Position numbers and translations under genes: made by a program. A stretch of 32,371 nt of DNA from an uncultured bacterium (GTDB lineage Bacteria; Patescibacteriota; Patescibacteriia; Patescibacteriales; SZUA-104): the NCBI GenBank assembly GCA_913009695.1, contig CAJVWV010000010.1, positions 1 through 32,371 of the forward strand. The letters run 5' to 3'. Every line of letters begins with the position of its first letter. Position 1 is the first letter of the stretch. The notes below the pieces were generated by a model. It saw only the letters and a program-made list of their open reading frames with translations. It made no database searches and was not told where the DNA came from. Below are positions 1-32,371 of this stretch, one piece after another.

Positions 1-24
1 CCCTACACGACGCTCTTCCGATCT
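1..24 (+). other. Residual Illumina TruSeq adapter sequence (assembly contaminant)
   Basis: ccctacacgacgctcttccgatct is identical to the 3' part of the standard Illumina read-1 adapter/primer (ACACTCTTTCCCTACACGACGCTCTTCCGATCT). Confidence 0.97.
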
Positions 25-25
25 A

Positions 26-640
26 CTGGAAATCCTGAAAACAATGAATAAAACCATTGATGCGCCGCGCGCTGAATTATCCAAACATGCGCCGCGCATT
101 ATCAGTTTCAAAATTGATCCGGAAAAAATTAGAGATGTAATTGGTCCCGGTGGAAAAATTATCAATAAAATTATTGAAGAAACAGGTGTTTCAATTGATA
201 TAGAAGATGACGGCTCTGTGTTTATCTGCGGTACTGATCCGGAAAAAACACAACAAGCCGAAGATACTGTTAAAGATATTACACGCGTATTTGAAGCCGG
301 CGAAATCTTTACCGGTAAAGTTATGCGCATATTAGACTTCGGCGCTTTTGTAGAATTAACTCCCGGGAATGACGGCATGGTGCACGTAAGCCAGCTGGCT
401 CCGTATAGAATCGGAAGTCCTTCCGACTTTATAAGCGAAGGCGATATGGTGACCGTAAAAATTAAAGAAATTGACGAAAAAGGAAGAATCAACCTAACTA
501 TGCTTGGGCAGCCTGAAAACGAAAAACTTTGGAAAGATGAAAAAGGAAAATCAGAAGGAATGGGACGACCAAGCTTTAATAGGGGTGGATTCAATAACCG
601 CAACAGAAATGGCGGTGATAGAGGCGGAAGAAGATTCTAA
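26..640 (+). CDS. pnp: Polyribonucleotide nucleotidyltransferase, C-terminal part (KH + S1 domains), 5'-truncated at contig end
   Basis: Frame open back to the adapter: LEILKTMNKTIDAPRAELSKHAPRIISFKIDPEKIRDVIGPGGKIINKIIEETG (KH) then S1 domain GKVMRILDFGAFVELTPGNDGMVHVSQL. Confidence 0.95.
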   Translation: MEILKTMNKTIDAPRAELSKHAPRIISFKIDPEKIRDVIGPGGKIINKIIEETGVSIDIEDDGSVFICGTDPEKTQQAEDTVKDITRVFEAGEIFTGKVMRILDFGAFVELTPGNDGMVHVSQLAPYRIGSPSDFISEGDMVTVKIKEIDEKGRINLTMLGQPENEKLWKDEKGKSEGMGRPSFNRGGFNNRNRNGGDRGGRRF

Positions 641-660
641 ATTATTATAAATCAATATAA

Positions 661-700
661 AAAACACTCTCAAATATTTGAGAGTGTTTTTGTTTTTACA
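661..700 (+). terminator. Rho-independent terminator after pnp
   Basis: aaacactctcaaatatttgagagtgttttt hairpin plus T-tract. Confidence 0.85.
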
Positions 701-777
701 GTCCTTGACTTAATAATTATTATATGATAATTTTTTATATCAGGTCTTTTAACCTATTAAATAATAAGGGGGTAATA

Positions 778-1311
778 ATGTTATATAAAACGAAAGGACG
801 CAATGTATTTCTGGGTGGCGAAATCAACGGAGAAAACGTTAAAGAGGCTATGGAAGAAATCACGGCCCTACACAAAAAAAGCAAAGATAAATGGATAACG
901 CTTTATCTTAACTCTGCTGGCGGCTTACCCATGGCTGGATTCGCGTTTTACGATTATATCACAACTGTTTTGAAACCAAGGTTACAAATAGTTCTTTTGG
1001 GCGACGCAAGTTCAATTGCGCTGATCGTCTTTCTCTCTGCTGAACCCAAGCATAGATATATGGGAAAACATTCCTATGCTTATCTGCATAATACTTCTCA
1101 TGTACACAGCGAAAAAGAAGAGGTACAAGTTAAAGAGGCGGAAACGGATGCTAAAAACCTAAAGAGAAGTAATGAGTGGTACAAAGAAATAGTGCTGGAT
1201 CGTACCGGCGGAAAACTGACAAAAAAAAGGCTGACAAGCTTAATGAACAACTACAAGTATCTTTATCCTGAAGAGGCGATTGAGCTGGGATTTGCTCACA
1301 AGATACTATAA
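778..1311 (+). CDS. ClpP-like serine protease (Clp protease proteolytic subunit family)
   Basis: LYLNSAGGLPMAGFAFYDYI, GDASSIALIVFLSA (Ser region), AYLHNTSH (His region), YPEEAIELGFAHKI. RBS aaggggg before the ATG at 778. Confidence 0.8.
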   Translation: MLYKTKGRNVFLGGEINGENVKEAMEEITALHKKSKDKWITLYLNSAGGLPMAGFAFYDYITTVLKPRLQIVLLGDASSIALIVFLSAEPKHRYMGKHSYAYLHNTSHVHSEKEEVQVKEAETDAKNLKRSNEWYKEIVLDRTGGKLTKKRLTSLMNNYKYLYPEEAIELGFAHKIL

Positions 1312-1337
1312 CAAACCTCAAACATAAACAATCCAAT

Positions 1338-1367
1338 GGGACGAGACACAATCTCGTCCTTTTTTTA
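1338..1367 (+). terminator. Terminator after ClpP-like gene
   Basis: ggacgagacacaatctcgtcc followed by T-run. Confidence 0.85.
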
Positions 1368-1476
1368 TTTCTTGACTTTTTTCCTAATTTAACCTAAGAT
1401 TATTTAATTGTTGTACATTACAATTCCAGTTACTGGATTTATATAGTAAAAAATCTATTTAATTAAGGAGGTTATT

Positions 1477-1740
1477 ATGAAGGGCGTATTAATAGCACAT
1501 GTCGTAGAAAATGAAGTAGGTTTTTTCAGCTTGTTGGGCGGAGGAGAACTGCTAACCAAAAAAGATGCTTTGGAAATAGCAGAAGACGTAGTAAACGGTT
1601 ATGACGGCTCTCCCAAATTATTTGAACCAATCGATATATTCTTTGTGGAGGGCAAAAAGGTTCCAATCGAAATTAAAGATGGGCGGAAAACAGTCCACTT
1701 TAAAAGAAAAAAGAGAATCCCAAAAAAGAAAAAGAAGTAG
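1477..1740 (+). CDS. Small hypothetical protein (87 aa, Lys-rich C-terminus)
   Basis: Good RBS (aaggaggttatt) before ATG; followed by its own terminator at 1762-1797. Confidence 0.7.
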   Translation: MKGVLIAHVVENEVGFFSLLGGGELLTKKDALEIAEDVVNGYDGSPKLFEPIDIFFVEGKKVPIEIKDGRKTVHFKRKKRIPKKKKK

Positions 1741-1761
1741 AAAAACAACGAACCATTATTG

Positions 1762-1797
1762 GGCTGTAAGTCATTCGACTTGCAGCTCTTTTTTATT
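1762..1797 (+). terminator. Rho-independent terminator
   Basis: gctgtaagtc attc gacttgcagc then tttttt. Confidence 0.8.
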
Positions 1798-1870
1798 ATA
1801 AACTCTATTTTGTGATTAATCCTCTGTTCTGTTATAATAAGTATAGCTAATTCATATTACATCACATACT

Positions 1871-1910
1871 TCACCCTCTCCTTATTTAAGGAGAGGGTCG
1901 GGGTGAGGTT
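1871..1910 (+). repeat. Palindromic repeat family IV copy 1
   Basis: tcaccctctccttatttaaggagagggtcggggtgaggtt; related copy at 11709-11750. Confidence 0.7.
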
Positions 1911-1916
1911 AAATTT

Positions 1917-2840
1917 ATGCCAACAAACAAATCAGAAATTCGTAAAGCCTATTTATTAAATAAATACGTTATTATAACGCCGAGCCGCGCTAAGCGGCCA
2001 CGCGATATTAAAGAAGAAACCGTTATAAAAAGAGCGGGTAAGTGCTTTTTTTGTCCGGACAATATTGATAAAAAAAATGTGGTTGATGTTATTAACGGGG
2101 GCAAGAATTGGAGCGTTTTAAGTATAAAAAATATTTTTCCGGCTGTTACTCTAGACAATAAAAAAGCATACGGATCACAGGAAGTGATTATTGAAACGCC
2201 TGATCATGTTAAAGAATTAGCTGAACTGCCAATAAGCCATGTTGAAAAAGTTTTAGAAATGTATTCTAAGCGCACAAAAGCTTTAGAAAAAAATAAAAAA
2301 CTTAATTATATTTTATGTTTCAAAAACCAAGGCTCAAAGGCAGGAGCATCTATAGTACACGCCCATTCGCAGGTATTCGCTACCGAAGTGCTTCCGCCAG
2401 AAGTTGAAGAAGAACTAGCGCTTGAAAAAAAATATCAAAACAAACACAGATCTTGCGCCTATTGCGATATTGTAAAAAAAGAAATGAAATCAAAAAGGAA
2501 AATTTTTGAAGATAAACATGTGGCGGCTTTCGCTCCTTACGCGAGCGAATTTCATTATGAAGCATGGATTTTTACTAAACGCCATTTAGATAATATTTCA
2601 AAATTAAACAAAGAGGAGTTTAAATCTTTTGCCAGAGCGCTTAAAAAAATACTCTTAAAACTGCATAAATTAAATTTATCCTTTAATCTATTTATTCATC
2701 AAGTAGTATCAGACAAAAATCAGCATTTTTACATGAAAATCCAACCAAGAGACAGTATTTGGGCCGGAGTAGAACTCGGCTCAGGCCTTGTTATTAATTC
2801 TGTTTCACCAGAAACAGCCGCCCAATATTACAGACAATAA
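1917..2840 (+). CDS. Galactose-1-phosphate uridylyltransferase-like (GalT/HIT superfamily) protein
   Basis: CFFCPDN and CAYCDIV Cys pairs, IVHAHSQ nucleotidyltransferase motif, HFYMKIQPR. Confidence 0.8.
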   Translation: MPTNKSEIRKAYLLNKYVIITPSRAKRPRDIKEETVIKRAGKCFFCPDNIDKKNVVDVINGGKNWSVLSIKNIFPAVTLDNKKAYGSQEVIIETPDHVKELAELPISHVEKVLEMYSKRTKALEKNKKLNYILCFKNQGSKAGASIVHAHSQVFATEVLPPEVEEELALEKKYQNKHRSCAYCDIVKKEMKSKRKIFEDKHVAAFAPYASEFHYEAWIFTKRHLDNISKLNKEEFKSFARALKKILLKLHKLNLSFNLFIHQVVSDKNQHFYMKIQPRDSIWAGVELGSGLVINSVSPETAAQYYRQ

Positions 2841-2892
2841 AAGATTAAACATTTATTTAAAATTTAGAAATTAAAATTTAAAATTTTTTACA

Positions 2893-5820
2893 ATGCCCAT
2901 ACCTCAATTATCAAAAAAAACAAGAAGCGGCAGAAGCTGGCAGAAAAGCAAAAAAAAATACTATGTCACCAGAAACAGAGGCGGAAGCCCATACAAAAGA
3001 AAAAGGAAGCCTCTAATATATAAAAAGAAAAATTCCCGCAAGCTTCTTCCGGAAATATCAAAGAAAAAATTGGTTAGCGCGGCTTTAATTTTAATTCTTG
3101 TCGGCAGTATATTCGTACTGGCTGCTTTTGCCTGGCTTTCCAGGGGACTGCCCAGCCCTAACCAGCTAATGGAGAGGGAAGTGGCGCAAAGCACGCAAAT
3201 ATTAGACCGCACCGGCGAAAATATACTTTATGAAATTCACGGCGAGGAAAAAAGAACCTTGGTTGCTTTAAACGACATTCCGGACGACCTTAAATGGGCC
3301 ACTATTTCTATTGAAGACAAAAATTTTTATAAGCATGGGGGCTTTAGTATTTGGGCTATTTTTAGAACTGCTGTAACTAATGTTTTATTCGGGAAAAAAG
3401 CCGGCGGCTCTACTCTTACACAGCAATTTATTAAAAACTCCGTATTAACAAACGAAAAATCTTATGTAAGAAAAATCAAAGAATTGATATTAGCTTATCG
3501 AGTTGAAAAAAAGTTTTCTAAAGACGAAATTTTACAAATGTACTTTAATGAAATTCCTTACGGTTCTAACGCTTACGGCGTAGAAGCGGCCAGCAGAAAA
3601 TACTTTGGTAAAAGCGTAAAAGACATAAATATTGCCGAAGCGGCCGTTTTGGCGGCTCTACCGCAGGCGCCTAGCCGTTATTCACCGTATGGATCCAATG
3701 TAGACCTGCTATTAGAAAGAAAAGATTATATTTTAGACCTAATGGCAGAATATGGTTATATAGAAAAAGAAAAGGCTATGGTAGCTAAAAATCTTAAGAT
3801 AACCTTTAAAGAACAGACGGACAACATTACCGCTCCGCACTTTGTTATGTATATCAAAGAAATTCTATCGGAAAAATATGGAGAAAAAATGATAGAACAG
3901 GGGGGATTAAAAATTTATACTACTCTTGATTTATACAAACAAAAAATCGCCGAAGAAGTAATTGAAGAGTGGGCTCCAAAAAATGAAGAAAAATATGATG
4001 CCACCAACGCCTCATTAATATCTCTTGACCCTAAAACGGGCCAAATTTTAGCCATGGTAGGTTCGCGGGATTACTTTAACGACGATATTGACGGACAAGT
4101 AAATATTACAACCAGCCTGCGCCAGCCCGGCTCATCAATGAAGCCTATTATCTATGCTTCGGCCTTTTTAAAGGGATATACTCCTGATACGGTTCTTTAT
4201 GACGTTGTTACCAACTTTTCTAATAATCCGGACGAGCCATACGAGCCGCATAATTATGATGACAAAGAACATGGGCCAGTAACCATAAGAAAGGCTCTTG
4301 CCGGCTCCTTAAATATTCCAGCCGTTAAAACGATTTATTTAGCAGGGATTGATAACGTTTTAGATTTAGCTGAAGACATGGGCTATACGTCATTAACTGA
4401 CAGAGACCGTTTTGGCTTATCTTTGGTTCTGGGAGGTGGAGAAGTGCGGCTGCTTGAGCACGCTAACGCCTTTAGCGCTTTTGCTAGAGAGGGAAAAATA
4501 CATCCAATAACAAGCATACTAAAAATTGAAGATAAAAATGGAAAAATAATTGAAGAATATAAAGAAACAAAAGAAAAAAAAGTAATGGAACCCGAAATCG
4601 CCAGATTAATAAATAATATTTTATCCGACAATGGCGCCCGGACATACGCTTTTGGAGAAAACAACTGGCTTACGCTTGGTTCGCGGCCGGTCGCGGCTAA
4701 AACAGGCACAACCAACGATTACCGCGACGCATGGACAATCGGCTACACTCCCTCAATAATAACCGGAGTTTGGGTGGGCAATAACGACAACACGCCGATG
4801 AAACGTGGCGCTGCCGGCGGAGCAGTCGCCGCTCCAATCTGGAACGATTTTATGGACAGAGTACTTGGCGATACTCCGGTTGAACAATTTAAAGAGCCTG
4901 AAATTAAAAAAACCGGCAAACCGGTTCTTGATGGAAAAATCGAAGGAAATATAAAGGTAAAAATTGACCGAGCTAGCGGACTGTTGGCTACCGAATATAC
5001 GCCTGAAAATTATATAGAAGAAAAAACTTTTACCGAGGCTCATTCAATTCTTTATTATATTGATAAAGACGATCCGCTTGGCGACGCGCCAAAGAATCCG
5101 GAGAATGACCCGCAGTTTGAGCTCTGGGAAAGCCGTATTTTAGAATGGGCTGAAAAAAAAGGCCTTGCCACTTCTACGCCACCGACCGAATATGACAACC
5201 TGCATAAACCGGAAAATCGTCCAACTTTTACAATTGAATATCCAGCCAACAAGCAAATGATTATGGAACAAATTTTGCGGGCCGATATTAAAGCTTCGGC
5301 GCCTCGGGGCGTTGGAAAAGTCGAATACTATATAGATAACAGCTTAATATACACCAACCGATCCTATCCGTTTAATTTAGAAAAAAATATTTATTTTCTG
5401 TCTAATGGTTTTCATAATTTAAAAATTCGTGTTTGCGACGATATAGATAATTGCTCTGAAAAATCTTTAGAATTTAATTTAATCCTAGACGAAAGCCAGG
5501 GGGGCGGAGATATTGGAGTCTCATGGGTTGAGCCAAGTGAAGACATGGAATTAAACAGCGCCAATTTCCCGATTTCTTTAAAAATGAAAGTTATAAATCC
5601 CATGCAAGTATCAAAAATAAATTTTTACTATCAAGCGGAAAACGGCGACAAAACATTAATTAAATCGCATGCTCCGATTGACACTGAACTGACTGAAATA
5701 TTTTGGTCAAAGGTACCGGGAGACGGAATATATAAAATTTTCGGCGAAGCGCGCGGCTGGAATGGGCAACAAGAAAAAAGCAACGAAATAACAATTTTGG
5801 TTGCAAACGACGAAAAATAA
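2893..5820 (+). CDS. Penicillin-binding protein 1A (transglycosylase/transpeptidase)
   Basis: EDKNFYKHGG and GGSTLTQQFIKN (GT51), RQPGSSMKP (SxxK), SLN, AAKTGTTNDYRDAW (KTG). Confidence 0.95.
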   Translation: MPIPQLSKKTRSGRSWQKSKKKYYVTRNRGGSPYKRKRKPLIYKKKNSRKLLPEISKKKLVSAALILILVGSIFVLAAFAWLSRGLPSPNQLMEREVAQSTQILDRTGENILYEIHGEEKRTLVALNDIPDDLKWATISIEDKNFYKHGGFSIWAIFRTAVTNVLFGKKAGGSTLTQQFIKNSVLTNEKSYVRKIKELILAYRVEKKFSKDEILQMYFNEIPYGSNAYGVEAASRKYFGKSVKDINIAEAAVLAALPQAPSRYSPYGSNVDLLLERKDYILDLMAEYGYIEKEKAMVAKNLKITFKEQTDNITAPHFVMYIKEILSEKYGEKMIEQGGLKIYTTLDLYKQKIAEEVIEEWAPKNEEKYDATNASLISLDPKTGQILAMVGSRDYFNDDIDGQVNITTSLRQPGSSMKPIIYASAFLKGYTPDTVLYDVVTNFSNNPDEPYEPHNYDDKEHGPVTIRKALAGSLNIPAVKTIYLAGIDNVLDLAEDMGYTSLTDRDRFGLSLVLGGGEVRLLEHANAFSAFAREGKIHPITSILKIEDKNGKIIEEYKETKEKKVMEPEIARLINNILSDNGARTYAFGENNWLTLGSRPVAAKTGTTNDYRDAWTIGYTPSIITGVWVGNNDNTPMKRGAAGGAVAAPIWNDFMDRVLGDTPVEQFKEPEIKKTGKPVLDGKIEGNIKVKIDRASGLLATEYTPENYIEEKTFTEAHSILYYIDKDDPLGDAPKNPENDPQFELWESRILEWAEKKGLATSTPPTEYDNLHKPENRPTFTIEYPANKQMIMEQILRADIKASAPRGVGKVEYYIDNSLIYTNRSYPFNLEKNIYFLSNGFHNLKIRVCDDIDNCSEKSLEFNLILDESQGGGDIGVSWVEPSEDMELNSANFPISLKMKVINPMQVSKINFYYQAENGDKTLIKSHAPIDTELTEIFWSKVPGDGIYKIFGEARGWNGQQEKSNEITILVANDEK

Positions 5821-5840
5821 AAATTTTAAGATTCACAATA

Positions 5841-5880
5841 AAAAAGCGTTCCAATTATACTGGAACGCTTTTGGTTTTTA
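5841..5880. terminator. Bidirectional-looking terminator hairpin
   Basis: aaaagcgttcca attata ctggaacgctttt with T-tracts. Confidence 0.8.
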
Positions 5881-5907
5881 CAGAATTTTAGTATACATTT
5901 TTGTGTC

Positions 5908-6105
5908 CTAAAAACAAGGCGCTGATTCTCTGTTTTTTTCTGCTGCTGCTCTCCCTCTGCTTTGCCAGCCCCTGTCAGGATTGACTACCTGATTCTGACA
6001 AATTGTGTTAGATGGCGGCAGACCATCACAACCCACACAATCTTCTCCACATAACATTATTCTTTTGCTCTTCGAAATAATAAACCCCAAAACATTTTTG
6101 TTCAT
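5908..6105 (-). CDS. Small Cys-containing hypothetical protein (65 aa)
   Basis: Strong minus-strand SD (aaaggaggaacggcATG); MNKNVLGFIISKSKRIMLCGEDCVGCDGLPP...; terminator downstream. Confidence 0.6.
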   Translation of the reverse strand: MNKNVLGFIISKSKRIMLCGEDCVGCDGLPPSNTICQNQVVNPDRGWQSRGRAAAEKNRESAPCF

Positions 6106-6156
6106 GCCGTTCCTCCTTTTAGCTCTTGGCTATTTATGTGTTTATTGCGTTATTTA

Positions 6157-6277
6157 TTAAGCTGCCTTACAATAAGGACAATTTAAGTCCTCACATTCTT
6201 CGCCCTTGTTGCTGTCGTAACACCCCCCCCCATTTATTATTTTTTAGCTTGCACAGCTTTAAATCTGATGAATACAA
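6157..6277 (-). pseudogene. Possible small Cys-rich ORF broken by a G9 homopolymer
   Basis: Frame A (TTG start) MYSSDLKLCKLKNNKWGG and frame B CYDSNKGEECEDLNCPYCKAA* meet at a run of 9 C (plus strand 6223-6231); removing one base joins them. Confidence 0.4.
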
Positions 6278-6325
6278 CGTGCCCCCCCTTCTTTGGCTTA
6301 ATTTAAATTTTTAAAAGAGCCAAAC

Positions 6326-6362
6326 AAAAAGAGCTTCGATTTTTCGTCGGAGCTCTTTTTTA
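6326..6362. terminator. Terminator hairpin
   Basis: aaaagagcttcgatttttcgtcggagctctttttt. Confidence 0.75.
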
Positions 6363-6506
6363 TATAAGTATCTAATTACACAATTAGTTTATCCAACAAA
6401 AACCTTGCACCTTGTCTAGGCACATAGAACACATCATCATACTCATTTTCATTATTTTCATTTGATATTTCATATAACAATAGTTTATATTAATATTAAA
6501 ACTTTG

Positions 6507-6815
6507 TCAAATAGTTGCTTTTTTGGTCCATTTTTTTAAATTTTCTGGGTCTTCAATAATTTCCGACGGAACTTCGTAATAATTTTTTAATTTCTGTTTT
6601 GGGCTGGGCTGAAACGGCTTTGAGCCGTGCTTTTTATAATTTTTTCTTGTTTCTGCGTTTGTTTTAAAATAAAGTTGATCGCCTGAGAGAATGGCAAAAA
6701 ATTTATTATTTAAATAAAAACCGTACCCACCGAACATCCGCCGAACGTTAAGTCCCTCTACTAAACGCATCTGGTCTAAAATATAATTTTTATAATCTTC
6801 GCTAGAATAAGACAT
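6507..6815 (-). CDS. TfoX/Sxy N-terminal domain protein
   Basis: GLNVRRMFGGYGFYLNNKFFAILSGDQLYFK. Confidence 0.9.
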   Translation of the reverse strand: MSYSSEDYKNYILDQMRLVEGLNVRRMFGGYGFYLNNKFFAILSGDQLYFKTNAETRKNYKKHGSKPFQPSPKQKLKNYYEVPSEIIEDPENLKKWTKKATI

Positions 6816-6851
6816 GCTTCTATTTTATTCTTATACTATTAAATTAGCAAA

Positions 6852-6886
6852 CAAAAAAAGCGCCTTAAATGGCGCCCGTTTTATTA
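6852..6886. terminator. Terminator hairpin
   Basis: aaaagcgccttaaatggcgcccgttttatt. Confidence 0.6.
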
Positions 6887-6901
6887 TTGTATTATATGGA
6901 A

Positions 6902-7360
6902 CTATCCAAACATAAGCCAGCTAGGTTTAAAAATTAAAAATAATCCAACAAGAATCATAATTATTCCGCCTATTAAACTGGAATAACGAGAATATTTAGT
7001 TGAAAAAAATTTAGTCTGCATAGTAAGAAGCGCGAGAATAAAAACAACCATATCGTCAATCATAAAAAAGAAAATATACAAAAGTATATATGCATAGTGT
7101 TGCCGAACAGATAAGTCGGATAAGGCGAGTACCTGCGTAAATATAACGGGGAGACCAAGGCTACAAACCAACTCCACTAAGTTTACAGAAATAGCTAAGA
7201 GAATAACTCCGCCTAAAGCTAAAAGCATGCTCTCTTTTCTCACAATACCTTTTATCCTTTCAAAAATCTTTTTTCTTCCTTCGCTTTTTGTTACTTTACA
7301 AACCCCCTCTACGTTCTCTTTATATTCTTTAAGTTGAAATAGACCGGCAATAATACCCGC
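6902..7360 (-). pseudogene. 5'-truncated cytochrome c biogenesis (DsbD)-like transmembrane protein
   Basis: GTG ORF 6902-7243 plus open in-frame coding-like extension (IAGIIAGLFQLKEYKENVEGVCKVTKSEGRKKIFERIKGIV) up to a TAA near 7360; contains NLVELVCSLGLPVIFTQVLAL. Confidence 0.55.
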
Positions 7361-7461
7361 TATTTAATACGGCTCTCTGGCGCGATTTTAAGCAAAAAAT
7401 GTTTTTAAATATTTTTAACATACAAAACTATTATAGCATTAATACTATTATTTGAAAACAC

Positions 7462-7490
7462 AAAGCCCCCGCCAACTGGCGGGGGCTTTA
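7462..7490. terminator. Terminator hairpin
   Basis: aaagcccccgccaactggcgggggcttt. Confidence 0.8.
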
Positions 7491-7582
7491 TAAAGAAGGA
7501 GCCTTTCTGAGCCTAATAAAAATAGTCTATACTATATAAAACAATTTGTCAATAGAAATTACATTAAAAAAAATTAGATACA

Positions 7583-7636
7583 ATTAAAGCCAAAGGAATA
7601 AAGCAGAATGAATCCAATAAACCCTTTGGCTTTAAT
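7583..7636. other. 14-bp perfect stem hairpin of unknown role
   Basis: attaaagccaaagg - 26 nt - cctttggctttaat. Confidence 0.7.
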
Positions 7637-7810
7637 ATTTTTCAAAAAAATGAAAAACGAAATTTATATGTAACATAACCACTTTATAACCAACGGGTTA
7701 AACAGTCAAGTTCAAAACCGGTTAATAAGCTGTTTAAAAATACCCACTTTTGTGTGGAAAAAATTGTGGAAGAAACCTTTAAAAAGATAATGTGATAAAC
7801 CCTCTTAAAT

Positions 7811-8176
7811 TTATGCTATACTTTCATAGTGTTTAATATTGGCTATTTTTTCAATCCTATTAATGTTAATCGCAATTAAATCCAATCTAATATCTTTATA
7901 TTTAACTTTAGGATTAAAATTATTTAAATAAATCCCGACAGCGCGCTTTAAACTTTTTAATTTTTTCGCGAATATTGCTTCGTCAGCCCGGCCGAACATA
8001 TTAGATGTTCTCGTTTTTACTTCAATAAAAATAAGTTCATCGTCTTTAAAGGCTATAATATCTATTTCTTTATAACTTACTTTTATATTTGTATCTATAA
8101 TTTTATATCCATGCCTAACCAAAAACTCTATAGCCAGCCCTTCTCCAAATTGTCCAACTTTTTGATTATAATTCAT
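7811..8176 (-). CDS. YraN/UPF0102 family endonuclease-like protein
   Basis: GEGLAIEFLVRHGYKIIDTNIKVSYKEIDIIAFKDDELIFIEVKTRT. Confidence 0.9.
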   Translation of the reverse strand: MNYNQKVGQFGEGLAIEFLVRHGYKIIDTNIKVSYKEIDIIAFKDDELIFIEVKTRTSNMFGRADEAIFAKKLKSLKRAVGIYLNNFNPKVKYKDIRLDLIAININRIEKIANIKHYESIA

Positions 8177-8255
8177 GTTAAAAAGAAAACAGACAACAGA
8201 AAAAAGAAAACAGAAATTAATCCTGTTGTCTGTTGTCTGTCATCTGTTATCTGCT

Positions 8256-8639
8256 CTATGGAATATATTTTTTAAACTCTTTGTCCTTTTCCATCTCTTC
8301 TTTCTTTTTGGGAATTTCTCTTGTTATGCGGAAAATAAAAAATAACCAAACCGCCATTTCAATTCCCCAAATTAAAAACCAAAACCGAGAGGATAATAGC
8401 GGCACCATTTCATAAGAAAAAAACAAAATTATTAAACCGATGACAACATTGCCTAAACAAAAATTGCTTAACTTGCGCAAAATACGATTATATATACTTT
8501 TTTTGCGCTTGGTTAAAAATGAAAAAACAAAAATAGAAATACCAAGAACCACAATAAAAAAAATAAGCGCCTTTAGGTAAATTGGTAAAAGCATTGGCGG
8601 TCTCATAGTAAACCAAAATTTAAATGATAGTAAATTCAT
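8256..8639 (-). CDS. Hypothetical membrane protein
   Basis: 127 aa ORF with several hydrophobic segments, collinear with neighbours. Confidence 0.55.
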   Translation of the reverse strand: MNLLSFKFWFTMRPPMLLPIYLKALIFFIVVLGISIFVFSFLTKRKKSIYNRILRKLSNFCLGNVVIGLIILFFSYEMVPLLSSRFWFLIWGIEMAVWLFFIFRITREIPKKKEEMEKDKEFKKYIP

Positions 8640-8755
8640 AATTTCATTACCTCATTGCCTCATTGCTTAAAAATATTAATAGACAACAATGAAACTAGCG
8701 ATTAAAGTGTCAAAACAAAAATAAGTATTTTATAATAAAAAAGCACAACCTTAAA

Positions 8756-9307
8756 CTACAACTTGGTAAAGATTAATCCATAATGATATTGGCCTGCTTC
8801 AAACTCTTCTTCTAAATTTAATCCTAATTTTTTTCCTCCTTCTTTTAATTTTTCTACTTTAACTCTTTCTTCAACCGGCGGTCCTAACGGCGAAGAAATA
8901 CTTTTCCAATCTACTATAATAAGCTTACCGCTCTTTTTTAGCATACGAATTGATTCGCGTATTATTTCAGCTCGTTTTTTTGATTGATACAAAGTATTAA
9001 TAAGCATGGCAACGTCTAAGCTGCCAGCCTCAATTTTAGTCGCACCGAATATCTCTAAATCACTCCAGACTGTTTCAATATTGCTCATGTTTTCCATTTT
9101 TGCTCTTTTATCAACATTTTCTAAATTAGTTTTCAAAATATCAACCGCGTAAACTTTTCCTCTTTTGCCTACTAATTTTGAAGCGGGAAAAACAAAATGC
9201 CCCGAAGCGCCGGAACCCAGATCGGCCACCTTTGTTTTATCGCCGACTTGCACTTTATCTAAAATAAAATTTACGTCAAGCAGGGCGTTGCCCCCTGTAA
9301 TAGCCAT
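8756..9307 (-). CDS. Class I SAM-dependent methyltransferase
   Basis: VADLGSGASGHFVFPASKLVGKRGKVYAVDI. Confidence 0.85.
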   Translation of the reverse strand: MAITGGNALLDVNFILDKVQVGDKTKVADLGSGASGHFVFPASKLVGKRGKVYAVDILKTNLENVDKRAKMENMSNIETVWSDLEIFGATKIEAGSLDVAMLINTLYQSKKRAEIIRESIRMLKKSGKLIIVDWKSISSPLGPPVEERVKVEKLKEGGKKLGLNLEEEFEAGQYHYGLIFTKL

Positions 9308-9309
9308 AA

Positions 9310-9344
9310 AAACAGGAAACAGGAAACAGGAAACAGGAAACAGA
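9310..9344. repeat. Short tandem repeat, 7-bp unit AAACAGG x5 (last unit AAACAGA)
   Basis: aaacaggaaacaggaaacaggaaacaggaaacaga directly upstream of the methyltransferase start. Confidence 0.95.
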
Positions 9345-9423
9345 ATAATGTGCTTTTAATATTCTGCTGTCCGGTACCTATTAACTGTCTTTATAAAAAT
9401 TTTATTAATACTTATATTATAGT

Positions 9424-10095
9424 TTATTTTTTTTCAACAAACAAGTCTATTTTTAGTTTATGTTTCATGTTGCGTGTGATCAGCCTTTTTACCGGTTTAA
9501 AACTTTTTCTATGAATTGCTGACGGTCCAAACTGATTTAAGCGCTCTATGTGCAACTTTGTGCCATATCCTTTATGTTTGTCAAAGCCGTAATCAGGGTA
9601 TACCTCATGCATTTTTAACATTATACGATCCCTTGTTACTTTAGCGAGTATTGAGGCGGCCGCGATAGAAAAAACTAAACTATCTCCATTAATAATACTT
9701 TTTTGCTTAATGCTTATATTCGGCATAGGAAGTCCTCCGTCTAATATTATATAATCCGGTTTTTGTTTTACCGCTCCAATTGCTTTTTTCATAGCCAGAA
9801 ACGCGGCTTGTAAAATATTTATACTATCAATCGTATTATGGTCGCACATGCCAATACCAAATTCAAAATTATCTTTTATAATATTATATGCCTGTTCACG
9901 TTTTTTCTCGCTTAATTTTTTTGAATCATTAATTATTTTTAATTCTTCCGAAATATGCGGCAGAGCATCGCTTTTTATTAAAACGCATGCCGCTACAACC
10001 GGTCCAGCTAAAGGACCCCGTCCAGCTTCGTCAATCGCGCCAAGAACATTAACCTCTTGACTGAATATATTTTGTTCTTCTTCTAGATTATACAT
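9424..10095 (-). CDS. rnhB: Ribonuclease HII
   Basis: GAIDEAGRGPLAGPVVAACVLI, NDSKKLSEKKRE, SIAAASILAKVTRDRIM. Confidence 0.95.
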   Translation of the reverse strand: MYNLEEEQNIFSQEVNVLGAIDEAGRGPLAGPVVAACVLIKSDALPHISEELKIINDSKKLSEKKREQAYNIIKDNFEFGIGMCDHNTIDSINILQAAFLAMKKAIGAVKQKPDYIILDGGLPMPNISIKQKSIINGDSLVFSIAAASILAKVTRDRIMLKMHEVYPDYGFDKHKGYGTKLHIERLNQFGPSAIHRKSFKPVKRLITRNMKHKLKIDLFVEKK

Positions 10096-10100
10096 AATTT

Positions 10101-10128
10101 GTACAGACGCAATATTTTGCGTCTCAAC
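10101..10128. repeat. 28-bp palindromic element, divergent copy E
   Basis: gtacagacgcaatattttgcgtctcaac; same length and ends as GTAGAGACG...CGTCTCTAC. Confidence 0.6.
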
Positions 10129-10134
10129 AATTTT

Positions 10135-10767
10135 TCACATAAATAAACTTTCCGAATTATTTCTGTCTAAATGCCATTTGCCCGGATTATTAAAAATATA
10201 ATTTCTGACATTATTTAATTCAAATTCATTCCTGATTACGCGGTCGTGGAAACGCGTTTGCCAAGCGAAATTATTTTCTGGATATTTTTGGTTTATTGTA
10301 TTTGTTACGGCGGATTTAAATGACCTGATAATCGCGGATAATGATTTTGGTTTGGGGGACATTTTTGACATTTGTATATTTTTACCAGAAACATGGACAT
10401 TGCAATCCACACGCGTAGAGACGTTGCATGCAACGTCTCTACGCGTGTGGATTGCAATGTCCATGCCGTCGTTTCCATAATCAATAACAATTACCCCATG
10501 AACATGATTCGGCATCACAACAAATTCATCCAAAATCACATTATCAAAATGCAACGGTATTTCCAACCAATATTTAACAGCTGTTTCCCCAATTTCCGAC
10601 AATTGCATCTCCGCCTCTTCCCATTTACCAACAACATACCCAAAAAAATATTCTCTGTTTTTCGTACAAATCGTCACGAAATAATAACCCGCCTGCGAAT
10701 AATCCCAACCGTCCAATCTTGCGGATTTTATTATGTATTTATTTTTGTATTTTTTTATTTCCTCCAT
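10135..10767 (-). CDS. REP-associated tyrosine transposase (RAYT, Y1/HUH transposase) with in-frame palindromic insert
   Basis: YYFVTICTKNREYFF, VVMPNHVHGVIVI (HUH), FHDRVIRNEFELNNVRNYIFNNPGKW. Start taken as MEEIKKYKNKY at 10767; the upstream ORF part lies in a repeat. Confidence 0.9.
   Translation of the reverse strand: MEEIKKYKNKYIIKSARLDGWDYSQAGYYFVTICTKNREYFFGYVVGKWEEAEMQLSEIGETAVKYWLEIPLHFDNVILDEFVVMPNHVHGVIVIDYGNDGMDIAIHTRRDVACNVSTRVDCNVHVSGKNIQMSKMSPKPKSLSAIIRSFKSAVTNTINQKYPENNFAWQTRFHDRVIRNEFELNNVRNYIFNNPGKWHLDRNNSESLFM
10392..10465. repeat. 74-bp perfect palindrome containing 28-bp core copy A (10415-10442), inside RAYT
   Basis: catggacattgcaatccacacgcgtagagacgttgca / tgcaacgtctctacgcgtgtggattgcaatgtccatg. 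Confidence 0.97.
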
Positions 10768-10802
10768 GATTATTTTTTTATATTCGTTCGTGACGTACAG
10801 AC

Positions 10803-10880
10803 ATTGCCCCAAAAACATTTCCGTCTTGTAGAGACGTTGCATGCAACGTCTCTACAAGACGGAAATGTTTTTGGGGCAAT
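10803..10880. repeat. 78-bp perfect palindrome containing 28-bp core copy B (10828-10855)
   Basis: attgccccaaaaacatttccgtcttgtagagacgttgca and its exact reverse complement. Confidence 0.97.
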
Positions 10881-10896
10881 ATTCACGTTTTAAAAA

Positions 10897-11667
10897 TCAA
10901 ACATAATATTTTTTATTTTTCTCTTCCTTGATTTCTTTTCCCCTATCCCACGCGATATTAAAAATAGGCCTCATTGATTTTACCAGTTCTTCGGATTCAA
11001 TTACAACAATAAACGGATCATCTTCTAAGGACGTAATCGCTAATTTATTTCCAAAAATTGTAAAATCCATTTTCATATCATTTAATTCTTTTAATGACCT
11101 TACCTTTTGATTTCCTTTTTTAAATTCCAGTCCGATTTTTATATTTTCATGATCATTCGGTATTAAATGAATTCCGTCCGGCGCCATTCCGTTTTTTAAA
11201 TCCTCTTCAATCCATTTTTTTACCGCTCCGGGAAAATGCTTATTAATTGTCGTGTATGAAGAAATAAAAAAAGGATTTTTCGTTCTTGTCATTTCTTCAT
11301 ACACATTCCATATCCCTTCTTTTGTTTCATAATAATTTATCTTCGGCCTTTTCTTTCCTTTGTTGCTAAGCGTTCTAAAAATCGGAAGCATTTCTGAAAA
11401 ATTTTTAGTTGTCACCTGTAACTGCCTCAATATAATACTTGGATCTGACGCCTGATAAGTATTTATCTTTTTGTCTGGCAATTCACTAACGTATCCTCTT
11501 TTTATAAGCCCCTCTAATAAAACATAAATAATCGGACGCTTAAGCCCGGAAATTTTAGATATATCCGTAACATCGCCCTGGCCAAGTTCAAGAAGCGCTA
11601 AATAAACTAGCGATTCTTTTTCCGTAAAACCCGTTTGCTCTAATAAATTTTTTAAACTATTATCCAT
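10897..11667 (-). CDS. TrmB-family HTH transcriptional regulator
   Basis: GFTEKESLVYLALLELGQGDVTDISKISGLKRPIIYVLLEGLIKRGYV. Confidence 0.85.
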   Translation of the reverse strand: MDNSLKNLLEQTGFTEKESLVYLALLELGQGDVTDISKISGLKRPIIYVLLEGLIKRGYVSELPDKKINTYQASDPSIILRQLQVTTKNFSEMLPIFRTLSNKGKKRPKINYYETKEGIWNVYEEMTRTKNPFFISSYTTINKHFPGAVKKWIEEDLKNGMAPDGIHLIPNDHENIKIGLEFKKGNQKVRSLKELNDMKMDFTIFGNKLAITSLEDDPFIVVIESEELVKSMRPIFNIAWDRGKEIKEEKNKKYYV

Positions 11668-11708
11668 ATTCTCTTAAATTCCCCCTTTATTAAAATTGGG
11701 GGATTTTT

Positions 11709-11750
11709 TACCTCCTCTCCTTGTTTTAAGGAGAGGATTGAGGTGAGGTT
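11709..11750 (+). repeat. Palindromic repeat family IV copy 2
   Basis: acctcctctccttgttttaaggagaggattgaggtgaggtt; compare 1871-1910. Confidence 0.65.
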
Positions 11751-11856
11751 TAAAACAATCATATCAAAATCCACCCACTTTGTCAATATTTTTGAATAAT
11801 TTAATATCATATTAGCTAAAATTAGCTAAAATTAAATTAAATATTATATTAATTTA

Positions 11857-11885
11857 TTGACAATTTTCCTAAAAATTGTTATTCT
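11857..11885 (+). promoter_or_regulatory. Sigma70-like promoter
   Basis: TTGACA - 17 nt - TATTCT, upstream of an SD at about 11926-11934. Confidence 0.6.
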
Positions 11886-11939
11886 AATATATTCTATTTT
11901 TAATAGAAAGAACCTTAACAATTATAGGAGGAGGAAAAA

Positions 11940-12098
11940 TTCAAAGATATTACTTCTGTAAAAATTCTTGATAACCATGAAGTGTTCAAAATAATTCGCT
12001 CTTTAACACGAACGAATACAGCACTGTCCGCAAAACGGCTCAAAGAAGCTACGTTAAAGTTAAAAGAATTAATTCAGGTTGCCAAGAAAAACAAATAA
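11940..12098 (+). CDS. Small ORF (~52 codons) lacking a recognisable start codon
   Basis: FKDITSVKILDNHEVFKIIRSLTRTNTALSAKRLKEATLKLKELIQVAKKNK*; promoter, SD (ataggaggagg) and terminator present. Confidence 0.45.
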   Translation, partial: FKDITSVKILDNHEVFKIIRSLTRTNTALSAKRLKEATLKLKELIQVAKKNK

Positions 12099-12138
12099 CC
12101 AAAAAGCGATTGGCTAAAAACCAATCGCTTCTTTTTTT
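12099..12138. terminator. Terminator hairpin, left copy of a direct repeat around the AbiE pair
   Basis: aaaaagcgattggctaaaaaccaatcgcttctttttt; near-identical copy at 13484-13521. Confidence 0.85.
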
Positions 12139-12147
12139 ATCCAACAA

Positions 12148-12720
12148 TCAAGGCTCAATTTTTTTCATAAGCGCGCTTAAACGCTTTGAATCAAATTTTT
12201 TAAGATAATTTTTAATTTTTTTATTATCCAAAAAATCAAAATTCATTTCTTCCGGATCAAATTTAGCGTAGCCGTTTAACGAAAGATACGCCAGATCCAA
12301 AAAAGCTTTTTCCGGTTCGGCGATTAAATAATTTTCTTCCCGCGCGTACCCCCAAAATAATTGTGGCTTGATATGGCGGTAAATTATGGTTATTTCCTTT
12401 AGCTTCATTGTCTTGCTTCTTTTTGTCGTCGCTAAAATAATATTTGCCGGCCGCTGGCTTAAGATATTATATCGCGCCAATGCCGACTCAAAAGAGATAT
12501 AGCTTGGAGAGTAGGTTTCTCCGGCGAATTGCTCCCAGCCAATCTTAAAAGCGTCAACCGCGTATATTCCTTTTAACAATCTTATCAGCTCTCCTCTTTT
12601 CACCATCCGACTTAAGGAAACTTTTAAACTCGCGTCTTCCATGTCGGCGATTTTTCTAATGTCGGAAAACGAAAAATACGCTTTGGGAATCTTATTTATT
12701 TTTTGAATTAATTTTTGCAT
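12148..12720 (-). CDS. AbiEi-type antitoxin/transcriptional regulator-like protein
   Basis: HTH N-terminus FSFSDIRKIADMEDASLKVSLSRMVKRGELIRLLKGIYAV; YSPSYISFESALARYNIL; AEPEKAFLDLAYL. Confidence 0.75.
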   Translation of the reverse strand: MQKLIQKINKIPKAYFSFSDIRKIADMEDASLKVSLSRMVKRGELIRLLKGIYAVDAFKIGWEQFAGETYSPSYISFESALARYNILSQRPANIILATTKRSKTMKLKEITIIYRHIKPQLFWGYAREENYLIAEPEKAFLDLAYLSLNGYAKFDPEEMNFDFLDNKKIKNYLKKFDSKRLSALMKKIEP

Positions 12721-13387
12721 ATAACTGGCCGACCACCGGATAATATTTCCGAGGAAGAAAAACTTGCAGTTCATTTTGAAATTCCCTCCTTGAATAATGC
12801 GGAATTTTTTCCGGAAGAATAAAATTTTCACGAAGATTTTGGGCAATATACCACAAATCAAAAATATCGCGCGCTTTTTTTCTGCCCAAGAGCGCGGCTT
12901 CTTTTAGCTTTTTTAGTTCCAAGAGCGTTGGCGCGAGAAACAATGGCTCGGCAATGCTCACCGGACTTTTTATCAGCGATAAATTTGTTTCCAATTTTAT
13001 TTTTTTAGCCGGCTTGTGAATTTCAATTTTCAGCGAAAACGGATGCTTTAATTTTTCGTCTTTAATTAAAAGTAAAGCAAAAATTGTTTGCCATTTGTCT
13101 TTGATGTCGGAAACAGACCAATTCGCGCGATTTTCAACGACTTTTTCAATAAATTTTTTAAATTCGTTAAAAACGATTTTTTTATTAACAAGCAAATCAA
13201 TATCTTCGGAAAACCTCGGCGAACCGTAAACCAGACGCAAAGCGGTTCCGCCGTAAAAAATAACTTTGGCTCCCAGCTTATCTTCGCTTAAAACGCTTAA
13301 AAACTCCATTTCCGCTTCTTCGCGCAAAATCTGATCGCGAGAAATCCCAAGTTCTTTAATATAATTATTTAGCTGATTTTCGGTCAT
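12692..13387 (-). CDS. AbiEii/AbiGii-type nucleotidyltransferase toxin-like protein
   Basis: KVIFYGGTALRLVYGSPRFSEDIDLLV nucleotidyltransferase motif; KKARDIFDLWYIAQ. Confidence 0.85.
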   Translation of the reverse strand: MTENQLNNYIKELGISRDQILREEAEMEFLSVLSEDKLGAKVIFYGGTALRLVYGSPRFSEDIDLLVNKKIVFNEFKKFIEKVVENRANWSVSDIKDKWQTIFALLLIKDEKLKHPFSLKIEIHKPAKKIKLETNLSLIKSPVSIAEPLFLAPTLLELKKLKEAALLGRKKARDIFDLWYIAQNLRENFILPEKIPHYSRREFQNELQVFLPRKYYPVVGQLYAKINSKNK

Positions 13388-13405
13388 AAAATATAAATGC
13401 TTAAT

Positions 13406-13425
13406 AGTTAACATTATTGTTAACT
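13406..13425. promoter_or_regulatory. Inverted-repeat operator candidate upstream of the AbiE-like pair
   Basis: AGTTAACA ttat TGTTAACT, perfect 8-bp inverted repeat about 20 nt upstream of the toxin ATG. Confidence 0.6.
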
Positions 13426-13483
13426 TTATTGTATCATATAAATATGAGGCTGTCAATGGGTGGCCGTTTTATGCCGCCTCAAT

Positions 13484-13521
13484 CAAAAAGCGATTGGCCA
13501 AAAAACCAATCGCTTCTTTTT
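13484..13521. terminator. Terminator hairpin, right copy of the direct repeat around the AbiE pair
   Basis: aaaaagcgattggccaaaaaaccaatcgcttcttttt. Confidence 0.8.
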
Positions 13522-13596
13522 ATAAAAAATCGTAAAAACAAAATCGTAGAGACGTTGCATGCAACATCTCTACGATTTTGTTTTTACGATTTTTTA
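13521..13596. repeat. 76-bp palindrome (one mismatched pair) containing 28-bp core copy C (13545-13572)
   Basis: ataaaaaatcgtaaaaacaaaatcgtagagacgttgca / tgcaacatctctacgattttgtttttacgattttttat. Confidence 0.95.
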
Positions 13597-14550
13597 TTTC
13601 TTATGCACACTCCGGTCCATAACCACTTTAACGTTTTTTCCCTGGCTCTCCTGAATATATTGATAAGCGGCCAATGCGGCAATTGTTGCTTGTCCGGTTG
13701 CTATTGTAATCTGCTTAAAGGGAACCTGCGTTACGTCACCGGCGGCGAAAAGGCCGTTTGTTTTTGTTTTGCATTTCTCATCTACCAATATTTCCATCTT
13801 TTCGTTCCTGTCCGCGAAATCTTTAACTAGATCCGTTGCCGCGATACGACCGACCTCAATAAATATTCCATTAACATCCATTTCAGTTTCTTTATTTGTT
13901 TTATTATTTAACACTTTTATTTTTTCTACAAATTGCGAACCAATTATTTCTTTTACCTCGCTGTTTGTAATTATTTCAATATTGTCTCTTGATTCAACTT
14001 CTTTTATAGCTGCCGCAAATGCTCTGAATTTTTCTTGGCGATGTACTAGATAAACTTTCTTAGCGATTTTTGACATAATTTCGGCCGCGTCTATAGCGGA
14101 ATTGCCTCCGCCGACGACAGCCACAACCTTGTCTCTAAAAAACGGCCCGTCACAATTAGCGCAGTAAGAAGTTCCTTTGCCGGAAAATTCTTCTTCGCCC
14201 GGGATTGCTAATCGACGAGGGGTTAAACCTATTGCTACGATTATGGTTTTAGCTTCAAATTTTTCTTTACTCGCGTATACAGTAAAATTACCATCTTTTC
14301 CTTTCTCAATTTTATTTATTTCTCCGCTTTTCATCTCAACTCCTAAGCCCTTAACATGCTCTTCCATCTTTTTTATAAGATCTATGTTACTAATTTGCTT
14401 AAATCCTGGATAATTTTCAATATCAGCGGCCCAAACAAGCTGTCCGCCGGCTTCTTTTCCAATAATTAAAGCCTTCATTTCTCTTCTAGCCGCGTAAATC
14501 CCGGCCGTATAGCCGGCAGGGCCGGCGCCTATTATAATAGTGTCATACAT
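13594..14550 (-). CDS. trxB: Thioredoxin-disulfide reductase
   Basis: YDTIIIGAGPAGYTAGIYAAR, SYCANCDGPFF (CxxC), GGGNSAIDAA, NGLFAAGDV. Confidence 0.95.
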   Translation of the reverse strand: MYDTIIIGAGPAGYTAGIYAARREMKALIIGKEAGGQLVWAADIENYPGFKQISNIDLIKKMEEHVKGLGVEMKSGEINKIEKGKDGNFTVYASKEKFEAKTIIVAIGLTPRRLAIPGEEEFSGKGTSYCANCDGPFFRDKVVAVVGGGNSAIDAAEIMSKIAKKVYLVHRQEKFRAFAAAIKEVESRDNIEIITNSEVKEIIGSQFVEKIKVLNNKTNKETEMDVNGIFIEVGRIAATDLVKDFADRNEKMEILVDEKCKTKTNGLFAAGDVTQVPFKQITIATGQATIAALAAYQYIQESQGKNVKVVMDRSVHKK

Positions 14551-14790
14551 AAAATTAGTTAAAAGTTAAAAGTTTATAAAGTTATAAAGCAATTTTATCA
14601 CTTTTTAACGCTTTAAACAAATTAAATATTACAAAAATAATTTAGAAATTAGTTATTAGAAATTAGAAATTTTTCATGGTTATCCTCACTTTATCCACTT
14701 CTCAATAATTGGCTAACATTAGCTAACCATCAATACTTTAGTCTACAAATTTGTGGACTTATCCACCCTAATCGTATTTTAAGTAAATAC

Positions 14791-14827
14791 AAGAAAAGTC
14801 CACAAAACAGTGGACTTTTCTTTTTCT
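14791..14827. terminator. Terminator
   Basis: aagaaaagtccacaaaacagtggacttttcttttt. Confidence 0.85.
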
Positions 14828-15143
14828 ATATGCTTTTGCTAATTAGCTCTTTTAATGAATCTTTGTCTTGCATCCCAACTAAAGTTTCTAACGGTTTACC
14901 ATCTTTAAATAATATTAATGTAGGAATACTCATTACATTAAATTTTTGCGCTGTTTCCTGATTTTCATCAATATTTAGCTTTCCTATCTTTATTCCGTCT
15001 TTGCCTTTATATTCTTCAGCTAATTCTTCAATAATTGGTCCTTGAACCTTGCATGGACCACACCATTCTGCAAAAAAATCCACTAAAACCAACCCTTTAT
15101 TTTCCTCAACTTCTTGTTTAAAATTTTGATCTGTAAATTGCAT
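14826..15143 (-). CDS. trxA: Thioredoxin
   Basis: LVLVDFFAEWCGPCKVQGPIIEELA; MSIPTLILFKDG. Confidence 0.95.
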   Translation of the reverse strand: MQFTDQNFKQEVEENKGLVLVDFFAEWCGPCKVQGPIIEELAEEYKGKDGIKIGKLNIDENQETAQKFNVMSIPTLILFKDGKPLETLVGMQDKDSLKELISKSI

Positions 15144-15422
15144 GTCTTTATTATTTTTGTATAAAGCGCTATTCATCTTAAATAATTATGTAAATAATTT
15201 TTCTTTCAGTTAACCAAAACACGAATTTACACGAATTTTAAACGAATAACCACAAATTTTATACAATGTATTATGAATTATATTAATGTTCTTTGTGGAA
15301 CGAATATATACTAATTTTAGCTTTTTTATTGTTCTATGGAGAACATATACTTGATGGGCCTCATTAAAAATAATTAATGGAATCAGTTTGTACTTGCTAG
15401 AATATAAAATATTCAATGGGGG

Positions 15423-15496
15423 TGGACCCGACGGGAGTCGAACCTGCGACCTCTTGCATGCCATGCAAGCGCTCTAACCAGCTGAGCTACGGGCCC
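15423..15496 (-). tRNA. tRNA-Ala (anticodon GGC)
   Basis: GGGCCCGTAGCTCAGCTGGTTAGAGCGCTTGCATGGCATGCAAGAGGTCGCAGGTTCGACTCCCGTCGGGTCCA; full cloverleaf, loop ATGGCAT. Confidence 0.95.
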
Positions 15497-15553
15497 CAAC
15501 TACTTTTAATACATTTCCATTTTTTGTCCTTTAGCCACCTGAACAGACTAACT

Positions 15554-15581
15554 GCCTGTCCATCGAAACCTTGGCGTAGGC
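15554..15581. repeat. Family II palindromic repeat, degenerate copy
   Basis: gcctgtccatcgaaaccttggcgtaggc; compare 15848-15877. Confidence 0.6.
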
Positions 15582-15707
15582 AAAAATTACAGATCCATAC
15601 TACGTTAAAACCTCCTATCGCAAGCCATGTTCTATATGAAACAATAAAATGTTCTTTGTGGAACTATAATATATTACCTAACATTAGCTAAAAATAATAT
15701 TTTAATG

Positions 15708-15779
15708 TGACCTCGATAGGAGTCGAACCTATATCTAGAACTTAGGAGGTTCTTGTTCTATCCATTGAACTACGAGGTC
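15708..15779 (-). tRNA. tRNA-Arg (anticodon CCT)
   Basis: GACCTCGTAGTTCAATGGATAGAACAAGAACCTCCTAAGTTCT...; full cloverleaf, loop CTCCTAA. Confidence 0.93.
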
Positions 15780-15822
15780 TTTTTATCTCTATTTATCCTA
15801 CTTTTAATCTTATCTCTTGCAT

Positions 15823-15891
15823 ATAGAAGGTTCTTGTTTTATTTATTGCCTGTCCGCCGAAGCCTTGGCGTAGGCGGAAACTACGGGGTCT
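15823..15891 (-). pseudogene. tRNA-Arg 5'-half duplicate interrupted by a family II palindromic repeat
   Basis: Minus strand: AGACCCCGTAGTTT-[ccgcctacgccaaggcttcggcggacaggc]-AATAAATAAAACAAGAACCTTCT versus real tRNA AGACCTCGTAGTTC-AATGGATAGAACAAGAACCTCCT. Confidence 0.65.
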
Positions 15892-16046
15892 CATGTTTGG
15901 GATCCTAAAAATGTCTGAAAAGAAAAAACACCTCTCTGGTGTATTTGTTTTCATATTAATATTACAACATAATATACGTTTTGACAAACAACGTAAGGTT
16001 GCTTACAATTAAGTTATGCTAAATAACTATTAATCTTATTAAGTTT

Positions 16047-16424
16047 ATGTTTAATGCTCAAGAAGAAAAAGGGGGACTAAAAGAAGTTGAAACAATAATC
16101 GGCCCATCAGTTAAAGTTAAGGGCAACTTTCATGGCCAGGGCAATATTGTTATTGAGGGCATACTTGAAGGAAGCTTAAAAACGCAAAGCAGCCTGCATA
16201 TCGGCGATAAAGCCAAGGTGACCGCTAATGTAGAAGCTAAGGGAGCGACCATCAGCGGAGAAGTGGTAGGGAACATAAAAATAAAAGGCTACCTTGATGT
16301 TGGACCTACGGCAAAAATTACCGGCGACATTGAAGCCAGCTCGCTTTCAATCGCCCGTGGCGCAATCTTAAACGGCAAGTGCGCAATGAGCCCAGGCGAA
16401 GGAGTCTCAAAAGAAATAAAATAA
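16047..16424 (+). CDS. Bactofilin family (polymer-forming cytoskeletal) protein
   Basis: TIIGPSVKVKGNFHGQGNIVIEGILEGSLKTQSSLHIGDKAKVTANVEAKGATISGEVVGNI. Confidence 0.93.
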   Translation: MFNAQEEKGGLKEVETIIGPSVKVKGNFHGQGNIVIEGILEGSLKTQSSLHIGDKAKVTANVEAKGATISGEVVGNIKIKGYLDVGPTAKITGDIEASSLSIARGAILNGKCAMSPGEGVSKEIK

Positions 16425-16460
16425 ATTTATTAAATAATTTTGCATTTTGCACTTACTGTC

Positions 16461-17240
16461 ATGCACGTCTACATATACGACTCTTTTTTGAGTCATAAAA
16501 AATACGACAACACTTTAGCGCGAATTGAAACTCGTCTAACTGACCTAGGTTTAAACGGAAAAATTTCCAGGCTTGGTGTTATGAAAAATATGCAAAGCGC
16601 GGTTGAAAACGAATTAAAGACCGGAGCCAAAACAATAACCGCGGTCGGAAACGATAACACAGTCAGCCAAGTTATTAATGCCATGGTTAAGTTAACTAAA
16701 GAACGCTATCCAAAAATTATTCCTCTTGGAATTATTCCGGTAGGGGATAACAATTTTATCGCGGATAATCTTGGCATTGCCGAAGAAGAAAGCGCTTGCG
16801 ATATATTGTCAGCTAGACGAATTGAAAAATTAGACCTAGGCCAAGTTAATGATAATTTTTTTCTAACCAACGCCTCAATCACTAGTGTCGGCACAACTAT
16901 TGAAATGGAAAAAACTTATTCAATTGAAATTATGGACATGGGCGAAGTTAACGTTGTTAATTTGAGAACTACTGATAAAGATAGTCCAGCCAACGCCAAG
17001 TTTAATCCGCAGGACGGAATTTTAGAGCTCTTTATCCGCACTAAAACAAAAAAAGGGTTTTTAAAGCTCACAAGCCAAGAAACAGGTGAAAGTATTTTTT
17101 CTTTAAAAAAATTAAATATTTTAAATAGTAAAAACTACTCCATAATTCTGGACGGATACCTAGAGGTTCGTACGCCCGCGCAGATTAGCGTTATAAAACA
17201 AAAATTAAGCGCAATAGTGGGGAAGGATAGGAATTTCTAG
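16461..17240 (+). CDS. Diacylglycerol kinase catalytic domain-like protein
   Basis: TITAVGNDNTVSQVINAMVK (variant of GGDGTVNEVIN), PLGIIPVGDNNFIADNLGI. Confidence 0.75.
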   Translation: MHVYIYDSFLSHKKYDNTLARIETRLTDLGLNGKISRLGVMKNMQSAVENELKTGAKTITAVGNDNTVSQVINAMVKLTKERYPKIIPLGIIPVGDNNFIADNLGIAEEESACDILSARRIEKLDLGQVNDNFFLTNASITSVGTTIEMEKTYSIEIMDMGEVNVVNLRTTDKDSPANAKFNPQDGILELFIRTKTKKGFLKLTSQETGESIFSLKKLNILNSKNYSIILDGYLEVRTPAQISVIKQKLSAIVGKDRNF

Positions 17241-17322
17241 TGTAACCACAACGTCTTCTGGTTTAAAGCTTTGTTAATTTTTTTAGCTAATTTTAGCATA
17301 CCAAATTTTTCAAAATGGAGTT

Positions 17323-17426
17323 ATTAGACAGTCTGAGCGTATATCTGGTTACGGCTTTTATACAAAAGCCTCCACCCAAATTTTTCTTTCACTCCGTTAC
17401 AGAAAAACTTCAGATATACGCAAGCG
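17323..17426 (+). repeat. Solitary degenerate attC-like site
   Basis: gcgtatatctgg...cacccaaatttttctttcactccgttacagaaaaacttcagatatacgc; same architecture and shared middle segment as 26028-26127, R boxes decayed. Confidence 0.5.
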
Positions 17427-17477
17427 TAGCTAAAATAATTAAAAACAATAATCATTTTAACACTTTATTTTAACTAT

Positions 17478-17885
17478 ATGTTTAAAGAAAAAATAAGTAA
17501 TTTATACTCAAAAAAACAAGGAGCGAAAAAAAACAAAAAAATAGAGAATGAAAAAAGTCCTGAACAAAAAAGAGTTGAAAAAAATTGGAAAAATTTTAAA
17601 AAAATATTTTGGTCGTTATTTATTTTTAAAATTATTTTTACTGTTATACTTACATCTGTCAACCTTGAGAAAGATATTACAATAATCCTTTTGTTTCTTC
17701 AGCTCATCCCAATAATTTTAATGGCTATTACGATGGCGATTTATGCTTATAAATTTTCTGGGAAAAAATATGCCCTTCTTGTTGGTCTTCTTGGATTTTT
17801 CTGGTTCGCCATAATAGGAATATTTATTGGGTATTTAGCAGTTCAAACAATAAAGAAATCTAAATTAAATTCTATTAAATCTTAA
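17478..17885 (+). CDS. Hypothetical membrane protein (135 aa)
   Basis: Charged N-terminus then hydrophobic segments. Confidence 0.6.
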   Translation: MFKEKISNLYSKKQGAKKNKKIENEKSPEQKRVEKNWKNFKKIFWSLFIFKIIFTVILTSVNLEKDITIILLFLQLIPIILMAITMAIYAYKFSGKKYALLVGLLGFFWFAIIGIFIGYLAVQTIKKSKLNSIKS

Positions 17886-18004
17886 TTTGTAATTACATAA
17901 AAATAAATTGTATAAAATTTATTTTTTATTTACCATATTAACCGCTTATCCACTAATCAACAAAGTTTATACAACTTATACATAACTATTACACCAATTT
18001 TTCA

Positions 18005-18032
18005 TTGACAAACGCACATAATATGCTATGAT
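18005..18032 (+). promoter_or_regulatory. Sigma70-like promoter for the tRNA-like gene
   Basis: TTGACA - 16 nt - TATGAT, 6 nt before the acceptor stem at 18039. Confidence 0.7.
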
Positions 18033-18038
18033 AAATAT

Positions 18039-18193
18039 GCTCCTGTAGCTCAAAAGGAAGAGCTTCAAAAAATTTAACCGTGTTCTTTAAATATTTTTTT
18101 CGAATAAATTATCTGATTAAAAATAATCAGGTAGAGACACGCCAATGGCATGTCTAGACAGGAAGCGTGCCGGTTCGATTCCGGCCAGGAGCA
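18039..18193 (+). tRNA. Interrupted tRNA-like gene (acceptor, D arm and T arm intact; no canonical anticodon arm)
   Basis: 5' GCTCCTGTAGCTCAAAAGGAAGAGC and 3' GCCGGTTCGATTCCGGCCAGGAGCA: 7-bp acceptor, 4-bp D stem and 5-bp T stem are perfect, but about 105 nt lie between D and T arms. Confidence 0.6.
18131..18159. repeat. Degenerate 28/29-bp element copy F inside the tRNA-like gene
   Basis: gtagagacacgccaatggcatgtctagac. Confidence 0.65.
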
Positions 18194-18194
18194 C

Positions 18195-18276
18195 AAAAAA
18201 CAAAGACCCAAAATCCAAAACGTAGAGACGTTGCATGCAACGTCTCTACGTTTTGGATTTTGGGTCTTTGTTTTTT
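18195..18276. repeat. 82-bp perfect palindrome containing 28-bp core copy D (18222-18249)
   Basis: aaaaaacaaagacccaaaatccaaaacgtagagacgttgca and exact reverse complement. Confidence 0.97.
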
Positions 18277-19081
18277 ATAATTCTATTTTTTTAACGCTAT
18301 CAATCTTTTCTCCTAAAAATTTCTCCCCAACCTCTTTAAGTCTTTTTTCATCATCAGTCGTATAAAATGTTATGCTTTTGTTTTTCTTTAATCTTTTTTC
18401 AATTTCCGAATGGCGCTTTAAATAATCAACTAATTTTTCAGCCACAATTTTGGGCGAATCTAAAACGCGTACTCTTTTTCCCATAATTTGTTTTATGTCT
18501 TTAATTAAAACCGGATAATGCGTGCATCCTAATATTAAAGCGTCAATATTTCTATCTTTGAGCGGGCGTAAATATTTTTTTAATATCTTCTTAGTTTCCG
18601 GACGCTTAACCCAGCCCTCTTCGACTAACGGCACAAGCAGAGGACAAGCTTGTTTGTAAATTTTTATGTCTGGAGCTAGCTTTTTTAGTTCAACTTCGTA
18701 TGTTCCTGACTCAATCGTAGCGCGCGTACTAATAAGTCCTACGCACTTTATATTTTTAATTTTAACCGTATCTTCAACAACCGGAATAATTACTCCCAAA
18801 ACGCGCTTTTCAGGATAATTTTTGGGCAAATAATCCTCTTGTATTTTTCTTAAGGCTTTTGCCGAAGCAGTATTACAAGCAACAATAATAATTTCACAGC
18901 CTTTTTTAAATAAAAAATCAACCGCTTCTTTGGTATAGCCATAAATTACATCTTGGGATTTATTGCCATAAGGCATGCGGGCATTATCGCCCAAATACAT
19001 ATAATCGTATTCAGGCAACTTGTCCAAATATCCCCTTAAAATTGTTAGGCCGCCAAAGCCAGAATCAAATACGCCAATCAT
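18275..19081 (-). CDS. murI: Glutamate racemase
   Basis: IGVFDSGFGGLTILRGY, GDNARMPYGNKS, IIVACNTASA, LGCTHYPVL. Confidence 0.95.
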   Translation of the reverse strand: MIGVFDSGFGGLTILRGYLDKLPEYDYMYLGDNARMPYGNKSQDVIYGYTKEAVDFLFKKGCEIIIVACNTASAKALRKIQEDYLPKNYPEKRVLGVIIPVVEDTVKIKNIKCVGLISTRATIESGTYEVELKKLAPDIKIYKQACPLLVPLVEEGWVKRPETKKILKKYLRPLKDRNIDALILGCTHYPVLIKDIKQIMGKRVRVLDSPKIVAEKLVDYLKRHSEIEKRLKKNKSITFYTTDDEKRLKEVGEKFLGEKIDSVKKIEL

Positions 19082-19221
19082 GTAAAAATAAAAAATTAAA
19101 TATAAAAAACAAAACATTGTTCTATGCTTAACTTTAGCACATTTTTTCTTAAATAAAAAAGGCCTAGTCACTTGTGACTGGCCATTAATAATTTAATTAA
19201 ATTGTTGTTGTTTTGTCGTCA

Positions 19222-19404
19222 CTAGACGAAAAGCATTGATAAGAAAGCAATTTTTACGCATTTGCCGTCAACAAGCTTTAAAATGTAACGTCCATTGTTC
19301 TTATTAATATCTTCAACCCTCCACTTGCCCAAAAAACAAAAACTTTCCTTGCTTCTGTGGTCAATACTCTCTATTCGCACAACACTTCCTGCCCCAACTT
19401 GCAT
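19222..19404 (-). CDS. Small hypothetical protein (60 aa)
   Basis: SD aaggggaaaattATG; compact ORF with hairpin terminator downstream. Confidence 0.55.
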   Translation of the reverse strand: MQVGAGSVVRIESIDHRSKESFCFLGKWRVEDINKNNGRYILKLVDGKCVKIAFLSMLFV

Positions 19405-19438
19405 AATTTTCCCCTTAATATATATTTTAATATTTTGT

Positions 19439-20194
19439 TTATTTAACTATTTCCCCCTCAACCACATTGTCATCTTTATCTTCTTTGTCTTTTTGCTTAA
19501 ATATATATACTTGCTGTACGCCTGTTAAAACGGTAGTAACCAACCAATAAAGAGCTAAACCGCCAGGAAACGACATGCCGATAAAAACCGTTAATATTGG
19601 CATAAAGTACATCATTTGCTTGTTCATCATCGCCATCATATTTTCGTCTTTAGCACCCGGAGACTTTACTTCAGCTTTTTTAGACATCATCATTTTAGTT
19701 TGCCAATACTGGGCAACTCCCGCCAAAACCGCGATTGGTATATTTCTTGCGGATAAATCAATAAAGCCAAGCGACATTGTGTTTATAGCTTCGGGCTTAG
19801 TAATAAATGAATAAACTAAATCAAGCGATCCGTTGGCAAACCCGTTTCTAAAAACCCTAAACACGGCAAACAAAAAGGGAAGCTGGATTAAAAGAGGAAG
19901 ACAAGAAGAAAAAGGGTTAACCTTGTTTTCTTTATACAGCGCCATCATTTCCCGACCCATTTCTTCTTTTTTATTAGCGTATTTTTTCTTTATTTCATCA
20001 ATTTTAGGCTGTAAGTCCTGTAAAGATTTTTGAGACTTAATTGACTGCCTAGATAAAGGCAGTAATATTAGCTTAATAATTATAGTTAATAATATAATAG
20101 CAATACCCAGATCGTGGCCCGGCACAATATTATAAAGAAAAACCAGCAGGTTTAAAACCGGCTGATAAGCAACTGTTAAAAAAATATCAGACAT
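19439..20194 (-). CDS. yidC: YidC/OxaA membrane protein insertase
   Basis: LTIIIKLILLPLSRQSIKSQKSLQDLQPKIDEIKKKYANKKEEMGREMMALYKENKVNPFSSCLPLLIQLP. Confidence 0.95.
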   Translation of the reverse strand: MSDIFLTVAYQPVLNLLVFLYNIVPGHDLGIAIILLTIIIKLILLPLSRQSIKSQKSLQDLQPKIDEIKKKYANKKEEMGREMMALYKENKVNPFSSCLPLLIQLPFLFAVFRVFRNGFANGSLDLVYSFITKPEAINTMSLGFIDLSARNIPIAVLAGVAQYWQTKMMMSKKAEVKSPGAKDENMMAMMNKQMMYFMPILTVFIGMSFPGGLALYWLVTTVLTGVQQVYIFKQKDKEDKDDNVVEGEIVK

Positions 20195-20297
20195 GTTGTA
20201 AAATTAAAAATAAAGTATAAAAAATAAAAAACACAAATAAAAAATGTAAAAATTCAACAATCTTAAAATATTTTATTTTTTATATTTTATATTTTAT

Positions 20298-20546
20298 TTA
20301 TTTAATGGGGTCCCATCCTCCTTTATTCCATGGATTACAGCGTAAAATTCTCCAAGACGCCTTTAAAACCCCTTTAATTATACCGTGTTTTTCAATCGCC
20401 TGTATCGCGTAATCAGAACATGTGGGACGAAATCGACAATGCCCGAAAGGCGCGAAAATCTTAAGTAAACCATGGTCAAAAGACAATGTTTTTTGGTAAA
20501 ATTTTATTATTTTAATTATAAAGTATCTGGGATAATGAATAAACAT
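20298..20546 (-). CDS. yidD: Membrane protein insertion efficiency factor YidD
   Basis: [10 protein letters not shown]...[25 protein letters not shown]...[15 protein letters not shown]. Confidence 0.95.
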
Positions 20547-20900
20547 CTATTTATATAGTTTTAGCCTTACAAAATGATTTTTAATTGATTTTTCAATATC
20601 TTTATATTGCTTATCCAATATTGGCGACAAGGCCATAATTACGCAATCATAACCATGTTTCAGCTTATTAAGCTCCAGTCTAACGATTTCTCTAATTTGA
20701 CGTTTAATTTTATTGCGTTCAACCGCTTTTTTACTTACTTTTATTCCAACCAATATACCAAAACGATTATGGTCAAGTTCATTGGATATTATTTTTATTC
20801 CGATTGTTTTGTCGTAGCTGGATTTTCCTCCGCCGGCCGGCGGATTAAAAGCTTTGTCAAATTCTTTGTCTTTGGTTAAACGGTTTATTTTTTTAAACAT
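20547..20900 (-). CDS. rnpA: Ribonuclease P protein component
   Basis: MFKKINRLTKDKEFDKAF...; GILVGIKVSKKAVERNKIKRQIREIVR. Confidence 0.92.
   Translation of the reverse strand: MFKKINRLTKDKEFDKAFNPPAGGGKSSYDKTIGIKIISNELDHNRFGILVGIKVSKKAVERNKIKRQIREIVRLELNKLKHGYDCVIMALSPILDKQYKDIEKSIKNHFVRLKLYK
20829..20844. repeat. 16-bp perfect palindrome inside rnpA (family II-like insert)
   Basis: tccgccggccggcgga, encoding part of NPPAGG. Confidence 0.7.
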
Positions 20901-20908
20901 ACTCTGCT

Positions 20909-21046
20909 CTATTTTGTTAATTTTGTTCTTCCTTTTTTTCTCCTACTCTTAATTACGTTTCGTCCCGCTTTTGTTTCTATGCGCTTCATAAAACCATGCT
21001 TTCTTTTTGCCCTTTTCTTTTTGGGCTGGAATGTTCTCTTTGGCAT
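20909..21046 (-). CDS. rpmH: 50S ribosomal protein L34 (missing from ORF track, <60 aa)
   Basis: [45 protein letters not shown]. Confidence 0.96.
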
Positions 21047-21188
21047 ATCTTTAATATTAATTACTAAATTAAATTTATTACTATCTCAACATAACATATT
21101 TAAAACGCTGGGTCAACCTAAAAAAGGGGCTTTTTATATAAAAATCATTTCCACTTTTTATTAACACTTTATAAACATTTTTGGGTAT

Positions 21189-21216
21189 TTGACGTCTGTT
21201 GCTTTATTGATATAAT
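21189..21216 (+). promoter_or_regulatory. Candidate dnaA promoter
   Basis: TTGACG - 16 nt - TATAAT. Confidence 0.55.
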
Positions 21217-21338
21217 TCTGGTAACATTATTTTATTATTCTGTACTCAATTATTTATTTTTTGCCTGCCTGTTTGCCCGCCCCGCTGGAGAGCCCTTAGG
21301 GAGTTTAGCGCTAATTAATCATTTAGTAATATAAAATT

Positions 21339-22691
21339 ATGAACAACGAACAGTTATGGCAAGTCGTTTTAGGCGAAGTTGAACTCAATTTATCAAAAGC
21401 CAACTTTACCACCTGGTTTAAAGACACTTTTGTTTCGTCCTTTGACGATGAAAAAATAATTATCGGCGTTCCAAACACATTTACTAAGGCTTGGCTGGAA
21501 AAAAAATATCACAAAGAAATTTTGAGCGCCCTCAAAAATGTGAGTAGTGACAAAAAAATAAAAGAGGTTTTTTATAATGTTGAAACGAAAAAACCCGGGC
21601 TAGTAGAAAGCTTATTAAGAAAAACAAAAAAGGAAGATAAGCTTGATTCTGGCGGCGTTGTTATGAATCGCTTTGGTCTTAATTCACGCTACACCTTTGA
21701 CAGCTTTGTTGTGGGGAAAGGAAACGAATTGGCGCATGCGGCGTGCCAGGCGGTTACCGCTAATCTGGGAAAGTCTTATAATCCTCTTTTTATTTACGGG
21801 GGCGTTGGACTAGGAAAAACTCACCTTCTACAAGCTATCGGGCACGAAGTAACTAAGCGGTCTGATAAGGTTATGTATGTTTCTTGTGAAAAATTTACTA
21901 ATGATTATATTCAGTCCGTACGGGGAGGTAAAGCCAAAGATTTTAAAGACCGTTACCGCAATGTTGATCTTTTAATGGTTGATGATATTCAATTTATGGC
22001 CGGAAAAGACGGCACCCAAGAAGAATTTTTTCATACCTTTAATGAACTGCACCAAACAAACAAACAAATAGTTATTACATCCGACCGACCGCCAAAATCT
22101 ATTCCTGCTCTTGAAAAACGATTAATTTCACGTTTTGAGTGGGGTATGGTAGCGGATATTATCCAACCAAACGTTGAAACGCGCATGGCAATTCTTGAAA
22201 CAAAATGTAAAGAAAAAAACTATCCTTTAGAAGAGCCGATTATACAGTTTATAGCTAACGCGGTACAAAACAATATTAGAGAGCTTGAGGGCGCTCTAAA
22301 CCGTCTTATAGCCTTTCATGAGTTTAATAACTCTAAACCAACCATAGAGAGCACCAAGACCGTTTTAAATAGCGTCATGTCCAGCCTACAGTCAAAATCA
22401 ACCTCTCCAAAAGCTATTATGGAGGCTGTGTCTAAATTTTATGATGTTGATATTAAAAATATTATCGGCAAGGGCAGAAGAAAAGAACTAGTAAAGCCAA
22501 GACAAATCACTATGTTTTTAATGAGAGATGAGACTAACACCTCTTTCCCGACAATAGGTCAAGAGCTTGGCGGACGAGATCACACAACCGCTATGCATGC
22601 CTGTAATAAAATTAAGAAAGAGATAGAGGACAACGAAAGAGTAAAACAAGAAATAGAATCAATCAAACAACTTCTTTATAATGGGACATAG
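21339..22691 (+). CDS. dnaA: Chromosomal replication initiator DnaA
   Basis: YNPLFIYGGVGLGKTHLLQAIGHE, LLMVDDIQFMAGKDGTQEEFFHTFNEL, GGRDHTTAMHACNKI. Confidence 0.98.
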   Translation: MNNEQLWQVVLGEVELNLSKANFTTWFKDTFVSSFDDEKIIIGVPNTFTKAWLEKKYHKEILSALKNVSSDKKIKEVFYNVETKKPGLVESLLRKTKKEDKLDSGGVVMNRFGLNSRYTFDSFVVGKGNELAHAACQAVTANLGKSYNPLFIYGGVGLGKTHLLQAIGHEVTKRSDKVMYVSCEKFTNDYIQSVRGGKAKDFKDRYRNVDLLMVDDIQFMAGKDGTQEEFFHTFNELHQTNKQIVITSDRPPKSIPALEKRLISRFEWGMVADIIQPNVETRMAILETKCKEKNYPLEEPIIQFIANAVQNNIRELEGALNRLIAFHEFNNSKPTIESTKTVLNSVMSSLQSKSTSPKAIMEAVSKFYDVDIKNIIGKGRRKELVKPRQITMFLMRDETNTSFPTIGQELGGRDHTTAMHACNKIKKEIEDNERVKQEIESIKQLLYNGT

Positions 22692-22948
22692 TCAACGGCC
22701 TGTTGATAACCACTGTTAAAAACCTATGAATTTAGTTTAACGGTTTGTGAATAATTTTTCTTATTGTGGATAGAAAAAAAGAAGTTAACATTTTATTATT
22801 TTTTATCTACAACACTATTAACATTTTATCCAGCCATGCGCACCACCAAGATTAAATAATTTTTCAACCTTTCCCCACAATCAACAGCCTTAATATTATT
22901 ATTACCTTTTAAATATAATTAATTAATAAAATAGTAAAAAAGAAGTTT
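22692..22948. other. Probable oriC region
   Basis: dnaA-dnaN intergenic, AT-rich, DnaA-box-like TGTGAATAA (TTATTCACA), TTGTGGATAG, TTATCCAGC, CCCCACAA. Confidence 0.6.
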
Positions 22949-24106
22949 ATGAAAATATCTAGCTTGCAAGAAAACCTAAAACAAGGATTGTTCGCGGTAA
23001 GCCATATCGCTGGAAAAAATATTAACCTGCCAATTTTAAACAACGTGATGATAGAAGCGAGAAACGGAAACATAAAATTAATTACCACAAATCTGGAAAT
23101 AGGGGTTATAAGCGTGATAAGGGGCAAGGTTGAAAAAGAAGGATCTTTTACGGTTGATTCAAAAACTATTTCAGATTATGTATCTCTGCTTCCGAATAAA
23201 AAAATTAATATAGAACAAAAAGAAAACTCTTTGTTTGTTGAGGCGGAAAACTATAAAACAAAAATATTGGGGCAGTCCGCCGAAGAATATCCGCTAATTC
23301 CGGAAGTAGATAAAAAAATTGAATATAGCGCTAAAATTAGTGAATTTAAACAAGCGTTATCTCAAACCTCGTTCGCGGTAGCAAGCAGTGAAACAAGAAT
23401 GGAACTATCGGGTGTTTTATTCAGTTTTAATAAAAATAAACTTACTTTAGCCGCTACTGACAGCTATCGTTTAGCTGAAAAAACAATAAATATTAAAACC
23501 AATTTAGGAGAGGAAGAAAATAAAAAAATAATAATTCCGGCAAGAACTCTGCAGGAATTAATTAGAATTTTGTCCGGCTCGGAAGATTCCGGAAGCGACG
23601 AAGGTGAAATTAAATTTTATTTATCAGATAATCAAATTTTATTTACGGTTGATTCCATTGAACTGGTTTCCCGCTTAATTGAGGGACAATATCCGGACTA
23701 CAGGCAAATTATTCCTACCAACACAAAAACAACGGCGCTTATCAATAGAGCAGAGCTCACTAGAGCCGTAAAAGCGTCAGCCCTATTTTCCAAAGCGGGC
23801 ATTAATGACATCAACCTGGATTTTCCCGAAGGGAAAAACATGGCCGTAATTTCTTCAGCTTCAGGTCAAACAGGAGAAAACACGGTTGAGTTGGACGCGA
23901 ACGTAAAAGGCGAAGATAACGGCGTCGTAGTTAATTACCGCTACTTATTAGACGGACTCAATAATATTGATAGCGAAAACATAAAAATAGAAGTGATAGA
24001 CTCTAATACGCCGTGTATTTTAAAGGCTTCCTCCTCCGCTGAAGCTTCGGCGGACAAGGAAAAGGGCGACGACTATTTATATATAATCATGCCGATTAAG
24101 CAATAA
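22949..24106 (+). CDS. dnaN: DNA polymerase III beta subunit (sliding clamp) with palindromic peptide insert near C-terminus
   Basis: MKISSLQENLKQGLFAVSHIAGKNINLPILNNVMIEA...; ends DDYLYIIMPIKQ. Confidence 0.96.
   Translation: MKISSLQENLKQGLFAVSHIAGKNINLPILNNVMIEARNGNIKLITTNLEIGVISVIRGKVEKEGSFTVDSKTISDYVSLLPNKKINIEQKENSLFVEAENYKTKILGQSAEEYPLIPEVDKKIEYSAKISEFKQALSQTSFAVASSETRMELSGVLFSFNKNKLTLAATDSYRLAEKTINIKTNLGEEENKKIIIPARTLQELIRILSGSEDSGSDEGEIKFYLSDNQILFTVDSIELVSRLIEGQYPDYRQIIPTNTKTTALINRAELTRAVKASALFSKAGINDINLDFPEGKNMAVISSASGQTGENTVELDANVKGEDNGVVVNYRYLLDGLNNIDSENIKIEVIDSNTPCILKASSSAEASADKEKGDDYLYIIMPIKQ
24035..24054. repeat. Family II palindromic repeat in frame in dnaN
   Basis: tccgctgaagcttcggcgga, encoding SAEASAD. 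Confidence 0.8.
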
Positions 24107-24138
24107 TATATTTAACCCCTCTGGTTACATATTTTTAA

Positions 24139-24170
24139 AGTTTTTTTGTTTAATATTAAACAAAAAAACT
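24139..24170. terminator. 32-bp perfect palindrome, likely dnaN terminator
   Basis: agtttttttgtttaat|attaaacaaaaaaact. Confidence 0.75.
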
Positions 24171-24189
24171 ACAAGTTCGCATATACCTT

Positions 24190-24217
24190 GTTAGGCGAAA
24201 TATTTTGTTGGAAAATT
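24190..24217 (+). repeat. Cassette 1 terminal inverted repeat, left (partner 24503-24530)
   Basis: gttaggcgaaatattttgttggaaaatt; 26/28 complementary to aattttccaacaaaatacatcgcctaac. Confidence 0.9.
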
Positions 24218-24246
24218 TTAACAATTTAATTAAAGGGAGGAAAGCA

Positions 24247-24450
24247 ATGACAATAGGAATAGGAATATGGTTGGCTTGTGGAATTATATCATGTTTGATA
24301 GTAGCATTAAAGCTAATTGAAAGATTAAGCTGGAGACACATCCCATCCTTTATAGCACTTGTTCTTTTTGGATTAGTCAGTCTTTTTTTAGTCGGCACAG
24401 AGCTATTAGACAGACGAGTTGCTAAAAAGCAAAAATTAGCACAAAAATAA
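24247..24450 (+). CDS. Cassette 1: small membrane protein (67 aa)
   Basis: RBS gggaggaaagcaATG; two hydrophobic segments. Confidence 0.65.
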   Translation: MTIGIGIWLACGIISCLIVALKLIERLSWRHIPSFIALVLFGLVSLFLVGTELLDRRVAKKQKLAQK

Positions 24451-24523
24451 TTTCCAACAATTAAATTGGTCGGGGGCAAATAATTATAAACTGCTTCCGA
24501 CCAATTTTCCAACAAAATACATC

Positions 24524-24696
24524 GCCTAACAACGCGATAAGCGGTTCAGAGATTTTTACTCTATAATATTAACCCCACTACGCTAAAGCTCCGAGGGGCA
24601 CGGTAAGGAGTAAAAATCTCTTCTCCCAAATTTATGATATAATTATAAATATAATAATGAATATCATAAACTTCGCTTCATCGGTGAACGTTATAC
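24524..24696 (+). repeat. attC-like site b
   Basis: R'' GCCTAAC + CGATAAGCG ... CGCTTCATCG (one extrahelical C) + R' GTTATAC; internal agagatttttactc/gagtaaaaatctct. Confidence 0.75.
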
Positions 24697-24858
24697 GCAA
24701 TTCAAAAAATATTTTTCTAAAAGGTAAAATGATGATAGGCTTTCAAAAATGGATAAATTTGATTTTTTCATTTATAATAGAGGGGGATAAAAGGAATTTT
24801 CTCCTCTTCGTTCCGAAAATGAATATATTTATAAACATTTATATTTTTATTATATATT

Positions 24859-25875
24859 ATGGCTAAAATATCTAAAAAAATGATTTTAAACTTTCTTTAT
24901 AATTTTTTTCTCTTAAAATTTAAGGGCAAAAAAGAAAAGCTAAAGCCACTTTTTTTTTCTTATTATCTAACTCTAAATTGTAATTTCAATTGTAGTTATT
25001 GTAGTTTTGCTAAAAGTGGAGCTACTAAGAAACCAGATAATAAATTAAATACCAAAGATGTATTCAAAATTTTAAAGATAATAAGAAAAGAGAGTGCGGA
25101 TATTTATTTTACAGGGGGAGAGCCATTAATTAGAAGTGATATTGTTGAGATTTTAAAAGAATGTAAAAGACTTAAATTTAAATCAATTTTTGTAAATACC
25201 AACATGAGTCTTATCCATAAGAAAATGGAAATTTTAGACTACGTTACAAATTTGGTTTCAAGTCTTGATATGCTTAATACTGAAAAGTACGCCAAAATTT
25301 TAGGTATCCCTAAAGAAACTGTCAACCAAGTAAGGGAAAATATTATAACTTGTGCAAAATTGCAAAAAGAAAAAAACTTTTTAATGACAATCAATTGTGT
25401 TATATCGCCAGATACTTTAAAAGAAACTCGTAAAATAATGGGATTTTGTCTTAAAAATAATATTGGTTTTGCAGTTGTACCTGCCGAACTTGATTATGGT
25501 GAAATTGATCCACTTTTAAAGGACAGTAAAGAATACAAGCAATTAATTGAAGATATTATTAAACAAAAGAAAAAAATAAATATATCTATATTTGGAACAA
25601 AGAAATACCTAAAAACTATATTAAACTTCGAAAAATTTAATTGTTATCCAAATTTAATACCTCACGTTTATCCAAATGGTGATATACTTTGGCCATGTGA
25701 ACCATTGAAAAAATTTAGAGTTAATCTAATAAAAGAAGGTTCTTATAAAAAAGCTCTGGAAAAATCAGTAGCTAATCAACCTTTGCCAAAATGTTCAAAT
25801 AAATGTCACAAAGCATGCTATATTGAACCTTCTTGTTTTCTGCAAAATCCATTATTGTTGTTACAAGAGCTTTGA
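24859..25875 (+). CDS. Cassette 2: radical SAM protein with C-terminal Cys cluster
   Basis: YLTLNCNFNCSYCSF (CxxxCxxC), FTGGEPLIR, C-terminal C...CSNKCHKACYIEPSC. Confidence 0.88.
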   Translation: MAKISKKMILNFLYNFFLLKFKGKKEKLKPLFFSYYLTLNCNFNCSYCSFAKSGATKKPDNKLNTKDVFKILKIIRKESADIYFTGGEPLIRSDIVEILKECKRLKFKSIFVNTNMSLIHKKMEILDYVTNLVSSLDMLNTEKYAKILGIPKETVNQVRENIITCAKLQKEKNFLMTINCVISPDTLKETRKIMGFCLKNNIGFAVVPAELDYGEIDPLLKDSKEYKQLIEDIIKQKKKINISIFGTKKYLKTILNFEKFNCYPNLIPHVYPNGDILWPCEPLKKFRVNLIKEGSYKKALEKSVANQPLPKCSNKCHKACYIEPSCFLQNPLLLLQEL

Positions 25876-25917
25876 AAAATGAAATTCACCCCTAACCCCT
25901 CTTTCATTTTTCAAAAC
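25872..25917 (+). repeat. Family III palindromic repeat copy 1 (overlaps radical SAM stop codon)
   Basis: ttgaaaaatgaaattcacccctaacccctctttcatttttcaaaac; inverse copy at 31073-31125. Confidence 0.8.
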
Positions 25918-26027
25918 GGAAAAATCAAATTTATAAGAAAAGAAGAAAGCCTATCTGATGAATAAGAACGAAAAATATTTTTTGAACTCAAGCCACGCTG
26001 CGCTCTCCTCCTTGCAGTCGTCGGGGC

Positions 26028-26127
26028 GTATAACAAGGGATATACGGTTCAGCCCTCGGCTCGGGCTTCACCCAAATTTTTCTTCCACTTCGTTCCAGAA
26101 AAACTTCGTATATCCCTAACGTTATAT
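26028..26127 (+). repeat. attC-like site c
   Basis: GTATAACAAGGGATATACGG ... CTTCGTATATCCCTAACGTTATAT. Confidence 0.85.
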
Positions 26128-26262
26128 GACATATTTTGGTGGCAATTTGATTTTAAAATAAAAAAATTTTTATTTCCTTTATTTTTAATAATTTTGCTCC
26201 ACTATCGTTACGCAAAATGGGGGGGCGAAAAAATTTAAATACTGATATATAATCCTATTACT

Positions 26263-27639
26263 ATGACAAAACTAATATCAACAAATCCTGCAAAAAACTA
26301 TGAAATAGTTGGAGAAGTAGAAATCTCGACTGACAAGGAAATTTCTGAAAAAGTGAACTGCGCCAATAAGGCAAAAACCATTTGGAAAGAAATGGGAACA
26401 AAAAAGAGGATTGAATTACTAGGGCCAATTCTTGAAGACTTTAAAACCAAAGCAGATGAGATTGCAAATTTAGCAACTAAAGAAACAGGGAGAGCAATTG
26501 CTGAAAGCAAATCAATCGTGAACGGTCATTTAAAAAAGATCAAATGGTTTTTAGACAACACTGAATCAGCACTTTCTGATGAGATAACGCATGAAGATGA
26601 TGAATCAATCCATAAAATAGTATATGAACCTATTGGTGTAGTCGCTGTCATCACCCCCTGGAATCATCCGTTTGGAATGTTTGTTTGGGGGGTAATCCCA
26701 AATCTTCTTGCCGGCAATACAGTGGTTTTTAAAATTTCTGAAGAATGTCCGCTTGTTGGCAAATTAATTGAAAAGGTTATGCTCTCTCACAATCTTCCCG
26801 AGGGTGTATTTTCTGAAATTTACGGAGCAGGAGATGTTGGTTGGAAGCTAGTTCAAGACAATATTGATTTAATCTGGTTTACTGGAAGCACTAAAGTCGG
26901 GCAACAATTATATAAATTAGCTGGAGAAAAATTTATTAAAGTTGTTTTAGAGCTTGGGGGTTCTAACCCATGTCTTGTATTTGAAGACGTGGATATTAAA
27001 AAAATAGTCAGTAAAATTTATGCCAAAAGATTCAAGCTTTGCGGACAAACATGCGATGCCCTAAAGAGGTTAATCGTTCATAAATCAGTGTCTGAAAAAT
27101 TAATTGAGGCTTTAAAGCAAGAAATAGAATCAAAAAAAGTTGGCGATTCCGAAAATTTTGAAACGGACATTGGCAGTTTAGTTGCAGAAAGACAACTTGT
27201 TTTATTAGAAAGCCAAATAAAAGATGCTCTTGATAAAGGGGCTAAGATTATTACGGGGGGACACTCACCTGAAAAAATTAATGGTGCTTTCTATCTACCA
27301 ACTCTACTTACGAATATAACTAAAGATATGCGCATTTGGAGTGAAGAAACTTTTGGTCCTGTGTTGCCAGTTATCACTTTTGAAACTGAAGAAGAAGCCA
27401 TATCTCTTGCCAATGACTCAATATATGGATTAGGTTCGATTGTTTTTACTAAAGATATTGAACGAGCCAAAAGAATTGCCTCAAAAATAAACTCTGGAAC
27501 AGTTGAGATTAATAATGCGCTTCACTGGTTGTCTTGCAATCCATTCGGAGGATATAAAAAATCGGGCATGGGCAGGGAGCATGGAATTATTGGATTTAGA
27601 GAGCTTTGCCAAATAAAAGTTATTTCAATGGAAAAATAA
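26263..27639 (+). CDS. Cassette 3: NAD(P)-dependent aldehyde dehydrogenase
   Basis: VAVITPWNHPFGMFVWGVIPNLLAGNTVVFK, WFTGSTKVGQQL, VVLELGGSNP, GQTCDALKR, FGPVLPV, NPFGGYKKSGMGRE. Confidence 0.95.
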   Translation: MTKLISTNPAKNYEIVGEVEISTDKEISEKVNCANKAKTIWKEMGTKKRIELLGPILEDFKTKADEIANLATKETGRAIAESKSIVNGHLKKIKWFLDNTESALSDEITHEDDESIHKIVYEPIGVVAVITPWNHPFGMFVWGVIPNLLAGNTVVFKISEECPLVGKLIEKVMLSHNLPEGVFSEIYGAGDVGWKLVQDNIDLIWFTGSTKVGQQLYKLAGEKFIKVVLELGGSNPCLVFEDVDIKKIVSKIYAKRFKLCGQTCDALKRLIVHKSVSEKLIEALKQEIESKKVGDSENFETDIGSLVAERQLVLLESQIKDALDKGAKIITGGHSPEKINGAFYLPTLLTNITKDMRIWSEETFGPVLPVITFETEEEAISLANDSIYGLGSIVFTKDIERAKRIASKINSGTVEINNALHWLSCNPFGGYKKSGMGREHGIIGFRELCQIKVISMEK

Positions 27640-27792
27640 GGAGTCGCTATCGCGACAAAATTTTTTCGCCCCCTAATAATGAGTTCGCTATCGCTCACGG
27701 AAAATAAAAGTTTTTAGATAATAATGATAAATTGCCACCAAAATACGCTTACGCCCCGCTGCGCTCTCCCTACACTTCGTTTCGGTCGGGTC

Positions 27793-27890
27793 ATATAACA
27801 AGTGATAACCGGAAAATGCCTCGGCTCGGCATTTTCCCAAATTCGTTTTCCCTTCGGTCAAACGAACTTCGGTTATCACAAATGTTATAT
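27793..27890 (+). repeat. attC-like site d
   Basis: ATATAACAAGTGATAACCGG ... CTTCGGTTATCACAAATGTTATAT. Confidence 0.85.
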
Positions 27891-27942
27891 TCAATCGCTA
27901 CGGGGCAAAAATTTTATATAAACTATAATTTATTATCTTATT

Positions 27943-28287
27943 ATGGATTGGAAAAATAATTTCAAAAAGGGCAAAGAAATAATTTTAGCAACCTCTTCAA
28001 AAGATAGTATTGCTAATGCTAATATTGTAATCTCCCTTGGTTTTGTAGATAATAAATTATTAGTTGCTGATTGTCAGATGACTAATACAATCAAAAACCT
28101 TAAAGAAAATCCAAATATTTGTGTAATTGGTGGTTATATCAGATTGAAGGGTACTGTTGAAATATTTTCATCCGGCAAATATTTTGATTTATGTGTGAAA
28201 GAAAATAAAGATTACGATGTGAAAAATGCTATTCTAATCTCAGCAAAAGAGGTTTTTGATTTAGATAAAGTTAAAAAAATATTTTGA
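27943..28287 (+). CDS. Cassette 4: pyridoxamine 5'-phosphate oxidase-like (FMN-binding split barrel) protein
   Basis: ILATSSKDSIANANIVISLGFVDNKLLVADCQMTNTIKNLKENPNICVIGGYIRLKGTVE. Confidence 0.75.
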   Translation: MDWKNNFKKGKEIILATSSKDSIANANIVISLGFVDNKLLVADCQMTNTIKNLKENPNICVIGGYIRLKGTVEIFSSGKYFDLCVKENKDYDVKNAILISAKEVFDLDKVKKIF

Positions 28288-28367
28288 ATTTTTGCCCCTC
28301 CGCGACTTCTCCGTTTCACTTCGCTCCACTCCGACCACGTTGCACTTTCGTCGCTACGCTCCTCAGG

Positions 28368-28456
28368 GCGTATAACACGCATTAACCGGTTCGGCTCTTG
28401 CAGAGCCCTCACCCAAATTCTTCGGCTTCGCCTCAGAACTTCGGTTAATGCGATAT
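28368..28456 (+). repeat. attC-like site e, R' lost at IS junction
   Basis: GTATAACACGCATTAACCGG ... CTTCGGTTAATGCGATAT | IS end. Confidence 0.75.
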
Positions 28457-29787
28457 GCACTAGCATTGCGTTAAAAATTCAATGAAAATAAGCGTTTCTG
28501 AGCCTGGTCTTCAGAAGTTTGTAGATCAAACTCGGAAAGTAGCGTATTTACGGAGGTTTTCTCAAATAGGGATACTGATAAAATTTGTAGAATTTCGTAA
28601 AGATTTCGATTAATGTTCATTTCTTTTTTCATGATGGCAACTATCAGAAAAGTTGATATTGCGATACAGATTTGTGTCTTCACCGCATTTCTGGACGTAC
28701 CCCAGAATGTGTTAATATGCAAATGCTGTTTTATCCATTTAAAAAATAGTTCAATTTGCCAGCGGTGTTTGTACAGGTCGGCGATTATTACCGCGTCCAG
28801 ATCAAAGTTGTTCGTTAAATAAACATAGCGCTTGCCGGTTTCATTGTCATAGTATTTTATTCGCCTTAGTTTTTCCGGATAATATTTTTTTGAATAAAAA
28901 TGATTCAACCTGATTATCTGATCGCATCTGATACCAGACGGCTTATCCGTCTTCCCTGAATACAGCCTGGTCGCCGATATGCTTTTCTTGGCGCGAATGA
29001 TGAAAAACGCTTTTTGCTCATGTATTTGATATAGTCTTTCAAAATCGTAATAACCCCGATCCATTATATAGTAAGCGCCAGCTTCAAATTTCAAAATGTC
29101 TAAAAAATTAACATCATGCGTTTTAGCCTCTGTTATCAGGAAAAAAGAAGGAATATTGCCCCTTAAATCCAATTGGGTATGAATTTTAATCGCCGAATGT
29201 CCTTTCTCAAAATTGGCCCAAGGAAACAGGCTTAAGCACATTTCAATTACCGTAGAATCAAGCGCGTACGGCGTACCGTCCAAATCAATTTTGAAATTAC
29301 TATCATTGATATATAATTTTCTGGCTCTGTCAATCAATAGGTTGGCGAAGTCCCTATAGATTCTCCAATCGCGGTTTTCATTGGCGCGGGTTAAAGTAGA
29401 TAATGTTATCTTCTTAGTTCTAAAGCCCAAATGAAATAGTTGTTTCTGGTGGGCATTAAGACAAATTGTTATTCCGGAAAGGCTTTTTAAATTGCCCAGT
29501 TGCCCGAACATCATGGCAAGAAACTGATCGCGACAACTTAATCTGCGAACCTTTTTATTGCCGTTGTATTTGCTTACGCATTTATCAAATTCATATTTAG
29601 TAATGAAATCCATAATCTGCGGAAAAATATATTTACCATAATTCATAGATAATTAACATTAAATAAATTAAAATTTATGTTAATTATCCCATGTTCAATT
29701 CAAATCGAAAAATTTTTAAAAGTGTGAATTACCGCTAAAAATAAATAATATATTAATTAATAATTTTGTTTAACGCAATGCTAGTGC
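28457..29787 (-). mobile_element. IS4-family insertion sequence
   Basis: 19-bp terminal inverted repeats GCACTAGCATTGCGTTAAA / TTTAACGCAATGCTAGTGC around a DDE transposase. Confidence 0.92.
28471..29646 (-). CDS. IS4-family transposase
   Basis: FDKCVSKYNGNKKVRRLSCRDQFLAMMFGQL, LDSTVIEMCLSLFPWA, IMDRGYYDF, YKHRWQIELFFKWIKQHL (YREK). Confidence 0.93.
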   Translation of the reverse strand: MNYGKYIFPQIMDFITKYEFDKCVSKYNGNKKVRRLSCRDQFLAMMFGQLGNLKSLSGITICLNAHQKQLFHLGFRTKKITLSTLTRANENRDWRIYRDFANLLIDRARKLYINDSNFKIDLDGTPYALDSTVIEMCLSLFPWANFEKGHSAIKIHTQLDLRGNIPSFFLITEAKTHDVNFLDILKFEAGAYYIMDRGYYDFERLYQIHEQKAFFIIRAKKSISATRLYSGKTDKPSGIRCDQIIRLNHFYSKKYYPEKLRRIKYYDNETGKRYVYLTNNFDLDAVIIADLYKHRWQIELFFKWIKQHLHINTFWGTSRNAVKTQICIAISTFLIVAIMKKEMNINRNLYEILQILSVSLFEKTSVNTLLSEFDLQTSEDQAQKRLFSLNF

Positions 29788-29922
29788 GTCCGCGTGTATG
29801 AGAAGTTTCGCCGACTTCCTTACTATTTTACCATAGAAGAGGCGAAATTTGGGTGAAAGAAAAAGTGCAACCTTTGAAAATTATAACGCATTTTTTCTTG
29901 AACCTCATACACGCTGTTATAT
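29788..29922 (-). repeat. attC-like site f (inverted orientation), truncated at IS junction
   Basis: IS | gtccGCGTGTATGAG ... CCTCATACACGCTGTTATAT. Confidence 0.75.
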
Positions 29923-29944
29923 GATGTCTTTGGCTTCTTTATTT

Positions 29945-30319
29945 TTATATTTTCTTAAATGGATCTGGATTTACTTTTTCACCTGCTCTTTTCCCAATAG
30001 TAAAATCAAAAAGGAGAGCCACAAGAGGATATATCCATAGTAAATGTAATTTACTTACATCTAAGTAAAGAAAAATTATTAAAATGATACCCATTATCGA
30101 AGTAGTAAAGGGAAATGAGGCCATCCCCATTATGTCAGTCACGCTCTTTGGCTCTCCTTTTAGCATGGACTTATATTCGGTAAAACTTTTTATAAAAAAG
30201 AATACAGATATAATTCCATAAATACCCCAAACAAACCACCCTGCTACATTTGCAGAAAATAGAAAAATTAAAAGTAATGCTATTATTCCTATTGGTATTG
30301 TAAATAAAGTAAAACCCAT
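29945..30319 (-). CDS. Cassette 6: hypothetical membrane protein (124 aa)
   Basis: Multiple hydrophobic segments; flanked by attC-like sites f and g. Confidence 0.65.
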   Translation of the reverse strand: MGFTLFTIPIGIIALLLIFLFSANVAGWFVWGIYGIISVFFFIKSFTEYKSMLKGEPKSVTDIMGMASFPFTTSIMGIILIIFLYLDVSKLHLLWIYPLVALLFDFTIGKRAGEKVNPDPFKKI

Positions 30320-30354
30320 ATTATTTATTTAATTATAAAGAAGTCAAAGATTTC

Positions 30355-30536
30355 ATATAACGTTTAAGTATCATGCGAAGTTTTAATTATTCTACATTAT
30401 TATCATTATAAAGAAAAGAATAATTAAAATTTGGGTGAAAGAAATTTATGCTCATTATTATTGTTTCTCTGTAGCGAAGCGAAAGAGAAAGTTTTAATAA
30501 ATGTAAATTTCTGGAACCGCATATACTTTGTTAGGC
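30355..30536 (-). repeat. attC-like site g (inverted orientation)
   Basis: ATATAACGTTTAAGTATCATGCG ... CCGCATATACTTTGTTAGGC with one extrahelical G. Confidence 0.8.
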
Positions 30537-30619
30537 GATGTCAATTTATTTTTGTCACTCCTTATTATTAAATAAAAAATTAGAATTGGGCGAGAGCTTG
30601 GGCTAAACTCTCGCTTTAC

Positions 30620-30778
30620 TTAAAATAAACATCCTTGTTCCTTGATTTGTTCCGGGTCTGCCGCGGGCATATCCGGGCGCATTGTCAATCCTCCATTATT
30701 TAGAAGGATATTATTCACAGCATCATCTAATTTTTTACGTTCGTTATAAATATATTCAAGCATTTCTTCGTATTCCAT
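30620..30778 (-). CDS. Cassette 7: small protein (52 aa), not in ORF track
   Basis: MEYEEMLEYIYNERKKLDDAVNNILLNNGGLTMRPDMPAADPEQIKEQGCLF*; G-rich SD-like aaggggggatgttATG. Confidence 0.6.
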   Translation of the reverse strand: MEYEEMLEYIYNERKKLDDAVNNILLNNGGLTMRPDMPAADPEQIKEQGCLF

Positions 30779-30854
30779 AACATCCCCCCTTTTTTTTATT
30801 AGCCCAATTCTAATTCTTTATTTTTCTATTAAAGGACAAAAATAAATTTATTTC

Positions 30855-30952
30855 GCCTAACGTTTCAGTATATGCGATGTTTTGCGGAATGCAATGGAGC
30901 AAAATATGGGAGAGCGAAGTGCAACGAGTGAACCGCATATACTGTGTTAGGC
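30855..30952 (-). repeat. attC-like site h (inverted orientation)
   Basis: GCCTAACGTTTCAGTATATGCG ... CCGCATATACTGTGTTAGGC. Confidence 0.85.
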
Positions 30953-31072
30953 GAGCCGAACGGAGCGATAGCGGAGTGAGAGTGCAACGTGCCTCTAGCG
31001 TATTTTTGAAAAAATTTATCCTTATTATTCTTTTGTTGTTGGGCTTTTATCATTTCTTATTTTTGATTTTTT

Positions 31073-31125
31073 GTTTTGAAAAATGAAAGAGGGGAATTAA
31101 AGGGGTGAATTTCATTTTTCAAAAC
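31073..31125 (-). repeat. Family III palindromic repeat copy 2 (inverted relative to copy 1)
   Basis: gttttgaaaaatgaaagaggggaattaaaggggtgaatttcatttttcaaaac. Confidence 0.8.
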
Positions 31126-31137
31126 TCTTTATTTATT

Positions 31138-32371
31138 TTATATAGAATATCTATCAAGAAATATTTGATTTATTTCTTTTAAGAATTTGTCATTTTCTTT
31201 ATTATCTAATATGCTTTCTCTATATTTAAAAAACAATTTTAAAATTTTTTCTTCATCATTTTTTGATAATTTATTTAAATCTAACATCAAAGCTTTATTA
31301 ATATCATTTGGTTCAAATTTTTTTAATCCATTACCATATTCTCTTCTGTTATCATTAAAAATTTCTTTTGCAATATCCGTTAATAAATAAGCAAATAATA
31401 AATCTTCTTTTTGTAAAGAAAACATATTTAAATAAATACAATGAAAAGTTGTGAGGTTTATAATTTTAGCTTCATTTTTAATAAATTTTAAACCATTCCT
31501 GTTGAATACAGAAACTAAAATCGGAGCTGGTTCTCTATTTTCTATTGAATACCAAGGATTACGTTTAGATGTTAAATATTTTTTATTCACATCATTTTCT
31601 TCTCCATAATTTATATATGATTTTATATATTTATTTTTTTCATTGCCAACTGCATTTATTAAAAATGTAGTCTTATCGTTGTTTTTTAAACTTTCAAATT
31701 CTTTTTTCGTAAAAAATCCTGTTTTGATATCTGTAGATTTACATATACAAGGTAATAAATATTTTTCATCGATGTTAAATTTTTTAGCCTTTGATAATTT
31801 AAACGTAAAATAATTATTATCTCCAGTTGCAATACCTCTCATCACTTTTCCGTAATTTGAAAAAGGGACTAAATATTTAAATTTAGTAGAATTTTGTTTT
31901 TGATAATAATTTCTCCATTTTATTTTATAATCAAGTTTTTTAAGCTCAAAAGTATTCTTATTTAATTTAACATTTGGGTATTGAATTATATTTTTCTTGA
32001 TTGATTCTAAATCATCTAAATTTTTAACATTGTAAAAGGTGACTTTATTTGATTTTTTATCATTTGAAAATAAAAGAATAGACGCAGTAGTTGTAGCATT
32101 TTCAAAAACATTTTCTTTAAAATCAATAATAATTACATATTTTAGATTTCCACTTTCTATTAAATATTTTTTTACTAATTTACCATAATCTGAATTTAAA
32201 AATTCAGAAGGTATAATATATGCTATCCTGCCATTGGTTTTAATTTGATGAATTGATTTTAATAAAAATAAAACATAAAGATTAGAAAAACCATTTAATG
32301 AAATAGATAATTTTTGCGTAACTTCTTTTAAAACACTTTTGTTATTATAATCATGAAATTTTAAATATGGA
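31138..32371 (-). CDS. N6-adenine DNA methyltransferase (Type II/IIG-like), 5' end beyond window
   Basis: Frame open to window edge: PYLKFHDYNN (end of an NPPY motif at the edge), NGRIAYIIPSEFLNSDYGKLVKKYL, ATTTASILLFSNDKK. Confidence 0.8.
   Translation of the reverse strand, partial: PYLKFHDYNNKSVLKEVTQKLSISLNGFSNLYVLFLLKSIHQIKTNGRIAYIIPSEFLNSDYGKLVKKYLIESGNLKYVIIIDFKENVFENATTTASILLFSNDKKSNKVTFYNVKNLDDLESIKKNIIQYPNVKLNKNTFELKKLDYKIKWRNYYQKQNSTKFKYLVPFSNYGKVMRGIATGDNNYFTFKLSKAKKFNIDEKYLLPCICKSTDIKTGFFTKKEFESLKNNDKTTFLINAVGNEKNKYIKSYINYGEENDVNKKYLTSKRNPWYSIENREPAPILVSVFNRNGLKFIKNEAKIINLTTFHCIYLNMFSLQKEDLLFAYLLTDIAKEIFNDNRREYGNGLKKFEPNDINKALMLDLNKLSKNDEEKILKLFFKYRESILDNKENDKFLKEINQIFLDRYSI

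Follow-up and report, generated by a model that had tools for sequence, protein, structure and literature searches.

Two opposed cassette arrays of a probable integron system in a CPR bacterium, with a recombinase that lacks the IntI additional domain

Results

Cassette arrays and insertion element

The window, that is, the whole stretch of 32,371 nucleotides that was analysed from an uncultured bacterium of the Patescibacteria (CPR), most probably contains two arrays of cassettes that belong to an integron system of this group, a reading to which we assign a probability of roughly 85% from comparative evidence and for which the recombination cycle is inferred. The cassette sites are confirmed and the integron-like interpretation given in a preliminary description of the window is well supported. 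The attC-like sites that it saw alternating with single genes are present as sites b to h and half-site a (Table 1), as are the extra-helical bases in sites b and g, which occupy one fixed position in the L stem. The window has 5 occurrences of the core pattern CCCAAATT-N15-45-AACTTCG where 0.01 would be expected; genome-wide there are 7, and the reversed control gives 0.

The preliminary description was right about the sites and genes of its row of cassettes but overlooked the opposite direction of sites f, g and h and of the genes that belong to them. By reading a single array it missed that there are two opposed ones, joined by an IS4-type element that fills the gap between sites e and f, and it also missed the terminal inverted repeats. 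No target duplication was seen at the element. An inversion between two copies of it was considered as the source of the opposed arrays and rejected, since the assembly holds no further copies; its left 263 bases occur once.

Table 1. Features of the two arrays and their surroundings. R1 is the covariance model of the sites; all scored sites are members of the model.
Feature	Position	Strand	Remarks
dnaN (DNA polymerase III beta clamp), left of array	22949..24106	+	24/26 genomes with homologs; 81% identity within same family
Site a, attI-like (half-)site, AAGTTCGCATATACCTTG/TT	24173..24192	+	Same sequence adjoins C35 integrase (7364-7383)
Cassette 1: 81-aa small membrane protein (24205-24450) and site b	24191..24690	+	Own ends TTAGGC/GCCTAAC
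Cassette 1 terminal inverted repeat I5	24191..24217 (5' arm), 24503..24530 (3' arm)	+	30 nt, 93%
Site b, attC-like, long arms	24524..24696	+	R1 57.9 bits, E 2e-12; extra-helical base; R''/R' mismatched
Cassette 2: radical SAM protein, 338 aa (24859-25875) and site c	24691..26121	+	PF04055 1.4e-19; own ends TTATAC/GTATAAC
Cassette 2 inverted repeat	24700-24717 with 25970-25987
Site c	26028..26127	+	R1 69.8 bits, E 1e-15
Cassette 3: aldehyde dehydrogenase, 458 aa (26263-27639) and site d	26122..27884	+	PF00171 5.5e-133; inverted repeat I2
Site d	27793..27890	+	R1 63.1 bits
Cassette 4: PNPOx-like 114-aa protein (27943-28287) and truncated site e	27885..28456	+	PF01243; own ends differ at one base (GTTATAT/GTATAAC)
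Site e, cut	28370..28456	+	R1 41.1 bits; R' side missing at IS
IS4-type element, ends GCACTAGCATTGCGTTAAA	28457..29787	-	Transposase 28471-29646; PF01609, PF14294
Site f, cut	29791..29922	-	R1 42.0 bits; R' side missing at IS
Cassette: 124-aa membrane protein (29945-30319)	29923..30360	-	Own ends TTATAT/ATATAAC; inverted repeat I4, 35 nt, 83%
Site g	30355..30536	-	R1 41.7 bits; extra-helical base; R''/R' mismatched
Cassette: 52-aa protein (30620-30778)	30537..30860	-	Own ends TTAGGC/GCCTAAC; inverted repeat I10, 27 nt, 89%
Site h	30855..30952	-	R1 63.1 bits
Last cassette of opposed array: Eco57I-type methylase fragment (31138-32370)	30953..32371	-	PF07669, PF22837; cut by contig end

The first array opens with site a after dnaN, where a cut would fall between G24190 and T24191. 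An array follows dnaN in G000, and genome G006 has the same arrangement, with an attI-like site and a first cassette after this gene. The preliminary description had contrasted a modular array with genes that are fixed neighbours in related genomes; such fixed neighbours were not found, and no site was detected after dnaN in others or in G001, the closest relative in which dnaN is assembled, where the sequence covered 0.33 kb beyond the gene.

Structure of the sites

To describe the sites we built the covariance model R1 from ten of them. In the R1 alignment 95.4% of the cells are paired and 21 of the 32 pairs have changed in both partners (0 of 500 shuffles), the structure having been derived from the same sequences in which covariation was counted, whereas only 32-43% of cells were paired in controls with slid partners. 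The sites fold as attC sites do, with R and L boxes, an unpaired spacer and a bias for the bottom strand, although their R boxes deviate from RYYYAAC/GTTRRRY. Sites of the R1 type were found in 37 of 60 genomes at the order level and in 40 of 287 genomes of the phylum.

If the sites were instead double-stranded Xer-like sites or RNA elements such as terminators, their fold as single-stranded DNA would be incidental. The attI is indeed a duplex-type inverted-repeat site, but compensatory changes run along both arms of the three-way junction, the bottom, non-coding strand gives the more stable fold in 79 of 81 and in 28 of 28 sites, which is the reverse of what an RNA needs, and the Rfam matches in the window are to tRNAs only. 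We consider this explanation very unlikely.

Cassette ends and gene content

The matching of each cassette's own ends, noted in the preliminary description for its cassettes 1, 2, 3, 6 and 7, holds as described. Across this genome and its relatives, the R boxes at the two ends of a cassette match perfectly in 27 of 47 cassettes, compared with 8% of cross-pairings, and the two boxes within the same site match in 11 of 44. The argument that true cassettes should show such matching is sound: in a classical Vibrio integron, used as a control, own ends match in 15 of 15 cassettes. The Vibrio sites were located by their repeats; a simple finder based on R boxes and folding missed them. The cassettes are one-gene units oriented in the array direction, with the longest open reading frame pointing that way in 56 of 59.

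The inverted repeats of several window cassettes extend past the R boxes (I2, I4, I5 and I10), and the circle form of the cassette 1 repeat folds with -54.6 kcal/mol. Terminal repeats scored higher for own ends than for cross pairs (14.8 versus 7.8, p = 9e-11), an excess that was replicated in other lineages (p = 1.7e-7). They are a feature of some cassettes rather than all, 23 of 59 exceeding the 99th percentile found for cross pairs. The inverted repeats at many unit ends, and the IS between the arrays, are what would be expected of tandem terminal-inverted-repeat transposons or MITE-like units to which the tyrosine recombinase is unrelated. Against this stand the absence of any transposase inside the cassette units of the window in a profile search, the direct continuation of the repeats into R boxes whose pairing is part of a covarying site, the uniform direction shared by sites and genes, and the strict association of one recombinase clade with sites that lie upstream and divergent. 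Such units are an extremely unlikely account of the arrays.

A single cassette gene common to different genomes at high identity was found: the PNPOx-like gene of cassette 4 has a 59% identical homolog inside a cassette of genome G051. A search of viral contigs for this gene gave no match.

A recombinase clade associated with the sites

The preliminary description called the array integrase-less. This is true of the window, which contains no intI, but a candidate integrase is encoded on contig C35 of the same genome, where a 290-aa tyrosine recombinase is divergent from an attI-like site identical to site a and two more cassettes are present. The suggested genome search for a recombinase with the IntI-specific patch would miss this enzyme because it lacks the patch. 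Its relatives form one clade, in which the catalytic R, K, H-xx-R, H and Y are invariant, and the named ones belong to Falkowbacteria, Magasanikbacteria, Moranbacteria and Uhrbacteria, in agreement with the CPR origin proposed at the outset.

In C35 and in its relatives the recombinase gene adjoins the cassette array and is divergent from it. In about 27 loci the attI-like sequence is conserved 28-61 bp away from the start of the integrase, and by this conservation marks a putative attI next to the enzyme gene. A second copy in genome G035 was considered as a second array and is not counted as such because it is apparently the one integrase-attI junction again, on a different contig. The sites found in 65 recombinase loci numbered 42; every one was upstream and on the opposite strand, and none was in a non-CPR locus. 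Within the phylum, 27 genomes have both enzyme and sites (39 carry the enzyme and 40 the sites; Fisher 4e-19), and in 17 of these 27, including the one-contig genome G188, the two are on one contig and divergent. The 12 of 39 enzyme-bearing genomes without a site at the strict cut-off and the 13 of 40 site-bearing genomes without the enzyme may reflect decay, fragmented genomes or weak matches.

The best fold match of the recombinase is VchIntIA (2A3V), but the recombinase has 29 residues where VchIntIA has 72, and the additional domain of IntI (about 41 residues, the I2 helix region) is missing. From the catalytic K motif to HxLRH there are 65-66 residues in the clade, compared with 106-108 in IntI and 66-73 in other recombinases. 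The enzyme scores 201 bits with the IntI model TIGR02249, for which the cut-off is 265, and 239.8 bits with NF040815, "site-specific tyrosine recombinase/integron integrase" (cut-off 220). An ordinary IntI integron, in which the missing domain is due to divergence within IntI or to poor alignment, would explain the nearest fold and also the N-terminal halves, which score 109-144 bits on TIGR02249 while most chromosomal Xer proteins score about 30-55. It is at odds with the motif spacing, with the fact that TIGR02249 exceeded its cut-off in 0 of 60 genomes, about 55 profile positions being skipped, and with the tree, where IntI is on its own branch (support 100/99). We regard it as unlikely. 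The IntI references used for comparison came from plasmids, phages and viral contigs; a betaproteobacterial genome reached through its locus contained no IntI over the cut-off.

A role as the XerA or XerC/D resolvase of chromosome dimers was also rejected, since the clade does not group with the chromosomal Xer of the lineage, from which it is split with support of 100/99 in the tree, and a separate Xer is encoded on contig C20.

Discussion

In the integron cycle that we propose, the Xer/IntI-type tyrosine recombinase from C35 would serve the window array in trans. An attC-like site would recombine, as a folded bottom strand, with the double-stranded attI, between G and TT, so that one-gene cassettes would be inserted at attI and excised between neighbouring sites. 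The missing domain may be offset by a near-regular duplex site, consisting of an R stem, a short unpaired spacer, a 10-bp L stem and the conserved three-way junction. Once a cassette is a free circle, its terminal inverted repeats would lengthen the R stem by about 10-30 bp. The single-strand mechanism is put forward by analogy only, because the enzyme lacks the domain to which the single-strand recombination of IntI is attributed (PMC7790495). A related case is the CTX phage, integrated as a single-strand hairpin by XerCD (PMC7790495); if our proposal is correct, both are cases of a recombinase without I2 working on a single strand that is folded so as to mimic a duplex site, although CTX is a phage site without cassettes.

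The CPR system resembles the IntI integrons, both chromosomal, as in Vibrio, and mobile (classes 1-3), in its divergent tyrosine recombinase with an adjoining attI-like site, its one-direction array of one-gene cassettes with matching own ends, and its imperfect palindromic sites (R''/L''/L'/R') with bottom-strand bias, an unpaired spacer and some extra-helical bases. It differs from them in the integrase, without the additional domain of about 41 residues; in looser R boxes (GTTNNNN); in sites with a conserved three-way-junction core and a G.T wobble on the bottom strand, R1 finding no site in classical loci; in conserved cassette ends, R'-GAAAT...ACATC-R''; and in terminal inverted repeats, which are absent from the 15 cassettes of one Vibrio integron. 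The window alone resembles a CALIN, an attC array without an integrase, from which the genome as a whole is set apart by the candidate integrase on C35 and its attI-like site identical to that of the window. Archaeal integrons, mostly known as integrase-less arrays in MAGs, are likewise outside the classical bacterial groups, but their integrases have the IntI-specific additional domain (PMC9668308), which those of the CPR do not. In its domain layout without I2 the CPR enzyme is similar to XerA, XerC and XerD (NF040815), from which it differs by its association with cassette arrays; it is also distinct from the chromosomal Xer that these genomes encode.

Acquisition of the I2 helix is thought to have given integrons the capacity for single-strand recombination, and direct proof of this causality is lacking because deletion of I2 kills IntI1 (PMC7790495). 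The CPR system may represent a branch of integrons that has been overlooked, is perhaps of ancestral type and occurs across the whole phylum. A bolder version, which we offer tentatively and think rather less probable than not, is that an ancestral-type integron exists beside IntI in which folded single-stranded sites are recombined without I2, site architecture replacing protein innovation. The architecture would comprise, with the same reservation, a duplex-like stem, a G.T strand mark and terminal repeats particular to each cassette, with the R arm completed by them in the excised circle alone.

A widespread natural lineage with integron anatomy but without the I2 domain opens the origin of integrons to direct testing. 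The CPR system would probably escape tools that rely on the presence of the IntI domain. The terminal repeats suggest that the free circle and the inserted cassette differ, and this difference may set the direction of the reaction. For the CPR bacteria with their small genomes, the arrays represent a candidate system of gene capture, present in about 14% of the sampled genomes of the phylum.

Two opposing cassette arrays in the window

The genome studied (G000; 939 kb in 43 contigs, 80% complete) contains the window as the whole of contig C10, which holds two cassette arrays pointing opposite ways. The IS4-type element located between them, whose ends read GCACTAGCATTGCGTTAAA, occupies the place expected for the R' side in both sites e and f. 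No target duplication was visible at its ends, and its left 263 bases occur a single time in the assembly. Two isolated attC-like sites lack a proper R'' box, and each is preceded by about 60 nearly identical bp (TTTTTTAGCTAATTTTAGCATACCAAATTTTTCAAAATGGAGTTATTAGACRGTCTGA), as if another element ended in the site. The contig ends at the window start and at C35, the contig with the candidate integrase, are probably artefacts.

Features of the window and of other contigs
Feature	Position	Strand	Remarks
Half-site a, then sites b, c, d, e	window, right of dnaN	plus	alternating with four single genes
Small membrane protein, radical SAM protein, aldehyde dehydrogenase, PNPOx-like protein	window, among sites b-e	plus	
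IS4-type element	window 28457-29787		PF01609/PF14294; between sites e and f
Sites f, g, h	window, beyond IS4-type element	minus	with membrane protein, 52-aa protein and Eco57I-type methylase fragment, all minus
Adapter (Illumina)	window 1-20		only suggested, via translation of first ORF
IS200-like Y1 transposase	window 10135-10842		REP-associated type?
Dispersed repeat	window, around 10305-10893, 13417-13830, 18150-18365		recurring VETLHATSL peptides, several frames
AbiEi/AbiEii-type toxin-antitoxin pair	window 12148-13456		
Lone attC-like site	window 17331-17431		
Lone attC-like site	G000:C1:42164-42312 (L011 6165-6313)		
Complementary stretch	window 25865-25893 (radical SAM cassette), 31101-31129 (methylase cassette)		29 nt, 97% complementary, outside sites
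GC-rich stretch, examples	window 25987-26027, 27748-27790		
290-aa tyrosine recombinase	L010 6449-7321 (contig C35)	minus	
Sequencing adapter	L010 8394-8512 (end of C35)		clearly Illumina
attI-like heads away from integrase	window, after dnaN; G006, after dnaN; G015, beside TsaE-like ORF		G006 of another family

Structure and distribution of the attC-like sites

The attC-like sites are real. Their core pattern was observed 5 times in the window as compared to 0.01 expected occurrences. Ten structure-aligned sites have one architecture in common: an R stem, a short unpaired spacer, a 10-bp L stem and a three-way junction with two arms (GT-TC-arm1-TC-AC, CC, AAATT-arm2-AACTT), followed by L', a spacer and R'. 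Pairing was found in 95.4% of the alignment cells and dropped to 32-43% when the partners were slid as a control, while both-side changes were present in 21 of the 32 pairs, compared to 13.5 +/- 1.6 in shuffled data (0/500 shuffles). Since the structure was derived from the same sequences, with arms trimmed and truncated rows N-padded by hand, the search with R1, a covariance model built from the ten sites, provides the independent test. Matches were obtained in 37 of 60 order-level genomes, many of them arrays of same-direction sites spaced 0.5-3 kb, and in 40 of 287 genomes sampled across the phylum (E<=1e-6); no site was found in classical integron loci.

The bottom strand is predicted to fold more stably in 79 of the 81 sites (mean 2.5 kcal/mol, p 1e-14) and in 28/28 sites from other lineages. 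Part of this preference comes from a conserved pair: an A.C mismatch on the top strand, G.T on the bottom. The head of one array of at least eight sites (L129, G059:C14) showed only a short integrase match (residues 11-55), and this array is perhaps an integron decaying to an integrase-less array.

A candidate integrase and its association with the sites

A search with the core pattern led to contig C35 of the same genome, where the recombinase faces an attI-like site (AAGTTCGCATATACCTTG|TTAGGCGAAATA) identical to site a of the window, beyond which lie an empty cassette and then an NlpC/P60 cassette. Its homologs fall into two groups, chromosomal Xer, which is present in nearly all genomes with about 35% identity, and a distinct group with 38-69% identity. 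All 42 sites in 65 recombinase loci taken from named genomes (Falkowbacteria, Magasanikbacteria, Moranbacteria, Uhrbacteria and others) are upstream of the recombinase match on the opposite strand; the non-CPR loci contained no sites. Across the 287 genomes, the enzyme was found in 39, sites in 40 and both in 27 (Fisher p 4e-19, which overstates independence since species are related). Enzyme and sites are divergent on one contig in 17 genomes (G180, G240, G147, G198, G087, G188, G307, G215, G159, G276, G156, G336, G072, G311, G073, G258 and G344), of which G188 is a one-contig genome. A recombinase of 41% identity on a contig labelled Nanoarchaeota (L104), where no R1 sites were found, may represent transfer or a binning error.

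About 27 loci carry the attI-like consensus AAGTTCGNATATAACTTGTT, with some variation, 28-61 bp upstream of the integrase start. In the window and in genomes G006, G014 and G015, exact attI-like sites stand at the head of arrays or cassettes with no adjoining integrase. In G000, G014 and G015, the integrase-distant and the integrase-adjoining copy have an identical 20-base core, which would be expected of two copies served by one integrase, and we infer that the C35 integrase would act in trans on the window array. After dnaN, no site was found in most other genomes, nor in G001 (DnaN 81%), the nearest relative whose dnaN is assembled, where the contig stops after 0.33 kb. Thus, the array at dnaN appears to vary among genomes rather than to form a fixed neighbourhood. 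Two contigs of one assembly (G035:C11, L223, and G035:C49, L045) seem to have the integrase 5' end and attI in common; such a fork of the assembly at attI would be compatible with a population whose members differ in their cassettes.

Relationship of the recombinase to IntI

The catalytic residues are all invariant in the recombinase clade. The C35 recombinase scored 201 bits against the IntI profile TIGR02249 (cut-off 265), matched as two stretches with about 55 profile positions skipped, and 0/60 genomes exceeded the cut-off. It has 29 residues in place of 72 in VchIntIA (2A3V). The K-to-HxLRH distance, taken only where both motifs were recognised, was 65-66 residues in the clade, 106-108 in IntI and 66-73 in other recombinases. 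Foldseek ranked VchIntIA first and XerA next for the AlphaFold2 model (pLDDT 86).

In the tree, the clade is on one side of a branch (96/88) and IntI on another (100/99); a further branch (100/99) separates both from chromosomal Xer. With three groups, a sister relationship to IntI requires the root to lie at Xer. The clade also takes in an enzyme of a Leptospira phage and a Nanoarchaeota entry. For these reasons, we claim only that the clade is an IntI-proximal lineage that lacks I2, the additional domain of IntI integrases.

Cassettes and their ends

A set of 59 cassettes from the order has a median length of 843 bp, and the longest ORF follows the array direction in 56 of them. Among the encoded proteins are a deaminase, methyltransferases, an EamA transporter, peptidases M23 and M28, and KilA-N and TrmO-type proteins. 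The R boxes are variable (GTTNNNN). Matching of a cassette's own two R boxes, previously proposed as a mark of true cassettes, was perfect in 27 of 47 cassettes versus 8% of cross-pairs, and the two boxes of one site matched in 11/44. For a Vibrio anguillarum chromosomal integron, this test yielded 15/15 own-box matches, which supports the proposal.

Past the R boxes, the CPR cassettes have R'-GAAAT and ACATC-R'' in common; inverted repeats specific to each cassette follow. The own score of these repeats was 14.8 versus 7.8 for cross-pairs (59 cassettes, p 9e-11), with 23 cassettes above the 99th percentile of the cross-pairs. Independent loci of other lineages replicated the excess (13.0 versus 6.9; 12/22; p 1.7e-7); in the Vibrio control none was seen (6.8 versus 6.7; 15 cassettes, one integron). 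The repeats are a whole gene apart in the array and neighbours in the excised-circle form, where they would lengthen the R stem; the circle-form fold predicted for cassette 1 is -54.6 kcal/mol. Many cassettes from different genomes also have, between the inverted repeat and R'', a recurring GC-rich stretch that resembles CCACGCTGCGCTCTCC...CGTCGGGGC. The complementary stretch of the radical SAM and methylase cassettes is a second module common to cassettes.

Classification and proposed mechanism

The system has the anatomy of an integron without the defining feature of the IntI integrase, and we therefore file it as a new variant of integrons, set apart from IntI integrons. A search of open-access PMC papers, not including preprints, gave no account of such integrons in CPR, and the consulted passages of a Nature Communications survey with IntegronFinder on groundwater genomes, including CPR, describe no such system.

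In its most probable mode of action, by analogy with integrons, insertion would occur between the folded bottom strand of an attC-like site and attI, and excision between neighbouring sites. In IntI, I2 is regarded as the means of handling folded sites, and its deletion abolishes IntI1 function (PMC7790495). In the I2-less system the site itself may take over this task, much as in the hairpin of the CTX phage on which XerCD acts.
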